NCBI RefSeq assembly: GCF_015234135.1
Contig: NZ_JADGIK010000008.1
Span: 1-64,000, forward strand
Direction of reading: 5' to 3'
Origin: Faecalibacter rhinopitheci
GTDB taxonomy: Bacteria; Bacteroidota; Bacteroidia; Flavobacteriales; Weeksellaceae
DNA length: 64,000 nucleotides
Of this stretch, positions 1 through 64,000 are shown in pieces. The position numbers were made by a program, and so were the translations under genes. Positions within the stretch are counted from its first letter, which is position 1. Each line of letters opens with the position of its first letter. The notes under the pieces are model-generated. The model was given only the letters and a program-made list of their open reading frames with translations. It searched no databases and was not told the DNA's origin.

Positions 1-85
<85 letters not shown>

Positions 86-92
86 TATAACA

Positions 93-125
93 AAGCTCAA
101 TCTTTAATTAGATTGGGCTTTTTTT
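93..125 (+). terminator. Rho-independent terminator of the rRNA operon
   Basis: An 11-bp stem (AAGCTCAATCT pairing with AGATTGGGCTT, one G-T pair) with a six-base loop is followed by a T run. It sits directly after the 5S end. Confidence 0.88.
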
Positions 126-258
126 ATGCCCTAAAATTTCTATAGGGACAACGGAACAATTGAAAGTGTAAAGCTGTAAAGTATTTAGAAATTATAATTT
201 TAAATTAATGAACTTATAATGTTATTTTTCACTCTTAAAAAATGTTAAATATTCGTTT

Positions 259-283
259 TAGTACTGATGTTTAAGTATGTTTG
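259..283 (+). promoter_or_regulatory. Predicted promoter of the sigma-factor gene
   Basis: TATGTTTG at 276-283 fits the Bacteroidota -7 consensus TAnnTTTG exactly. The T-rich TTTTAG near 256-261 could serve as the -33 region. The predicted start site lies about 15 nt before the TTG start codon at 303. Confidence 0.5.
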
Positions 284-302
284 ACAATTAATTTATAAAT
301 TA

Positions 303-845
303 TTGGAAAGAGATCTTCATATAATATATTTAATACAAAATAACCAAATAGAAGAAGGGTTTAAGATACTAGTTTCCGATTACCACCAAAAGGTATATTG
401 GCAAGTTAGACGTATAGTCTATATACATGAAGATGCGGATGATGTTACTCAGAATGTTTTTATGAAGATTTTTCAACATCTGAAAGATTTTAGAAATGAA
501 TCTAAATTATCCTCTTGGATTTTTAGGATAACATATAACGAGTCTGTGAATTTTATTCATAAAAGATCTAAATATCTTAATCAGTCGATAGAAGATTATA
601 ATTTAGCTAAGGTAGACGAACTAGAGAATGATCCTTACTTTGATGGAGAAGCGACAGAAATTTTATTACAAAAGGCAATTGCTCGACTTCCAGAGAAACA
701 ACGGTTAATTTTTAATATGAAGTATTTTGATGATATGAAATATTCTGATATATCTGTAATATTAGAAACTTCTATCGGAGGTTTAAAAGCGAATTATCAT
801 CATGCTGTTAAAAAAATAGAACAATATATTTCTGAGAGTCATTAA
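303..845 (+). CDS. RNA polymerase sigma-70 family (ECF-like) sigma factor
   Basis: This 180-residue protein has the two-domain layout of ECF sigma factors. Region 2 contains DADDVTQNVFMKIF (about residues 44-57), which contacts core polymerase and the -10 region. Region 4 (about 127-175, beginning LPEKQRLIFNMKYFDDMKY) is the helix-turn-helix that reads the -35 element. The start is TTG at 303. An in-frame stop lies at 282-284 and no ATG is available before region 2. A membrane protein follows 30 bp downstream, the usual place for an anti-sigma partner. The regulon cannot be read from the sequence. Confidence 0.85.
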   Translation: MERDLHIIYLIQNNQIEEGFKILVSDYHQKVYWQVRRIVYIHEDADDVTQNVFMKIFQHLKDFRNESKLSSWIFRITYNESVNFIHKRSKYLNQSIEDYNLAKVDELENDPYFDGEATEILLQKAIARLPEKQRLIFNMKYFDDMKYSDISVILETSIGGLKANYHHAVKKIEQYISESH

Positions 846-875
846 ACTTTTTTATATTAGGATTGTCTAATAATT

Positions 876-1340
876 ATGAAACATCTTAAAGCAAAACATG
901 AATCTTATAAAGTTCCTGCTGATTATTTTGAAAAACTAGAAAAATCAATTTTAGTTAATTCACAATCATTGGAAGAAGGTAAAGGATTTACTGTGCCTAC
1001 TGATTACTTTGATTCATTAAAAGAGAACATACTAACTGAAAACTTATCTAAATCAAGAAATAAGTCAAGAAATTGGTGGATTTCAGTAGCATCAATAGCA
1101 GCTTCTTTATTACTTATAGTCGGATTTAATTTTATTTTAAATTCTAATGATCAGAATTTAAATATAGAAGATAATACAATTAGTAAAAAAGTTGATGAGA
1201 ATATAGAGGATTCAATTTATCAATCTTTATATAAATTTTATTTAGTTGATGACGAAAATAAAAAATCGTCTAACGAATATGAATCATTAGACGATTTAGA
1301 AGAATATTATAACGAAAAGTATACTAGTGTAACTAGATAA
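876..1340 (+). CDS. Single-pass membrane protein with two VPxxYF repeats, possible anti-sigma partner
   Basis: This 154-residue protein has no family I can name with certainty. Two similar N-terminal segments are visible: YKVPADYFEKLEKSIL (about 11-26) and FTVPTDYFDSLKENIL (about 38-53). One transmembrane helix follows (about 67-88) with an acidic, Asn-rich C-terminal part. With the N terminus inside the cell, this layout suits a membrane-anchored regulator of the sigma factor encoded 30 bp upstream. That role is inference from gene order. The classical zinc-binding anti-sigma HxxxCxxC motif is absent. The 3' end overlaps the convergent clpS gene by 8 bp. Confidence 0.75.
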   Translation: MKHLKAKHESYKVPADYFEKLEKSILVNSQSLEEGKGFTVPTDYFDSLKENILTENLSKSRNKSRNWWISVASIAASLLLIVGFNFILNSNDQNLNIEDNTISKKVDENIEDSIYQSLYKFYLVDDENKKSSNEYESLDDLEEYYNEKYTSVTR

Positions 1341-1629
1341 TTTCTGCATTTATATTTCTATTTAATAATTCAGAACAGCGAGGTTTTAAATCTTCATAAG
1401 AACCTGATAAAACATCACATTTACCTTTGTAATGTATTAATATTGTACATTGTTCAGCTTGTTCTGGAGTGTGCTCACAAACATCCATTAATGATTCAAT
1501 AACCCAATCAAAAGTATTGATGTCGTCGTTGTATACAATAATCTGATATTTTTTAGATTCTTGTTCTAAAACTTCAACATCTGAATCATATTCAGTTTCC
1601 CATTTCGGTTTTGTTGAAAATCTAGTCAT
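1333..1629 (-). CDS. clpS: ATP-dependent Clp protease adaptor ClpS
   Basis: ClpS binds the N-terminal domain of ClpA/ClpC and delivers N-degron substrates to ClpAP-type proteases. The 98-residue protein has a variable N-terminal tail, then the core YNDDINTFDWVIESL (about 33-47), in which the NDD residues belong to the N-end-residue pocket, and HYKGKCDVL further on. It lies 3 bp downstream of prmA, so the two are very likely cotranscribed. This follows the Bacteroidota version of the family, which is divergent from the proteobacterial one. Confidence 0.9.
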   Translation of the reverse strand: MTRFSTKPKWETEYDSDVEVLEQESKKYQIIVYNDDINTFDWVIESLMDVCEHTPEQAEQCTILIHYKGKCDVLSGSYEDLKPRCSELLNRNINAEII

Positions 1630-1632
1630 ATT

Positions 1633-2460
1633 TTATTTTTTAAAATGAATGGCAATCCATTCGTTACGTTGTTTTTTAGAAATAAAAGTCAAGTTGCGCT
1701 CTGTACAAAATGCGTGTATATCATTAAAGTCTTGCTCCATTAACCCGCTTAAAAATAAATCCCCACCTTCATTTAATACTTCTATGTATGAAGGGATTTG
1801 AGCGATAAGGATATTTTTATTGATATTAGCTAAAATTACATCAAAATGTTTTGAACCTAATAAAGAGTTATCTCCCATTTTAGCATCTAAACTTACGCCA
1901 TTACGTTTACCATTTTCAATAGAGTTTTCTACAGCCCATTCGTCGATATCAATACATTCTGCGTAGTTAGCATTCTTTTTTAATGCTAAAATTGCTAAGA
2001 TTGAAGTTCCGCAACCCATATCAAGAATATCTTTTCCTGTAAACTCAGTTTCCAAAATATATTCAACCATTAAGTGAGTAGTGGAATGGTGTCCAGTCCC
2101 GAAAGACATTTTAGGTTGAATTACGATTTCAAAAGGAATGTTTTCTATGGTATCGTGGAATTCAGCACGAATCAAACATTGGTCGTTGACTAATATTGGT
2201 GTGAAATTTTCTTCCCAAGTTGCATTCCAATTTTGTTGTTCTATTTCTGTACGAGTATATGTAAAATCAATACCTTCTAATGATTCTAATACTTCTTTTA
2301 TTTCAGCTTCATTTTCTTGCGTAGATGGTATATACGCATCAAATCCATTTTCGTTTTCAGTAAAACTTTCAAAAGGTAAATCAGAAATATTAGCGATTAT
2401 GATTTCATTCCAAGGTTCAATTTCTTTTACTTGGAATTTATATTCGATATAATTTGTCAT
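1633..2460 (-). CDS. prmA: Ribosomal protein L11 methyltransferase
   Basis: PrmA trimethylates ribosomal protein L11 with S-adenosylmethionine. The 275-residue protein shows the family signature SFGTGHHSTT (about 119-128) before the SAM-binding motif DMGCGTSILAI (147-157), and NINKNIL in the post-I region. The N-terminal third is the L11-recognition domain. It is the first gene of a prmA-clpS pair that seems to have its own promoter inside an inverted repeat (see 2475-2531), in addition to possible read-through from tpiA. Confidence 0.93.
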   Translation of the reverse strand: MTNYIEYKFQVKEIEPWNEIIIANISDLPFESFTENENGFDAYIPSTQENEAEIKEVLESLEGIDFTYTRTEIEQQNWNATWEENFTPILVNDQCLIRAEFHDTIENIPFEIVIQPKMSFGTGHHSTTHLMVEYILETEFTGKDILDMGCGTSILAILALKKNANYAECIDIDEWAVENSIENGKRNGVSLDAKMGDNSLLGSKHFDVILANINKNILIAQIPSYIEVLNEGGDLFLSGLMEQDFNDIHAFCTERNLTFISKKQRNEWIAIHFKK

Positions 2461-2474
2461 ATAATATAATTAAA

Positions 2475-2531
2475 TAAGCTTGTTTTCAAAGCCAAATGCA
2501 AATTTACGATTTGGAATTAGAAACAAGCTTA
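2475..2531 (-). promoter_or_regulatory. prmA promoter framed by an 11-bp inverted repeat
   Basis: On the minus strand a TTG (2526-2524), 17 bases and TAAATTTG (2506-2499) make a good Bacteroidota promoter. It lies inside a perfect inverted repeat: TAAGCTTGTTT at 2475-2485 and its reverse complement at 2521-2531. A second inner pair, CCAAAT (2492-2497) and ATTTGG (2509-2514), flanks the -7 element. The outer right arm covers the -33 TTG. The arrangement could be an operator pair or an RNA hairpin in tpiA read-through transcripts. Confidence 0.6.
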
Positions 2532-2559
2532 AAATATTTATAAAAAAGAATTTAAATTC

Positions 2560-3315
2560 TTAGAACGAGGCAATAATTTGTGAAAAATCTTCTATATTAA
2601 GAGAAGCTCCACCTACAAGACCACCGTCTATATCTGGTTGTGAGAATAATTCTTTTGCATTAGATGGATTTACACTTCCTCCATATAATATACTTGTAGC
2701 ATTAGCAATTTCTTCTCCAAAAGAATTGTTCAGAGTTTGACGAATAAATGCATGTATTTCTTGTGCTTGTTCTGGAGATGCAGTTTTACCTGTTCCAATA
2801 GCCCAAACGGGTTCGTAGGCAATAACAATTTTAGATAGATTCTCAGTTTTTTGAGGAGTTAGTGCATTTAATACTTGAGATTTAACTACTTCAAAATGTT
2901 GATTAGTTTCTCTTTGTTCTAAATTTTCTCCAATACATAAAATAGGTGTAATATTTTTTGCAAATAATTGCTCCAACTTTTTAGCAATTGATTCATCAGT
3001 TTCTTGTTGATATTGTCTTCTTTCTGAATGACCTACAATAGCAGTATTGATACCTATACTATCTAATTGCTCAGCAGAAATATCTCCTGTATAAGCGCCT
3101 TTTTCTGCTACAGAAACATCTTGTGCAGCTATCTGAATAAATTGGTCATCTACGATTTCTTGAATTGCTTGTAAATAAATAGACGAAGGTGAAATAATAA
3201 CCTTTGCTTTTGTTTCATTCTCTGATACCCAAGTATTGATATTAGAAGCTAATTGTAATGCTTGTTCAAAAGACAAGTTCATTTTCCAATTTCCAGCGAC
3301 AATTTGATCTCTCAT
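2560..3315 (-). CDS. tpiA: Triose-phosphate isomerase
   Basis: TpiA interconverts dihydroxyacetone phosphate and glyceraldehyde 3-phosphate in glycolysis. The 251-residue length is standard. The catalytic residues are all present: Lys11 in GNWKMN, His96 in VGHSERR, and Glu168 in AYEPVWAIGTGKTA with the mobile loop 6. The phosphate-binding YGGSVNPSNA and GLVGGASL motifs lie near the C terminus. It follows the OppB-type permease gene by 35 bp in a five- to six-gene minus-strand cluster. Confidence 0.97.
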   Translation of the reverse strand: MRDQIVAGNWKMNLSFEQALQLASNINTWVSENETKAKVIISPSSIYLQAIQEIVDDQFIQIAAQDVSVAEKGAYTGDISAEQLDSIGINTAIVGHSERRQYQQETDESIAKKLEQLFAKNITPILCIGENLEQRETNQHFEVVKSQVLNALTPQKTENLSKIVIAYEPVWAIGTGKTASPEQAQEIHAFIRQTLNNSFGEEIANATSILYGGSVNPSNAKELFSQPDIDGGLVGGASLNIEDFSQIIASF

Positions 3316-3350
3316 AATATTTTAATTTATGTCTTGTGATTTAGTTTTTA

Positions 3351-4433
3351 TTATTTAATACGAACTCTTGGGTCTAATACGCCGTAAAGAATGTCAATAA
3401 TGATATTAATTATTATAAACATAACAGCAATAATTAATACTGAGCCCATTACGATTGGTAGATCTAGCGTGTTAAGAGCATTTACGATTTCTTTACCCAA
3501 TCCATTCCATCCAAAAATAAACTCTACAAATACTGCACCAGCTAGCATAGATGCGAACCAACCAGATATTGCAGTAATAACGGGATTTAGGGCATTTCTT
3601 AATGCATGTTTTAGTATAACAGTTTTTTTAGATAAACCTTTTGCGTATGCAGTTCGAATATAATCTTGAGACAAAACTTCTAATAAAGAATTACGCGTTA
3701 ATTGTGTGAACACAGCCAAAGGTCTTGATCCTAGTGTAATGGCAGGAAGAATTAAATTTTTTAAGGTTAAATGTTTACCTTCACCTAGATCGTCCACTTC
3801 ATATAAGCTACCAATCATATTAAGATGAGTAATATCGTGCAATAAAAATGCAAATATATAAGCTATAATAATGGCAGAGAAAAACGATGGAATACTCATA
3901 CCAAAACTTGTAATCACTAATAAACTTCTATCAATCCAAGAGTCTTTAACTAAGGCAGAAATTATTCCCAAACTTACTCCTAAAACAGTTGCTATAATAA
4001 TGGCTGAGATAGCCAAGATAATAGTATTGGGTAATGTTTCTGCAATAATGGTCGCCACAGATTTCCCTTGCTTCTGAAATGAATTTCTTAGAAAAGGTTT
4101 CTTCACAACCAGGCTCTGATCATTTATATCTATAATTTTTTGGAACGAATATTTACCAGAATTTAATGACGTATATGTAGTAACATTCGCTTGATTGTCA
4201 TGTAAAGAAATAGGAGATAAATCGTTAATATAATACATATATTGTTTCCATATCGGTTGATCTAATCCTAAATTTTTACGGATTTGAGCTAATTGTTCTG
4301 GATCTTCTTTTTGATCTAACATCATTCGTGCAGGATCACCAGGAAGAACAGTAAATAGTAAGAAAACTACAGTTATAACTCCAAAAAGTGTGAGAAAACC
4401 ATAGAAAATTTTATGGATAATATAATTAATCAA
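3351..4433 (-). CDS. ABC transporter permease, OppB/DppB type
   Basis: This 360-residue inner-membrane protein begins with a transmembrane helix (about 9-31). It has a soluble segment of about 90 residues and then five more helices. The family's cytoplasmic EAA loop is clear (DYIRTAYAKGLSKKTVILKH), and the C terminus LDPRVRIK is typical of dipeptide/oligopeptide permeases. Such permeases normally work with a second permease, two ATPases and a binding protein, none of which is in the window. Substrate is therefore unknown. It lies 3 bp after the BT_3928-like gene, so it belongs to the same transcription unit. Confidence 0.85.
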   Translation of the reverse strand: MINYIIHKIFYGFLTLFGVITVVFLLFTVLPGDPARMMLDQKEDPEQLAQIRKNLGLDQPIWKQYMYYINDLSPISLHDNQANVTTYTSLNSGKYSFQKIIDINDQSLVVKKPFLRNSFQKQGKSVATIIAETLPNTIILAISAIIIATVLGVSLGIISALVKDSWIDRSLLVITSFGMSIPSFFSAIIIAYIFAFLLHDITHLNMIGSLYEVDDLGEGKHLTLKNLILPAITLGSRPLAVFTQLTRNSLLEVLSQDYIRTAYAKGLSKKTVILKHALRNALNPVITAISGWFASMLAGAVFVEFIFGWNGLGKEIVNALNTLDLPIVMGSVLIIAVMFIIINIIIDILYGVLDPRVRIK

Positions 4434-4436
4434 GGA

Positions 4437-5555
4437 TTATAATTTTTGATCTAATTGTTGAATTGATGGAAAATCGTTGTAATGATATTTTGCTTTTACA
4501 ATTCCTTTTGAAAGTAATAAAATTCCAGGGTTTGAACGAATAATTGTCTTCATCGTAGTTTGATCCATAAAACACATATCAAACTCAATGTTATCAATAG
4601 GATTATTAGAGACAGCAACAACTTCGTAACCTTGCTGTTTGGCTTGTTTAGCTAAAGTATTTAGCTTAGTTATTTCTTCGGAACTAATTTTTTCCACAAA
4701 TGGAATTACAAATAAAATTACTTTTTCATTTTGTAAATAATAGGATGTTTTATCTTCTCCATTACAATCAAAATAAAAATCATGAATTGGAGCTTCATAC
4801 CCTTTTTTATCAATAATATTTACAGTTTTATCTGATTCTAATTCCCAAATAGAAGTATCTTGATAAAGTTTTTGACTTATATATTTTTTGTCATCAACTA
4901 CAATTGATGAACCATTTAATTTATTTTTTAACGTAAATAACGTTTTGTATGTAGTAGGTTCTAGTCCCAATTCTTCTGCTTGCTTCATGCCATCCACTAA
5001 ATTTTTTCCTACAGCATATGGTCGGAAATCAATCATTGGTAAATGATTAATACCAATATATGAGATAATTAATGAGCCTAAGGTAGCGATAGATACAAGA
5101 GCTATATTAAAGGGCTTGACAAAAAGAGGTTCAATATGTTTTTTTCCAACTAATAAAACAAGTATTAATATCAATAATACAACGTCTTTATAAAAAGATG
5201 TCCAAGGTTCAAGTTTTAATGCATCACCAAAACATCCACAATCTGTCACTTTATTAAAATAAGCAGAATAGAATGTAAGAAAAGTAAAAAACACAATTGT
5301 AATCAATAAAGACAATATTGTAAATTTTCTCCATACTCCTAGAAGTAATAATATCCCTAAAAATATTTCAAATACCGAAAAGAAAGTTGCAATTGGTAAA
5401 CTGATATCCATCAAAAATGGAATATTTAAAACACTTGGAGAAAAATATTCTTCAAGTTTAAAGCTTAATCCAATTGGATCAACGACTTTTACAAAACCAG
5501 ATATAATAAATAGTATTCCAACGATTATTCGAGACAATTGAACTATAAACCTCAT
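4437..5555 (-). CDS. DoxX/MauE-like membrane protein of the BT_3928 type
   Basis: The N-terminal half (about residues 1-165) carries four hydrophobic helices of the DoxX/MauE kind, including GFVKVVDPIGLSFKLEEYF and a CGCFGDALKLEPWTSFYKD segment that is typical of this group. The C-terminal half is soluble and looks thioredoxin-like without a CxxC active site. I recognise it as the conserved Bacteroidota family often labelled BT_3928, a possible electron or redox carrier in the membrane. The exact reaction is not established. It is tightly packed with DUF1599 (3 bp) and the permease (3 bp). Confidence 0.8.
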   Translation of the reverse strand: MRFIVQLSRIIVGILFIISGFVKVVDPIGLSFKLEEYFSPSVLNIPFLMDISLPIATFFSVFEIFLGILLLLGVWRKFTILSLLITIVFFTFLTFYSAYFNKVTDCGCFGDALKLEPWTSFYKDVVLLILILVLLVGKKHIEPLFVKPFNIALVSIATLGSLIISYIGINHLPMIDFRPYAVGKNLVDGMKQAEELGLEPTTYKTLFTLKNKLNGSSIVVDDKKYISQKLYQDTSIWELESDKTVNIIDKKGYEAPIHDFYFDCNGEDKTSYYLQNEKVILFVIPFVEKISSEEITKLNTLAKQAKQQGYEVVAVSNNPIDNIEFDMCFMDQTTMKTIIRSNPGILLLSKGIVKAKYHYNDFPSIQQLDQKL

Positions 5556-5558
5556 ATA

Positions 5559-6101
5559 TTATTTTTGTTCATTAATTAAGATTAAAGCGAAGATAGAATA
5601 ATTAATCATATCAAGATAATTAGCATCTAATCCTTCAGATACAATCGTTTTTCCTTTATTATCTTCAATACTTTTAGTGCGTAAGACTTTCTGATAAATT
5701 AAATCAGTAATCGAACTTACTCGCATATCTCGCCATGCTTCTCCATAATCATGATTTTTTTTCATCATCAAATCATGTGCAACTGTCGCATATTTATCAT
5801 AATATTCTGTTGCTTCTTTTGGGGATAAATCTGGTTGATCCACAAAGCCTAATTCCAATTGTACTAAGGCCATGATCGCATAATTTATAATTCCAATAAA
5901 TTCGCTTTCTTCGCCTTCATCAACCAATCGTTCTGTAGTTTCTTGTAGAGTTCGGATACGACTTATTTTGATAAATATTTGATCTGTTAAAGAAGGTAAA
6001 CGAAGAACACGCCAAGCAGCACCGTAATCTTGTGTTTTATTTGTATATAAATCCCTGCAAAGGGCAATAATTTCTTTGAATTGATTTGACGTATTTTTCA
6101 T
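5559..6101 (-). CDS. DUF1599 domain protein with two tandem repeats
   Basis: The 180-residue protein is an internal duplication. Residues about 8-90 and 97-178 each carry the pattern LxxxKxxDYGxAWRxxRxxSxTD (NKTQDYGAAWRVLRLPSLTD and KKNHDYGEAWRDMRVSSITD), followed by an IxNYxIxAL helix. This is the DUF1599 family, of unknown biochemical function, related in look to small nucleotide-binding helical proteins. It opens the minus-strand cluster that runs to clpS and is divergent from folP. Its promoter overlaps a 9-bp direct repeat. Confidence 0.88.
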   Translation of the reverse strand: MKNTSNQFKEIIALCRDLYTNKTQDYGAAWRVLRLPSLTDQIFIKISRIRTLQETTERLVDEGEESEFIGIINYAIMALVQLELGFVDQPDLSPKEATEYYDKYATVAHDLMMKKNHDYGEAWRDMRVSSITDLIYQKVLRTKSIEDNKGKTIVSEGLDANYLDMINYSIFALILINEQK

Positions 6102-6111
6102 AATTTCGTAA

Positions 6112-6150
6112 TAGAATTCAAAAATAAATAGAATTCATTAAAGAATACAA
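6112..6150 (-). promoter_or_regulatory. Promoter of the DUF1599-to-tpiA cluster, with direct repeat
   Basis: On the minus strand TTG at 6150-6148, 21 bases, and TATTTTTG at 6126-6119 form a promoter whose start site would be 10-15 nt before the DUF1599 ATG. Two copies of TAGAATTCA (6112-6120 and 6129-6137, 17 bp apart) bracket the -7 element and could bind a regulator. Confidence 0.6.
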
Positions 6151-6160
6151 CTTCTAAGAT

Positions 6161-6991
6161 ATGACAATTAATTGTAATGGTCGATTAATCGATTTATCAG
6201 AACCTAAAATTATGGGAATTCTGAACACCACACCAAATTCATTTTACGATGGAGGGAGTAGTGAATCCATGGATATAATCTTAAAAAAGGTTGAAAAACA
6301 TATTGCTGATGGAGCAGATATTTTAGATATTGGAGGGTATTCTACTAAGCCGGGAGCTGAGGAAGTTTCTGAAGAAGATGAGCTAATTCGTACAATTCCT
6401 GTAATTGAAGCATTGATTAAAAAATATCCTGAACTTATTATTTCAATTGATACATTTCGAGGAAGTGTAGCGCGTGCAGCTATAAATGCGGGAGCTTCTA
6501 TTATTAACGATGTTTCAGGATTTGAATTAGATGAAGAAATGTTACCTACAATTGCTGAATTAAAAGTGCCATATATTTTAATGCATATGAAAGGAACACC
6601 GCAAAATATGCAAAACAATCCTACTTATAAAGATATCTCTCTTGAAGTAAATGAATATTTTGCAAAAAAAATAGCTACACTTAGAAGTTTAGGAATTAAT
6701 GATATAATTTTAGATCCAGGCTTCGGTTTTGCTAAAACTCTGGAGCATAATTATGAACTTTTTTCTAAGATGGAAGTATTAGGATATAATGAATTTCCGA
6801 TATTGGTAGGCATTTCAAGAAAATCTATGATTCATAAATTTTTTGACACAACGCCCCAAGAAGCATTAAATGGAACAACTGCTTTGAATATGGTCGCTTT
6901 ACAAAAAGGAGCGAAGATACTGCGCGTACACGATGTAAAAGAAGCAAAGGAAACATTAAAGATTTATAACGCTTTACAAGGAAAATATTAA
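6161..6991 (+). CDS. folP: Dihydropteroate synthase
   Basis: FolP condenses para-aminobenzoate with dihydropterin pyrophosphate in folate synthesis. The 276-residue protein has the family signatures in order: MGILNTTPNSFYDGG (about 18-32), DIGGYSTKPGA (about 57-67), INDVSG, ILDPGFGFAKT with the pterin-contact region, and GISRKSMI near residue 220. It is divergent from the DUF1599 cluster with only 59 bp between them, and ends at a bidirectional terminator. Confidence 0.96.
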   Translation: MTINCNGRLIDLSEPKIMGILNTTPNSFYDGGSSESMDIILKKVEKHIADGADILDIGGYSTKPGAEEVSEEDELIRTIPVIEALIKKYPELIISIDTFRGSVARAAINAGASIINDVSGFELDEEMLPTIAELKVPYILMHMKGTPQNMQNNPTYKDISLEVNEYFAKKIATLRSLGINDIILDPGFGFAKTLEHNYELFSKMEVLGYNEFPILVGISRKSMIHKFFDTTPQEALNGTTALNMVALQKGAKILRVHDVKEAKETLKIYNALQGKY

Positions 6992-6993
6992 AA

Positions 6994-7019
6994 AAAATGG
7001 CTCAATTTTGAGCCATTTT
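6994..7019. terminator. Bidirectional terminator between folP and the next gene
   Basis: AAATGGCTCAA and TTGAGCCATTT form a strong hairpin with A and T tracts on both sides. It lies directly after the folP stop and before the stop of the convergent gene. Confidence 0.85.
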
Positions 7020-7022
7020 ATA

Positions 7023-7448
7023 TTATTCAATAATTTCGCTGTTCGGAAATTCTACTTTAAAAGTATCTATAATAATTTCCTCTTTTGCTACAACTTGCCA
7101 ATGTGAATCTTTGACTAATTCTAACACAATTTCATTATCATATAAATTTTCATCTTCAATATTTACAAAAAGATTTTTTTCATTGCGATCTCCAATGATT
7201 AAGGCTTCAGAAACTGTAGCCATTTTATGACTTAAGTTAACTAATGCTTCAAAATCTACTACGATTCCATCTTGTTGATCTATTACTTCTTGTAATTCAA
7301 ATACAGAATATTCTTCAGTTTCGCTTTCTCCATCTATCCAAAGAATTTTCCAAAAATAACCTTCAATATTCTGAATTGGTTGCACTGCTTGCTCCAAATC
7401 TATTGTAAGTTCGTCTTTGTTTTCTCCGTATATTTCTATTTTATACAT
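7023..7448 (-). CDS. Conserved hypothetical acidic protein
   Basis: I do not recognise a family for this 141-residue protein. It is acidic and soluble, without signal peptide or membrane segment. Beta-rich stretches (YKIEIYGENKDELTIDLE, GYFWKILWIDGE) alternate with a central helix, LVNLSHKMATVSEALIIG. The coding frame is clean and uses the same AT-rich codons as its neighbours. It lies 41 bp downstream of the metallo-hydrolase gene, so cotranscription is possible. No role is proposed. Confidence 0.7.
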   Translation of the reverse strand: MYKIEIYGENKDELTIDLEQAVQPIQNIEGYFWKILWIDGESETEEYSVFELQEVIDQQDGIVVDFEALVNLSHKMATVSEALIIGDRNEKNLFVNIEDENLYDNEIVLELVKDSHWQVVAKEEIIIDTFKVEFPNSEIIE

Positions 7449-7489
7449 ATCCTTATTTGTTAGGATACAAAATTACAAAAAGGATTTCT

Positions 7490-8431
7490 TTAAAGTTCGA
7501 TTTGTTTTAAATTTGATCCAAAAGATAGTGGAATCCAATCATAGCGATTATCACGTTTCCCGATATAACCAATGCCAGGCCAAGGTAAATGCATGGCAAT
7601 TACTAATTGCCTTTTATTATACGCTTCTTCTAGAATATTTAAACGTGTTTTTACAGCTAAATCAAAATCCTGATCATATTTAATTCCCCATTCCGGATAT
7701 CGTACAAGAATAGGAGAGTGAACAACATCAGCAATATGTTTAAGGTGTAGGTTTTTGCCATTTTGTTGAATTAAAAAAGCAAGTTGTCCAGGCGTATGAC
7801 CTGGAGTGTGTTCAACTTTTATACAATCAAATAGCGTATCGTTTTCCTTAATAAAAGTTAAATTAATTTGAATCTTATTTAAGATAGATTTTATAGTAGA
7901 ATTATTTTCTTTCATCCAAAAATCAAATTCAGTTTTACTGATATAATATTTAGCATTTTTAAAAGCTAAAGTTCCGTCAGGAAGTATAATTCCACCAATA
8001 TGATCTCCGTGTGCATGTGTTATAATTATATCTGTAACTAGATTTGCAGGAATATTAGAGGCTTGCATTTGTTCTATTAATCTTCCTACATTTTTGTTTT
8101 TTCCTAGACCATTCCCTGTATCAAAAAGAATGTATTGATTGTCTTTTTTTACTAATAAAATATTTAATGAAAAGGCAATAGATTGTTGGTCTAAGTAGCA
8201 TTCTTTTCTAGCTTTATTAAAATTTTCTTCAGTTTCTTTTGGAGCAATTAATGGAAAAGGATCTGAAAGGACATTTCCACCATCCGAAAAGAGATATAAA
8301 TCTAAATTTCCAAATTTTAATTGAAGAGCGTTAGGTTCCAAAGACTTTGTAATAAATCCAGCAGACGAGCCAAATAAAGGTATAGCGGCTGTAGAAAACG
8401 CAAGGGTTTTAAGTAAATTTCTTCTATCCAT
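7490..8431 (-). CDS. Exported MBL-fold metallo-hydrolase
   Basis: The 313-residue protein starts MDRRNLLKTLAF, a twin-arginine-like signal peptide followed by a hydrophobic stretch to about residue 28. The metallo-beta-lactamase zinc motif THAHGDHIGG gives ligands His139, His141, Asp143 and His144. HTPGHTPG and HIADVVHSP supply further ligands, and the C-terminal HLPWPGIGYI is common in lactonase-like members such as YtnP. Likely a periplasmic hydrolase of lactone or ester bonds; the substrate is not shown by the sequence. Confidence 0.87.
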   Translation of the reverse strand: MDRRNLLKTLAFSTAAIPLFGSSAGFITKSLEPNALQLKFGNLDLYLFSDGGNVLSDPFPLIAPKETEENFNKARKECYLDQQSIAFSLNILLVKKDNQYILFDTGNGLGKNKNVGRLIEQMQASNIPANLVTDIIITHAHGDHIGGIILPDGTLAFKNAKYYISKTEFDFWMKENNSTIKSILNKIQINLTFIKENDTLFDCIKVEHTPGHTPGQLAFLIQQNGKNLHLKHIADVVHSPILVRYPEWGIKYDQDFDLAVKTRLNILEEAYNKRQLVIAMHLPWPGIGYIGKRDNRYDWIPLSFGSNLKQIEL

Positions 8432-8482
8432 ATCAAAAAGTTCAAGTTGATTTATAAAGATAACACTTTGAATATTCTTAAT

Positions 8483-9508
8483 TTATAAAGATTTGTTGAT
8501 TTCTTTTTTAATTCTTTGTTCAGATTTTATATCCATTATTTGAATGCTTTCTTTGGAAAACACTTTAAAGCTATGTTCATGTTTCTCTAATAAATAATCA
8601 TAAGGACCTTTTGGAGCAATTAATTTTACTAAAACGGGAGCAGTTTCTAAAGATATAAATACAAGTGCAATAAATATAGCTGCGGTACCAAGAATAGCAT
8701 TCGTAGTTCCTAATTCATCTAATGCCTGCATACGAGCAGCAAATCCATTATAATTTTCCTCAGTAGGTTTGGCATCTAGGATTTCTTTTTCTTTTTGTTT
8801 AATCAATGCATCAATTTCGGAATTTAATTCTGCTAGTCTAGGTTGCATTTGCTGAATATATAATTGCATTTCTTCAAACTTTTGTTGTTTTAGTTCAGCT
8901 TTTCGCTTTGCATTCGTCCCATAACCTTCTCGTCCTGTAGTTGTCTCACTCTGTGTTCCAACAATTTCTTTTTCTAATTCAGACGAAGCTAAATTATATT
9001 CATTTCTAATGGCATCAATTTTAGTATAAATTTCTTTTCGCTCACTATCAATTGGTTTAGCTAAATCGGAGTATCTAAAATCTATGCTTTTTTGCAACTC
9101 AGTTTTATTTCTATTTACAATTATATTTAATTGTTTATGAATTTCCTTTTCAAATATTTTTAATTCTAAAGGTTTAGAAATTACAATTCCTAACAATACA
9201 GCAATTGCGATACGTGGTATAGCTATAAATAATTGTCTGAAAAAGTTTCCAGATTTTTTCATTGAAGCTACAATATAACGGTCTAAGTTAAATATCATTA
9301 AACCCCAAAATAGGCCAAATGCAGTTGCAATATAAACGTTATCGAAAACTGTAAATAAAGCATATCCTGCGGATAAAGATGCGAGTAAACCAGTGAATAA
9401 AATAACACCACCAATACCAATATGTTTGTTTACGTCAGTTGGTGTTTTCTTTAAAATTTCTGTGCTGCTACCTGAGCACATAATCAAAAATCGTTGAATA
9501 TCATTCAT
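8483..9508 (-). CDS. DUF4407 domain membrane protein
   Basis: The 341-residue protein fits DUF4407: an N-terminal SGSSTEILKKTPTDVNKH segment, two adjacent helices (about 30-82) with FNLDRYIV after them, a third helix (about 95-112), a long charged coiled-coil (about 120-245, with many Glu/Lys/Gln and LKQQKFEEMQ), and a last helix near 270-292. The coil is probably outside the membrane on the side opposite the first loop. Function is unknown for the family. It stands alone between two other transcription units. Confidence 0.85.
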   Translation of the reverse strand: MNDIQRFLIMCSGSSTEILKKTPTDVNKHIGIGGVILFTGLLASLSAGYALFTVFDNVYIATAFGLFWGLMIFNLDRYIVASMKKSGNFFRQLFIAIPRIAIAVLLGIVISKPLELKIFEKEIHKQLNIIVNRNKTELQKSIDFRYSDLAKPIDSERKEIYTKIDAIRNEYNLASSELEKEIVGTQSETTTGREGYGTNAKRKAELKQQKFEEMQLYIQQMQPRLAELNSEIDALIKQKEKEILDAKPTEENYNGFAARMQALDELGTTNAILGTAAIFIALVFISLETAPVLVKLIAPKGPYDYLLEKHEHSFKVFSKESIQIMDIKSEQRIKKEINKSL

Positions 9509-9554
9509 TTTGTAAAAATAGTACTTTGTATAACATGATATTAAAAATTATGCC

Positions 9555-9586
9555 AAAAAAAACTGATAATCAATGATTATCAGTTT
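9555..9586 (-). terminator. Terminator of ilvE
   Basis: A perfect 13-bp stem (AAACTGATAATCA against TGATTATCAGTTT) is followed, on the minus strand, by a run of eight T. It lies 24 bp past the ilvE stop. Confidence 0.85.
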
Positions 9587-9609
9587 ATATCTAAAATGTT
9601 AAATTGGAA

Positions 9610-10665
9610 TTATTTTCCAACTTTCACTCTCCATCCATAAGGATCTTCCACTAATCCGTATTGAATGTCTCTTAATTTTCCTTTTAATATTGAAGCAAAA
9701 GATTCTTCATCAGATAAAATTTCTATTGGAGCTCTTTCTTCTGCGAAACCTACGGCATTGTAAGAGTTAACAACTACTGCAGTTCCACATCCGAATACTT
9801 CTTTTAACTGACCATCTTTATATGCATCATACATTTCTTGTACAGCAACTGGACGAATTTCCACATCCATACCACTATCTTTAGCTAATGTTAACAAAGA
9901 ATCACGTGTAACACCATTTAAAATTCTTTCAGAAGTTGGAGCCGTTAATAATTTATCTCCTATACGGACCATTACGTTCATTGTTCCAGCTTCCTCAATA
10001 TATTTATGCTCGATAGAATCTGTCCAAATTACTTGGTCGTAACCATCTTTTTGAGCTTCTTGTGTAGGATAAAACGATGCTGCATAGTTACCAGCACATT
10101 TTGCAAAACCAACACCACCTTGTGCAGAACGGCTGTAGAAATCAGCAATTTTAACTGATAAAGGCTTGTCGTAATATGCAGGTGCATAAGCTAATAAAAC
10201 TACAAACATAAATTCGTTAGATGATCTTGCAGAAATAGCTTCTTCTGTAGCAAACATTGTAGGACGAATATATAGTGATGTTCCATAGTTTTTAGGAACC
10301 CATTGACGGTCTAAATCTACGATTGTTTGAATACCTTCCATAAAGATTTCTTCAGGAACAGTAGGCATATTTAATCGCTCAGCAGATAGGTTAAAACGTT
10401 CAAAATTACGATCTGGGCGGAAAATAAAAACTTCATCATTCTCATTTTTGTAAGCTTTCATACCTTCAAAAATCGCTTGACCATAATGAAATGCCATTGC
10501 TGCAGGAGTGAATTCTAAAGCTCCATAAGGCATAATTTTAGGTTCATCCCACTTTCCATCTTTATATTTAGCCACAAGCATGTGGTCTGTAAAGTTTTTA
10601 CCAAAAACTTTAGAGTCGAATACCGAATCATTAAATTTAGATTCAGCTATTTTTTCTATAATCAT
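9610..10665 (-). CDS. ilvE: Branched-chain amino acid aminotransferase
   Basis: IlvE exchanges the amino group between glutamate and the keto acids of valine, leucine and isoleucine, using pyridoxal phosphate. At 351 residues it belongs to the longer, eukaryote-like branch common in Bacteroidota. The Schiff-base lysine is Lys189 in GFAKCAGNYAASF. Other conserved parts are YGQAIFEGMKAY near residue 61, EEAGTMNV and the C-terminal YGLVEDPYGW. It is divergent from mnmD, with back-to-back -7 elements in between. Confidence 0.95.
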   Translation of the reverse strand: MIIEKIAESKFNDSVFDSKVFGKNFTDHMLVAKYKDGKWDEPKIMPYGALEFTPAAMAFHYGQAIFEGMKAYKNENDEVFIFRPDRNFERFNLSAERLNMPTVPEEIFMEGIQTIVDLDRQWVPKNYGTSLYIRPTMFATEEAISARSSNEFMFVVLLAYAPAYYDKPLSVKIADFYSRSAQGGVGFAKCAGNYAASFYPTQEAQKDGYDQVIWTDSIEHKYIEEAGTMNVMVRIGDKLLTAPTSERILNGVTRDSLLTLAKDSGMDVEIRPVAVQEMYDAYKDGQLKEVFGCGTAVVVNSYNAVGFAEERAPIEILSDEESFASILKGKLRDIQYGLVEDPYGWRVKVGK

Positions 10666-10684
10666 TAGAAGTAAATTTTGTTTG

Positions 10685-10713
10685 TTGCGGTATCAAATAT
10701 ACATTTATTTTTG
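10685..10713 (+). promoter_or_regulatory. Predicted mnmD promoter
   Basis: TTG at 10685-10687, 18 bases, and TATTTTTG at 10706-10713 match the Bacteroidota promoter on both elements. The start site would be about 30 nt before the mnmD ATG. It overlaps the ilvE promoter. Confidence 0.65.
10694..10701 (-). promoter_or_regulatory. Predicted -7 element of ilvE
   Basis: The minus strand reads TATATTTG here, an exact TAnnTTTG match about 29 nt before the ilvE start. No clear -33 TTG is seen. The mnmD -7 element begins only 4 bp away on the other strand. Confidence 0.6.
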
Positions 10714-10747
10714 TGCTTTTACATAAAATAATTCATAACTTATTCGG

Positions 10748-11461
10748 ATGAAACGCAAAATTGTAGAAACGGAAGATGGTTCAAAAACCATTCATATTGA
10801 AGACTGGAACGAGACGTATCATTCTATACACGGTGCAGTACAAGAGGCTCGGCATGTGTTTGTAAAAAACGGATTAGATCACTTTAAAAAAATAAATGAA
10901 CCGATAAATATTCTAGAAATTGGCTTAGGAACAGGATTAAATTCTTTTATAACTTTCTTAGAAGCCTTTACTCATAATATAACTGTTAATTATATTGGTG
11001 TTGAAAAATTTCCTGTATCACCAGAAGAGTTTGAAGCTATAAATTTCTTTGATGATGTTTTTAAATTCTATCCAGAATTAAAATCCAGAAAAGATGAATT
11101 ATACGGTATTTATCAAAAAATGTTTAATTGTGAATGGGAAACGACCCACGAAATTTCATTAAATTTTCATTTTAAAAAATTACAAAAAGATTTCTTCGAT
11201 TTGAAGGGAGCTACAAAGGAGAAATTTGATTTAGTTTATTTTGATGCATTTGGATCACAAGTACAGCCAGAATTATGGGAAGAAGAATTACTAACCATTG
11301 TTGCAGAATTAATGAAGGAAGTAAGCATTCTAACGACTTATGCGGCTAAGGGCAGTTTAAAACGAGCGATGAAAAATAATGGTTTTAAAGTTGAGAAACG
11401 AGAAGGACCTCCAGGTAAAAGAGAAATGATGGTTTGTTTAAAAAATTTTAATAATGAGTAA
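10748..11461 (+). CDS. mnmD: tRNA (mnm5s2U34) methyltransferase MnmD
   Basis: MnmD transfers a methyl group to the wobble uridine of tRNAs to finish the mnm5(s2)U34 modification. The 237-residue protein is the stand-alone methyltransferase domain, without the FAD domain of enterobacterial MnmC. The SAM motif LEIGLGTGLN lies at about 56-65. YFDAFGSQVQPELW and TYAAKGSLKRAM are the typical later motifs, the second holding the catalytic loop. The 3' end overlaps the Nudix gene by 8 bp, indicating coupled translation. The partner modification gene mnmA is also in this window (34.0 kb). Confidence 0.92.
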   Translation: MKRKIVETEDGSKTIHIEDWNETYHSIHGAVQEARHVFVKNGLDHFKKINEPINILEIGLGTGLNSFITFLEAFTHNITVNYIGVEKFPVSPEEFEAINFFDDVFKFYPELKSRKDELYGIYQKMFNCEWETTHEISLNFHFKKLQKDFFDLKGATKEKFDLVYFDAFGSQVQPELWEEELLTIVAELMKEVSILTTYAAKGSLKRAMKNNGFKVEKREGPPGKREMMVCLKNFNNE

Positions 11462-11885
11462 ACCTTTTAATGTAAGAGTATATGCTTTGCTAGAGCATCA
11501 AGGTAAAGTATTAATTATTAATGAACCTTTTCAGAATCAATTAATTTTGAAATTCCCTGGTGGTGGGCTAGAATTTGGTGAAGGTACTAGAGATTGTCTT
11601 ATACGTGAATTTAAAGAAGAACTAAATCTAGAAGTAGAGATTGGGGAGCATTTATATACGCAAGATTTTTTTCAAGAAAATATCTTTGATCCTTCAGAGC
11701 AAATATTGTTAATTTATTATAAAGCGACAACAACTGAAGAGGCTTTATCAAAATTAGAAATTTTAGACTCAGATATAAAAGAATTGATTTGGGAGCCCAT
11801 TCAAAATTTAAATCCCGAGAAAATGACTTTAGCAGCAGATAAAATAGTTATCAATTTATATAAAAATAAAAACTTCGAATCTTAA
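11454..11885 (+). CDS. Nudix hydrolase
   Basis: The 143-residue protein is a single Nudix domain. The Nudix box is GGLEFGEGTRDCLIREFKEE, about residues 36-57, with the metal-binding REFKEE core. Nudix enzymes split nucleoside diphosphates linked to another moiety. The substrate cannot be assigned. It overlaps mnmD by 8 bp. Its last four residues (NFES) and stop codon lie inside a palindrome shared with the convergent gene. Confidence 0.88.
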   Translation: MSKPFNVRVYALLEHQGKVLIINEPFQNQLILKFPGGGLEFGEGTRDCLIREFKEELNLEVEIGEHLYTQDFFQENIFDPSEQILLIYYKATTTEEALSKLEILDSDIKELIWEPIQNLNPEKMTLAADKIVINLYKNKNFES

Positions 11886-11897
11886 GATTCGAAGTTT
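11870..11897. terminator. Perfect 28-bp palindrome, shared terminator inside both coding ends
   Basis: The 28 bases are a perfect palindrome (half-site AAACTTCGAATCTT). The stop codons of the plus-strand Nudix gene and of the minus-strand gene overlap at its centre. A T-rich tract follows on the minus strand (complement of 11855-11870), a weaker one on the plus strand. It should end transcription from both sides. Confidence 0.75.
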
Positions 11898-12265
11898 ATG
11901 ATATTTTGATCTTCAAAATACTGAATTACGGCATGTTTCATTAACAATGTCTGTTCATTCGTTTTTAAAGGAGGCAATTCATCTAATAATTCAAAATGTG
12001 GCCACCCTTCAGGGTCTAATCCATCAAAACGGTAAAATCCAAATGGTTCTAAAACGCGACAAACTGCGATATGTAGAAGATTTAATTTTTCGTCTTTTTT
12101 GAATTTTCTTTTTCCTTGACCTAATTCTTGTACACCAATTAAAAATAAAATAGTGTCTAAATCTGGCGTTTCACCATCTGTAAAATTAGTTTCAAAGAAT
12201 TGTTCAATCTTTTTCCATTTATCACGGGTAGTAGATTGATTGATATCTATTGTTTTAATATCCAT
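11882..12265 (-). CDS. Conserved hypothetical protein
   Basis: I recognise this 127-residue soluble protein only as a kind of conserved flavobacterial hypothetical. Distinct segments are TPDLDTILFLIGVQELGQG (about 33-51) and YRFDGLDPEGWPHFELLDEL (about 78-97). It has no signal peptide or membrane span. It is the last gene of the greA-HIT-TPR cluster, 5 bp after the preceding gene, and ends in the shared palindrome, its C terminus also being NFES. Confidence 0.75.
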   Translation of the reverse strand: MDIKTIDINQSTTRDKWKKIEQFFETNFTDGETPDLDTILFLIGVQELGQGKRKFKKDEKLNLLHIAVCRVLEPFGFYRFDGLDPEGWPHFELLDELPPLKTNEQTLLMKHAVIQYFEDQNIINFES

Positions 12266-12270
12266 AGGGA

Positions 12271-12846
12271 TTAAAATTTGCGTCCTTTATGACGCATATG
12301 TGGATTTTGTAATTTGTTTACATTCACATTTCCGAAACGTTTCATTTGATCATTCATTGTTTTTATCTGATCACCAAACATTCCCTTTGTATCATTTTTC
12401 TTAGCTTCTTTGATGTATGTTTCAGCATCACGTTTATTTCCTTTTGCCATTGCAGCTCCAGCTAGTGATAAATTTGCCATTGCACGGTCATGATCAAAAG
12501 TTAAACCGAAGTTTAATGCTTCTTTCATAAATTTTTCTGAACCATTAAGATCATTATCTTGTGCTGCAACAATTCCTTTCATATAATTAAAATACCCTAA
12601 TTGGTTAGGAATTAATTGTGTCTGAGGATTTGTAATTTTATTTAACCACATTTTTGTTTTACCCATTTCTTCTTTACGTAAAAACCAAAAGGCTAATAGA
12701 ATATTTTCATTTTTAAAATAAAACAATACTGGAAATATTGCTACTATTAATGAAATAAATCCCCAACCATATTCTCTATTAACAAATGCAACAATTGCTA
12801 ATATAACTAATACAGCGGCGATTACTAATTTGATATATTTATTCAT
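12271..12846 (-). CDS. Membrane protein with TPR-like C-terminal part
   Basis: The 191-residue protein opens with two close hydrophobic helices (about 5-22 and 27-46). A soluble helical part follows, with the TPR-like sequence YFNYMKGIVAAQDNDLNGSE and a second repeat NLSLAGAAMAKGNKRDAETY (about 125-145). The basic tail HMRHKGRKF ends the protein. Membrane-anchored TPR proteins usually act as scaffolds, but no partner is indicated. It is 8 bp downstream of the HIT gene. Confidence 0.75.
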   Translation of the reverse strand: MNKYIKLVIAAVLVILAIVAFVNREYGWGFISLIVAIFPVLFYFKNENILLAFWFLRKEEMGKTKMWLNKITNPQTQLIPNQLGYFNYMKGIVAAQDNDLNGSEKFMKEALNFGLTFDHDRAMANLSLAGAAMAKGNKRDAETYIKEAKKNDTKGMFGDQIKTMNDQMKRFGNVNVNKLQNPHMRHKGRKF

Positions 12847-12854
12847 TTTATATA

Positions 12855-13247
12855 TTATAAATATGATTTGATTTGCGAAGTAATTTCAGCCATTTCATTT
12901 GCATCCAATTTTAGTTTAGGCTTTGCAAAGTTAATGTCTTCCATTGAATTTAGAGGTACCAAATGAACATGTACATGTGGTACCTCTAATCCAACAACTG
13001 CTACCCCAACACGTAAGCATGGGATTGCTTGTTCTATAGCTTTAGCAATATCATAAGAGAAATCCATTAGTCCGTTATAAGATTCTCTATCTAAATCAAA
13101 GATTTTATCAACTTCTTGCTTTGGAATAACTAATACATGACCCTTTACCAATGGAAAGGCATCTAAAATAGCAATATATTGATTATTTTCTGCAATCTTA
13201 TACGAAGGAATTTCGTTATTTATGATTTTCGTGAAAATGCTAGCCAT
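12855..13247 (-). CDS. HIT family nucleotide hydrolase/transferase
   Basis: The 130-residue protein is a single HIT domain. The histidine triad HVHVHLVPL lies at about residues 91-99 (His91, His93 and His95), with the typical ILDAFPLVKGHVLVIPK earlier. Members (HinT-like) hydrolyse purine nucleoside phosphoramidates or dinucleoside polyphosphates. It follows greA by 18 bp; greA-HIT order is common in Bacteroidota. Confidence 0.92.
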   Translation of the reverse strand: MASIFTKIINNEIPSYKIAENNQYIAILDAFPLVKGHVLVIPKQEVDKIFDLDRESYNGLMDFSYDIAKAIEQAIPCLRVGVAVVGLEVPHVHVHLVPLNSMEDINFAKPKLKLDANEMAEITSQIKSYL

Positions 13248-13265
13248 AAATTTTTATTTAAAATT

Positions 13266-13745
13266 TTAGCTCAAAGATATTTCTAAAATTTCAAATTTTA
13301 AAGTCATTCCATTAGGTAATGTAATATCTGCTACATCATTTATAGATTTTCCAAGTAAACCTTTAGCAATTGGAGTATTTACAGAAATACGAAATTTAGC
13401 AAGATCTGCTTCAGTTTCAGGAACTAAAGTATATACCATTTCTTGTCCATTAGCTAAATTTTTAATTTTAACTTTAGATAAAATAGAAATTTTAGATGAG
13501 TCTAATTTTGATTCATCAATAATTCGAGCATTTCCTACACTTTCTTTCAACTTAGCAATTTTCATTTCTAATAATCCTTGCGCTTCTTTTGCGGCATCGT
13601 ACTCTGCATTTTCGGATAAGTCTCCTTTGTCACGTGCTTCTGCAATTTGTTGAGAAATTTTAGGTCGCTCAATAGTTTCTAATTGATGTAATTCTGCACG
13701 AAGCTTATCTAAACCTTCTTTGGTTACATATTGTATATTTGCCAT
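13266..13745 (-). CDS. greA: Transcription elongation factor GreA
   Basis: GreA enters the secondary channel of RNA polymerase and stimulates cleavage of the RNA in backtracked complexes. The 159-residue length is standard. The N-terminal coiled coil holds the tip acidic pair in DKGDLSENAEYDAAKEAQ (about residues 39-56). The C-terminal FKBP-like domain includes VSVNTPIAKGLLGKS-like sequence. It is the first gene of a four-gene minus-strand unit and has a leader of about 75 nt with a hairpin. Confidence 0.96.
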   Translation of the reverse strand: MANIQYVTKEGLDKLRAELHQLETIERPKISQQIAEARDKGDLSENAEYDAAKEAQGLLEMKIAKLKESVGNARIIDESKLDSSKISILSKVKIKNLANGQEMVYTLVPETEADLAKFRISVNTPIAKGLLGKSINDVADITLPNGMTLKFEILEISLS

Positions 13746-13787
13746 AACAATGTATTAGTTTTGCGTTATTTTTAAAAAATAAATAAT

Positions 13788-13833
13788 CCTACACATTACA
13801 TTGTACGTGCAGGACTATTTACTAGCAAATATA
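13788..13833 (-). promoter_or_regulatory. greA promoter and leader hairpin
   Basis: The minus strand reads TATATTTG at 13833-13826, giving a start site near 13821 and a 75-nt leader. The leader contains an inverted repeat, CCTGCAC against GTGTAGG (13813-13788), with one G-T pair. It could be an attenuation or protein-binding element. No T run follows, so it is not a plain terminator. Confidence 0.5.
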
Positions 13834-13861
13834 GTAATTTTTTTAATCGAAATTAAAAACC

Positions 13862-14302
13862 ATGAAGTTTATTAAAACGATTCTAAATAGTGTTTCTTTT
13901 GTATTTATCATTCTTACACTATTAAATTGCCAATCAGATGACGGTACCGTTAGTTGTGTACCATCTTATACAATTAGTAAATCAATTAATTTATCGATGC
14001 CACTATATGTCAATTTAAATAATCCTGGAGGATGGATATATTTAGAAGGTATAAACACCGGATCTCGAGGATTAATAGTTGTCAATACAGGGGTAGGGTA
14101 TAAAGCTTATGATCGTAATGCGCCGCATATCTGTCCTACAGGAAAATCAACGATATATGTAAAGGACAATCTAAAAATGGTTTGTGATGAAGATGGATCA
14201 GAATGGATTCTTACTACCGGACAACCTACTAAAGTAGCAAATAGATCTCCAAGAACATATCAGGTGATCGCTAATGGTAATCAATTACTTATTACAAATT
14301 AA
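13862..14302 (+). CDS. Lipoprotein with a degenerate Rieske-like domain
   Basis: The 146-residue protein has a lipoprotein signal peptide with lipobox TLLNC (Cys23). The part after about residue 60 follows the Rieske pattern in outline: GYKAYDRNAPHICPTG, then MVCDEDGSEWILTTGQP, then YQVIANGNQLLITN. In active Rieske proteins a CxH and a CxxH pair bind the 2Fe-2S cluster. Here only Cys in HICP and Cys in VCDEDG remain and both histidine positions are replaced, so cluster binding is unlikely. It is divergent from greA. Function unknown. Confidence 0.72.
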   Translation: MKFIKTILNSVSFVFIILTLLNCQSDDGTVSCVPSYTISKSINLSMPLYVNLNNPGGWIYLEGINTGSRGLIVVNTGVGYKAYDRNAPHICPTGKSTIYVKDNLKMVCDEDGSEWILTTGQPTKVANRSPRTYQVIANGNQLLITN

Positions 14303-14469
14303 TTCGTCAATAATTGATAATTGTTAAAAAATACGTATAATTACAAATCTAAAATTTATAAATTCAAGCAATATTGGTTTTTAAGATTTAAAATATCAAA
14401 AATACTATGCATGAATAAAAAATAATGATAATGTTTTCAGATATTAAAATTTAAAACATTTTAAATTCG

Positions 14470-14500
14470 TTGTATAAAAATTACAGAATCGTTATTTTTG
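14470..14500 (+). promoter_or_regulatory. Predicted eno promoter
   Basis: TTG at 14470-14472, 20 bases, and TATTTTTG at 14493-14500 match both Bacteroidota elements. The leader to the eno ATG would be about 33 nt. Confidence 0.65.
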
Positions 14501-14531
14501 AATGATAATAAATTTTTCAAACAAAACATAA

Positions 14532-15830
<1,299 letters not shown>

Positions 15831-15911
15831 AATAATTTTTTACTGATATCAATCAGTCTGAAATTAATAAAATACATTGTAAATTACGCGTTAAATAATA
15901 TAAACTAAAAA

Positions 15912-17195
15912 ATGTCAGACAAGGTAGTATTAAGTTACGATGGAAAGGAGTTGGAGCTTCCGGTTTCAACAGGGTCAATGGACGAAAAGTCAATTGATGT
16001 TTCTAAGTTAAGAGGTGCAACAGGATTAATCACTATGGACCCAGGTTATAAGAACACTGGATCTTGTGAGTCTAAAATCACTTTCTTAGATGGTGAAGAA
16101 GGAAAGTTATTGTATAGAGGATATCCAATCGAACAAATTGCAGATCAATCTAACTTTGAAGAAGTAATGTACCTATTAATTAAAGGTGAATTACCAACTC
16201 AAGAACAATTAGATGGTTTTGTAGCTGATATTAGAAAAAATACTGAAGTAGCTGAAGAGATTGTTACAATGTTAAATGCATTTCCACAGGGATCACACCC
16301 AATGGCAATCATTTCATCTTTAACGTCTGCTTTATCTGTTTTTAATGCAGATAAAATTAATGTAGCTACAGAAGAAGAAATGTATGAAGCAGCTGTTACA
16401 TTATTAGGACAATTCCCAGTAATCGCAGCATGGTCACAACGTAAGATTAAAGGTTTACCTTTAACTAAATCAGATAATTCATTATCATATGTAGAAAATT
16501 TCTACCAAATGTTATTTAATGATGGTTCTGAGGGATACAAAGCAGATCCTACAATCGTTGATGCATTCGACAAATTATTAATTTTACATGCTGATCACGA
16601 ACAAAACTGTTCTGCATCTACTGTACGTTTAGTAGGTTCATCACATGCAGGTATTTTTGCTTCTATTGCTGCAGGTATATCAGCTTTATGGGGACCATTA
16701 CATGGTGGAGCTAACCAAGCTGTATTAGAAATGTTAGAAGCTATCCAAAATGATGGTGGAGATGTTGCTAAATACATTGGTAAAGCAAAAGATAAAGAAG
16801 ATCCATTCCGTTTAATGGGATTCGGACACCGTGTGTACAAAAATTTCGATCCACGTGCTCGTATTATCAAAGTTGCGGCTGACAATGTATTATCTACTTT
16901 AGGAATTGAAGATCCTATCTTAGATATCGCGAGAGGTTTAGAGCAAGCTTGTTTAGAAGATGATTACTTCAAAGCGCGTAAGTTATATCCAAACGTAGAT
17001 TTCTACTCAGGAATTATTTATAAAGCTTTACAAATTCCAACTGAAATGTTTACAGTAATGTTTGCTGTAGGACGTTTACCAGGTTGGATTGCTCAATGGA
17101 TGGAAATGCGTCAAACTAATCAACCAATCGGACGTCCACGTCAGTTATACACTGGTGCTGCGACTCGTGATTATGTTGAGATGTCTGCAAGATAA
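15912..17195 (+). CDS. gltA: Citrate synthase
   Basis: Citrate synthase joins acetyl-CoA and oxaloacetate at the entry of the TCA cycle. The 427-residue protein is of the hexameric, proteobacterial-like type with an N-terminal beta domain. Catalytic regions are NCSASTVRLVGSSHAG, LWGPLHGGANQAVLEML, MGFGHRVYKNFDPRA with the active histidine, and the C-terminal RPRQLYTGAATRDY. It probably shares transcripts with eno and ends at a strong terminator. Confidence 0.97.
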   Translation: MSDKVVLSYDGKELELPVSTGSMDEKSIDVSKLRGATGLITMDPGYKNTGSCESKITFLDGEEGKLLYRGYPIEQIADQSNFEEVMYLLIKGELPTQEQLDGFVADIRKNTEVAEEIVTMLNAFPQGSHPMAIISSLTSALSVFNADKINVATEEEMYEAAVTLLGQFPVIAAWSQRKIKGLPLTKSDNSLSYVENFYQMLFNDGSEGYKADPTIVDAFDKLLILHADHEQNCSASTVRLVGSSHAGIFASIAAGISALWGPLHGGANQAVLEMLEAIQNDGGDVAKYIGKAKDKEDPFRLMGFGHRVYKNFDPRARIIKVAADNVLSTLGIEDPILDIARGLEQACLEDDYFKARKLYPNVDFYSGIIYKALQIPTEMFTVMFAVGRLPGWIAQWMEMRQTNQPIGRPRQLYTGAATRDYVEMSAR

Positions 17196-17216
17196 TATAC
17201 ATTTACATACGATTTT

Positions 17217-17251
17217 AAAACTCCAAAGGCTTTTGCCTTTGGAGTTTTTTT
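17217..17251 (+). terminator. Terminator of gltA
   Basis: A perfect 13-bp stem (AAACTCCAAAGGC and its complement) with a TTTT loop runs into a T tract. Confidence 0.9.
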
Positions 17252-17314
17252 ATGACGTGTAATTTTGAATTTAAATGTTAATTAATTAATTTTAAGAAAC
17301 TTAAATTATAAGCC

Positions 17315-17983
17315 ATGAAATTTGATAAGATAAATAACAAAGGACAAGCTCAACTTTTTGATAATAAATTTTTAGAATTTCTTACAAAAGGGCACCCAGC
17401 AATTATTTGGGGAATGTATATTCCTATTTTATCTTACAGTATATATTATGGTTTTATAAATTTTAACTATTCTCTCCAATTAGTTCTAATGTTGTTTTTT
17501 AGTGCAATGGCATTTTGGACATTGTTTGAGTATTTTGCACATCGCTATTTATTTCATTGGACTACAAACCATCCAAAATTTCAACGAGTAGTCTATATAT
17601 TTCATGGCAATCACCATCATTATCCTAGAGACAGACAACGTTTATTTATGCCTCCAGTACCTAGTATAATTCTAGCCTCTATCATCTTTACAATACAATA
17701 CTTAATTTTAGGAAAATATGTCTTCGGTTTTTTCCCAGGATTTATGCTCGGATATCTATTATATGCTTCAATGCATTATTTAATCCATGCTATAGCACCT
17801 CCTTTTAAGTTTATGAAACCTCTATGGCGAAATCATCATTTGCATCATTATAAGGATGAAGATTTAGGATTTGGCGTTTCAAATACCTTTTGGGATAGAA
17901 TATTTGGAACAATGTTCGACTTAGGAAATATTAAAGAAGATAAAGCTAAAGTAAAAGATTTAATGTTCGAGAAAAAGAAATAA
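17315..17983 (+). CDS. Fatty acid hydroxylase / sterol desaturase family membrane protein
   Basis: The 222-residue protein is an integral membrane di-iron enzyme with the histidine clusters of the family: HRYLFH (about 72-77), HGNHHHYPRD (about 98-107), HYLIHA and NHHLHHYK (about 173-180). Four hydrophobic segments surround them. The closest functional type is fatty-acid 2-hydroxylase, which would hydroxylate acyl chains of sphingolipid- or sulfonolipid-like molecules found in Bacteroidota. The substrate is inference. Confidence 0.87.
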   Translation: MKFDKINNKGQAQLFDNKFLEFLTKGHPAIIWGMYIPILSYSIYYGFINFNYSLQLVLMLFFSAMAFWTLFEYFAHRYLFHWTTNHPKFQRVVYIFHGNHHHYPRDRQRLFMPPVPSIILASIIFTIQYLILGKYVFGFFPGFMLGYLLYASMHYLIHAIAPPFKFMKPLWRNHHLHHYKDEDLGFGVSNTFWDRIFGTMFDLGNIKEDKAKVKDLMFEKKK

Positions 17984-17991
17984 CAACAATG

Positions 17992-18018
17992 AGCTGTCAG
18001 AAATGATAGCTTTTTTTA
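17992..18018 (+). terminator. Terminator of the fatty acid hydroxylase gene
   Basis: AGCTGTCA and TGATAGCT (one G-T pair) form a short stem followed by a T run. Confidence 0.75.
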
Positions 18019-18045
18019 TTATCTTCAAAACTTATAAATTAATAC

Positions 18046-18960
18046 ATGAAAAAATATATTTTCCTTTTAGCATTGGGAGGCATTACTTCCTTAGCACAAG
18101 CACAATATTCTAAAGAAAAACAAGCCGAATATGTAAAAACGTTAGCATCGGATGATATGCAAGGACGTATGTTTGGAACTGAAGGAGGTAAAAAAGCCGC
18201 AGATTACATTGCATCTCATTTTAAAAAGAATAATTTAAAACCATGTATTGGCGATTCCTTTTTAATTCCTTTCGATCATAAAGATAAAGTAGGATATAAC
18301 GTGTGTGGTATGCAAGATGGAAAATCGGATGAAATTATTGCATTTGGAGCTCATTTTGATCACGTTGGGAACAATGGGAAAGGTGAAGATAAAATTTTTA
18401 ATGGAGCAGATGACAATGCAAGTGGGACCTCTGCTGTAATGGCATTATCAGATTTCTTTAAAAATAAGAAAACGAATAAAACATTAATGTTTATGGCTTT
18501 CGATGCTGAAGAAATAGGATTAATAGGTTCAGGTAAATTAGTTGAAAACAAAGATTTTCAATCCTATTTAGCTAAGATTGAAGTAATGCATAATTTAGAA
18601 ATGTTGGGTTACGAATCCGCATTTGGACCAGGAAAAGTTTATATGACAGGAAGTGATAAATCTGATTTAATGGATTTGATGAATCAGCAATCTGATAAAT
18701 CTTTTTCGGTATCTGCAGATCCCTACTTAGCGCAGAATTTATTTATGCGTTCAGACAATGTTCATTTCGTAAAGAAAGGAATTGTATCTCATTCATTATC
18801 TACTGTAAATATGGAAAATCAAAAACATTATCACCAGCCCAACGATGAGTTTGAATCAATTAACATCGATAATTTATCTAAAATAACAAAAGGAATTGGA
18901 AATGTAACTAGTAAAATGATGAAAAAGAATATTAAACCTAGCTATAAAAATAATGATTAA
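18046..18960 (+). CDS. Exported M28 family zinc aminopeptidase
   Basis: The 304-residue protein has a signal peptide (MKKYIFLLALGGITSLAQAQ). The M28 di-zinc site is visible in order: AHFDHVG (first His), NGADDNASG (bridging Asp and neighbour), DAEEIGLIGS (catalytic and ligand Glu), then SDNVHFVKKG and a late His in NQKHYHQPNDEF. It should release N-terminal amino acids from peptides in the periplasm or outside the cell. Its stop overlaps the next small gene by 8 bp. Confidence 0.9.
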   Translation: MKKYIFLLALGGITSLAQAQYSKEKQAEYVKTLASDDMQGRMFGTEGGKKAADYIASHFKKNNLKPCIGDSFLIPFDHKDKVGYNVCGMQDGKSDEIIAFGAHFDHVGNNGKGEDKIFNGADDNASGTSAVMALSDFFKNKKTNKTLMFMAFDAEEIGLIGSGKLVENKDFQSYLAKIEVMHNLEMLGYESAFGPGKVYMTGSDKSDLMDLMNQQSDKSFSVSADPYLAQNLFMRSDNVHFVKKGIVSHSLSTVNMENQKHYHQPNDEFESINIDNLSKITKGIGNVTSKMMKKNIKPSYKNND

Positions 18961-19144
18961 AATCTTAGATATCACAAGTACAGTGATTATTGCAATTATA
19001 ATCATTGGATTTTTATCACAAAATTTTTTTCCAATTGAAGGATTAGAATTATTTTATGAAAAGAAATTTTATCTAGCTTTTGTCTACTTGGCAATTCGTT
19101 TATCTAGAAATTATCTTATAAAAAGAGAGCAAAACCAACAATAA
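18953..19144 (+). CDS. Small two-helix membrane protein
   Basis: This 63-residue protein has one clear transmembrane helix (about 8-25), a loop FFPIEGLELFYEKK, a second shorter hydrophobic segment (about 43-53) and a basic tail. I do not know the family. It overlaps the M28 peptidase gene by 8 bp, which supports translation as a coupled second gene, and is followed by a terminator. Confidence 0.65.
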   Translation: MIKILDITSTVIIAIIIIGFLSQNFFPIEGLELFYEKKFYLAFVYLAIRLSRNYLIKREQNQQ

Positions 19145-19146
19145 TT

Positions 19147-19176
19147 AAAAAGACCATTATTTCTAATGGTCTTTTT
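19147..19176. terminator. Bidirectional terminator between the small membrane gene and aqpZ
   Basis: AAAAAGACCATTA and TAATGGTCTTTTT form a 13-bp stem with a TTTC loop. A and T tracts on the two sides serve both converging units. Confidence 0.88.
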
Positions 19177-19185
19177 ACATTCTAT

Positions 19186-19887
19186 TTAATGTTGTTTCTG
19201 CAATAATAATTTATAAATTAATCCTCCAACTACTGCTCCTGCAATTGGAGCAATCCAGAATAACCATAGTTGTGGAATAAATTCTCCACCAGCAAAAATG
19301 GCTTGTGAGGTAGAACGTGCAGGATTTACCGAAGTATTGGTAATCGGAATTGAAATTAAATGGATCAATGTTAAAGCTAATCCAATAGCAATTCCGCCAA
19401 ATTTTCCATTAGCAAATTTATCAGTTGCTCCCAAAATAATAATTAAAAAGAAAGCGGTTAGAACAAATTCAGCCAGAAATGCTGCTGTCATCGAGTAGCC
19501 GTGCGGCGATAAGAAACCAAATCCGTTGGCAGCAAATGCGCCTGCTTTCGTATTATCGATGGCAAAATCTGCATTACCTGAAGCAATTATGTATAAAACT
19601 CCAGCAGCTGCTAATCCACCTAGAACTTGTGCAATGATGTAAGGCAAAAGTTCTTTTGCTTCAAATCTTCCACCAGCAAATAATCCAAATGAAACGGCAG
19701 GATTAAAATGTCCACCCGAAATATGCCCAACAGCATAAGCCATTGTAAGGACGGTTAAACCAAATGCGAGTGAAACACCAGCGTAACCAATTCCCAATTC
19801 AGGAATTCCTGCAGCGAAAATTGCACTACCACAACCCCCAAAGACTAACCAAAAAGTACCGAAAAACTCGGCAGCATAATTTCTCAT
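19186..19887 (-). CDS. aqpZ: Aquaporin Z
   Basis: The 233-residue protein has six transmembrane helices and two pore half-helices. The NPA motifs are at 62-64 ([10 protein letters not shown]) and 188-190 (SVNPARS), with Arg191 as the selectivity-filter arginine. His in [15 protein letters not shown] also fits the filter of water-specific AqpZ rather than glycerol facilitators. It is a stand-alone gene. Confidence 0.93.
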
Positions 19888-19966
19888 AATTTTTATAATA
19901 GTTTAGTATGATTTAAATTACTATATTTTTACATATAATTTTTAATTATTTGAAAATTAATGCAAT

Positions 19967-19995
19967 AAAAAAGTCGGTCCTATTAGAACCGACTT
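19967..19995 (-). terminator. Terminator of gcvP
   Basis: AAGTCGGT and ACCGACTT pair, with a T run on the minus strand after 19971. It lies 23 bp past the gcvP stop. Confidence 0.85.
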
Positions 19996-20018
19996 ATATA
20001 TAGTATTTTATTTAACTA

Positions 20019-22877
20019 TTAATCTTCAATGTAAGACTCTACAGGAGCACAAGTACACATTAAGTTACGATCTCCGTAAGCATCATCGATACGAGCAACT
20101 GTCGCAAAGAATTTACGCTCGCGAACCCAATCTAATGGGAAAGCGGCCTTAGAACGTGTATAAGGATATTCCCATTCATCAGCTGTTAATAAATGCTGTG
20201 GATGAGGTGCGTTATGTAAGACGTTATTATCTACAGGATAATCTCCATTTGCTACTTCATCAATTTCTTGACGAATTGAGATTAATGCATCACAAAAACG
20301 ATCTAATTCTGCTTTAGTTTCAGATTCAGTTGGCTCAACCATTAACGTTCCCGCAACTGGGAAAGAAACCGTAGGAGCATGGAATCCGTAATCAATTAAA
20401 CGTTTTGCAATATCTACCACTTCAACACCAACTTTTTTGAATGGACGACAATCTAAAATAAATTCGTGAGCAACAACATTTTGTGCATTTGTGTATAGAA
20501 TATCGTAGTGATTCTCTAAACGAGCCTTCATGTAGTTAGCGTTTAAGATAGCGCCTTGTGTTGCTTTTAATAAACCTTCAGCTCCTAACATAATGATGTA
20601 AGCGTAAGAGATAGGTAAAATAAATGCAGATCCGTAAGGAGCAGCAGCAAACACATTTTTAGATTCTTTTCCACCAGTTTCGATGATTGGAGAAGATCCT
20701 AAGAATGGCGCTAAGTGTGCTTTAACACAAATTGGTCCAACTCCAGGTCCTCCACCACCGTGAGGAATCGCAAAAGTTTTGTGTAAGTTTAAGTGACATA
20801 CGTCTGCACCAATATTTCCAGGAGAAGTTAATCCAACCTGTGCGTTCATATTAGCACCGTCCATATATACTTGTCCACCGTATTCGTGGATCATTGTAGT
20901 TACTTCTTCGATGTTACTATCAAAAGCTCCATATGTAGAAGGATAAGTAATCATCAATGCAGCTAAGTTATCTTTATATAACTCACATTTTGCTTTTAGA
21001 TCCTCTAAATCTGTTTCACCTGATTCTAAGTTTTTAACCACAACTACTTTCATTCCAGCCATTGCAGCAGAAGCAGGATTTGTTCCGTGTGCAGATTGTG
21101 GAATTAAAGCCACGTTACGGTGTCCTTCACCTTTCGATTCGAAGTACGAACGAATCACCATTAATCCTGCATATTCTCCTTGTGCACCAGAGTTTGGCTG
21201 TAAAGAAGTTGCATCAAAACCTGTAATGACAGATAAGTAATCTTCTAAGTTTTTGATTAATGTTTGGTAACCTACGACTTGTTCTTTTGGAGTGAACGGG
21301 TGAACGTTACCCATTCTTTCCCAAGACATATGTAATAACTCAGTCGCTGCATTTAATTTCATTGTACAAGAACCTAATGCAATCATCGATTGGTTTAACG
21401 CTAAATCTTTACGCTCTAAACGTTTGATGTAACGCATTAATTCTGTTTCTGTATGGTATGAATTAAAGTTAGGGTGAGTTAAGAAGTCAGAATTTCTGAT
21501 TAAATCATCTGGTAAGTAAGATTCCTCCACCTCAAATTCAAAACCGTCTTCTGTATTTTTAATTGTTGCAAAAACGCTTAAGATTTCGAAAACATCTTCT
21601 TCAGAAGTCATTTCATCGATTGTGATAGAAATTTTTCCTTTTTCGAATCCATTCACGTTAATATCTTCTTCTGCAAAAATCTTAACGATTTCATCAGAAT
21701 TCTGCACTTCGATTTGAACTGTGTCAAAGAAGTTTGTATTGCTTACTTTGTATCCTAAATGAACTAATCCACCTTGTAAGATTCCTGCTTTTGCGTGAAT
21801 TTCATTCGCGATGAATTTTAAGCCATCTTTTCCGTGGTAAACCGCGTAGAAAGAAGCCATAACTGCTAATAATACTTGTGCAGTACAGATGTTAGAAGTT
21901 GCTTTTTCACGTTTAATGTGTTGCTCACGTGTTTGTAAAGCCATACGTAACGCATAGTTTCCTAAACGATCTTGAGAAACTCCAATAATACGACCTGGAA
22001 TTACACGTTTGTACTCTTCAGTACAAGACATAAATGCTGCGTGAGGTCCACCGTATCCCATTGGAACACCAAAACGTTGAGATGTACCTACAACAATTTC
22101 AGCTCCCCATTCACCTGGAGGTGTTAATAAAGTTAAAGCTAATAAATCTGTCGCAACAGCTACTTTAACACCAACAGCGTTTGCTTTTTCTACGAAAGAA
22201 GCGTAATTATTAATTTGTCCTCCTTTACCAATGTATTGTACAATAGCACCGAAGTATTCTTCTGTTAATTCAGTTGTTTCAAAATTTCCAACAACTAATT
22301 CGATTCCTAAACCATGTGCTTTTGTTTCTAAAACCCCGATTGATTGAGGGAATAAGTTATCAGCAACAAAGAATTTAACTACATTGTTTTTCTTTTGGTC
22401 TCTTGAGCGAGATTCTAATAACATATGCATCGCTTCACCACATGCAGTTCCTTCATCTAATAAAGAAGCATTTGCAATAGGTAAACCAGTTAAGTCAGAA
22501 ATAACAGTTTGGAAGTTTAATAAAGCTTCTAAACGACCTTGAGCAATTTCTGCTTGGTAAGGTGTGTAAGCTGTATACCAACCTGCATTTTCTAATACAT
22601 TACGCTGGATAGGAGCTGGTAAAATAGTACCATAGTATCCGTAACCTAAATAGTTTTTAACTTTCTTATTTAAATTGGCTATTTCTAATAAATGATTAGT
22701 CGTTTCAAATTCAGATAAAGGTTCAGGTAAATCTAATCCTTGAGTTAAACGAATGTTTTGAGGTAATGTCTGTTCAATTAAAGAATCAATAGAATCTTTT
22801 CCGATCACTGCAAGCATTTCCGCTGCCTGCTCTACATTATTTCCAATATGACGAATGGAAAAGTCGTTTGTGTTCAT
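20019..22877 (-). CDS. gcvP: Glycine dehydrogenase (decarboxylating), P-protein
   Basis: GcvP decarboxylates glycine and passes the aminomethyl group to the lipoyl arm of the H-protein in the glycine cleavage system. It is the fused single-chain form (about 950 residues), with the two halves that other bacteria encode as gcvPA and gcvPB. The C-terminal half holds the PLP-lysine motif HLNLHKTFAIPHGGGGPG. I prefer the ATG at 22877 (protein begins MNTNDFSIRHIG, normal for the family). The open frame extends 16 codons further to 22925. gcvT and gcvH are not nearby. Confidence 0.96.
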   Translation of the reverse strand: MNTNDFSIRHIGNNVEQAAEMLAVIGKDSIDSLIEQTLPQNIRLTQGLDLPEPLSEFETTNHLLEIANLNKKVKNYLGYGYYGTILPAPIQRNVLENAGWYTAYTPYQAEIAQGRLEALLNFQTVISDLTGLPIANASLLDEGTACGEAMHMLLESRSRDQKKNNVVKFFVADNLFPQSIGVLETKAHGLGIELVVGNFETTELTEEYFGAIVQYIGKGGQINNYASFVEKANAVGVKVAVATDLLALTLLTPPGEWGAEIVVGTSQRFGVPMGYGGPHAAFMSCTEEYKRVIPGRIIGVSQDRLGNYALRMALQTREQHIKREKATSNICTAQVLLAVMASFYAVYHGKDGLKFIANEIHAKAGILQGGLVHLGYKVSNTNFFDTVQIEVQNSDEIVKIFAEEDINVNGFEKGKISITIDEMTSEEDVFEILSVFATIKNTEDGFEFEVEESYLPDDLIRNSDFLTHPNFNSYHTETELMRYIKRLERKDLALNQSMIALGSCTMKLNAATELLHMSWERMGNVHPFTPKEQVVGYQTLIKNLEDYLSVITGFDATSLQPNSGAQGEYAGLMVIRSYFESKGEGHRNVALIPQSAHGTNPASAAMAGMKVVVVKNLESGETDLEDLKAKCELYKDNLAALMITYPSTYGAFDSNIEEVTTMIHEYGGQVYMDGANMNAQVGLTSPGNIGADVCHLNLHKTFAIPHGGGGPGVGPICVKAHLAPFLGSSPIIETGGKESKNVFAAAPYGSAFILPISYAYIIMLGAEGLLKATQGAILNANYMKARLENHYDILYTNAQNVVAHEFILDCRPFKKVGVEVVDIAKRLIDYGFHAPTVSFPVAGTLMVEPTESETKAELDRFCDALISIRQEIDEVANGDYPVDNNVLHNAPHPQHLLTADEWEYPYTRSKAAFPLDWVRERKFFATVARIDDAYGDRNLMCTCAPVESYIED

Positions 22878-23157
22878 TGTTTGCGTTTGTTTAATTGCTG
22901 TAAAAATAAGATTATTTCTAATCAATTTAAAATTTGGGACACAAATTCATGAGGTTAAAAATAATTAAATATAATAAATAAGTGTTTTAGTGTGTTTAAA
23001 TCGATTAAAATATTGTTTATAAAACGTTTATGTTGTTTGAATAATCACTAATTTAATAAATATTTAAACTTAAAAATCAAGATTTATATTTTTTGGCAAA
23101 TAAATTGGTAGTTTTTAAGTTTAGAATTTTATTTTTACTAAATGTAAAAACAAGCCT

Positions 23158-23484
23158 ATGGATTTTAATAATATGGAAGCCACTGATGTTAAAAAAGAGA
23201 AAGATTATCCTTTTTTAAAAAAAATTGAAGCAATGATTGATGAGGCAAAACATGACGATGCTAAAAAATCAAAAATGAAACGTGTTCATAAAAAAGGAAC
23301 AACTCAAATTGCTAAAAAAATGGGAGAGGAGGCTGTAGAAATGGTTATAGCATCTTCTCAGGATGATGATGATGCTTTTTTACAGGAATCAGCGGATGTG
23401 TTATTTTATTACTTAATGTCTATACATGATAGGGGATTTAAGTTAAAAGATGTATTAGAAATTTTAAAACAAAGGCATAAATAG
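23158..23484 (+). CDS. hisE: Phosphoribosyl-ATP pyrophosphatase
   Basis: HisE splits pyrophosphate from phosphoribosyl-ATP in the second step of histidine synthesis. The 108-residue protein contains the family core KGTTQIAKKMGEEAVEMVIA (about 48-67) and ESADVLFYYLMSIHDRG, whose acidic residues bind Mg2+. It is a stand-alone domain, not fused to HisI, and has no other his gene near it. Because many flavobacteria carry a HisIE fusion, this could be a second copy or a related MazG-like pyrophosphatase. Confidence 0.82.
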   Translation: MDFNNMEATDVKKEKDYPFLKKIEAMIDEAKHDDAKKSKMKRVHKKGTTQIAKKMGEEAVEMVIASSQDDDDAFLQESADVLFYYLMSIHDRGFKLKDVLEILKQRHK

Positions 23485-23502
23485 AATTTTAAATTATAAA
23501 AT

Positions 23503-24279
23503 ATGCAAAGAGGAGGTTCATCATCTTTAAAATTTTTGCTTGCTGCAGGAATTGTTATTTTTTCGTTAGTAAAATATTTTTCTAGCTCAGAAATAAATGA
23601 AATTACAGGTGAAAAGCAATACATTTCTTTAACAAAAGATGATGAAATTTCGCTTGGATTAAATTCTGCTCCTCAAATGGCCCAAGAATTTGGAGGACTT
23701 TCACAAAATGCCAATTATCAACAATTGGTTAAAAGTGTAGGGGAAAAAATTGTAAAAACGAGCGATGCGTCAAAAACAAATTATCCATTTCAATTTTATG
23801 TTTTAGCTGATAATCGTACCGTTAACGCTTTTGCACTTCCTGGAGGTCCTATTTTTATTACAGAAGCTTTATTGACAAGATTACAAAATGAAGATCAATT
23901 AGCAGGAGTTTTAGGACACGAAATAGGTCATGTGATTGCGCGACATAGTGCAGAACAAATGTCAAAACAAGATTTGACGCAAGGAATTGCTGGTGCAGCA
24001 GGAGTAGCAGCAGGAGATGTAAATACGGCATATTATGCGCAAGTTGTAGCGAATATGGTTAATATGAAATATGGGCGTGAAGATGAGCTTGAATCAGATG
24101 ATCTAGGTGTCCGATTCATGATTCAATCTGGTTATAAACCTGAAGCTTTAATTGGCGTAATGGATATATTAGAAGCTGCATCTGGAGGCAGTAGCGTGCC
24201 AGAATTCCAAAGTACGCACCCTTCACCTGCCAATCGCCGTGCAAAAATTGAAGCAGCTATTGAAAAATATAAAAATTAG
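23503..24279 (+). CDS. M48 family zinc metallopeptidase
   Basis: The 258-residue protein has an uncleaved-looking N-terminal helix (about 9-26). The catalytic HEIGHVIARHSAEQ motif has His139, Glu140 and His143. The third zinc ligand is probably a Glu in YGREDELESDDLG. The C-terminal THPSPANRRAKIE is typical of BepA/YfgC/LoiP-like M48 enzymes that act on misfolded periplasmic or outer-membrane proteins. It begins 18 bp after hisE. The pairing has no obvious functional logic. Confidence 0.9.
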   Translation: MQRGGSSSLKFLLAAGIVIFSLVKYFSSSEINEITGEKQYISLTKDDEISLGLNSAPQMAQEFGGLSQNANYQQLVKSVGEKIVKTSDASKTNYPFQFYVLADNRTVNAFALPGGPIFITEALLTRLQNEDQLAGVLGHEIGHVIARHSAEQMSKQDLTQGIAGAAGVAAGDVNTAYYAQVVANMVNMKYGREDELESDDLGVRFMIQSGYKPEALIGVMDILEAASGGSSVPEFQSTHPSPANRRAKIEAAIEKYKN

Positions 24280-24296
24280 AATTAATATTATTCTAA
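24276..24296. terminator. Weak convergent hairpin between M48 and DCC genes
   Basis: TTAGAAT and ATTCTAA form a symmetric hairpin covering both stop codons. It is short and AT-only except for two G-C pairs, so its efficiency as a terminator is doubtful. Confidence 0.35.
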
Positions 24297-24689
24297 AAAT
24301 TTACTTCTTAGCTCAGCAGTTGGTATCCAACAGCTTTCTTTCTTTCCGAATATACGATATCTATTCTTTGCTACAATCGAATAAAAGAAATCTCGTATAA
24401 ATTTTGGAAGAATAGAAAATAACTTCAAATAATTATAAGGAGAATCTAGATGCGAGGCAATTTTTATTGCAGCATCAGATTTTTGATAAATTTCATTATT
24501 TTCTAATAAAATGATTGAGTCAAAATTTTCTGTCTTAAGATTATTCTCTTCCAAGAATTTCTGCCCAAAGTTGGATTGCAAGGATGAAAAATGGAATTTA
24601 TTCTGAGAATCGTTTTCTATAATAAACTGCACAGTTGAATTACATAAATTACATACCCCGTCAAAAAATATGATTTTATCTTTTTTCAT
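24288..24689 (-). CDS. DCC-type thiol-disulfide oxidoreductase (DUF393)
   Basis: The 133-residue protein begins KIIFFDGVCNLCNSTVQFII, in which the CNLC pair at about residues 12-15 is the redox motif of the DCC family. Later segments SDAAIKIASHL and YNLKLFSILPKFIRDFFYS-like sequence also fit. DCC proteins are often found beside HTTM proteins. Here the HTTM gene is divergent, 73 bp away. A redox partnership is inference from that recurring neighbourhood. Confidence 0.88.
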   Translation of the reverse strand: MKKDKIIFFDGVCNLCNSTVQFIIENDSQNKFHFSSLQSNFGQKFLEENNLKTENFDSIILLENNEIYQKSDAAIKIASHLDSPYNYLKLFSILPKFIRDFFYSIVAKNRYRIFGKKESCWIPTAELRSKFLE

Positions 24690-24762
24690 TTAATAAATAT
24701 AACTCAAAAGTTAACAATACACGTCAGTTAATTTATAAATTAGCCAAAAATACTGTATATTC

Positions 24763-26145
24763 ATGTTTAGCGAATTTTTATTCAGAAAGATTGATAATTC
24801 CTCTTTGGCTATTTTCCGAATTATATTTGGATTATTAATTGTAGCCGAATGTTGGGGAGCAATTTATACTGGTTGGGTTGATGTTAATTTCGTAGAACCT
24901 AAATTAACTTTTACTTTTATTGGTTTTGAATGGATGAATAATCTTTTAGGTCCAAACATGATATATTATTATGGTGCGATGGGCTTGCTAGGTGTATTCA
25001 TAGCGATTGGTGGATTATATCGTTTTTCTATAATTGTTTTTGCTATTATGTGGACATTGTCGTACCTAATGCAAAAGACGAGCTATAATAACCACTATTA
25101 TTTATTTATGTTAGTTACATGGTTAATGACCATAATTCCGGCTCATCATTTTTTCTCTTTGGACAGTTTTATGTTTCCTAAACTAAAGCGACTAACTTGT
25201 AAAAATTGGGTTAGAGTAATATTAATTATCCAATTGTTTATAGTATATACATTCGCCGCTATCGCAAAATTATACCCGGATTGGTTTAATGGGGTTTTTC
25301 TTAATGGACATTTTCTAAAATATTCTAACATACTTGAACATAAATATCAATTAGAAGGATTAGCTAAAATTGTAGGAAGTATAACATTCGCTCAAGTGAT
25401 TTCTATTTTAGGATTTTTATTTGATCTATTAATAATTCCGGCAATGTTATGGTCAAAAACTAGAAGTATTGCGATTAAATGTGCTTTTTTCTTCCACATA
25501 TTTAATTCATTAGTTTTCGGAATTGGTATTTTTCCATATTTTGCTTTAGCAATGATGATTTTCTTTTATGATCCAGTTAAAATTCAAGAATTGGTTTTTA
25601 AAACTAAATCTTTTATGATGGATCGTAACGATGAAGATGGATTGATTACTACCCGAAGAATCGTTTTTTCGTATTTATTAATGTTTTATGTGATTTGGCA
25701 AATCTATTTACCATTACGACATTATCATATTCCAGGTAATGTTTTTTGGACAGAAGAAGGTCATCGCTTATCATGGCGAATGATGTTACGAAGTCGTTCT
25801 AATGACACAACTGTGTATGTATCCGTACCAGATAAAAAGGGGAAATATCAAAAGAGAGAGAAAGTTGAATTATCCAATTATTTATCGCATAAACAGGCAA
25901 GTAGAGTTGGGAGTTCAGCGGATATGATTTGGCAATTTTCCCAATATATAAAAGCTGATTACGAAAGAAAAGGAATTAAGGATGTAAAAGTTTTTGTAGA
26001 TTCCAAGGTTTCAATAAATCGTAGCGAATATTATCAATATACGAATCCAGATGTAAATATTGCTAATTTAAAATGGAGCTATTTTGGACATCAACTTTGG
26101 ATAATGCCTCAACCTAAGGAATTAAAATTATCTTTTCTTGATTAA
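24763..26145 (+). CDS. HTTM domain membrane protein (vitamin K carboxylase-like)
   Basis: The 460-residue protein carries the horizontally transferred transmembrane (HTTM) domain: about eight helices over residues 1-310, including NHYYLFMLVTWLMTIIPAHH and QLFIVYTFAAIAKLYPDWFNG. The C-terminal 150 residues are soluble. HTTM is the membrane part of vitamin K-dependent gamma-carboxylase. Bacterial members have no confirmed reaction. It is followed 30 bp downstream by a DUF2314 lipoprotein and preceded by a divergent DCC protein. Confidence 0.85.
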   Translation: MFSEFLFRKIDNSSLAIFRIIFGLLIVAECWGAIYTGWVDVNFVEPKLTFTFIGFEWMNNLLGPNMIYYYGAMGLLGVFIAIGGLYRFSIIVFAIMWTLSYLMQKTSYNNHYYLFMLVTWLMTIIPAHHFFSLDSFMFPKLKRLTCKNWVRVILIIQLFIVYTFAAIAKLYPDWFNGVFLNGHFLKYSNILEHKYQLEGLAKIVGSITFAQVISILGFLFDLLIIPAMLWSKTRSIAIKCAFFFHIFNSLVFGIGIFPYFALAMMIFFYDPVKIQELVFKTKSFMMDRNDEDGLITTRRIVFSYLLMFYVIWQIYLPLRHYHIPGNVFWTEEGHRLSWRMMLRSRSNDTTVYVSVPDKKGKYQKREKVELSNYLSHKQASRVGSSADMIWQFSQYIKADYERKGIKDVKVFVDSKVSINRSEYYQYTNPDVNIANLKWSYFGHQLWIMPQPKELKLSFLD

Positions 26146-26175
26146 AATTATTAAATTTAAATAAAATTATTGGCC

Positions 26176-26697
26176 ATGAAAAAATCTATTTTAATTGTTT
26201 TTGCAGCTTTAGCACTTACAGCATGCGATAACAAGAATATTGCAAAAGATGCTTATAAAGGTCTTGATAAACAAGAAAAGGAACTTGCGGAATTGGATAG
26301 TATAACAAAACAAGCACGCAGTACATTTGATGATTTTAAATTAGCTTTAGAAATGAGAGATTCTACAATGTCAAATTTCTTTGTGAAAGAAGAATTTCTT
26401 GTAACAGAAGGTGAGCGTACAAGACAAGAACATTTGTGGATCCGTGATATTTACCAAGACGGAAATGTATTAAAAGGAATAATAGATAATCAGCCTGTTG
26501 CTACTTCAGATGTTAAAGTAAATGATACAATAGTTATTGATGATGCTAAAGTTTCAGATTGGATGTTTTATAAAAGAGAACCTAAAGATACCGTAGCGCG
26601 TATAATTGGAGGTTACTCAGTGAAATTTATGAGAAATAAATTATCAGAAGCTGAGAAAATTGAATTTGATAAACAGTATCAAGCGAGTTTCGACTAA
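26176..26697 (+). CDS. DUF2314 domain lipoprotein
   Basis: The protein (173 residues from the ATG at 26176; a TTG two codons earlier is less likely) has a lipoprotein signal peptide with lipobox LTAC (Cys17). The C-terminal half fits DUF2314: GERTRQEHLWIRDIYQDG, LKGIIDNQPVATSDVKVND and DAKVSDWMFYK. The middle is charged and helical. Function of DUF2314 is unknown. It probably shares a transcript with the HTTM gene and ends at a strong hairpin. Confidence 0.82.
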   Translation: MKKSILIVFAALALTACDNKNIAKDAYKGLDKQEKELAELDSITKQARSTFDDFKLALEMRDSTMSNFFVKEEFLVTEGERTRQEHLWIRDIYQDGNVLKGIIDNQPVATSDVKVNDTIVIDDAKVSDWMFYKREPKDTVARIIGGYSVKFMRNKLSEAEKIEFDKQYQASFD

Positions 26698-26716
26698 TTA
26701 AATTTTAAATACAATC

Positions 26717-26749
26717 AAAAAACCACTTCAATTTTGAAGTGGTTTTTTT
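26717..26749. terminator. Bidirectional terminator after the DUF2314 gene
   Basis: AAAAAACCACTTCA and TGAAGTGGTTTTTT form a 14-bp stem with an ATTT loop. The restored reading frame of the minus-strand gene (see 26859-27227) would end inside this hairpin, at 26728. Confidence 0.88.
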
Positions 26750-26858
26750 GTGATATATGCTATAGTATTATAGGAAGCTTCAAAATATTTTGGAACAAAT
26801 ATGTAATATGATGTTGTGTCATCGGAATTCCTTTTTAATTCGATTTCATATTCAGTAT

Positions 26859-27227
26859 CTAATAAAATACGAAACTCCTATCTGTATAAAATCTATTGTT
26901 TTTTGAGAATGGAATCATTTCATATTCCTTAAAATTAATTGTTTTATTTTGGGTTGAATTTATTTTAGAAATAAGTTCAGCATAAACTTTTTTTTCATAA
27001 ATATCATAAACCACCATCCTTGTTATAAAAATCATTATTAATATAGAAAATGGAATATAAAACCATTTATTAGAAACGAATTCTATAAAATATTCATTCC
27101 TATCTACCGTTTTATCCCATAGATTAATAAATCTTATATTAAAAAATGAATATCCGATAAGAATGATTCCAAAGATTCCAATTAAATAATTTTGGCATGT
27201 TAAAATATGATCAAGAATCTCTATCAT
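26859..27227 (-). CDS. Small membrane protein, probably cut short by a frameshift
   Basis: The intact frame gives 122 residues with two helices (about 14-34 and 55-72) and a soluble tail. Just before its stop, near 26878, reading continues in another frame: EFRILLDTEYEIELKRNSDD and onward for about 48 codons without a stop to 26728, ending in the terminator hairpin. The change is explained by loss of one G (GGG to GG) at 26878-26879, which would restore a protein of about 166 residues. The start overlaps the tex stop by 1 bp. Family unknown. Confidence 0.6.
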   Translation of the reverse strand: MIEILDHILTCQNYLIGIFGIILIGYSFFNIRFINLWDKTVDRNEYFIEFVSNKWFYIPFSILIMIFITRMVVYDIYEKKVYAELISKINSTQNKTINFKEYEMIPFSKNNRFYTDRSFVFY

Positions 27228-29359
27228 TAATCAATCAGTGATAATTGAATTTTTCTTTTTTCTATATCAATACCAATTACTGTAACTTCTACTTGTTGTT
27301 GTAAATGAACTTTTGTAGAAACGTCTGAAATATATTCGTTACATATTTTAGAAATATGAACCAATCCATTTTCTTTTAATCCGATATCTACAAAGCATCC
27401 AAAATTAGTAATATTATTAATGATTCCAGGAACTTTCATCCCAAGACTTAAATCCTCAAATTTCTTTAATCTAGCATCAAATCGAAAAACTTTTGCTGTA
27501 GATCTTGGGTCTAATCCAGGTTGTTCTAATTCTTTTAAAATATCTTCTAGTGTTGGAATTCCAACTTGTGGTGTAACGTATTTTTGAATATCTATTTGAG
27601 CAATTAATTCTTTATTCTGAATCAAATCTTTGATTTCAACACCCAAGTCTTTTGCCATTTTTTTTACAATTGAATATGATTCAGGATGTACAGCAGAATT
27701 ATCTAATGGATTTTTAGCGTTTGGGATGCGTAAGAAGGCAGAAGCTTGTTGAAATGCTTTATCTCCTAAGCGAGGAACTTTTTTTAATTCTTCTCTACTT
27801 TCAAAAGCACCATTTTCGGTTCTATATTGTATAATATTATCAGCTAATTTTTCACCAATTCCAGAAACATAATTTAATAAGTGTTTACTCGCTGTATTTA
27901 AGTTTACACCAACTTTATTTACACAGAATGAAACTACTTCATCCAATTCATTTTTTAATAATATTTGGTCAACATCATGTTGGTATTGTCCCACTCCAAT
28001 CGATTTAGGATCAATTTTTACAAGTTCTGCTAATGGGTCTTGTAGACGTCTTCCAATCGACACAGAACCACGTACGGTTACATCTTTGTCAGGAAATTCT
28101 TCACGCGCAATTTTAGAAGCAGAATACACAGAAGCACCAGCTTCGCTTACCACAAAAACTTTTAATATACGATCGAAAGCAATATTTTGAACTAAATTTT
28201 CAGTTTCTCGAGATGCTGTTCCATTACCAATAGAAATTGCTTCAATAGAATATGCATTAACTAATGAGCGTAATTTTTTGATTGCTCCTGCTTTATCATT
28301 TTGAGGTGCATGTGGATATATATTTTCGTTGTGTAACAAATTTCCTTGCTCATCTAAACATACCACTTTACAGCCCGATTTATACCCAGGATCTATGGCT
28401 AAGATGCGCTTTTCGCCTAAAGGAGGTGCAAGTAATAACTGATTAAGATTTTTAGAAAAAACATTGATAGAAGTTTTATCAGCATTTTGTTTAGCCTCTT
28501 TCAATACTTCATTAATAATTGATGGAGATAGTAAACGTTTATAACTGTCCTTAATGGCTTCTTCAATTATCCAAGAGACTTCGGGTTGTAAAGATTTTAC
28601 TAATGTATAATCAAGAAACTTAAATGCATCTTTTTTATCAATAGAAATAGATAATTTTAGATAACCTTCTCGTTCTCCTCGTAACATTGCTAATAATCGG
28701 TGAGAAGCACATTTTTTTAAAGGTTCTTCATATTCAAAATAGTTAGAGTAGACTTTAGCGCCTTCTTCTTCCATTTTTGCTTTAACTACTTTAGTCTGAA
28801 TTACAGCTTGTCGACGATACATCTCACGTAGACGTTGGCGAACATATTCATTCTCATTTATCCACTCTGCAATAATATGATTAACACCTTCAAGAGCATC
28901 TATATTTGTAGGAACTTCTTCCGATAAATAGCGCGATACCAATTTGTCTAGATCGATAATATTATTTTGTTTCATAATAATGCGAGCCAAAGGTTCCAAG
29001 CCTTTTTCTTTCGCAATAGTAGCCTTCGTTTTCTTTTTCTTCTTATAAGGAAGGTAAATATCCTCTAATTGATTTAAATCAAATGATTTGTTGATTTTAG
29101 ATTCTAAATCAACCGTTAATACATTCAATTCTTTTAAAGTTTCGAGTATAAAATTCTTACGATCTACGATTTCTTCGTAATTAGATTTCAACTTTTTAAT
29201 TGTCGAAATCTCAACCTCATCGAGATTTCCAGTCATTTCTTTGCGGTAACGAGCAATAAACGGGATAGTGAAATCTTCGTTTAAACACTTAATAGTGTTT
29301 AAAATAGATTTTTCTGAAACTGTTGGTAAAGAATTTTGAATGAATTGAATCAATTCCAT
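27227..29359 (-). CDS. tex: Tex family RNA-binding transcription accessory protein
   Basis: The 710-residue protein has the full Tex layout: N-terminal helical domain with IARYRKEMTGNLDEVEI, a YqgF-like RNase H fold (RILAIDPGYKSGCKVVCLD, about 320-338), a helix-hairpin-helix part (NTASKHLLNYVSGIGEKLAD), and a C-terminal S1 RNA-binding domain from about 635 (GMKVPGIINNITNFGCFVDI). Tex binds nucleic acids and is linked to transcription and stress tolerance. The minus-strand sequence GTATTTTGCG upstream is close to the -7 consensus. Confidence 0.94.
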   Translation of the reverse strand: MELIQFIQNSLPTVSEKSILNTIKCLNEDFTIPFIARYRKEMTGNLDEVEISTIKKLKSNYEEIVDRKNFILETLKELNVLTVDLESKINKSFDLNQLEDIYLPYKKKKKTKATIAKEKGLEPLARIIMKQNNIIDLDKLVSRYLSEEVPTNIDALEGVNHIIAEWINENEYVRQRLREMYRRQAVIQTKVVKAKMEEEGAKVYSNYFEYEEPLKKCASHRLLAMLRGEREGYLKLSISIDKKDAFKFLDYTLVKSLQPEVSWIIEEAIKDSYKRLLSPSIINEVLKEAKQNADKTSINVFSKNLNQLLLAPPLGEKRILAIDPGYKSGCKVVCLDEQGNLLHNENIYPHAPQNDKAGAIKKLRSLVNAYSIEAISIGNGTASRETENLVQNIAFDRILKVFVVSEAGASVYSASKIAREEFPDKDVTVRGSVSIGRRLQDPLAELVKIDPKSIGVGQYQHDVDQILLKNELDEVVSFCVNKVGVNLNTASKHLLNYVSGIGEKLADNIIQYRTENGAFESREELKKVPRLGDKAFQQASAFLRIPNAKNPLDNSAVHPESYSIVKKMAKDLGVEIKDLIQNKELIAQIDIQKYVTPQVGIPTLEDILKELEQPGLDPRSTAKVFRFDARLKKFEDLSLGMKVPGIINNITNFGCFVDIGLKENGLVHISKICNEYISDVSTKVHLQQQVEVTVIGIDIEKRKIQLSLID

Positions 29360-29556
29360 AAGAAATAATTAGGTGCGCAAAATACAAATTTTTTAGGAGA
29401 TTATTCTTCCAACAGGCATAAATAAAGGCTTATTAAGATGTATTGTTTTATGAAGTTTATATTTATTGAATTAAAATTTAAATAATGTGTTAATAAAATT
29501 GAGTTTATTTTATGTAAATGTTTGGAATATAAAAAATTAGTTTATAAATTAGCAAT

Positions 29557-29660
29557 AGGTAGTAGAGAGTAAGATTGATTTTTTTAATGTTAAATTTGCT
29601 TACATTTTGTAAGTTTAAAAATCAATTGGGTTTTAGTTTTTTAACTAAAACCCTTTTTTT
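29557..29660 (+). ncRNA. Candidate small RNA or attenuating leader
   Basis: Three helices are seen in order. An outer 10-bp stem pairs ATTGATTTTT (29574-29583) with AAAAATCAAT (29617-29626). An inner hairpin pairs CTTACA (29599-29604) with TGTAAG (29608-29613). A perfect 11-bp terminator stem (GGGTTTTAGTT at 29628, AACTAAAACCC ending 29653) is followed by seven T. A possible promoter is TTTG at 29521 with TATAAATT at 29543. The thioesterase ATG is 22 nt after the T run, so it may be a leader attenuator instead of a free RNA. Ends are estimates. Confidence 0.45.
29628..29660 (+). terminator. Strong terminator upstream of the thioesterase gene
   Basis: An 11-bp perfect stem with three G-C pairs at its base, a TTTT loop and a long T tract. 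It has no coding gene before it on this strand. Confidence 0.85.
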
Positions 29661-29681
29661 ATTTTTGGATTAAAATAAAAA

Positions 29682-30125
29682 ATGTCTCGTATTAAAATAA
29701 ATTTACCTACTTCTTCAATTTTCGATACTATAATTCCTGTTCGTATTACAGATCTTAATTATGGAAATCATTTAGCTAATGATCGTCTATTATCTATTAT
29801 ACATGAGGCGCGTGTACAATTTCTAAATCATTTTGGATGGAATGAAATGAATGTTGGTGGCGTAGGAATTATAATGGCTGATGTAGGTATTGAATATAAA
29901 AATCAGGCTTATTACGGAGATGAGTTAAAAATATCTATTTCGGTAGGCGAATTTTCACGTGCAAGTTTTGATATTTTTTATGAGATAAAATGCCAAGACA
30001 AACTAATTGCAAAAGTAAAAACAGGTATTGTTACATTTAATTACCAAGAAAATAAAGTAGTTGAGGTCCCAGAAAAAGTGAAATTAATGTTTAAAAACGA
30101 AAATGATACAAACAAAACAATTTAG
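29682..30125 (+). CDS. Acyl-CoA thioesterase family (4HBT hot-dog) protein
   Basis: The 147-residue protein is a single hot-dog domain: VRITDLNYGNHLANDRLLSI (about 21-40, in which Asp and the following region form the 4HBT active-site pattern), IIMADVGIEYKNQAYYGDEL, and FEIKCQDKLIAKVKTGIVTF-like strands. Such enzymes hydrolyse acyl-CoA thioesters. The substrate is unknown. It lies 23 bp upstream of the RsmB-like gene, which has its own -7 element in between. Confidence 0.82.
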   Translation: MSRIKINLPTSSIFDTIIPVRITDLNYGNHLANDRLLSIIHEARVQFLNHFGWNEMNVGGVGIIMADVGIEYKNQAYYGDELKISISVGEFSRASFDIFYEIKCQDKLIAKVKTGIVTFNYQENKVVEVPEKVKLMFKNENDTNKTI

Positions 30126-30131
30126 TCTTTG

Positions 30132-30139
30132 TATTTTTG
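30132..30139 (+). promoter_or_regulatory. Predicted -7 element of the RsmB-like gene
   Basis: TATTTTTG is an exact TAnnTTTG match 9 nt before the ATG at 30149. Transcripts would have a leader of only about five bases. It rules out the in-frame TTG at 30137 as a start. Confidence 0.6.
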
Positions 30140-30148
30140 CACCGAATT

Positions 30149-31357
30149 ATGAAGATTTTACCGTATAAAAATTTGTTTATCGGAATTACCGATACATTAA
30201 ATAATATTTTCTTTGAGGGAAAATATGCAGATAAAGAAGTTGAACGTACCCTTAAGTCGAACAAGCTATGGGGAGCAAGAGATCGTGCTTTTATTGCAGA
30301 GACGGTTTACGATTTAGTACGTTGGAAAAGATTAGTAGAAGGAGGGATGGCAAGACCTTTATCTCCAGAAACTATTTGGGAATTTGTAGGAACTTGGTTT
30401 GCATTAGATCCAGATCAAAAATTACCATCTTGGGAAGAATTTGCTCGTATTAATCATAAAGAAATTTTAAAAAGACACCATGAATCTGCAAAAAATATTG
30501 CAGTAGCAGAATCATACCCTGATTGGATGTTTGAAGTTTGTTTAGATGAATTAGGTAAAAACCGTTGGATTGAAGAGGCGCAGGCTATGAATAGTGCTGC
30601 ACCAACAGTTTTACGTGTAAATACACTAAAAACTGATCGTAAAACTTTGCAAAAATTATTGAAAGAGCGTAGTATTAAAACTAAGCTTTTATCATTATAT
30701 CAAGATGCAGTAGAATTAGAAGAAAAAACAAATATCTTTAGAACGGATGAGTTTCAAAATGGGTTTTTTGAAGTTCAAGATGCCGGTTCTCAGATGATTG
30801 CTCCATATTTACGTGTTGAGCCAGGAATGCGCGTAGTTGATGCTTGTGCTGGAGCTGGAGGGAAAACATTACATTTAGCTTCATTAATGAAAAACAAAGG
30901 GCAAATTATTGCCATGGATATTCATGAGTGGAAATTGAAGGAACTAAAACGTCGTGCTTCTCGTAATGATGTACAAAATGTTCAAACAAGATTAATTGAG
31001 GCTAAAACAATTAAAAAGATGGCTAATACTGCCGATCGTTTATTAATTGATGCACCATGTTCAGGAATGGGAGTTTTACGTCGTAATCCCGATGCTAAAT
31101 GGAAATTACAACCTGCATTTTTAGATGAAATTCGTAAAACACAAGCAATGATCTTAAACGATTATGCTAAAGTGGTTAAAGTTGGAGGTCTAATTGTATA
31201 TGCAACATGCTCTATTTTACCTTCTGAAAATGAAAAACAGGTTCAGAAATTTATAGAGAATAATCCAAATTATAAATTAATAAGTGATAAAACATATTAT
31301 CCTTCTGAAACAGGATATGATGGTTTTTACATGTCATTAATAGAACGTATTGCTTAA
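30149..31357 (+). CDS. RsmB/NOP family RNA cytosine-C5 methyltransferase
   Basis: The protein (402 residues from the ATG at 30149) joins an N-terminal NusB-like part to a SAM-dependent methyltransferase domain. Motif I is VVDACAGAGGKTLHLASL. The two cysteines of the m5C mechanism are in LIDAPCSGMG and YATCSILPSENE. It should methylate a cytosine in rRNA, as RsmB does at 16S position 967, or in tRNA. The target is not decided by the sequence. The longer frame to a TTG at 30137 overlaps the promoter. Confidence 0.9.
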   Translation: MKILPYKNLFIGITDTLNNIFFEGKYADKEVERTLKSNKLWGARDRAFIAETVYDLVRWKRLVEGGMARPLSPETIWEFVGTWFALDPDQKLPSWEEFARINHKEILKRHHESAKNIAVAESYPDWMFEVCLDELGKNRWIEEAQAMNSAAPTVLRVNTLKTDRKTLQKLLKERSIKTKLLSLYQDAVELEEKTNIFRTDEFQNGFFEVQDAGSQMIAPYLRVEPGMRVVDACAGAGGKTLHLASLMKNKGQIIAMDIHEWKLKELKRRASRNDVQNVQTRLIEAKTIKKMANTADRLLIDAPCSGMGVLRRNPDAKWKLQPAFLDEIRKTQAMILNDYAKVVKVGGLIVYATCSILPSENEKQVQKFIENNPNYKLISDKTYYPSETGYDGFYMSLIERIA

Positions 31358-31375
31358 TTATAAGCTTAATTATAA

Positions 31376-31409
31376 AAAAAGGATTGAGGCAACTCAATCT
31401 TTTTTTTTA
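31376..31409 (+). terminator. Terminator of the RsmB-like gene
   Basis: GATTGAG and CTCAATC form a stem with a short GCAA-type loop, followed by nine T. Confidence 0.9.
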
Positions 31410-31595
31410 TAATTTAATTTTAAATATTTAATTTACAATAAGTTTACAGTTTTTACATACTTTATAATATATCTTTATAACATATAACAATCTATTTATC
31501 AGGCTTTTTATATATAGTTGTAACTTTATAGATATTTGTACGATCAACTATCAGTAAGAAGAATTAATAACTAAAAAAAGAGAAGAAATCTTTAG

Positions 31596-31603
31596 TAAAT
31601 TTG
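31596..31603 (+). promoter_or_regulatory. Predicted -7 element of the JmjC-like gene
   Basis: TAAATTTG matches the consensus 20 nt before the ATG. No clear -33 TTG precedes it. Confidence 0.5.
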
Positions 31604-31623
31604 TTTAAATTTTTATTTAAAAG

Positions 31624-32490
31624 ATGGGACTTAATTTTACTGAAGTTGAAAGATTGGAATCAATTTCTGCAAAAGATTTTCAGAAATTTTATGTAAAACC
31701 TCAGAAACCTGTAGTTATTGAACGGATTACGGAGGATTGGCCTGCATATGAAAAATGGAATTTTGAGTATATAAAAAATGTTGCTGGAGATAAAATTGTA
31801 CCTTTGTATAACAATGACCCTGTCGATTATACAAAGAAAGTTAATGAACCAGTTGCTAAAATGAAAATGAAAGAGTATGTAGATCTTTTACAAAAAGAGC
31901 CTACAGATCTTAGAATTTTTCTTTATAACTTAATGAGTCAAGTGCCTGAGCTACAAAATGATTATAAAATGCCTAACCTAGGACTTAATCTTTTTAAATC
32001 ATTGCCTATGCTATTTTTTGGAGGTGCTGGGTCTAATGTTTTCATGCATTATGATATAGATTTAGCAAATATTTTACACTTTCATTTTGCAGGAGAAAAA
32101 AAATGTATCATTGTTCCGCCACAGGACTCAAAATATATGTATAAAATTCCTTATTCTGTGATTTGTAGAGAAGATATTGACTTTGATAATCCTGATTTTA
32201 ATAAATGGCCAGCGTTGAAAAATATAAATCCTATGGTGGCAGATTTAAAGCACGGAGAAATGCTTTATATGCCAGAAGGATGGTGGCATTATATGAAATA
32301 TATAACACCAGGATTTTCGATGAGTCTTCGTTCGCTACCTCATAAACCCAAAAACCTTTCGGAAGCTATATACAATATATTCATTATGAGAAATATTGAT
32401 AATGTAATGAGAAAGCTAAAAGGTCAGGATTGGGTTGTGGAAAAAAATGAGAAAGCAATAATTAATACAAATAAATTAATCACTAAATAA
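31624..32490 (+). CDS. JmjC/cupin-8 type 2-oxoglutarate dioxygenase-like protein
   Basis: The 288-residue protein has the cupin-8 fold. VFMHYDIDLANILHFHFAGE (about 140-159) gives the HxD iron ligands (His142 and Asp144), KKCIIVPPQDSKYMY follows, and LYMPEGWWHYMKY provides the distal His. N-terminal PQKPVVIERITEDWPAYEKW is the family's substrate-loop region. Related enzymes hydroxylate protein side chains, including ribosomal proteins. The substrate here is unknown. It is a single gene. Confidence 0.87.
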   Translation: MGLNFTEVERLESISAKDFQKFYVKPQKPVVIERITEDWPAYEKWNFEYIKNVAGDKIVPLYNNDPVDYTKKVNEPVAKMKMKEYVDLLQKEPTDLRIFLYNLMSQVPELQNDYKMPNLGLNLFKSLPMLFFGGAGSNVFMHYDIDLANILHFHFAGEKKCIIVPPQDSKYMYKIPYSVICREDIDFDNPDFNKWPALKNINPMVADLKHGEMLYMPEGWWHYMKYITPGFSMSLRSLPHKPKNLSEAIYNIFIMRNIDNVMRKLKGQDWVVEKNEKAIINTNKLITK

Positions 32491-32654
32491 CTTAACGATT
32501 ACCGAAAAATTTTCTTTTATAAAGGAATTACTTAAATGTATATTCCTTTTTTTATGCTTTAAACATTAATTAAAATCTAGTCATATAAATGGCTGTTTTT
32601 TATTTATTTCTAATCTTATCATCTTTGCAGAAAAATTTTCGGATTTTAAAATTT

Positions 32655-33971
32655 ATGGATAATAAAAAAGGTAATTTTTGGGCTTTGCTCCCATTGATTG
32701 TATTTATAGTAGTTTATTTTACAGCTTCTGTTGCATTAAATGATTTTTATGCAGTGCCGGCTATTTTGGTTTTTGTGTTATCGTTAATTATAGCATTGTT
32801 ACAATTTCCTAAAATCAGTTTTAATAAAAAGATTGAAGCATTCTGTAAAGGTGCAGGAGATGAAACAATTATATTAATGATTTTAATATTTTTATTGGCA
32901 GGTGCTTTTGGTAGTTTAGGAGCAGTAACAGGAGCAGTAACGTCTACAGTTAATCTTTTTGTTACCTATCTGCCGCCAAGTTTTATAGTTGCAGGATTTT
33001 TTATCATTTCTTGTTTTATTGCGACGTCAATAGGAACTTCAGTAGGAACTATTGTTACTTTAGCTCCTATAGCTGTAGAGCTGGAAAAAATGATTCCGGG
33101 ATCCTTAGCATTACTTTTGGGAGCAATAGTAGGAGGAGCAATGTTTGGAGATAATTTATCTTTTATATCCGATACAACTATTGCTGCAACTAGAACTCAA
33201 AATGTAGATATGAAAGATAAATTTAAAGCAAATTTTATAGTTGTTTTACCTGCTGCGATTATTTCTACAATTTTATATTTTGCTTTTTCTCAAAACTTTG
33301 ATAGTACACAATTAGAACAACAAAATCTTCCTTTTGATATTATTTCTATTATTCCTTACTTCTTAGTATTTGGTTTAGCTATTTTTGGAGTCAATGTTAT
33401 TTGGTCGTTAATCATAGGTATTTTATCATTTTTAATAATCGGTATATTCAATACCTCTGTACCATTTTTAGACCTTATTTCTAGTATAAATAATGGATTT
33501 AAAGGCATGTTTGAATTAAGTATTCTATGTCTAATTATAGGAGGAGTTGTAAGTATAATTCGGTTAAATGGAGGATTAGATTATATCATTAATATATTTA
33601 CCAAGAATATAAAAAATAAAAAACAAGCAGAATTAAGTATTGCAGGTTTAACAGCATTAGCAGATGCAGCATTAGCTAATAATACAATTGCTATACTTAT
33701 TGTTGGAAATGTCGCTAAAGAGATTTCTAATAAACATAATTTAGAGCCTAGGAGAGTTGCAAGCATTTTAGATACTGTATCATGTTTTATACAAGGAATA
33801 ATCCCATATGGTGCCCAAATTTTAGCGGCAGTTGCAGTCACAAAAGTGGTGGAATCTAATATAACATTAGTTACTCCAGTCGATGTGATTTCTAATCTAT
33901 ATTATCCTTTTTTTACAGGGATTTGTACGCTAGTTTATATATTTATATATACTCAAAAAAAAGAGGTTTAA
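32655..33971 (+). CDS. NhaC-family Na+/H+ antiporter
   Basis: From the ATG at 32655 the protein has 438 residues and about eleven membrane helices. Motifs shared with NhaC and related carriers are FIATSIGTSVGTIVTLAPIA, GGAMFGDNLSFISDTTIAAT and ALADAALANNTIAILIVGN. It would exchange sodium, or an amine or carboxylate with protons. The open frame extends 22 codons upstream to 32589. That stretch holds a -7-like CATCTTTG and lacks family similarity, so the shorter start is preferred. Confidence 0.85.
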   Translation: MDNKKGNFWALLPLIVFIVVYFTASVALNDFYAVPAILVFVLSLIIALLQFPKISFNKKIEAFCKGAGDETIILMILIFLLAGAFGSLGAVTGAVTSTVNLFVTYLPPSFIVAGFFIISCFIATSIGTSVGTIVTLAPIAVELEKMIPGSLALLLGAIVGGAMFGDNLSFISDTTIAATRTQNVDMKDKFKANFIVVLPAAIISTILYFAFSQNFDSTQLEQQNLPFDIISIIPYFLVFGLAIFGVNVIWSLIIGILSFLIIGIFNTSVPFLDLISSINNGFKGMFELSILCLIIGGVVSIIRLNGGLDYIINIFTKNIKNKKQAELSIAGLTALADAALANNTIAILIVGNVAKEISNKHNLEPRRVASILDTVSCFIQGIIPYGAQILAAVAVTKVVESNITLVTPVDVISNLYYPFFTGICTLVYIFIYTQKKEV

Positions 33972-34015
33972 AATCATAATTGATTTATGATAAGAACGCA
34001 TCAAATAATATTTTG

Positions 34016-34023
34016 TAATTTTG
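34016..34023 (+). promoter_or_regulatory. Predicted -7 element of mnmA
   Basis: TAATTTTG fits the consensus 19 nt before the mnmA ATG, with GCATACTG after it as at several other starts in this window. Confidence 0.55.
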
Positions 34024-34042
34024 CATACTGAAATTTAAGAGA

Positions 34043-35236
34043 ATGAAAAGAGTTGTCGTAGGACTTTCTGGAGGAGTAGATTCAAGTGTAACAGCATATT
34101 TGTTAAAAGAACAAGGGTATGATGTGATTGGACTATTTATGCGTAACTGGAACGATGCTTCGGTAACATTGGAAGATGAATGTCCATGGATCGAAGATAG
34201 TGCAGATGCTTTGTTAATCGCTGAAAAATTAGGGATACCTTTTCAGGTGATAGATATGTCAGATTCATACAAAGAACGTATAGTTGATTATATGTTCAAA
34301 GAATATGAACAGGGTAGAACTCCAAACCCAGATGTACTATGTAACAGAGAAATTAAATTTGACTTGTTTTTAAAAACTGCTCTAGAGTTAGGTGCGGATT
34401 ATGTAGCTACAGGACATTATGCTCGAAAGACATCTTTTATAAATGAAGAAGGAAAAGAAATCTTCCAATTATTAAAAGGAAGTGATAATAACAAGGATCA
34501 ATCTTATTTCTTATGTCAATTATCGCAAGACCAATTATCAAAAGCCTTATTTCCAATTGGAGATATTGAAAAGCCTGAGGTTAGAAGAATTGCTAAAGAA
34601 CAAGGATTAATTACTGCGGATAAAAAAGATTCACAAGGATTATGTTTTATTGGTAAAGTAAGTTTACCAGAATTCTTGCAACAACAATTAAAAGCTAAAA
34701 AAGGACAAATTCTTGAAGTAGCAAAAGATTGGAAAGGTTACCAAAGAGATATTCCTCTTTTTAATAATAAATATGAAGCATTAGAATTCGAAGCAAAAGG
34801 ATTTTCTTATGCTTCTGTAGATGGGCAAGTTGTTGGTGAACATCAAGGTGCGCATTTCTTTACTAGAGGGCAACGTAAAGGACTAGGAGTAGGAGGAAAA
34901 GTAGAGGCATTATTTGTTATAGATACAGATGTAGAAGAAAATATTATCTACACAGGGCAAGGAACTAATCATCCTGGATTGTTAAAGAAAGCTTTATTTA
35001 TTAAAGAAGATGAAATTCATTGGGTAAGAGAAGACTTAGCTTTACAGGAAGGTGAAACGCTAGAGGTGCAAGCACGTATACGTTATCGCCAGCCTTTACA
35101 AACTGCAATTCTACATAAAGCAAAAGAGGGATTGTATGTGGAATTCTTAAATCCGCAATCTGCAATTACTCAAGGTCAGTTTTGTGCATATTATATTAAT
35201 GAGGAATTAGTCGGGTCAGGAGTAATAAACTATTAA
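34043..35236 (+). CDS. mnmA: tRNA-specific 2-thiouridylase MnmA
   Basis: MnmA puts the sulfur on C2 of the wobble uridine in tRNAs for Lys, Glu and Gln. The 397-residue protein has the PP-loop [15 protein letters not shown] at its N terminus. The catalytic cysteines are in [15 protein letters not shown] and [10 protein letters not shown], and the tRNA-contact region [11 protein letters not shown] is also present. The family is normally 360-400 residues. It acts on the same nucleotide as MnmD at 10.7 kb. Confidence 0.96.
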
Positions 35237-35262
35237 AATATATTATATCATATTATATAAAG

Positions 35263-35295
35263 AACGTTCAACTTAATTGTTGAACGTTTTTTTTT
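35263..35295 (+). terminator. Terminator of mnmA
   Basis: AACGTTCAAC and GTTGAACGTT form a perfect 10-bp stem with a TTAATT loop and a nine-base T run. Confidence 0.9.
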
Positions 35296-35482
35296 GAGAA
35301 TACTTTAGATTATTTTATAAATTCTAAATAAATTTTCTCGCTTGAATAGAATTTATTTCATCGTAAATATATATTATAATACGAGACCATTTATATTTAA
35401 AATCTAACTATATTAATCACTGTAATTAATCCTAAAAAAATGATTGATTATAAAATATATTATCTAAAAGATTTATTTTTTT

Positions 35483-36526
35483 ATGAATATTAAAAATTGG
35501 TTTTATTATACAATTATAATTGTAGTATTATCGGCATGTTCTGCAATGCATAATGTACCTAGTTCGCAAGTACCTAATAATTTTATAAATCCTAATATCA
35601 CAAGTGCATATGTGGATCAAAACGGGAATTTTTATCCTAATCAATGGGAAAATAAGTTTGGACAAGCGCCCAAAAAAGCTACCCGAAAGGAATATTCATT
35701 GATGAAAATAGCTACTGAAAATGGTTTTCAACAAGATTTAATATCGTTTGAAAATACTCAGTTAAAAGCATTTGCAAATCGCGTTAAAAACAAAAAGAGG
35801 GTTATTATTTTCATACATGGAATTAATAATGACTACATGTCTAGTTTAAAAAATTATAATAAAGCGCGCAACTTTATGGATTTGAATAAAACTACTGATG
35901 AGGTCGTTAATTTTTATTGGGACGGATTAGTTACAAATAATATTTTTGGCGCGGCTAAAGTTTGGGTGAGTGCCACAACAAATAGCCAATTAGCAGGTGA
36001 ATATGGGTTACGAAGAATATTAAATTCTATAAGTAATAAAGAGATTTATTTAATTTCTCATAGTAGAGGTGCAGCAGTAGTATTAAGTGCTTTGCGTAAT
36101 CCTGAACTAAAATATGTGGAAAAAAGAATTGCTGAAAATTTTCATCATATTGATGTGGAAAATGCGGCTCCTTTAGCCGAAAATAGCAATAAAATTTATA
36201 GTATCATGATAGCGCCTGCAATCGGTGTAAAAGACTTTAAAACGGAAGAAGGAAATTTCAAAGAGTTTTCTAAGCAATTAAAAATGATTCATAGTACAAT
36301 AAACGAAACTGATTTTATTTTAGGCAAAGGAAAAACCGGAATTTTAGCAAGTAGTTTTACATCTACAGATTTTGGGTTTGATCCTAAAACTCATCAAGAA
36401 ATAGCGACACAATACAATCTTTGTGAAACCACAGATTTCACAGGACAGAAATCTCATGATTTTAAAGATTATATTGTAAATCCTAAATTCAAAGAAATAT
36501 TAAAAAAATTCAAACTTTCTAAATAA
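35483..36526 (+). CDS. Lipoprotein with alpha/beta-hydrolase features
   Basis: The 347-residue protein has a lipoprotein signal with lipobox VLSAC (Cys19). VIIFIHGINNDYMSS (about 110-124) looks like the oxyanion region of an alpha/beta hydrolase, and LISHSRGAAVVL (about 194-205) like the nucleophile elbow, with SHSRG in place of GxSxG. Related DUF900-like and esterase-like proteins share this pattern. A lipid-anchored esterase is likely, but acid and histidine partners cannot be picked with confidence. It is a single gene. Confidence 0.72.
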   Translation: MNIKNWFYYTIIIVVLSACSAMHNVPSSQVPNNFINPNITSAYVDQNGNFYPNQWENKFGQAPKKATRKEYSLMKIATENGFQQDLISFENTQLKAFANRVKNKKRVIIFIHGINNDYMSSLKNYNKARNFMDLNKTTDEVVNFYWDGLVTNNIFGAAKVWVSATTNSQLAGEYGLRRILNSISNKEIYLISHSRGAAVVLSALRNPELKYVEKRIAENFHHIDVENAAPLAENSNKIYSIMIAPAIGVKDFKTEEGNFKEFSKQLKMIHSTINETDFILGKGKTGILASSFTSTDFGFDPKTHQEIATQYNLCETTDFTGQKSHDFKDYIVNPKFKEILKKFKLSK

Positions 36527-36552
36527 TAGTAATATAACTCTTTGAATTAATA

Positions 36553-37044
36553 TTATTTTTTAAATTCAATAACTTCTAAATTTTGTATTTTACCATTATC
36601 TAATTCAAAACGTAACATAGTTCTCACGTGGTGAAATCCATGTTTTCCTACTGCTCCAGGATTTAAATGAATTAATCCTAGGTTTTTATCAGGCATTACT
36701 TTTAGGATATGTGAGTGTCCACAAATAAAGACTTTGGGAGGATTAGATAAAATATCATTTTTTATTTTCGGATTATATTTTCCTGGATAACCACCAATAT
36801 GCGTTATCCATACATCTACACCTTCTAATGTAAATCGATTATTTAATGGATATACAGCTCGTACAGTATGATCATCAATATTTCCATACACGGCACGTAC
36901 AGGTTTTATTTTTTCTAATTGATCCATTACACTAATATCACCAATATCACCAGCATGCCATATTTCATCAGCTTGTTTTGCGTATTCTAGGATTCGATCA
37001 TCTATATACGAATGTGTGTCTGAAAGTAAAAGGATTTTCTTCAA
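36553..37044 (-). CDS. YfcE/MJ0936-like metallophosphoesterase
   Basis: The 163-residue protein is a minimal calcineurin-like phosphoesterase. Metal-binding motifs appear in order: LLSDTHSYIDD (about 6-16), WHAGDIGD (about 29-36), VYGNIDDH, and FICGHSHILKV with the final histidines. Members are Mn2+ or Ni2+ dependent phosphodiesterases with broad in vitro activity. It is divergent from truA; its ATG is only 34 bp from the truA start. Confidence 0.92.
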   Translation of the reverse strand: MKKILLLSDTHSYIDDRILEYAKQADEIWHAGDIGDISVMDQLEKIKPVRAVYGNIDDHTVRAVYPLNNRFTLEGVDVWITHIGGYPGKYNPKIKNDILSNPPKVFICGHSHILKVMPDKNLGLIHLNPGAVGKHGFHHVRTMLRFELDNGKIQNLEVIEFKK

Positions 37045-37051
37045 AAGGTTG

Positions 37052-37059
37052 TATTTTTG
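37052..37059 (+). promoter_or_regulatory. Predicted -7 element of truA
   Basis: TATTTTTG lies 20 nt before the preferred TTG start at 37079. This promoter makes the GTG start at 37016, inside the divergent gene, impossible for the main transcript. Confidence 0.55.
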
Positions 37060-37078
37060 CTGTTCAAATTTACAACAA

Positions 37079-37834
37079 TTGCGTTACTTTTTAGAATTAG
37101 CATATAACGGCAAAAATTACTTTGGATGGCAAGTACAGCCTAATCAAATTTCTGTACAAGAAGACATAGAAACTAGATTGTCAAAAATTTTAGGACAACA
37201 AATTTCTATTGTGGGAGCGGGAAGAACAGACTCTGGAGTACATGCCAAGAAAATGTATGCACATTTTGACTATGAAGGTGAAATAAAAAAAGATTTAGTT
37301 AAACATTTAAATTCATTTTTACCAAAAGATATAGCTATATACAAGTTACATGAAATGACACCTGAAGCTCATGCGAGGTTTGATGCAACTTCACGATCTT
37401 ATAATTATTTTATATCGCCTTTCAAAAATCCATTTACATACGATAGTGCTTGGGTTTTTAATCGTACCTTAGATTTAGATAAAATGAATGATGCTGCGTC
37501 ATTGCTAATTAAAAAAGGAGACTTTGGAAGTTTTGCGAAATTACATACAGATGTTAAAACTAATATTTGTGATGTAAGAGAAGCTTTTTGGCGTGTAAAT
37601 GATGAAGGGCAATTTGTTTTCCAAATCACAGCAGATCGTTTTTTAAGAAATATGGTACGTGCTATCGTTGGAACTTTAGTCGAAGTGGGAATTGGTAAAA
37701 TATCTAAAGAAGATTTAGAGAACATTATCAAAGATCAACAGAGAAGTTCTGCAGGAGCATCTGCCCCAGCGCATGGTCTATATCTTGTAGATGTGCAATA
37801 TCCAAAAGAATTATTTATAAATGAAATCAAATAA
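37079..37834 (+). CDS. truA: tRNA pseudouridine synthase A
   Basis: TruA forms pseudouridine at positions 38-40 of tRNA anticodon stems. From the TTG at 37079 the protein has 251 residues and begins LRYFLELAYNGKNYFGWQ (the first codon read as Met), the usual N terminus. The catalytic aspartate is in GAGRTDSGVHA. FLRNMVRAIVGTLVEVG is the conserved C-terminal motif. The longer frame to 37016 would run into the divergent phosphoesterase gene. It overlaps the following ABC exporter gene by 14 bp. Confidence 0.93.
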   Translation: MRYFLELAYNGKNYFGWQVQPNQISVQEDIETRLSKILGQQISIVGAGRTDSGVHAKKMYAHFDYEGEIKKDLVKHLNSFLPKDIAIYKLHEMTPEAHARFDATSRSYNYFISPFKNPFTYDSAWVFNRTLDLDKMNDAASLLIKKGDFGSFAKLHTDVKTNICDVREAFWRVNDEGQFVFQITADRFLRNMVRAIVGTLVEVGIGKISKEDLENIIKDQQRSSAGASAPAHGLYLVDVQYPKELFINEIK

Positions 37835-39587
37835 TACTGCAAAATCATTTGATTATACAGGTTTAAAACGTGTAATTTCTTTGGGACTTTCTCAAAGTAA
37901 AGGACTATTTATTGGGGTAATTTTTATTGCCGTATTTAGTGCTTGTTTTTCTGTATATCGACCATATCTTACAGGAGATGTAATTGATAATTATATTCTA
38001 AATAAAGATTTAGTCGGTCTGAAATTAGAAATATTTAAATTAATTATTCTTTTAATTTTTGAAGGAATATTAGCTTTTTTCACAGTTTATTTAGCAAATG
38101 TTGTTGCCCAACGTGTAATTAAAGAATTGCGTGTACGGCTATACAATCATCTTATAAAATTTAAACTTGGTTATTTTGATAGAACGCCTAACGGAGTTTT
38201 GGTAACTCGATCAGTCTCTGATGTAGAGACAATTGCAGAGGTTTTTAATGATGGGATTCTGGTATTACTTGGAGATGCACTAAAAATTATATTTATAGTT
38301 GCCATGATGTATTACATGAACTGGGTTTTGGCAACTATAGTAATCGTTATTTTACCTTTAATGATGATTATAACACGATATTTTCAAAAGGCGTTGAAAG
38401 ATGTATATCAAGAAGAAAGAACATTAGTTTCTAAACTAAATACCTTTATACAAGAACGATTAACAGGGATGAATATCATTCAGGTTTTTAATCGTCAGCA
38501 GGCTGAATATTCAAAATTTTCATCTATAAATAATGATTTAAAAAAGAACTATCTAAAAACTGTTTTATATTTTTCTTTATTATTTCCGGTGGTTGATATA
38601 GTGTCAGCTTTAGCTACAGGAAGTTTAATTTGGTTTGGAGGATTAAGAACAGCTGCAGCAGGAGATGTAACAGTTGGTAACTTAATCGCTTTTACGCAAT
38701 TTATCACAATGCTTACTGCGCCTATGCGTGCAATAGCAGAACGTTTTAATTCAATTCAACGTGGTTTAGTTGGTGCTGATAGAGTATTTGATATATTAGA
38801 TGCAAATGAAACGCTGCCAAATAATGGTAAAAAGAAATTAGAAAAAGTAAAAGGTAAGATTGATTTTGAGAATGTTGAATTTTCTTATGTACCTAATAAT
38901 AAAGTTTTAAAAGGAATATCATTTTCTTCTCAACCAGGAGAAACTATAGCGATAGTAGGTGCAACAGGAGCAGGAAAGTCTACCATTATTAATTTATTAA
39001 GTAGATTTTATGATATAGATTCTGGTTCAATCAAGATTGATGGAATAGATATTTATGATATGGATTTGGTGAATCTACGCCATCATGTTGCTGTAGTATT
39101 ACAAGATGTATTCTTATTTAATACAACTATTTTTGATAATATAATATTAGGAGATAAATCCATCACATTAGAGCAAGTACAAGAAGCTGCTAAGGTTATT
39201 GGTATCCACGATTTTATTTCATCATTGCCCAATGGTTATTATTCAGAAGTATCAGAAAGAGGTAGCACCCTTTCAGTAGGACAACGACAATTGATCTCGT
39301 TTCTAAGAGCTTATATTTACAATCCAGAAATACTTGTGTTAGATGAGGCAACATCATCAATAGATTCTAATTCTGAAGAATTAATACAATTGGCGACGAC
39401 TAAATTAACAGAAGGAAGAACATCAATCGTAATAGCTCACCGATTAGCAACTATACAAAATGCTGATCAGATTATAGTTATGGATAATGGTATGATAGTT
39501 GAGAAAGGAACACATGAGAGTTTATTAGCAAAAAATGGGTATTATGCTAACTTGTATGAAGTACAATTTTCAAAGATGAATTCTTAA
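37821..39587 (+). CDS. ABC exporter, fused permease and ATPase (MsbA-like)
   Basis: The 588-residue protein is a half-transporter: six helices over about residues 20-310 and a nucleotide-binding domain after 340. Walker A is GATGAGKST, Walker B is ILVLDEATS, and the H-loop is in IVIAHRLATI. The signature motif reads LSVGQ rather than the usual LSGGQ. Homodimers of this class flip lipids or export drugs. It overlaps truA by 14 bp. No specific substrate is suggested. Confidence 0.92.
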   Translation: MKSNNTAKSFDYTGLKRVISLGLSQSKGLFIGVIFIAVFSACFSVYRPYLTGDVIDNYILNKDLVGLKLEIFKLIILLIFEGILAFFTVYLANVVAQRVIKELRVRLYNHLIKFKLGYFDRTPNGVLVTRSVSDVETIAEVFNDGILVLLGDALKIIFIVAMMYYMNWVLATIVIVILPLMMIITRYFQKALKDVYQEERTLVSKLNTFIQERLTGMNIIQVFNRQQAEYSKFSSINNDLKKNYLKTVLYFSLLFPVVDIVSALATGSLIWFGGLRTAAAGDVTVGNLIAFTQFITMLTAPMRAIAERFNSIQRGLVGADRVFDILDANETLPNNGKKKLEKVKGKIDFENVEFSYVPNNKVLKGISFSSQPGETIAIVGATGAGKSTIINLLSRFYDIDSGSIKIDGIDIYDMDLVNLRHHVAVVLQDVFLFNTTIFDNIILGDKSITLEQVQEAAKVIGIHDFISSLPNGYYSEVSERGSTLSVGQRQLISFLRAYIYNPEILVLDEATSSIDSNSEELIQLATTKLTEGRTSIVIAHRLATIQNADQIIVMDNGMIVEKGTHESLLAKNGYYANLYEVQFSKMNS

Positions 39588-39642
39588 TGACTAATTTATT
39601 AAAATTATTAGTTATATTTAATAGACAAAAAACACACTATCA

Positions 39643-40047
39643 ATGAAAAAATTATTATTAGCGGCTACTGTATTAGGAGTAGTATCTTTATCATCTTGTA
39701 AATCTGAAAAAGAAAAAGTTGTAGATAATGTTAATTCTACTCAAAATGAAATCCAAAAAACTACTGAAAATGCTGTAGAATCAACACAGCAAACGGCTCA
39801 AGATATGGCAAAAGCATTGCCAACATTTGCTAGTCCAGAAGCTGCAACGTATGCTCAGAAATTTTCAGATTATGTTGCAGAATTAAAAGCTGTTGCTGTT
39901 AAAGGTGACCAAGCTAAATTAACTGAATTAACTGGTAAAGCAGTAGAATTTCAAAAAGAATTACAAGGCATTACTCAGAAATTATCTGCAGATGATGCTA
40001 AGAAATTAAATGATTTTGTAACTGAGTTACAAAAATCTGTTCAATAA
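39643..40047 (+). CDS. Small Gln/Ala-rich lipoprotein
   Basis: The 134-residue protein has a lipoprotein signal (lipobox LSSC, Cys19). The mature part is helical and low in complexity: an EKEKVVDNVNSTQNEIQKTT stretch, a QQTAQDMAKALPTF linker, and a C-terminal helix pair with repeated Lys, Leu, Glu and Ala. No family is recognised. Its position 56 bp after the exporter gene suggests a shared transcript, ended by the following hairpin. Confidence 0.72.
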   Translation: MKKLLLAATVLGVVSLSSCKSEKEKVVDNVNSTQNEIQKTTENAVESTQQTAQDMAKALPTFASPEAATYAQKFSDYVAELKAVAVKGDQAKLTELTGKAVEFQKELQGITQKLSADDAKKLNDFVTELQKSVQ

Positions 40048-40064
40048 AATTAATTAAATAGTTT

Positions 40065-40096
40065 AAAGGCTCGGAATTAATTTTCGGGCCTTTTTT
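40065..40096 (+). terminator. Terminator of the lipoprotein gene
   Basis: AAAGGCTCG and CGGGCCTTT pair with one G-T, followed by six T. Confidence 0.82.
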
Positions 40097-40189
40097 CAGT
40101 CAATTTTATTTTAGGTGAATGAATAAGATTATATTATTATATGTACTATCTTTATCACGAATCTTTATAAGGTTAATTTAATCATTAAT

Positions 40190-41140
40190 ATGACATTAGT
40201 ACAATTACAATATGTATTGGCAGTCGCTGAATACAAGAACTTTACCATTGCAGCTGACAAATCTTTTGTTACTCAACCCACACTAAGTATGCAAATACAA
40301 AAATTGGAAAAAGAGTTAAACATAGAGATTTTTGACCGTACTTCTCACCCTATTAAAATTACTCAAATCGGTGCTAAGATTGTAGCTCAAGCTAAAACTA
40401 TCTTAATGGAAGCTAACCGTATGAAGCATCTAGTAAATGAAGAAAAAGGTTTATTAGAAGGAGATTTTATTATAGGTGTTATTCCAACTATTTTACCTTC
40501 ATTAGTACCGTTATTTTATAAAACTTTTCAAAAAAATAATCCAAAGTCTAATTTAATCATTAAAGAACTTCAGACTGATAAAATTATTAAAGGGATTAAG
40601 GATGGTTCACTAGATTTTGGTTTAGTCGTATCTCCTTTATACGAAGATCAAATCATAGAAAGACCTTTATATTATGAGCCATTAGTAGCATATATACCAC
40701 CTGTACACCGTTTAGGACAAAATAAAACGATTACACAAGAAGATTTAGATACTGCAGACTTATTGATATTACAAGAAGGTCACTGTTTCCGTAATAATGT
40801 TTTGGCATTATGTGATACATCAAACCTTAAACAACGCCCAATTAAGTTGGAAAGTGGAAGTTTTGATGTATTAATTAAACTTGCAAATGATGGTTTTGGT
40901 ATGACTTTGTTACCATCTCTTGTTGCAGATGATTTACCAGAAGAATTAAGAAATAATATTAAAAACTTTAAATCACCTGTACCTTCTAGAGAAGTTTCAC
41001 TTATTTTTCACCAATCTCAGTTAAGAGATTCTTTTGAAAAGGAATTAGTAAACACAATCCAAAGTATATTAAGAGGTAAAATATTTTTAGAAAAAGACGA
41101 AAAATTAGATGCCAATATTATCTCTTTAACAAAAAAATAA
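40190..41140 (+). CDS. oxyR: OxyR-type LysR family transcription regulator
   Basis: The 316-residue protein has an N-terminal winged helix-turn-helix (LQLQYVLAVAEYKNFTIAAD, then TQPTLSMQIQKLEKEL) and a periplasmic-binding-like effector domain. The diagnostic feature is EGHCFRNNVLALC: two cysteines nine residues apart, matching the peroxide-sensing Cys199 and Cys208 of E. coli OxyR. It should therefore activate peroxide defence genes when oxidised. No such target is adjacent. A TATCTTTA about 45 nt upstream resembles a -7 element. Confidence 0.9.
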   Translation: MTLVQLQYVLAVAEYKNFTIAADKSFVTQPTLSMQIQKLEKELNIEIFDRTSHPIKITQIGAKIVAQAKTILMEANRMKHLVNEEKGLLEGDFIIGVIPTILPSLVPLFYKTFQKNNPKSNLIIKELQTDKIIKGIKDGSLDFGLVVSPLYEDQIIERPLYYEPLVAYIPPVHRLGQNKTITQEDLDTADLLILQEGHCFRNNVLALCDTSNLKQRPIKLESGSFDVLIKLANDGFGMTLLPSLVADDLPEELRNNIKNFKSPVPSREVSLIFHQSQLRDSFEKELVNTIQSILRGKIFLEKDEKLDANIISLTKK

Positions 41141-41152
41141 AATATTCATATT

Positions 41153-41181
41153 AAAAAAAGCCGCTTTAAAGCGGCTTTTTT
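41153..41181. terminator. Bidirectional terminator between oxyR and the CaCA exchanger gene
   Basis: AAAAAAGCCGC and GCGGCTTTTTT form a strong stem with a TTTAAA loop, with A and T tracts for both strands. Confidence 0.9.
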
Positions 41182-41202
41182 AGTTTAAAATAATATGTTT
41201 TC

Positions 41203-42315
41203 TTAAGGAACAATTGTAGTAAATAAATATGTTGCAAATAGAACTAAAAGAACTATACCTTGCTGAATATTTGTACGGCCTGATTGTAATGAAAGGAATA
41301 CCGTGAATAAAGATAATACTAAAAGTAAAATAGATTTTGCATCTATTCCTAGCGTTACTTGCATTCCTGTAAAATAACAAACAATAGCAACAGCAGGAAT
41401 GGTTAATCCGATAGAAGCTAGAGCTGATCCTAAAGCAAGATTTAAGCTTGTCTGTAATCTATCCTTTTTAGCAGCTTTATAAGCGGCTAAACCTTCTGGT
41501 AATAGGATAACTGTTGCGATAATAATACCAACTAATGATTTTGGAGCCCCAATATTAAAAACAACTTCTTCAATTACAGGTGATAATTTTTTAGATAATA
41601 ATACTACAACAACTAATGCTATGATTAGTAATATTAAAGAAGAAACAGTTGTTAATGTATTTGGTGGAGCTACGTGTAATTCAGATGCTATACCATCTTT
41701 ACATTGTTGAGGTAAGAAAAAATCACGATGTCTTATCGTTTGGACAGAAATAAATCCTCCATATAAAATTAGTGAAATAATTGCAACAAATATTAACTGA
41801 CTTTCAGAGTAAACCCCTACAGTCTCTGATGTAGTAAAGTTTGGTAAAACTAAGGTTAATATAGAAATCGCAATCAAAGTTATTAAAGCAGTGGAAACAC
41901 CTTGTTTTATATAATTCTGTTCTCGGAATCGTACACTACCTACCCAGAAGCATATACCTATTATTCCAGTTAAAATAATCATAATAGCAGCAAAAACTGT
42001 GTCTCTAGCTAGTACGGAAGGTGTATTTCCTGTTTCGGACATCATCAGAGATACAATTAGTGAAACTTCAATAACCGTAATAGCAAGAGCTAGAATAATC
42101 GTTCCGAAAGGTTCTCCTACCTTATGCGCCACAACTTCTGCATGATGAACAGCAGATAAAACAGATAAGATTAATATAAAACCTAAAGCAATAGAAACTA
42201 AAATAGGTCCTGAGGTTACTGTGAATACGGCTATAAAAGCTAAAATAGGACAAAGAATAGTCCAAATTGGTAAATCTAAATTTAATTTTTTTGAAAGAAT
42301 GTTATTAGCGTGCAT
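41203..42315 (-). CDS. CaCA family cation/proton exchanger (ChaA-like)
   Basis: The 370-residue protein has about eleven membrane helices in two related halves. The first alpha repeat is visible as HHAEVVAHKVGEPFGTIILA followed by VIEVSLIVSLM. The second is PEGLAAYKAAKKDRLQTSLN followed by LALGSALASIGLTIPAV. This pattern fits ChaA, a Ca2+(Na+, K+)/H+ antiporter in the inner membrane. The ion used here is not resolved. It is a single gene. Confidence 0.88.
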   Translation of the reverse strand: MHANNILSKKLNLDLPIWTILCPILAFIAVFTVTSGPILVSIALGFILILSVLSAVHHAEVVAHKVGEPFGTIILALAITVIEVSLIVSLMMSETGNTPSVLARDTVFAAIMIILTGIIGICFWVGSVRFREQNYIKQGVSTALITLIAISILTLVLPNFTTSETVGVYSESQLIFVAIISLILYGGFISVQTIRHRDFFLPQQCKDGIASELHVAPPNTLTTVSSLILLIIALVVVVLLSKKLSPVIEEVVFNIGAPKSLVGIIIATVILLPEGLAAYKAAKKDRLQTSLNLALGSALASIGLTIPAVAIVCYFTGMQVTLGIDAKSILLLVLSLFTVFLSLQSGRTNIQQGIVLLVLFATYLFTTIVP

Positions 42316-42447
42316 TAATTATTAAATTTTTATTCAAACAAATATAATCAATTTAATTGATAAAGTTTCTATTAATTATCATTTATATATATAATTATTG
42401 GTAATTTTATACTGACAAATGTTAGAGTTAGAATGAATTTAACAATG

Positions 42448-42455
42448 TAAATTTG
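42448..42455 (+). promoter_or_regulatory. Predicted -7 element of the DUF3817 gene, leaderless
   Basis: TAAATTTG ends only 4 nt before the ATG at 42460. The transcript would begin at or next to the start codon. Confidence 0.55.
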
Positions 42456-42459
42456 CTCT

Positions 42460-42777
42460 ATGAAAAATATATCAGAAGAACAATTAAAAAAATGGTTTAG
42501 GATTTCTTGTACTTGGGAAGCAATTAGTTGTGCTATTTTGTTTTTAGTTGCAATGCCTATAAAGTATCAGTTTGGCTATGTTTTACCAATGCCTTTTGCC
42601 GGATGTTTTCATGGTTTTTGGTTTACAGCATATTTGATATTATTATTCGTGACCAAAAAATCCTATAAGTGGGATGATGAAGAATTTATTTTCTATATTA
42701 TGTTCGCATTTATTCCATTTGCAACTTTATCAATTCATAGTAAAATTAAAGAAGCAGAATCGAATAATAATTTATAA
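42460..42777 (+). CDS. DUF3817 small membrane protein
   Basis: The 105-residue protein has three helices. It shows the DUF3817 pattern FRISCTWEAISCAILFLVAM then PIKYQFGY and a central FAGCFHGFWFTAYLIL. The family is widespread and uncharacterised. The predicted promoter places transcription start at the ATG itself. It stands between the CaCA exchanger gene (divergent) and a convergent outer-membrane-like gene. Confidence 0.83.
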   Translation: MKNISEEQLKKWFRISCTWEAISCAILFLVAMPIKYQFGYVLPMPFAGCFHGFWFTAYLILLFVTKKSYKWDDEEFIFYIMFAFIPFATLSIHSKIKEAESNNNL

Positions 42778-42838
42778 TATAGTTTGTTTTCAGCTTAACT
42801 AGTTGCAATAATAGTTTTAATTAAAAAAAATATTAAAT

Positions 42839-42870
42839 ATAAAAAAGCACCTCTAAAGGAGGTGCTTTTA
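42839..42870. terminator. Bidirectional terminator between DUF3817 and the next gene
   Basis: AAAAGCACCTC and GAGGTGCTTTT pair around a TAAAG loop. A long A tract on the left gives a T run for the minus strand. Confidence 0.85.
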
Positions 42871-42886
42871 ATGTTATATAATCTGA

Positions 42887-43351
42887 TTAATTAAATACAT
42901 ATTTAAATCCTAAAGAGAAACGTCCTGCTTCAAAATTAGATTCATTAGATAAATTCCACCAAGGTTTCCAATCAAAATGCATTGCTAAAGGAGCTGAAGG
43001 GATTTTGTATTCTAAACCTAATTGTGGACGAATTGCAAAATACGTGTCATTATGATTTCCATAATCTACAAAAGATAATTGCGGTCCAACACCTACATAC
43101 CATCCTAATCCGTTAGTACCAGAAAAGTTTTGATTATATGTATAGTCAGCTCCTAATACTGTAATGTCATTTCCGAACATTACTTGTACGTTACCAGCAT
43201 TTCTTCCATCAAAAGAATGTTTATATTGTGGACCAACTAATGTTGCTCCATCACCTAAATCTACAACAACACCTAATGCATTATTGTAATTTTGTGCGTT
43301 AACTTGTCCTACGCCTAAAGCTAAAATAGTAGCAAATAATAATTTTTTCAT
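42887..43351 (-). CDS. Small exported, probably outer-membrane beta-barrel protein
   Basis: From the ATG at 43351 (nine codons inside the longest frame) the protein has 154 residues and a typical signal peptide, MKKLLFATILALGVGQVNAQ. The mature part has alternating hydrophobic strands such as GWYVGVGPQLSFVDYG and ends GRFSLGFKYVFN, with a C-terminal aromatic pattern usual for outer-membrane barrels. No specific family is recognised. It is expressed as a single gene. Confidence 0.72.
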   Translation of the reverse strand: MKKLLFATILALGVGQVNAQNYNNALGVVVDLGDGATLVGPQYKHSFDGRNAGNVQVMFGNDITVLGADYTYNQNFSGTNGLGWYVGVGPQLSFVDYGNHNDTYFAIRPQLGLEYKIPSAPLAMHFDWKPWWNLSNESNFEAGRFSLGFKYVFN

Positions 43352-43434
43352 TCTAGTTATTTTTGAGACTATTAACAAATACTGTGCTGAAAATTTAAAA
43401 ACTTAATTATTTAAATACATTCTAAATTAATATT

Positions 43435-43773
43435 TTATAAAGAATATCCATATGCGCAGTGTCTACAGTTGTTTTTACAACAACTTCCCTTAAGATAATG
43501 AAAGTAATTTGTAAATACCCAATATTGTCCATCTAAATAATAATGTATACCTTCTATGTATTGTGTAGGATGTTGGGGGAATGGATATTTCTCTGAAAGT
43601 AATGCATAATTATTGACTTCTTCTAAACAATTATTGCATATACAGTCATAAGATGTTTTTGCCAAATATTCTTTTGTAACATTATATAGTTCGATTTTAC
43701 TACAGTCGCAATTTGTTATATTGTCGCATGTACAAGTAAATTCTTTGTGGCAACGCTTGCATTTTTTAACCAT
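43435..43773 (-). CDS. Cysteine-rich protein: CWC-like domain joined to DUF5522
   Basis: The 112-residue protein holds 14 or more cysteines. The N-terminal part, CKRCHKEFTCTCDNITNCDC, resembles the cysteine-rich CWC family and probably binds a metal. The C-terminal part resembles DUF5522: IEGIHYYLDGQYWVFTNYFH and LKGSCCKNNCRHCAYGY, a four- to five-cysteine motif. In other Bacteroidota I expect these as separate adjacent genes. Function unknown; zinc or iron-sulfur binding is inference. Confidence 0.72.
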   Translation of the reverse strand: MVKKCKRCHKEFTCTCDNITNCDCSKIELYNVTKEYLAKTSYDCICNNCLEEVNNYALLSEKYPFPQHPTQYIEGIHYYLDGQYWVFTNYFHYLKGSCCKNNCRHCAYGYSL

Positions 43774-44291
43774 GGTTTTTATTTTAAATATAAATTATTT
43801 ATTCAGATTATTAGTAAAATAATTTCCTAAGCATTATAAGGCACATTATAGTTTGACAAAAGTAAAATTGTAGTGCTTTTGCTAAACATAATGTGAATTA
43901 AAGAGTTTTGTCCTTGTTTATTGGCTTTGCACGTTTTTGGGTAAACGTGGAATTTTAAATTGTTTTCATCTGATTCAATTTTATTGGTTTGTAAAAATTT
44001 ACAATGTTGTTTGGTTTGAATCAAGATGTCCATTTAACGAACGGGTTCGTGGCTAGGTTATAGATAAGGTTATGGATACGGGTATGAATACGGCTGGTGC
44101 ATTTTTATGTAACCTATACTACGAGCTGAAATTAGAGATTTTGTCGACACCTTAATCGATTTGTAATTTTGGGTGTCGATAGGGTGTCTGATGAAATACA
44201 TTTAGGTGGATGAAATGGAAATGTATTGCATAAAAAAATCCCTTATTTCGGATGAAATAAGGGATTTTGTAAATACTTATAGAATAAGTTG
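43774..44291. other. 518-bp block without a supported gene, downstream of tRNA-Ser
   Basis: The block has more G+C in parts than its surroundings. It holds an imperfect inverted repeat (CACATTATAGTTT near 43842, AAACATAATGTG near 43884), a short hairpin ACGAAC/GTTCGT at 44038-44051, degenerate repeats of GGTTATGGATACGG type (about 44056-44095), and TCGACACC (44144-44151) with its complement at 44172-44179, followed by GGGTGTC twice. The tRNA terminator lies at 44235-44268. A 68-codon open frame (43827-44033) looks non-coding. Confidence 0.55.
44235..44268 (-). terminator. Terminator of tRNA-Ser
   Basis: A perfect 15-bp stem (AAAATCCCTTATTTC and complement) with a GGAT loop is followed on the minus strand by a T run. 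Confidence 0.88.
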
Positions 44292-44376
44292 CGGAGAGTG
44301 AGGGATTCGAACCCCCGGAGGTGTGACCCTCAACAGTTTTCAAGACTGCCGCATTCGACCACTCTGCCAACTCTCC
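44292..44376 (-). tRNA. tRNA-Ser, anticodon UGA
   Basis: The minus strand folds as a class II tRNA: acceptor GGAGAGT pairs with ACTCTCC, anticodon stem GCAGT/ACTGT surrounds the loop CTTGAAA with anticodon TGA, a long variable arm follows, and the T loop GGTTCGAATCCC is intact. The discriminator is G. CCA is not encoded. The overlapping reading frame on the same strand is a known artefact of tRNA-Ser sequences. Confidence 0.95.
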
Positions 44377-44600
44377 AATCACGCGGTGTATTGCGTTATT
44401 GCGAGTGCAAATATAGAACGTATTTCTGTTTTAACAAATTTTTTTTAAAAAAATGTAAATAAAAAAATAATTCATTATTTAATAGTTTGATTATTAAAGA
44501 TCTAAAATAACTTTAAAATATAACAATTCTCCTTTACTTCCTAATTAAAACGAAATTGATAAGATTTGTTATATTGAAATAATTCTAAAAAAAAAACTAA

Positions 44601-44616
44601 ACGAAAACGTTTTCGT
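44601..44616. promoter_or_regulatory. Perfect palindrome ACGAAAACGTTTTCGT, operator-like
   Basis: The 16-bp palindrome has a central CG and the half-site spacing of LacI/PurR-family operators. It lies about 440 bp before the gap ATG and 225 bp beyond the tRNA 5' end. The bound protein is not known. Confidence 0.45.
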
Positions 44617-45008
44617 AAATTATTTTTATTGATTATTATGATTTTATATATCAATAAAATTGTTTATTATCAATGCTTTAAGTTGAAATGTGTAGCATGT
44701 TGTAATGCCTTTGAAAATGAGTTAAATAGTAAATTAAGATTTTTAAATATTGCATTAATAGTTCTATAAAATCTGTAATATAAATTGAAATCTAGCTTAT
44801 AGTTAAATAGCTAGGTATAAGTTAGTATTATAAAAACACTTCCTTTATTAATTGTTTATTATATCTTAATTACTGATAAATAGATGTTTGTAGTTTTTTG
44901 TGCATTACGTGATAAGCTTAAAAATCACATAAATAGACTAGCCTCACTAAGTAAATATGATAATTATTAGGTGTAGTAAAAAATATTTACGAAATCGTTA
45001 TAATTTGT

Positions 45009-45016
45009 TACTTTTG
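45009..45016 (+). promoter_or_regulatory. Predicted -7 element of gap
   Basis: TACTTTTG fits TAnnTTTG 38 nt before the ATG. The region 20 nt upstream has no clear TTG. Confidence 0.55.
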
Positions 45017-45054
45017 TGTGCAAATAAATAATAACACAATAAAACAAATCTGTA

Positions 45055-46500
45055 ATGAGTAATACTTCTTATGAGCAACAACTTGCTTTACAAACAGAGA
45101 AGAGTAAAAAAGTAGTTGAATTTATCAAAATCGTTTCTGATTTATGGTATGATCAATCAATTGAATTAGTCATCTTCAGAAATAAGCTAATAGATTGTAA
45201 TGTGAGTGATATTATCAACTTACATCAATATGCTGAAGAATTTGTAGGTAAGGCAATCTCAATAGATGATACGTTAGCTATTGCTAATGCTATTAATAAA
45301 GCTAATTTACCAGCGTCTCGATTAGACATTGGAAAATTGGCATCTGAATATATTACTGAAAAGGATCAATTTGAAACTGTTGATAATTTCATTGCAGAAA
45401 AATTAAAAGTAAGTAAAGATCATAAAACAATTGCTCCTAAAGATGTTGTTTTATACGGATTTGGTCGCATTGGTCGTTTGTTAGCTAGAGAATTAGCAAA
45501 CCAAGCTGGGAACGGTGGGCAATTAAGATTAAGAGCTGTTGTTACACGTGATAAAATCGATGCAGTTTTATTAGAAAAACGTGCTTCTTTATTACGTTTA
45601 GATTCTGTTCACGGAGATTTTAATGGAACTGTGGAAACAGATATTGAGAATAATGCTTTAATTGTTAACGGAGTACCTGTTAAAATGATTTCTGCGGCAC
45701 AACCTGAAGATATTGACTATACAGCTTATGGAATAAACGATGCGTTGATTATAGATAATACAGGAGTTTTTAAAGATGATGTAGCATTATCACGTCATTT
45801 AGCAGCAAAAGGTGCTTCTCGTGTTTTATTAACTGCTCCAGGAAAAGGTGTTCCGAATATTGTATATGGTGTAAACCATGAAGAGCACAATCCAGAAGAT
45901 GTTAAGATTTTTTCTGCCGCTTCATGTACTACAAATGCAATTACTCCAATCCTAAAAGTAGTAGAAGATAATCTAGGTGTAGTTAAAGGTCACTTAGAAA
46001 CAATCCATGCTTATACAAATGACCAAAACTTAGTAGATAACATGCACAAAAAATACCGTCGTGGTCGTGCTGCTGCTCTTAATATGGTTATTACAGAAAC
46101 AGGTGCGGGTAGTGCAGTTGCAAAAGCGTTACCAATACTTGCAGGTAAGTTAACGTCTAATGCAATTCGCGTTCCGGTTCCTAACGGATCTTTAGTAGTT
46201 TTAAACTTAGAGGTGGAGAAAAATACATCTGTTGAAGGTTTAAATGAGATTATGAAGAATGCAGCATTGCAAGGTGATTTAGTTGAACAAATTAAATATT
46301 CTTTGAACAATGAATTAGTTTCTTCAGATATCGTAGGAACTTCTGCACCATCTATTTTTGATAGTAATGCTACTATTGTTTCTGCAGATGGTAAGAATGT
46401 TGTGATGTACGTTTGGTACGATAATGAGTACGGTTATAGCCACCAAGTAATGCGTTTAGCTAAATACATTGCGCAGGTGAGACGATATACATACTATTAA
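45055..46500 (+). CDS. gap: Glyceraldehyde-3-phosphate dehydrogenase, long form
   Basis: The enzyme oxidises glyceraldehyde 3-phosphate with NAD(P) and phosphate. It has 481 residues against about 335 in the classic form, because of an N-terminal helical extension of about 130 residues. The Rossmann motif YGFGRIGRLLARELA begins near 133, and the catalytic Cys291 is in AASCTTNAITP. WYDNEYGYSHQVMRL closes the domain. This long type recurs in Bacteroidota, often beside a normal-length copy elsewhere. It is a single gene ended by a hairpin. Confidence 0.94.
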   Translation: MSNTSYEQQLALQTEKSKKVVEFIKIVSDLWYDQSIELVIFRNKLIDCNVSDIINLHQYAEEFVGKAISIDDTLAIANAINKANLPASRLDIGKLASEYITEKDQFETVDNFIAEKLKVSKDHKTIAPKDVVLYGFGRIGRLLARELANQAGNGGQLRLRAVVTRDKIDAVLLEKRASLLRLDSVHGDFNGTVETDIENNALIVNGVPVKMISAAQPEDIDYTAYGINDALIIDNTGVFKDDVALSRHLAAKGASRVLLTAPGKGVPNIVYGVNHEEHNPEDVKIFSAASCTTNAITPILKVVEDNLGVVKGHLETIHAYTNDQNLVDNMHKKYRRGRAAALNMVITETGAGSAVAKALPILAGKLTSNAIRVPVPNGSLVVLNLEVEKNTSVEGLNEIMKNAALQGDLVEQIKYSLNNELVSSDIVGTSAPSIFDSNATIVSADGKNVVMYVWYDNEYGYSHQVMRLAKYIAQVRRYTYY

Positions 46501-46527
46501 TAGTATATATTTTTCCCTTTTTATTAA

Positions 46528-46563
46528 AATAATCCATCAGTTATCTGATGGATTATTTTTTTT
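46528..46563 (+). terminator. Terminator of gap
   Basis: AATCCATCAG and CTGATGGATT form a 10-bp stem with a TTAT loop, followed by a long T run. Confidence 0.9.
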
Positions 46564-46647
46564 ACTCTTTATTTCTTATTAACAATTATTGTTTAATAAC
46601 TTTATGTAAACATCAACTAAATTTATTTTTATTTAAATATTTAAATA

Positions 46648-46655
46648 TACATTTG
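46648..46655 (+). promoter_or_regulatory. Predicted -7 element of the first T9SS cargo gene
   Basis: TACATTTG fits the consensus 49 nt before the ATG at 46704. Confidence 0.5.
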
Positions 46656-46703
46656 TTATCTAATTGAATTACAGATATTAATATTAAATAATTAAAAACG
46701 TTT

Positions 46704-49700
46704 ATGAAACTAAATTTATGCTATAAATACTTATTTACAATCTTATTTTTGCTATTGCTCTCAGCTAGAGGATATGGGCAGGAAAATATTACTCCAATTA
46801 GAGATCAAGTTACAGGATTTCCTATTTGGACGGATAATCAAATTAGTGGAAGTACATATTTACAATTATTAAAAAATAATTCCTATACTATTACACCAAC
46901 CTTAGACCTGAGTCAATTTACTAATAAAACTTTAGATTTTAAATTTCGAACATATGGGGTGGCAACTGCTTCAGAAATTTTATTAACAATTTCTATTTCA
47001 GAAGATAATGGTAATACATGGAAAATTATAAGAACCCTATCACCAAGTAAAAATAATTTAAATTCAGCTCCTCAAATATTATTAAATCAATATTCAAATT
47101 CTAATAGTAAGATTAAATTTTCTGTAGGAGGAAATAATGATGATATAGGAGTAGGTATAGATGATATAAGTATTAGAGGGAATTTAATTACTTTTCAAGA
47201 AGCTCCAATCCTAACAACTCCCCAATTAGTTAGCGGAACTTATGGTGTATTGTTAACAAATTATACAGTACAAAATACAGGAGGTAGTGCAACTGGTTGG
47301 AGTGTAGATCATCTACCAAATGGGGTTGCTTTCACTAATGGAGTATTTAGCGGGACACCAATGTTTACAACACCATTTTCTACATCAGTAACAGCTAGTA
47401 ATAGTTTAGGTAGTTCTACGGCTTCAATTAATTTTAATATAGCTAAAGCAAAACAGACTTTTGGATTACCAACGATAACAAATAAATTCGTAGATGATGC
47501 GAACGTAACTTTACCTTCAAAAACAAAACACTCTACAAACAGTGCTTTAGATGCTAATGATATTACTTATACATCAAATAATCCATCTGTAGTCGCAATC
47601 GTAAATGGAAATCAATTGGATTTTTTAAGTGTAGGTTCAGCTGAAATAACTGCAACTTCTGCTAACACAAATTCTAATTATGATGATATAACATCAGCAA
47701 AATTTACAGTATCGGTAAAGAAAAGAACACAGACGATTTCAAATTTTAGTAATATCACTCAGACTTATGGAGGTACAATAGGTAACTTAGCTGCAACAAC
47801 AAATTCAAGTTTGCCACTATCGTATGAAATAGTATCTGGTCAACCAATAGATGTAATTAGTATTACAGGTAATCAAGTAACTATTTTAAATGTAGGATCT
47901 ACTAAAATTAGAGCTTTTAATAATGGTAATGATATTTATAGTCCGATAGAAAAAACTATAGATGTAAAAATAAACAAAGCGAATCAAACTTTATTAACTG
48001 ATATTTCAAATATTTCTGGATCATTAGGATTGGAACTAGATACAAATTTAGATTATACGAATCAAAATTTACCTTTAACAGTAGTTTCCGATAACGAAGA
48101 AGTTGCATTCTATAATGAGGGGAAAATATATTTGGTTGGAATTGGAACTACAACATTAAAAATTTCAAATAGTGGGAACAGAAATTATGAACCATATGAA
48201 AAAACAATTAATGTAAAAGTTTTAGATCCTGATTTAAATGAATGTATTAATGAGAATTTTGATGGAACAGATTCACCAAAATTAGAACAACAAGGATGGG
48301 AATTAAATTCTATAACATTTGGTGGACAAACATGCACTGGAAAAGGAGCAGTTTTTAATGGAAAAAATGATTATTTGAGGACACCCGTATTATTAAATCC
48401 TCAAGAAATAAGTTTTAATAAACGTAGAAGTGGTAGTACTACAGCATGGAAAATGATAGTTCAAATTAGAAAAGCAAATTCTAATACTGAGCAATGGAGT
48501 GATGTAAAAATAATTACTTCAATTAGCACTTCTTGTGAAGAGGAAATTATTGATTTAAAGAGCATTGTAGAAGACGGTGAGCTTTATTATATCAGGCTAA
48601 TAGATGATCGTAGTTCAGAAAATCACGAACGAACAATTGATAACCTAAAAATTATTTGTAAAGGAGAACAGATTGAATTAGTGAATGAACCTCCTGTTGT
48701 AAAACCAGCCTCAAAAGTTTCCGATAATCAATTCCAAGCAAATTGGGAAGAAGTTTCGAACAATAGTTATTTGTTAGATATCTTTTACAAAGAACTTGGG
48801 AACTATACTACTGATTTAATTTTTTCAGAATATGTTGAAGGGAGTAGTTTTAATAAAGCGCTAGAAATATATAACGGTACAGGTAATTCGATTAATTTAA
48901 GAGGGTATAAAATTAGTAAACAATCAAATGGTGTAGGTAATTTTACTAACACTTACTCATTACCCGAAAGAATATTAAACCATGGTGAAACCATATTATT
49001 AATTCATGGTAATGCAGGTGAATATTTATATAATTTAAGTACAAACCATAACTCTATTGTAGTTACCACACCAGTTAGTTTTAACGGTAATGATGCGATT
49101 ATTTTAACTAAAAATGGAGTAACAATAGATCAAGTTGGGTTTGAAGATCAAGTATCTACATGGGGAGAAAATAAAACGCTTAGAAGAAAATCAACAGCGA
49201 ATGCTAATCCCGAGTTTAGCATAGCGGAGTGGGACGAATATCCTATAGATACATTTGATGGATTAGGTCATCATTCTGTTATTGGGTTATCAAATGAGAG
49301 AAAAGTTTATGTAAAACAAGATGAAATTATATCTAAGGGTGTATTTAATCATGAAATTTCTACAGGAATTTCTAAAAATAGCGACTATTATTACGTTGTA
49401 CGAAGCCAATTAGGTGATCAAATTTCTGCTCCTTCTGAAGAAATGGATGTGAAAAGAACATATTTTGAAAATGGTTTTTGGAAATCTGATCGTGAACCTG
49501 GACATAAATATCATTCAGTTGTGTTAGAAGGTAATTTTGATGGATCATTAAAAGGTAAATCTATCACAATTGATAACGAAACAACCAATACGATTACTTC
49601 AGGGAATACATTCCATGCAGTCCATAGTTTTGATGTTTTATCGGGTGCAATTGTATTCGACGAAGGTGCTTATCTTTTACAGGATAATGATGCTTCGGTA

Positions 49701-51035
49701 AATTATGGAGAAGCTACATTCAAAAGAAATGCTACATTCTTCCGTTATGATTCAAAAGTTTGGTCTTCTCCAGTTAATGGTCAGAAAATAGTTAAAAGTT
49801 CAGCAACGGATCATACAGGTTTTATATTAAATCCATCAAAAATTTTTTCATATAACGAACCAACCCGTAATTGGTTAGAAGATACTGACGCTAATTTTAT
49901 GACTGCAAAAGCATATGCAATACAGTTAAACAAAGGATATCCTAATTATTCTGAAGGAGGAACTCAAGTTAATTTTGAGGGTTTATTTAAGGGAACTCCA
50001 CAGAACGGAGTATATACAGTTCCTGTGAAAATATCATCAGATGGCCGTGGAGATAATGGAGTAGGAAATCCGTATGGTTCGCCTATCGCTATGGAGAACT
50101 TTATGTCAGTTAATCATCATGTTAAAACCTTATATTTTTGGAACGAAGAAGCGCATTATGATTTTTCGATTAGTGGATATAATGCACAGACATGGAATGC
50201 ATATAATTTGACGGGTAATAATAATCAGACAAGTACAGAAAGTTCTTTTATAAATACAGGAGTAGGATTTATCACTCGAGTAACTACTGATGGAGATATT
50301 ATTTTTAATAATTCTATGAGAGAAGTTCCAAATACTAATTTAACTATAGAAAATCGTGTTAAATTAGAAAAAGATCGTTTTTGGCTAAGATTAACAGAGA
50401 ATGATAAAAAGTTAAACCAAATCCTAATTGGTTATATACCTGGAGCCACAAACGAAATTGACGATAAATATGACGCAAAAAATCTGTCAATGCAAGGTTC
50501 TTATATTTTATCAAATACACTAGGAAACAAGATGATTATAGAAGGTCGTCAATACCCTCTAGATAATAATGATAGTATTCCACTATTTTTTAAAGCTTCA
50601 GAAGCAGGTCAATTTACAATTGATTTAGCATTAAAAGAAGGTATTTTTAATGAAGAAAATATCTATTTAAGAGATAATTTAGAGAATAAAATAATCAATT
50701 TAACGGAGGATAACTCTTATTCATTCCATTCGGATAAAGGTGATTTTCCTGATCGATTTATGATACAATATAAGGAAAACCAAATTCTAAATGCTGTTGA
50801 TTTGGCGAGTGCTAATGGAATTACTATTTATCAAAACAGAACAATTTATCAAGTACAATCAAATGAATTGGTTAATGCTTATAAAGTATTAAACTTTAAT
50901 GGTGATATTATCCAAAAAGTTAAGGTGGGCGCTAAAAACCAATTTGATTTAATAGCTTTAAATTCAGGTGTATATTTTATTCAATTTTCAGTGCAAAGTG
51001 GAAAAGTTATAACTAAAAAAATGATTATCAAATGA
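46704..51035 (+). CDS. Large T9SS-secreted protein with Ig-like repeats and lamin-tail domain
   Basis: This 1443-residue protein has a signal peptide (about 1-26) and a type A T9SS sorting domain at about 1362-1443, ending GVYFIQFSVQSGKVITKKMI followed by IK. In between lie a jelly-roll-like part (about 30-175), Ig-like repeats of He_PIG/BIG type (about 180-510), another carbohydrate-binding-like module (about 515-655), and a lamin-tail domain (about 705-857, with LIFSEYVEGSSFNKALEIYN). Residues from about 960 onward resemble the C-terminal half of the 51872-54835 protein. It is surface-exposed or released; adhesion is only a guess. It overlaps the next gene by 4 bp. Confidence 0.88.
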   Translation: MKLNLCYKYLFTILFLLLLSARGYGQENITPIRDQVTGFPIWTDNQISGSTYLQLLKNNSYTITPTLDLSQFTNKTLDFKFRTYGVATASEILLTISISEDNGNTWKIIRTLSPSKNNLNSAPQILLNQYSNSNSKIKFSVGGNNDDIGVGIDDISIRGNLITFQEAPILTTPQLVSGTYGVLLTNYTVQNTGGSATGWSVDHLPNGVAFTNGVFSGTPMFTTPFSTSVTASNSLGSSTASINFNIAKAKQTFGLPTITNKFVDDANVTLPSKTKHSTNSALDANDITYTSNNPSVVAIVNGNQLDFLSVGSAEITATSANTNSNYDDITSAKFTVSVKKRTQTISNFSNITQTYGGTIGNLAATTNSSLPLSYEIVSGQPIDVISITGNQVTILNVGSTKIRAFNNGNDIYSPIEKTIDVKINKANQTLLTDISNISGSLGLELDTNLDYTNQNLPLTVVSDNEEVAFYNEGKIYLVGIGTTTLKISNSGNRNYEPYEKTINVKVLDPDLNECINENFDGTDSPKLEQQGWELNSITFGGQTCTGKGAVFNGKNDYLRTPVLLNPQEISFNKRRSGSTTAWKMIVQIRKANSNTEQWSDVKIITSISTSCEEEIIDLKSIVEDGELYYIRLIDDRSSENHERTIDNLKIICKGEQIELVNEPPVVKPASKVSDNQFQANWEEVSNNSYLLDIFYKELGNYTTDLIFSEYVEGSSFNKALEIYNGTGNSINLRGYKISKQSNGVGNFTNTYSLPERILNHGETILLIHGNAGEYLYNLSTNHNSIVVTTPVSFNGNDAIILTKNGVTIDQVGFEDQVSTWGENKTLRRKSTANANPEFSIAEWDEYPIDTFDGLGHHSVIGLSNERKVYVKQDEIISKGVFNHEISTGISKNSDYYYVVRSQLGDQISAPSEEMDVKRTYFENGFWKSDREPGHKYHSVVLEGNFDGSLKGKSITIDNETTNTITSGNTFHAVHSFDVLSGAIVFDEGAYLLQDNDASVNYGEATFKRNATFFRYDSKVWSSPVNGQKIVKSSATDHTGFILNPSKIFSYNEPTRNWLEDTDANFMTAKAYAIQLNKGYPNYSEGGTQVNFEGLFKGTPQNGVYTVPVKISSDGRGDNGVGNPYGSPIAMENFMSVNHHVKTLYFWNEEAHYDFSISGYNAQTWNAYNLTGNNNQTSTESSFINTGVGFITRVTTDGDIIFNNSMREVPNTNLTIENRVKLEKDRFWLRLTENDKKLNQILIGYIPGATNEIDDKYDAKNLSMQGSYILSNTLGNKMIIEGRQYPLDNNDSIPLFFKASEAGQFTIDLALKEGIFNEENIYLRDNLENKIINLTEDNSYSFHSDKGDFPDRFMIQYKENQILNAVDLASANGITIYQNRTIYQVQSNELVNAYKVLNFNGDIIQKVKVGAKNQFDLIALNSGVYFIQFSVQSGKVITKKMIIK

Positions 51036-51358
51036 GAAAATTATCAATTATAATAGGTTTTATTAGTGTATCTATTTTCGCTTCAGAACAGCCTTTTACA
51101 CGTGATAATCCTTATGATCAGCTAAGTAATATTGAGGATAAACAGATAAAAGGTGATAACGCAACAGAGGTTTATATTAATCAAAATGAAAAGGATGAAA
51201 GTATCTTCGATTATTTTGCAAATATAAGTGTAAAAAGCTTAGAGGATGATGACGATCCAGGAGATATTCCAGTAGAAGATGTTCCAATTGACTCTTATCA
51301 AATTGGCTTATTATTCATAGGATTATATTTTATAATCAGGAAAAAATATATATCATAA
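51032..51358 (+). CDS. Small membrane-anchored protein with PID-type C-terminal sorting signal
   Basis: The 108-residue protein has a signal peptide (MRKLSIIIGFISVSIFA), an acidic middle with DDDDPGDIPVEDVP, then the sequence PIDSY, a hydrophobic helix (QIGLLFIGLYFII) and a basic end RKKYIS. Motif, helix and basic tail is the layout of PEP-CTERM or LPXTG-like sorting signals. The start overlaps the stop of the T9SS cargo gene in an ATGA, so translation is coupled. A similar gene follows the second cargo gene. I recall a PID-CTERM family label in public annotation, not checked here. Confidence 0.78.
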   Translation: MRKLSIIIGFISVSIFASEQPFTRDNPYDQLSNIEDKQIKGDNATEVYINQNEKDESIFDYFANISVKSLEDDDDPGDIPVEDVPIDSYQIGLLFIGLYFIIRKKYIS

Positions 51359-51366
51359 TTTAAAAC

Positions 51367-51398
51367 AAAAAGGCTTCTTTCATAAGAAGCCTTTTTTA
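51367..51398 (+). terminator. Terminator of the first T9SS pair
   Basis: AAAAAGGCTTCTT and AAGAAGCCTTTTT form a 13-bp stem with a TCAT loop and T run. Confidence 0.9.
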
Positions 51399-51657
51399 GT
51401 TATATCGATTAAAAAATTATACTAGATAGTAATTGAAGCTGAATTTTCATTCGTCAATGCCTTTTTAGTAATGTATCCTTAGTTCTTTAAAATGATAATT
51501 AATATAAAGTACAGAAATATATTGTTAAAATAAGAAATAGTCTCTACAATTTTATATTTTAAAGATAATTAATCCTAACACTAGTATTGTGTGTATAACT
51601 AAAAAGGTTTATTATATTTTAAATATTTAAAACAGGTAAATATGCAATTTAATTTTA

Positions 51658-51694
51658 TTATAAATACTTATAAATGGTTATAAATACTTATAAA
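51658..51694 (+). repeat. Direct repeat of 17 bp, period 20
   Basis: TTATAAATACTTATAAA occurs at 51658-51674 and again at 51678-51694, separated by TGG. Each copy is itself partly palindromic. The pair lies about 100 bp before the promoter of the second cargo gene. Confidence 0.8.
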
Positions 51695-51789
51695 GTTACA
51701 TTTTTTATTAAATCCGGATATTAATTTTTATTGAATATAAATTATTTATCTGTTTAATAAGTACTTTAAGTATTTATGTTTTGTATTGA

Positions 51790-51821
51790 TTGTCAGGGTG
51801 TTATGTAATTTAATAGATTTG
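51790..51821 (+). promoter_or_regulatory. Predicted promoter of the second T9SS pair
   Basis: TTG at 51790-51792, 21 bases, and TAGATTTG at 51814-51821 match both elements. The leader to the ATG is about 46 nt. Confidence 0.6.
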
Positions 51822-51871
51822 TACACATTTTTATAGTGTAAAAAACTAAACTAAATCTATTTAAAAATTAT

Positions 51872-54835
51872 ATGCTTATGTCAAAGAATCTACAATTTTT
51901 TTCAGGCTATTTCAGTCTATTTTTTCTCCTTATAACAACTATTGTTTTTGGGCAGAATCAACTGATTAATATTTCACAAAATAATGTTTACTATAAACCC
52001 ATATCTAATCAAGAAATAAAATCAGCGAATTATATAATTGTTAATTCATCCGAAAATTTAGCTGTAGGTAATGTAATTACAACTAAGCTTCTTAATGTAG
52101 ATCCATTAAATACTGAAGCTGTTGTTAAAAGCACAAATAATTTAGGTTTAGGCTTTATTTCTACAGAGTTAGATAAGAATAGTATAAAGTGGTATTTTGA
52201 AAATAAATCTGGTAACCAATTTAGCATTTATAATGCAGCAAAGCAACAATATTTATATAATGATGTATATGATCTGTGGTTCCTTGGAACATTTTTAAAT
52301 TATGCGTTTAATAGTTCATTTACCAATTCCGATTCTTATAAATGGTTAGTTTCTATTAACAATATAAAAAGTAATGTAGATAGAGCTGATGTTTATATGA
52401 ATTTTAGTTCTAGTGTAATGTCTTTTGGAACTTCGTCAAACGTTATTTTATATAAGCAATTAACACTAGATAAATTTGATAATTTTGTTACATATAATGG
52501 TCAAAGTACAATATTTGATGAATTATCAGAATTGAATGGTCAAGTGACTTACTCAACTGATACTAGAGTTAGTGGTAATGTTGTAGCTAATTTTGCAGGT
52601 GTGCGTGGTAATAACGTAACCTTTACAGGTACTGGAGAAATTAAGCTTAAAGCGACGGTAAAACATCAATTTGCTGGTTCTACAGTAGCTCATATCCCAG
52701 ATTATACAAAAATTATTACAGTTAAAGTATATGATGATTATGCTTGTTTTAATGAAAAATTTGATACAGGTAATGAACAAGATAGTGGTGGTACCAATAA
52801 TGAGACTCCAGCTACTAGACCAATTGAAAACTTTCCTGTATGGGGAGGGAATGTACAGTTGTATAAATCTGGTGTACGGTTAGGTACAAGTACAAACCCT
52901 AAAGGTTATATTGTATCTAAAGAATTAACAAATATTTCAGGTACTGTTACTGTAGAAATAGATATTAGAAGAGAACCTGGAACTACGAATAGAAAAGTAA
53001 GATTTGGATTCGTTACATTAGGTAGAAATAATTCTCCTTCATATATAAGAACAAATTTACGAACTGATCAAAATGTTACAAGGAATGTAAATGACAAATT
53101 TGAAACTATATCTTACACTTTCACAAATGTACCCTCAAATTCTAGATTGATGATTGATAGTGATAGTAATGGGTATAGAATGTGGATTGATAATGTACGT
53201 ATCAATTGTAATTTATCTCCTCTTACAATCTGGGAAAATCAAAAATGGTCTAATGGTGAGCCAAGTATAAATAGAGATGCTGTTATTCGTGAAGTAATTG
53301 ATGAAAATGTAATTGCAAGAAATTTAACTTTTGAGAATGTTGATAAAATGTTTGTTAATGCAGGTAATTTTATACGTATAGGAAAAAGTTTAAAATTAAA
53401 TGCTACAGAATTAGAATTCGATAAAAGTGCATATTTATTTTTAGACGAAAATGCTACAATTGATGGTCCTATTATTTACAATGCGAACCATGAGTATTAT
53501 AAATACGATACCAGAATGTTTTCTTCTCCAGTGCAAAATCAGAAAGTAAAAGGAGAAGATGCTTTTTCAAATTCAAAAGCTAATATATATGTGTTTAAGA
53601 CATATATGAAAGATGGCATAACAAACAAAGAATGGGCAAACTATCAAAATCAAGATTTTTTAAAAGGTATAGGTGTAGGGATACAAAGAGCTGAGGGTAA
53701 TTTGTATTATAGTAATAAGCCTGCAATAGAACCTAGTATATTCAAAGGTGAATTTAAAGGAATTCCATATAACGATAATTTTATTATAGATCTTAATAAT
53801 CAAGTTCAAACAGGTACTACAAGTACAGTTATTGCAGGAGGTGCTTATAGTTTAGGAAATCCATATACAGCACCAATTAATATTACAAGATTTTTGTCCG
53901 ATAACAAAAATACTATAGAATCTCTTGAACTATGGAAAAATCATGTTCCATATGATTATGCTATAAATGATTATATTACTTCTGATTTTTGGATAAAATG
54001 TTCACTCGTAGGGTGTAATTCTGGTCTTAATGAAGATAAGATAGATGTAGGTAAAGGTTTTATAGTGAATTTATTATCTAATAATCCTTCTAACAATATA
54101 ACTTTTCAACATAGCCAGAAAGCGTATGAATTAACAGGAGTAAGCCAAAATAATAAAATTCAAGAAAATAAATCTCGTTATATTTTAAGTTTGAATCATA
54201 ACGGAGTTCAGATGAATTCTACCTTAATTGGCTATATGGATGGTTCAACAAATGATTTTGACCAAAGTTATGACGTTGTTTCAGATATAAATCTTGCAAA
54301 TACATTACATGTTAATAACAATAAAAAGTATTTATCTATTGATGCAAGAAGTTATCCACTAGATATTAGTGATAGCGTTCAATTAAGTATAAATGCGGAT
54401 AAAGAAGGTGTATATGTGTTGAAATTAAATGAAGTTGATGGTGATTTTTCAAACGGTCAAGAAATTTATTTAATAGATAATGCTACTAATGAAGTAATTA
54501 ATTTATCAGAAAAATTAGAATACAATTTTGAAACTAAAGCAGGTATTATAGATAATAGATTTACTATTCTTTATAAAAATACTTTAAGAATAAATGATAT
54601 ATCGAATAACGATACATTTAAAGTTTATAAAGTTGGAGATGAACAATATGTTACCTCATCAAAAAATATTTCAGGATTTAAAGTTTATACACTTAATGGA
54701 ATTTTAGTAGATGAAGTTGTAGGAATTAATAGTAACAATATTAAGTTAAAAAAATCTTATAGAAATTCTCTGATGATTTATAATTTCTATTTGTTAGATG
54801 GCTCTATGATAACTAAAAAAATATTGTATAAATAA
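51872..54835 (+). CDS. Large T9SS-secreted protein, paralogue of the 46704 gene product
   Basis: The 987-residue protein has a signal peptide (about 1-29; ATG at 51878 is an alternative start) and a T9SS sorting domain at about 903-987 ending GSMITKKILYK. The N-terminal 280 residues look beta-rich. A jelly-roll-like module follows (about 300-450). The C-terminal half shares GNPY and SSPV motifs, an LIGY segment with D-x-Y-D, a YPLD segment, and similar order with the 1443-residue protein, so the two are paralogues there. It overlaps the next gene by 1 bp (TAATG). Confidence 0.87.
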   Translation: MLMSKNLQFFSGYFSLFFLLITTIVFGQNQLINISQNNVYYKPISNQEIKSANYIIVNSSENLAVGNVITTKLLNVDPLNTEAVVKSTNNLGLGFISTELDKNSIKWYFENKSGNQFSIYNAAKQQYLYNDVYDLWFLGTFLNYAFNSSFTNSDSYKWLVSINNIKSNVDRADVYMNFSSSVMSFGTSSNVILYKQLTLDKFDNFVTYNGQSTIFDELSELNGQVTYSTDTRVSGNVVANFAGVRGNNVTFTGTGEIKLKATVKHQFAGSTVAHIPDYTKIITVKVYDDYACFNEKFDTGNEQDSGGTNNETPATRPIENFPVWGGNVQLYKSGVRLGTSTNPKGYIVSKELTNISGTVTVEIDIRREPGTTNRKVRFGFVTLGRNNSPSYIRTNLRTDQNVTRNVNDKFETISYTFTNVPSNSRLMIDSDSNGYRMWIDNVRINCNLSPLTIWENQKWSNGEPSINRDAVIREVIDENVIARNLTFENVDKMFVNAGNFIRIGKSLKLNATELEFDKSAYLFLDENATIDGPIIYNANHEYYKYDTRMFSSPVQNQKVKGEDAFSNSKANIYVFKTYMKDGITNKEWANYQNQDFLKGIGVGIQRAEGNLYYSNKPAIEPSIFKGEFKGIPYNDNFIIDLNNQVQTGTTSTVIAGGAYSLGNPYTAPINITRFLSDNKNTIESLELWKNHVPYDYAINDYITSDFWIKCSLVGCNSGLNEDKIDVGKGFIVNLLSNNPSNNITFQHSQKAYELTGVSQNNKIQENKSRYILSLNHNGVQMNSTLIGYMDGSTNDFDQSYDVVSDINLANTLHVNNNKKYLSIDARSYPLDISDSVQLSINADKEGVYVLKLNEVDGDFSNGQEIYLIDNATNEVINLSEKLEYNFETKAGIIDNRFTILYKNTLRINDISNNDTFKVYKVGDEQYVTSSKNISGFKVYTLNGILVDEVVGINSNNIKLKKSYRNSLMIYNFYLLDGSMITKKILYK

Positions 54836-55095
54836 TGAGAAATTTATTATATATATCGCTTTTTCTGATAAATTTTTCTGATTTGAAAGCTTCAGATATC
54901 AACTATTTTGATTCTAGACAAGAGATACAAGAGCAAAACGAATATGATTATGAAACTTCTAATCAGACAGAAAAGACTCCTGGATTTCCTGTCCCTGCAC
55001 CAATCAACGACTACCTACCAATTTTAATTATTGCGGCAGTTGGATTAGGATTCTTTTACAGAAAAGAAATTAATCAAACAATAAAATCAAACTAA
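54835..55095 (+). CDS. Small membrane-anchored protein with PIN-type C-terminal sorting signal
   Basis: The 86-residue protein has a signal peptide (about 1-19), an acidic, Gln/Glu-rich middle, and then VPAPINDYLP, a hydrophobic helix (ILIIAAVGLGFFY) and a basic segment RKEINQTIKSN. Its end matches the pattern of the 51032 gene product (PI, D or N, x, Y, helix, basic tail). The start codon overlaps the stop of the second cargo gene by one base. The pairing of cargo and small protein is thus repeated. Confidence 0.78.
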   Translation: MRNLLYISLFLINFSDLKASDINYFDSRQEIQEQNEYDYETSNQTEKTPGFPVPAPINDYLPILIIAAVGLGFFYRKEINQTIKSN

Positions 55096-55096
55096 A

Positions 55097-55123
55097 ATAA
55101 AAAGCCTCCATTTGGAGGCTTTT
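55097..55123. terminator. Bidirectional terminator after the second T9SS pair
   Basis: AAAAGCCTCC and GGAGGCTTTT form a strong stem with an ATTT loop, just before the stop of the convergent gene. Confidence 0.88.
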
Positions 55124-56174
55124 ATTGTTTTATATAATTTTTGTATTGTATAATATTGTAATTAATCGCTTGTTCCAAAATTTCTCCCATAGAATAACAA
55201 TTATCAAACGAATCGTTTCTATATAATTTTTTAAAACCAGTTCTCAACTGTATTACATGTTCTGACGGAGCAATTTTATCAATTTTAATCACCTTTAAAA
55301 GATCTTTATAGCGCTTATGGCTGTCAGTTACTCTTTTTACAATAACAGATCTTACTTCTTTTCTATATTGTTCTATAGAATTAGATTTTAAACGATTCAT
55401 CACTAGATCTACGAAAATTCGATTCTCTTTAAAATACTGAGGACGATAAATTTTTAAATTACCTTCATACGATTGTTGGTCAAAATCAATAGGTCTTATT
55501 CTGTAAAATACTTGATCAAAATCGTGCATAGGTATTACCACAAAATTATAAGATCTCATATCTCCTAAAAGTCCAATAAAACAACGCTCATTAAATTTTA
55601 CAAACTCTTTAGCAATCTGATTTTTTTCTAAATCAGTACATTGTTCTAAATATTTTTGAATAAAAATATCTCCCGGAATTCCGAGTATATGTTCCTCTAT
55701 AAGTGTATCTCCATCAACTAAAAAATTAATACGGTGTGGAGATAATATTTCCTCCATTTCTAAGCCATAAACCCGAGAAGCATCTGCTTTTTTAATATAA
55801 TAATTCGTATAATTATCATTCAAGATATTACGTACGCGTATACGAAAGGGCTTCGAATTTCCAAAAGTGCAATAATCTATAGAGTCAACTGCTAAGAAAG
55901 GTAAAGAATCCTCATCTCCATCAGAATGTAGTAATGTGTATATCCTATTCAAACTGCTTTCTATTTCCCGATGTTCACTCTCAGAATAATAGACACCTAG
56001 CCAATGTGTATCATTTCCTTCCTTATCTTCCAACGTCACATAACCTGAGAATCTTAATAAATCATCATATTGAAGAGAAGTTTTAGTATTGCGATTATAT
56101 TTCTCTAGGTATTGTTTAAGTTCTGGAATAATGGGATAAATTGGTTTTCGAAATTCAATTTTAATATCTTTCAT
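55122..56174 (-). CDS. Conserved protein of unknown function
   Basis: From the ATG at 56174 the protein has 350 residues (30 more codons are open upstream but cysteine-rich and unlikely). It is soluble. The middle and C-terminal parts, with FVKFNERCFIGLLGDMRSYN then IRPIDFDQQSYEG, resemble kinase-like folds (a D-x-R-x-x-N loop and an IDFD segment), but no glycine loop is clear. It is divergent from the GNAT-nitrilase fusion gene 112 bp away, an arrangement that may be conserved in flavobacteria. Confidence 0.72.
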   Translation of the reverse strand: MKDIKIEFRKPIYPIIPELKQYLEKYNRNTKTSLQYDDLLRFSGYVTLEDKEGNDTHWLGVYYSESEHREIESSLNRIYTLLHSDGDEDSLPFLAVDSIDYCTFGNSKPFRIRVRNILNDNYTNYYIKKADASRVYGLEMEEILSPHRINFLVDGDTLIEEHILGIPGDIFIQKYLEQCTDLEKNQIAKEFVKFNERCFIGLLGDMRSYNFVVIPMHDFDQVFYRIRPIDFDQQSYEGNLKIYRPQYFKENRIFVDLVMNRLKSNSIEQYRKEVRSVIVKRVTDSHKRYKDLLKVIKIDKIAPSEHVIQLRTGFKKLYRNDSFDNCYSMGEILEQAINYNIIQYKNYIKQ

Positions 56175-56285
56175 AAACAAAATTCTTATACGAAGATAAG
56201 TACATAAAATTTTACGATCTAATAAAATGTACTTGGTGCAATGTTTGCAATAAATGATATACATCTAATATAGAAATTATTTTTT

Positions 56286-57794
56286 ATGAATATTGAAGTT
56301 CGAAATCTAACGTTGGAAGATTATAATGATCTTACGTTATCCACTATAGAAGCCTACGAAAATAAATTGGGTACTTGGTCCAAAGAGGAGATTACAGAGC
56401 TATTATCAATATTTCCGGAAGGTCAGTTTTGTATTGCGGTTAATAACAAGGTTGTTGCATCTGCTTTAAGTATTATTGTAAATTCTAAGAAAACCAATCT
56501 ACATTCTAATTTTGATACGATTACTTCTGATGGTAAATTCTTGAAACACGATCCACATGGAGATATTTTATATGGGATTGAGGTATTCGTACATCCAAGC
56601 CATAGAAAACTACGCTTAGGACGTAGGTTGTATGATGCTAGAAAGCAGTTGTGTGAAGAAATGAATTTAAAATCAATCGTGGCAGGAGGTCGTATTCCAA
56701 ATTATTACCATTATTCTAAAGAAATGTCTCCGCGAGAATATATAGAAAAAGTAAAGCGAAAAGAAATTTTCGATTCTACTTTAGCTTTTCAATTGTCAAA
56801 TGATTTTAATGTAAAAAAGATTCTAAAAAATTATCTGAAAGATGATAAAGAATCGATGGAATATGCTACATTATTAGAATGGAATAATATCTATTATGAA
56901 CCTGACTTGTATTCTAATTCTCCAACCAAAAGAAATATTCGTCTAGGTTTAGTACAATGGCAAATGCGATTATTTAATGGGTTGCAAGATTTTTATGATC
57001 AAGTTGAGTTTTTTGTTCAGACAGTAAGTGAGTATGGTTCAGATTTTATTGTATTTCCAGAATTTTTCAATGCCCCATTAATGAGTCCTTTTAATCATCT
57101 AAAAGAGATAGAAGCGATGCAACAATTAGCATTGATGACAGATGAAATCGTAAAGAAAATACAAGAATTTGCCATTACATATAACGTGAATATTATAGCA
57201 GGTTCTATGCCTCATTTTGTGGACGAAAAATTATACAATACAAGCTTTTTATGTCATCGTTCAGGGAAATTAGACTCTTTTAGTAAGATTCATATTACAC
57301 CAAATGAGTTTAAATATTATGCCATGCAAGGTGGTGATGAGATAAAAGTTTTTGATACAGATTGTGGGAAAGTAGGTCTATTAATATGCTATGATGTAGA
57401 ATTTCCGGAAGTAAGCCGAATTTTAGCAGATCAAGGAATGCAAATACTCTTTGTGCCTTTTATGACGGATACACAGAATGGCTATACAAGGGTAAGAAGT
57501 TGTGCGCAAGCAAGAGCTATAGAAAACGAATGCTATGTAGCCATTGCAGGTTCTGTAGGTAACTTACCGCGAGTTAATAATATGGATATTCAGTACTCAC
57601 AGTCTGCAGTGTTTACACCTTCGGATTTTTCGTTTCCTAATAATGGAGTAAAATCTGAAGCAACCACAAATACAGAAATGGTATTAATATCAGATGTAGA
57701 CCTTTATTTATTAAAAGAGTTACACGAGTATGGAACAGTAAAAACCATGAAAGATAGAAGAAGAGACTTATATAATGTGAATAAAATAAAATAA
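56286..57794 (+). CDS. GNAT acetyltransferase fused to a carbon-nitrogen hydrolase
   Basis: The 502-residue protein joins an N-terminal GNAT domain (about 1-170; acetyl-CoA loop RKLRLGRRLYDARKQLC) to a nitrilase-fold domain (about 215-495). The catalytic triad is Glu259 in VFPEFF, Lys334 in FSKIHITP and Cys368 in LLICYDVEFPE. It could hydrolyse an amide and acetylate an amine of one pathway. The substrates are unknown. The gene is divergent from the unknown 55122-56174 gene. Confidence 0.9.
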   Translation: MNIEVRNLTLEDYNDLTLSTIEAYENKLGTWSKEEITELLSIFPEGQFCIAVNNKVVASALSIIVNSKKTNLHSNFDTITSDGKFLKHDPHGDILYGIEVFVHPSHRKLRLGRRLYDARKQLCEEMNLKSIVAGGRIPNYYHYSKEMSPREYIEKVKRKEIFDSTLAFQLSNDFNVKKILKNYLKDDKESMEYATLLEWNNIYYEPDLYSNSPTKRNIRLGLVQWQMRLFNGLQDFYDQVEFFVQTVSEYGSDFIVFPEFFNAPLMSPFNHLKEIEAMQQLALMTDEIVKKIQEFAITYNVNIIAGSMPHFVDEKLYNTSFLCHRSGKLDSFSKIHITPNEFKYYAMQGGDEIKVFDTDCGKVGLLICYDVEFPEVSRILADQGMQILFVPFMTDTQNGYTRVRSCAQARAIENECYVAIAGSVGNLPRVNNMDIQYSQSAVFTPSDFSFPNNGVKSEATTNTEMVLISDVDLYLLKELHEYGTVKTMKDRRRDLYNVNKIK

Positions 57795-57796
57795 AA

Positions 57797-57824
57797 AAAA
57801 TCTCAACTTTTTAGTTGAGATTTT
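57797..57824. terminator. Bidirectional terminator after the GNAT-nitrilase gene
   Basis: AAAATCTCAACT and AGTTGAGATTTT form a perfect 12-bp stem with a TTTT loop. Confidence 0.88.
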
Positions 57825-57827
57825 ATA

Positions 57828-58070
57828 TTATCGTGTTATCGTTAAATCATAATTATTTGATGATTCATCTTTTTTGTAAGAAATATTAAATTGTAAATCT
57901 TGGCTAAATTTAGAACAAAAACTTTCAATACTTAATGTAGTTGGGAAAGTAGAATAATCTACTATTAAAAATAATCGCGTCCAATTGGTGTTTTGTTCCA
58001 TGATCATCTCAAATCGTTGCTCCCAATATTTTAAAAATTTAAGAGTTTCCTCATCTTTATGCTCTTCCAT
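57828..58070 (-). CDS. Small hypothetical protein
   Basis: The 80-residue protein is soluble, acidic at the N terminus (MEEHKDEETLKFLKYWEQRF) and mixed in the C-terminal half (YSTFPTTLSIESFCSKFSQD). No family is recognised. The terminator at 57797-57824 after its stop and normal codon use support it as a real gene, but evidence is limited. Confidence 0.55.
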   Translation of the reverse strand: MEEHKDEETLKFLKYWEQRFEMIMEQNTNWTRLFLIVDYSTFPTTLSIESFCSKFSQDLQFNISYKKDESSNNYDLTITR

Positions 58071-58314
58071 TGTAATGTAAAATAGAGTGCAAATCTACAC
58101 TATTTAAGTGTTATATACTTGTTAAACCTTACTAAAATTATAAACTTTATACTAATATTTTTATTAATTCTAAGTAAATGATTTATTACGGCCTAAATTC
58201 ATCTCATCATTTAGGATTTTTATGTAAATAAATATTAATTCCAAAACTGAAAGGTCTATTATTTTGATCTAAATTGTGGGAAGAATAATTATCTATTGTT
58301 ATAGTAAAACATAA

Positions 58315-59205
58315 ATGAAAAAAAATATCATCTTTATTATCAATCCAATATCAGGAAAAGGATATGGGAAAATTCTGGAGTCTAAAATTCATGAATTTTT
58401 TAAACATAAACCATTTAAAGTAAAAACCATTTTTGCAGAATATGCTGGGAACGCGATTGAGATTGCAAAAGACCAAATTAAATACAATCCTGATATCATT
58501 GTGGCTTGTGGTGGAGATGGAACTATAAATGAAGTAGCACAAGCATTGGTGCATAAAAATATCCCTTTAGGGATAATTCCTATTGGTTCCGGAAATGGAT
58601 TAGCCTCTAATTTACATATACCTAAAGAGCTAGATAGTTCTTTGCATAATTTAATTACCAATAAAGCTATGGAAATGGACGTATGTAAAGTGAACGATAA
58701 ATTCTTTTTTAGTAATATGGGTTTAGGAATTGACGCAAATGTAATACATCGTTATGCACAACAAAAGAAACGTAACTTTATAGGTTATTTTAAAGCTTCC
58801 TTATGGTCATTTTTTAATTTCAGTCCAATTTATTACGATATTACAGTTGACCAAGTAAAATTAAAATCTACTGAATATTTTTTTGTATTGTGTTCTAATT
58901 CTAATGAAGCAGGCTACGGAATATCATTTACACCGAATGCAAAATTAAATGATGGATTAATCGATGTGCTTTGTGTCGAAAAATTAAATATCTTGGAACT
59001 TGTAAAATTTGCCCTAGCTGTAGTAACGAAAAAGTTGGATAATTTTGAAAAAGCAAAATTACTGCAAGCAAAAAGTATAATATTTAAATCTAATCAACAT
59101 AGCTTAAAATCTCAGATAGATGGAGAAGCAGTTGAACTAAATACATCTAATATAGAAGTATCAATACTTCCAAGTGCGTTAAAAGTAATAATGCCTCGTT
59201 CATAA
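58315..59205 (+). CDS. YegS/DagK-type lipid kinase
   Basis: The 296-residue protein has the diacylglycerol-kinase catalytic domain: IINPISGKGYGKIL at the N terminus, VACGGDGTINEVAQALV (about 62-78) with the nucleotide-binding GGDGT, and LGIIPIGSGNGLASNL (about 84-99). DQVKLKSTEYFFVLCSNS-type strands follow, and the C-terminal IDGEAVEL is typical. It phosphorylates a lipid such as diacylglycerol or a sphingosine-like base. The lipid is not determined. Confidence 0.92.
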   Translation: MKKNIIFIINPISGKGYGKILESKIHEFFKHKPFKVKTIFAEYAGNAIEIAKDQIKYNPDIIVACGGDGTINEVAQALVHKNIPLGIIPIGSGNGLASNLHIPKELDSSLHNLITNKAMEMDVCKVNDKFFFSNMGLGIDANVIHRYAQQKKRNFIGYFKASLWSFFNFSPIYYDITVDQVKLKSTEYFFVLCSNSNEAGYGISFTPNAKLNDGLIDVLCVEKLNILELVKFALAVVTKKLDNFEKAKLLQAKSIIFKSNQHSLKSQIDGEAVELNTSNIEVSILPSALKVIMPRS

Positions 59206-59303
59206 ATTTCAATCAGATTCAACATTCATATTAATGTAATAAAAACTCCTTTATAAGATATAGGAGTTTACTTTTTTGTAGTAGATATAAATAGAACTTC
59301 ATT

Positions 59304-59311
59304 TATCTTTG
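59304..59311 (+). promoter_or_regulatory. Predicted -7 element of the ABC-F gene
   Basis: TATCTTTG fits the consensus 20 nt before the ATG. A TTTTG lies 25 nt further upstream, longer spacing than usual. Confidence 0.55.
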
Positions 59312-59331
59312 CTCCAATTTATTGAAATTAT

Positions 59332-60963
59332 ATGATTACAGTTAACGATATAGGAGTACAATTTGGTTCTACAACATTATTTAGTGGAGTGAGTTTTGTG
59401 ATAAATGAAAATGATAAAATTGCACTCATGGGGAAAAATGGGGCAGGAAAATCAACTTTATTAAAGATAGTTGCCGGTATTAATAAACCTTCTCTAGGAA
59501 ATATTTCAGCCCCAAAAGATGCAGTTATAGCTTATTTACCACAACATTTATTATCCAATGATAATTGTACTGTACGCGAGGAAGCGTCTAAAGCGTTTGC
59601 TGAAATTTTCTCAATGAAAAATGAAATAGACGAAATTAATGAACAATTAACAATAAGAACAGATTACGAAAGTAATGAGTATATGAAGTTAATTGAGCGT
59701 GTTTCTGAGGTAAGTGAGAAATTCTATTCTATTGAGGAAGTGAATTATGAAGCTGAAGTTGAAAAGGTTTTGAAAGGAATGGGATTCGAGCAAGATGATT
59801 TAGATCGTCCTACTTCAGAATTTTCAGGAGGTTGGCGTATGCGTATTGAATTGGCAAAAATTTTATTACAAAATCCAGATTTAATTTTATTAGATGAGCC
59901 TACAAATCACTTGGACATTGATTCAATTCAATGGTTAGAAGACTTTTTATTAAAAAGTGCTAAAGCTGTTATGGTTATTTCGCATGACCGTACATTTGTA
60001 GATAACATTACAAATCGCACTATAGAAGTAACAATGGGTAGAATCTATGATTATAAAGCAAAATATTCAGACTACTTAGTTCTACGCCAAGATCGTCGTA
60101 TTCATCAACAAAAAGCGTATGATGAACAACAAAAATTTATTGCAGAAAATAAAACTTTTATAGAGCGTTTCCGAGGAACATTCTCTAAAACAGAACAAGT
60201 ACAGTCACGTGTACGCATGTTAGAGAAGTTAGAAATTATTGAAATAGATGAGGTTGATACTTCAGCTTTAAAATTGAAATTTCCACCTGCATCACGATCA
60301 GGACAATATCCAGTTGTAGTCGAAGCTTTGTCTAAATATTATGATAAACATATAGTCTTTAAGGAAGCAAATATGGTGATAGAACGTGGGCAGAAAGTTG
60401 CATTCGTTGGTAAAAATGGGGAAGGTAAATCAACTATGATTAAGGCAATCATGGGTGAAATTGATTTTGATGGGAAATTAGAAATTGGACATAATGCCCA
60501 AATCGGATATTTTGCACAAAATCAAGCTTCTTTATTAGATGAAAATTTAACGATTTTTGAAACGGTAGACCGCATTGCAGAAGGAGATATCAGAACACAA
60601 ATCAAAAGTATTTTAGGAGCTTTTATGTTCAAAGGTGATGATATCGATAAAAAAGTAAAAGTACTTTCGGGTGGTGAAAAAACTCGATTAGCAATGGTTA
60701 AATTATTATTAGAACCATTTAATGTTTTAATTCTAGATGAGCCTACAAACCATTTAGATATGAAAACAAAAGATATTATCAAAGACGCACTAAAAGATTT
60801 TGAAGGTACTGTAATTTTAGTTTCACATGATCGTGACTTTTTGGATGGACTAGTAGAAAAAGTTTTTGAGTTTGGAAACAAAAGAGTGAAAGAACATTTT
60901 GAAGATATTAAAGGTTTTTTAGCTACCAAAAAAATGGAAAACTTGAGTGAGATTGAACAATAA
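59332..60963 (+). CDS. ABC-F family ATPase
   Basis: The 543-residue protein has two ABC ATPase domains in one chain and no membrane part. Walker A motifs are GKNGAGKST (about 35-43) and GKNGEGKST (second half), signatures are FSGGWRMRIELA and LSGGEKTRLAM, and Walker B motifs are LILLDEPTNHLD and LILDEPTNHLD. The linker between domains is the P-site tRNA interaction motif. ABC-F proteins act on the ribosome in translation or antibiotic protection. The sequence does not pick the subgroup with certainty, although EttA/YbiT-like members fit. Confidence 0.93.
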   Translation: MITVNDIGVQFGSTTLFSGVSFVINENDKIALMGKNGAGKSTLLKIVAGINKPSLGNISAPKDAVIAYLPQHLLSNDNCTVREEASKAFAEIFSMKNEIDEINEQLTIRTDYESNEYMKLIERVSEVSEKFYSIEEVNYEAEVEKVLKGMGFEQDDLDRPTSEFSGGWRMRIELAKILLQNPDLILLDEPTNHLDIDSIQWLEDFLLKSAKAVMVISHDRTFVDNITNRTIEVTMGRIYDYKAKYSDYLVLRQDRRIHQQKAYDEQQKFIAENKTFIERFRGTFSKTEQVQSRVRMLEKLEIIEIDEVDTSALKLKFPPASRSGQYPVVVEALSKYYDKHIVFKEANMVIERGQKVAFVGKNGEGKSTMIKAIMGEIDFDGKLEIGHNAQIGYFAQNQASLLDENLTIFETVDRIAEGDIRTQIKSILGAFMFKGDDIDKKVKVLSGGEKTRLAMVKLLLEPFNVLILDEPTNHLDMKTKDIIKDALKDFEGTVILVSHDRDFLDGLVEKVFEFGNKRVKEHFEDIKGFLATKKMENLSEIEQ

Positions 60964-60990
60964 ACGTGTTAAACCTTCACTTTAAAGCAT

Positions 60991-61022
60991 AAAAAAAGCG
61001 TCGACAATCTCGACGCTTTTTT
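60991..61022. terminator. Bidirectional terminator between ABC-F and cspA genes
   Basis: GCGTCGA and TCGACGC with flanking A and T tracts form a strong symmetrical hairpin. Confidence 0.9.
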
Positions 61023-61036
61023 ATATTGTAATAGAA

Positions 61037-61225
61037 TTATTTAACTCTTTTTACGTTTACAGCGTATAAACCTTTTTGTCCACGCTCAATGTCAAAAGTA
61101 ACTCTATCATTCTCACGAATTTCGTCGATTAATCCTGTTGTATGAACAAAAATATCTTCGTTACCGTTAGAAATGAAACCGAAACCTTTAGTTACATTGA
61201 AAAATTTTACTGTACCTTCTTGCAT
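61037..61225 (-). CDS. cspA: Cold shock protein, CspA family
   Basis: The 62-residue protein is a single cold-shock domain. RNP1 is KGFGFISNG and RNP2 is DIFVHTTGL, with VTFDIERGQKGLYAVNVK completing the fold. It binds single-stranded RNA or DNA and melts secondary structure at low temperature. It lies 17 bp after the second cold-shock-domain gene and 3 genes into a minus-strand cold-shock unit. Confidence 0.94.
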   Translation of the reverse strand: MQEGTVKFFNVTKGFGFISNGNEDIFVHTTGLIDEIRENDRVTFDIERGQKGLYAVNVKRVK

Positions 61226-61242
61226 TTTACTAATTTTTATTA

Positions 61243-61671
61243 TTAAATTTTATTGATATCTATAGCTCTGAATCCCTTTTCAGTAGATTCTTTCTTATAA
61301 CTTACTTTGTTGTATTTTTTTATTTCACCTTTTAATTGACTTTGGTGAAAGAAAATACTTGCATTTGATTTTTCCTCAGTGATAAATCCAAATCCTTTTT
61401 CATTTAAAGAATTAATTACACCAACAAATAATTTAGCAGGATCTATAGCTTCATTAGGATTTTCTAAACGTGCTAATAAATCTTCTTCCGTATTTTGTAA
61501 GTGAGGAGGCGTTTTTGTTAAATTACCATTAATGTCAACATAAACAAGCATATCTTCAAGAGACTTACCTTTATTATTATTGGTCTTTCTGTCTTCTCTT
61601 TTTAGATTTTTTTCTTGTTTTTTCTTAACCTTCTTTTTAATGTTTTCTTTTTTTGAATATGAATCTGCCAT
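61243..61671 (-). CDS. Cold-shock-domain protein with basic N-terminal tail
   Basis: The 142-residue protein has a strongly Lys-rich N-terminal tail (about 1-35) and a short linker. A degenerate cold-shock domain occupies about 75-142, with GFGFITEEKSNASIFFHQSQ (RNP-like). The tail is likely to bind RNA unspecifically. It lies between the DEAD-box helicase (16 bp upstream) and cspA, supporting a role in the same cold response. Confidence 0.87.
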   Translation of the reverse strand: MADSYSKKENIKKKVKKKQEKNLKREDRKTNNNKGKSLEDMLVYVDINGNLTKTPPHLQNTEEDLLARLENPNEAIDPAKLFVGVINSLNEKGFGFITEEKSNASIFFHQSQLKGEIKKYNKVSYKKESTEKGFRAIDINKI

Positions 61672-61687
61672 TGTGTATTTTTTTAAA

Positions 61688-62824
61688 TTAAGATGTTTTT
61701 AAGGTTTTAATAGAAATTTTTTGAACTCTAATTTTAAAACCTATAAGTTTTTCAATATTTACTAAATCACTTTTTTCTTCATGTGAACAAAATGATACAG
61801 CATTACCTTCTTTTCCAGCACGTCCTGTTCGACCAATTCGGTGTACATATGTCTCTGGAATATTTGGTAATTCATAATTGATAACATTTGGTAACATATC
61901 AATGTCAATACCTCTAGCAGCTATATCTGTTGCAATTAAAACTTTCAACTTTTCGCTTTTAAACTCATTTAAAGCTTTTTGTCGAGCGTTTTGTGTTTTA
62001 TTTCCATGTATTGCAGCTGCCGAAATTCCAGATTTTTCTAAACTTTTTACAAGTTTATTGGCTCCATGTTTAGTACGTGTAAAAACAAGTGTTCTATTGT
62101 TCGAATTATTTTTTAATAAATTAATCAATAGTGGTTCTTTCTCCTTTTTATCTACATGGTATACAGATTGTTCAATCGTATTAGCGGTAGAAGAAACCGG
62201 AGTTACATTTACTTCCTTGGGATTATTTAAAATACCATGAGCAAACTTTCTAATTTGTTTTGGCATGGTTGCAGAAAAAAACAAAGTTTGTCTTTTTGCA
62301 GGCACCAATTTTAAAACTTTCTTTATATCATTCACAAAACCCATATCCAACATACGGTCTGCTTCATCAAGAACAAGAATCTCAATCTGATTTAATTTAA
62401 TAAATCCCTGAGAAATCAAGTCTAATAATCGGCCAGGAGTTGCGATAAGTACATCAACACCATTTTTAATCGTGCTAACTTGTGGTTTTTGATTTACACC
62501 ACCAAATATGGCTAAATGTTTAATGGGTAAATATTTACTATATAAAGCGAAATTGTCATTAATCTGTACAGCTAACTCGCGAGTTGGTGTTAAGATTAAT
62601 GTGCGAATTCCTTTAGAATGCTTAGGCTTGTTGGTTAAATTTTGCAGGATAGGAATAGCAAAAGATGCTGTTTTTCCTGTACCTGTTTGGGCACAACCAA
62701 TAATATCGCTTCCTGTCAATACAATCGGAATAGATTGACTTTGGATTTCTGTAGGTTTAGTATAACCTGCTTCGTCTATGGCTTTTAATATTGGGTCTAT
62801 TATATTTAGCTCGTTAAATTTCAT
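61688..62824 (-). CDS. DEAD-box RNA helicase (RhlE-like)
   Basis: The 378-residue protein has the helicase core with little extra tail. Motifs in order are Q motif and FNELNIIDPILKAIDEAGYT, GCAQTGTGKTASF (I), LTPTRELAVQI (Ia), ATPGRLLDL, VLDEADRMLDMGF (II), FFSATMP (III), IATDIAARGID (V) and HRIGRTGRAGKEG (VI). It unwinds RNA, likely in cold adaptation or ribosome assembly given the two cold-shock genes downstream in the same unit. Confidence 0.94.
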   Translation of the reverse strand: MKFNELNIIDPILKAIDEAGYTKPTEIQSQSIPIVLTGSDIIGCAQTGTGKTASFAIPILQNLTNKPKHSKGIRTLILTPTRELAVQINDNFALYSKYLPIKHLAIFGGVNQKPQVSTIKNGVDVLIATPGRLLDLISQGFIKLNQIEILVLDEADRMLDMGFVNDIKKVLKLVPAKRQTLFFSATMPKQIRKFAHGILNNPKEVNVTPVSSTANTIEQSVYHVDKKEKEPLLINLLKNNSNNRTLVFTRTKHGANKLVKSLEKSGISAAAIHGNKTQNARQKALNEFKSEKLKVLIATDIAARGIDIDMLPNVINYELPNIPETYVHRIGRTGRAGKEGNAVSFCSHEEKSDLVNIEKLIGFKIRVQKISIKTLKTS

Positions 62825-63215
62825 TAATTTTTTATCTGTTGTTAAATTACAGCGTTACTATTTTTCTTAAAATCGAATATGAATAGAAATTTATTCAAAC
62901 TAAATACAGGAAAATACGTCTGATTATTAAATTTATTGATCGTCAAAAGATTAGAAATAAAAGAAATAATGCTAGTTAAAAGAAATGAGATTCTTAAAAA
63001 AACGGAGTAAAATGTACTGATGATAAAAACTAAAATGATACTGACTAAATTTAATTGTAATTCTATTAATTGCTTTTGATTATTTAATATAAAAATATTC
63101 TAAAAAATAACCTATAAAATGATTTAAAATGTGGCAGCTGAAAATCGAAAACTGAAGTAAATTAATACTGCTACAAGTAATGCAAAAATAGAAGCCTCTA
63201 TAAATAATAATGGTG

Positions 63216-63223
63216 CAAATATA
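63216..63223 (-). promoter_or_regulatory. Predicted far-upstream -7 element for the cold-shock unit
   Basis: The minus strand reads TATATTTG followed by CACC, as at several real starts in this window. No -33 TTG is seen at the normal distance, so confidence is modest. Confidence 0.4.
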
Positions 63224-63329
63224 TGATATAATTTTGAGTATTGCCTTATAATTAAATTAATAATTAAAAAATTAACAAATTATCAACAAATTTTGCATTT
63301 CGTTTTATATATCTAAACTTTAAATTCAC

Positions 63330-63360
63330 AAAAAAGCCTCTGGTTATAACCCGAGGCTTT
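63330..63360 (-). terminator. Terminator of the MaoC-like gene
   Basis: AAAGCCTC and GAGGCTTT pair, with an inner GG/CC and a T-C mismatch. A six-base T run follows on the minus strand. Confidence 0.82.
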
Positions 63361-63379
63361 ATATATGCTTTTCTATTAT

Positions 63380-63841
63380 TTAGTCATTAAAGTGATAAAG
63401 GAAAATAACATCTCCTACATATGCAGGTTTCTGATTATCTTTAATAATCATTGTAGCTTCAATAACTACTTTGATAACTCCTCTTAAATTTAAAATTGAT
63501 TTTAATTTTGCTTGTAATTTAACTTCGCTATTAACTAAAACAGGTTGCCCAAATTTAAAATTTTCAATACCGTAGTTAATTTCCATTTTAATGTTACGCA
63601 CATCAGCAATTTGTTTCCATAAATATGGAATAAGCGATATTGTTAAATAACCGTGTGCAATTGTTGATTTAAAAGGTCCTTGTGTTGTTGCCTTTTCTGG
63701 ATCTGTATGAATCCATTGATGATCTAATGTTGCAGCAGCAAATTTATTGATTTCATCTTGATCAATTAAATGCCAGTTAGAAGATCCTATTTCTTTCCCT
63801 TCGTAAGATTTGTACTCTTCAAAATTGTTTATTATTACCAT
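63380..63841 (-). CDS. MaoC-like dehydratase / hydratase
   Basis: From the ATG at 63841 the protein has 153 residues and a single hot-dog fold. The (R)-specific hydratase motif is visible: FAAATLDHQWIHTDPEKATT, where Asp and His of the D-x-x-x-x-H pattern are catalytic, then TIAHGYLTISLI. It hydrates trans-2-enoyl-CoA to (R)-3-hydroxyacyl-CoA. The frame extends 12 codons to a TTG at 63877, but that TTG is part of the -7-like TAGATTTTG (63883-63875), so the shorter start is preferred. Confidence 0.9.
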   Translation of the reverse strand: MVIINNFEEYKSYEGKEIGSSNWHLIDQDEINKFAAATLDHQWIHTDPEKATTQGPFKSTIAHGYLTISLIPYLWKQIADVRNIKMEINYGIENFKFGQPVLVNSEVKLQAKLKSILNLRGVIKVVIEATMIIKDNQKPAYVGDVIFLYHFND

Positions 63842-64000
63842 GGGAGGTAGTGTTGTTTTATTAATATTTAATGCCAAAATCTAATACTACGATTTTACAT
63901 TGTACTAACGAATATTTTTTAAAAGTATTATATTTTATTCAGATAAAAAGTTTATTCTTCTTAAAATTCTGTTTAAGAAATAAATTTAGTACAATATATC

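Follow-up and report, generated by a model that had tools for sequence, protein, structure and literature searches.

Two large genes, each followed directly by a small gene, lie in tandem on the forward strand of a 64,000-nucleotide stretch of Faecalibacter rhinopitheci DNA (contig NZ_JADGIK010000008.1), here termed the window. The genes and features of this locus are:

46704-51035, plus strand: cargo 1 gene, encoding a 1443-aa T9SS type A cargo with a putative signal peptide
aa 702-813 of cargo 1, plus strand: lamin-tail domain (domain-model match)
49437-51032, plus strand: RemA/RemZ-like C-terminal module of cargo 1 (profile A5)
50829-51032 (aa 1376-1443), plus strand: TIGR04183 match of cargo 1 (T9SS type A sorting domain, 30.6 bits)
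51032-51035, plus strand: ATGA, in which the stop of cargo 1 overlaps the start of small gene 1 (junction CAAATGAGAAA)
51032-51358, plus strand: small gene 1, 108 aa, with a putative signal peptide, an acidic middle, PIDSY, a helix and a basic tail
51284-51298, plus strand: PIDSY codons of small gene 1 (motif search)
51872-54835, plus strand: cargo 2 gene, encoding a putatively secreted 987-aa protein with a RemA/RemZ-like module and a T9SS tail by homology only
53219-54832, plus strand: RemA/RemZ-like C-terminal module of cargo 2 (profile A5)
54833-54837, plus strand: TAATG, in which the stop of cargo 2 overlaps the start of small gene 2 (junction ATAAATAATGAG)
54835-55095, plus strand: small gene 2, 86 aa, with a putative signal peptide, PINDY, a helix and a basic tail
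55000-55014, plus strand: PINDY codons of small gene 2 (motif search)
55122-56264, minus strand: gene of 380 aa with no Pfam match, kept at the same position in a congener

The open reading frame listing and the junction sequences bear out the four genes and both overlaps (ATGA and TAATG) described in a sequence-only reading of the window, and the C-terminal halves of the two large proteins are related as that reading had noticed (27% over 543 aa, E 3e-48, in a pairwise comparison). The same reading had assigned a T9SS type A C terminus to both cargos. This stands for cargo 1, which scored 30.6 bits against TIGR04183 (cut-off 23 bits), but not, by model, for cargo 2, which matched no HMM, TIGR04183 at its 23-bit cut-off included, and whose putative T9SS tail is recognized only through its homology with that of cargo 1. 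Both small proteins have hydrophobic N termini with basic residues at the start, as judged by eye and with a hydropathy screen rather than a signal-peptide predictor, and both end in the motif, a single helix, and a cluster of basic residues. A third pair was found by motif search in the same genome (G000:C12, approximately 164.9-167.2 kb), where a 705-aa cargo (TIGR04183, 36.5 bits) is accompanied by a 79-aa small protein with PIDDY.

The whole locus is present in a congener (L277) between the same flanks, with a GAPDH gene to the left and a minus-strand gene of approximately 350 aa to the right, and with one additional cargo between the two pairs. Small proteins 1 and 2 have orthologs there with 40% and 44% identity (E 2e-25 and 3e-22, respectively). 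Because the locus recurs in a congener with orthologous small proteins, a chance locus is ruled out. It might still be argued that the small genes are chance open frames without function, since their products are short, of low complexity and without a database family; this is exceedingly improbable given the orthologs at the same place in the congener and the approximately 100 homologs that share both tail and position, and such conservation rules chance frames out. Farther along the window (56286-57794, plus strand), a 502-aa protein is encoded in which an acetyltransferase domain is fused to a carbon-nitrogen hydrolase domain.

Scans of Pfam, NCBIfam, and PHROG returned no family for the small proteins. 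A first tail profile was built from the three tails of the window genome and searched in 60 genomes of the same family, in most of which tails were found and then read in context. Alignment of 68 tails gave the consensus P-[IVL]-[DN]-x-[Y/F/W]-x3-L, followed by a hydrophobic helix and terminal basic residues. Across these aligned tails, the P (68/68) and the L eight residues after it are invariant, the second position is I, V or L, the third is D or N in 65 of 68, and Y, F or W occupies the fifth in 60 of 68. The 68-tail profile was then run on a wider set of 296 genomes of the order, with weak cases searched a second time. It matches small protein 1 at E 1e-7 and small protein 2 at E 1e-13; among solved structures, only generic transmembrane helices were returned by the tail profile. 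Membership in PID-CTERM (NF046080) was considered and is ruled out by score, as this model (threshold 26 bits) gave no match to the small proteins even at E<=10, found nothing in the window genome, and gave no match above its cut-off in the 35 family genomes in which it was tried. In the literature searched, no paper describing PID-CTERM or the present tail variant was found. Judged by its anatomy, the tail is a putative sorting signal of a kind already known from PEP-CTERM and PID-CTERM, of which the PI(D/N)xY variant appears to be new.

By tail alone, 97 distinct small proteins of 67-131 aa were gathered in the family. A same-strand gene lies within 350 bp upstream of 95 of the 97 small genes, at a median gap of 10 bp, with 87 of these 95 within 60 bp and 9 touching or overlapping, and the upstream gene ends match TIGR04183 at E<=0.001 in 91 of 95 cases. 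The window genome has approximately 33 T9SS tails in 2.9 Mb, so chance alone would give just 1-2% of genes a T9SS neighbor. Since the tails were collected blind to their neighbors, the adjacency is an independent result. The earlier expectation that such genes would sit directly behind T9SS genes, rather than mostly away from them, thus holds in this family. This adjacency is seen in most of the family's genera and at two kinds of loci, namely adhesin arrays and a cargo gene followed by a PIDMY gene and a thioredoxin-like gene, and it also occurs in other families (L197, L211, L213, L216, L224). Within the Flavobacterium-containing family, only 5 of 29 tail genes have a T9SS cargo in front of them and most stand alone; the ends of RemA-type arrays inspected in that family had no small gene. 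Genome sizes and gene content suggest that this family (f3) is Flavobacteriaceae and that of the window genome Weeksellaceae. The pairing is a rule in the family of the window genome and partial elsewhere, and the link to the exosortase XrtF, detailed below, is the broader rule.

Two locus types encountered in this survey may be recorded. In most genera of the family, a T9SS cargo, a PI(D)xY gene, and a thioredoxin/AhpC-like protein form a triad (L044/L013; G000:C12, approximately 164.9-168.7 kb), in which the last protein carries DUF4369 and starts approximately 60 bp downstream of the small gene. Loci of Flavobacterium type (L192, L194-L196, L201-L203, L206, L212, L214) encode stand-alone small secreted proteins with a Pro-rich middle and a PI(D/N)xx tail and with no adjoining cargo, and these are candidate solitary XrtF substrates.

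A C-terminal module of about 530 residues is common to both window cargos, which match its profile (A5) and are among the sequences from which that profile was built. The profile also matches the adhesins RemZ (8gl8_D, E 9e-142) and RemA (8gl6_D, E 3e-132) of Flavobacterium johnsoniae. Single-sequence AlphaFold modeling of the module reached a pLDDT of 30. A search of genome contigs with a two-row alignment returned one named locus, which is distant and lacks a small gene. Cargos with the module form tandem arrays of eight (G048), five (G026), and at least four (G008) genes, and in several genera an array has one small gene behind its last cargo, with polysaccharide genes coming next. That a single small gene can accompany as many as eight cargos speaks for a common accessory and not for one subunit to each cargo, and arrays with a single small gene rule out a strict 1:1 pair. 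The proposal that cargo and small protein are made in a fixed ratio by coupled translation is not supported as a general rule: although the overlaps in the window are real, most pairs lie about 10 bp apart, tandem arrays of 4-8 cargos end in a single small gene, and only 5 of 29 small genes of the Flavobacterium-containing family follow a T9SS cargo. At three loci (L272, L274, L276), the array and its one small gene are followed by CapD-type, sugar transferase (Bac_transf), PglD, and DegT aminotransferase genes; a DegT gene also emerged from an adhesion screen in F. johnsoniae.

Exosortases process proteins with tails of this kind at the inner membrane. Of the 60 family genomes, 54 encode the exosortase XrtF (TIGR04128), and the tail was found in 50 of these 54 and in none of the six that lack XrtF (Fisher 4e-6), so that the tail behaves as the exosortase-type sorting signal that had been suspected from its appearance. 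The four XrtF-encoding genomes without a tail are G005 (79% complete), G007 (83% complete), G033, and G047; in the six genomes without XrtF, the few profile matches start after the motif or fall in unrelated proteins. Only one genus of the family (g5) has lost XrtF while retaining T9SS cargos: one of its genomes (G035) encodes XrtF together with a tail gene and a single module-bearing adhesin, and two others (G004 and G053) lack XrtF, the tail, and the RemA-type module while keeping 45 and 48 T9SS cargo tails. Of the comparisons made, this contrast inside one genus is the strongest. Such genomes, rich in T9SS tails and without XrtF, rule out that the tail is explained by the presence of T9SS alone.

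Outside the family, where genomes were scored as tail-positive at E<=1e-4, XrtF is encoded in 28 of 29 tail-positive genomes versus 77 of 247 (31%) overall, with Fisher values of 3e-15 by genome and 8e-4 by genus, the genomes here, like those of the family, being related and the counts therefore not independent events. The sole exception (G083) has a tail of P-I-D-G-G (NF046080) type on a 6-kb contig, with neither XrtF nor XrtX found. The module follows a similar distribution outside the family, with XrtF in 60 of 63 genomes that have it versus 17 of 184 that do not, and the three genomes without XrtF that encode module-like cargos (G128, G146, G255) have weaker matches (E 1e-40 to 1e-46). At one locus (L204), XrtF is followed by a membrane protein of 149 aa that is similar to the XrtF partner (TIGR04127-like) and then by a small gene with PIDDY. 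XrtF of the window genome has Cys in EGC, Arg in NIFR, and His in HDYLFP, and Cys, Arg, and His are the catalytic residues of exosortases; its gene overlaps that of its TIGR04127 partner. The exosortase XrtX (NF046081, >=170 bits) was not found in the window genome, where the XrtX model matched the XrtF gene alone (94.5 bits, versus 169 bits on the XrtF model). Across genomes, then, the presence of the tail follows its cognate exosortase XrtF. This provides strong indirect support for the putative processing of the small proteins by XrtF.

Deletion of xrtF in F. johnsoniae abolishes zorbs and strongly reduces biofilm. In that organism, xrtF and its partner gene came from the same adhesion screen as porU, porV, porZ, and sprA, and their mutants lost adhesion and zorbs as the porU, porV, porZ, and sprA mutants did; among nine mutants, colony spreading was lost only in that of sprA (PMC10936215). 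This likeness of xrtF and T9SS mutants fits an XrtF-processed product that acts together with type A adhesins. In 2025, the targets of XrtF were reported as ‘not yet known’ (PMC12188702), and the tail described here is very probably the long-sought XrtF target signal.

Taken together, the anatomy, conservation, adjacency, and co-occurrence suggest, with a probability of roughly 0.6, that the small proteins are putative XrtF substrates acting with T9SS adhesins of the RemA/RemZ type. The small protein would leave the cytoplasm via its Sec signal peptide and would be held in the inner membrane by its C-terminal helix, where XrtF would recognize P-I-(D/N)-x-Y, cut beside the motif, and pass the freed end to an acceptor. 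The processed protein would then act together with the RemA/RemZ-type adhesins, either at the cell surface or within the envelope; in the family of the window genome, the genes of these adhesins precede the small gene. The partnership with adhesins is the more novel part of this proposal and less certain than the tail variant. More tentatively, XrtF, its PI(D/N)xY mini-substrates and the RemA/RemZ-type adhesins might constitute one adhesion system, in which the processed small protein could serve as a display anchor or assembly factor.

Two other explanations merit consideration. The small protein could be a target of XrtF that functions together with exopolysaccharide, in which case the location of its gene after adhesin genes would reflect co-regulation of surface genes and not physical partnership. 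Exosortases are classically tied to exopolysaccharide (PMC1569441), sugar-transferase, PglD, DegT, and CapD-type genes come after the small gene in several genera, and the small genes of Flavobacterium mostly stand apart from cargos. This explanation is nevertheless unlikely in view of the adjacency in most genera of the family, at two kinds of loci and in other families, and of the RemA-type module itself tracking XrtF. A little less likely again is that the tail is an uncut inner-membrane anchor and the small protein a tethered periplasmic chaperone or pilot that takes the new adhesin to the T9SS translocon, the link to XrtF being one of shared ancestry only. A mere anchor would need no invariant P-I-D/N-x-aromatic motif, and the tail is absent from genomes without XrtF that keep 45-48 T9SS cargo tails, present without an adjoining cargo in Flavobacterium, and encoded beside XrtF itself at L204, even if the strict place behind a T9SS cargo in the family, the near-coupled translation, and the acidic or Pro/Gly-rich low-complexity middle of the small protein would all suit a chaperone.

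If XrtF substrates do act with these adhesins, inner- and outer-membrane sorting machines would act on one surface complex, and two protein-export systems thought to be separate would be joined. A link between an exosortase and T9SS type A adhesins would also explain the likeness of xrtF mutants to T9SS attachment mutants. The tail provides a defined candidate class of XrtF targets that lends itself to mutagenesis of the motif and to tagging of the short genes.

Several known systems resemble the one proposed. RemA and RemZ of F. johnsoniae (8gl6, 8gl8; PMC10994853) are T9SS type A substrates, like cargo 1 and putatively cargo 2, and they belong to the same family as the window cargos over the C-terminal ~530 residues, the part compared; no small partner was found in the passages of PMC10994853 consulted. 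The PEP-CTERM/EpsH system (PMC1569441) is alike in its motif, helix and basic tail, in the association of the tail with the presence of an exosortase, and, in some genomes, in exopolysaccharide genes nearby, whereas the window type differs in its motif, in its very small carriers, and in having T9SS adhesin genes as neighbors. PID-CTERM (NF046080) shares a short secreted protein, a P-I-D motif, a helix, and a basic tail, but its motif is P-I-D-G-G, whereas in the window type P-I-(D/N) is followed by x-Y and the accompanying exosortase is XrtF. The pairing of NF046080 with XrtX (NF046081), a relative of XrtF, is read from model names and numbering alone. In other families of Flavobacteriales, genes of NF046080 type also stand behind T9SS cargos (L211, L216, L219, L225), and a link to T9SS may hold for the XrtX/PID-CTERM type as well. 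Small genes with P-I-D-G-G or a similar motif were seen directly behind T9SS-like cargos at these four loci and at L292.
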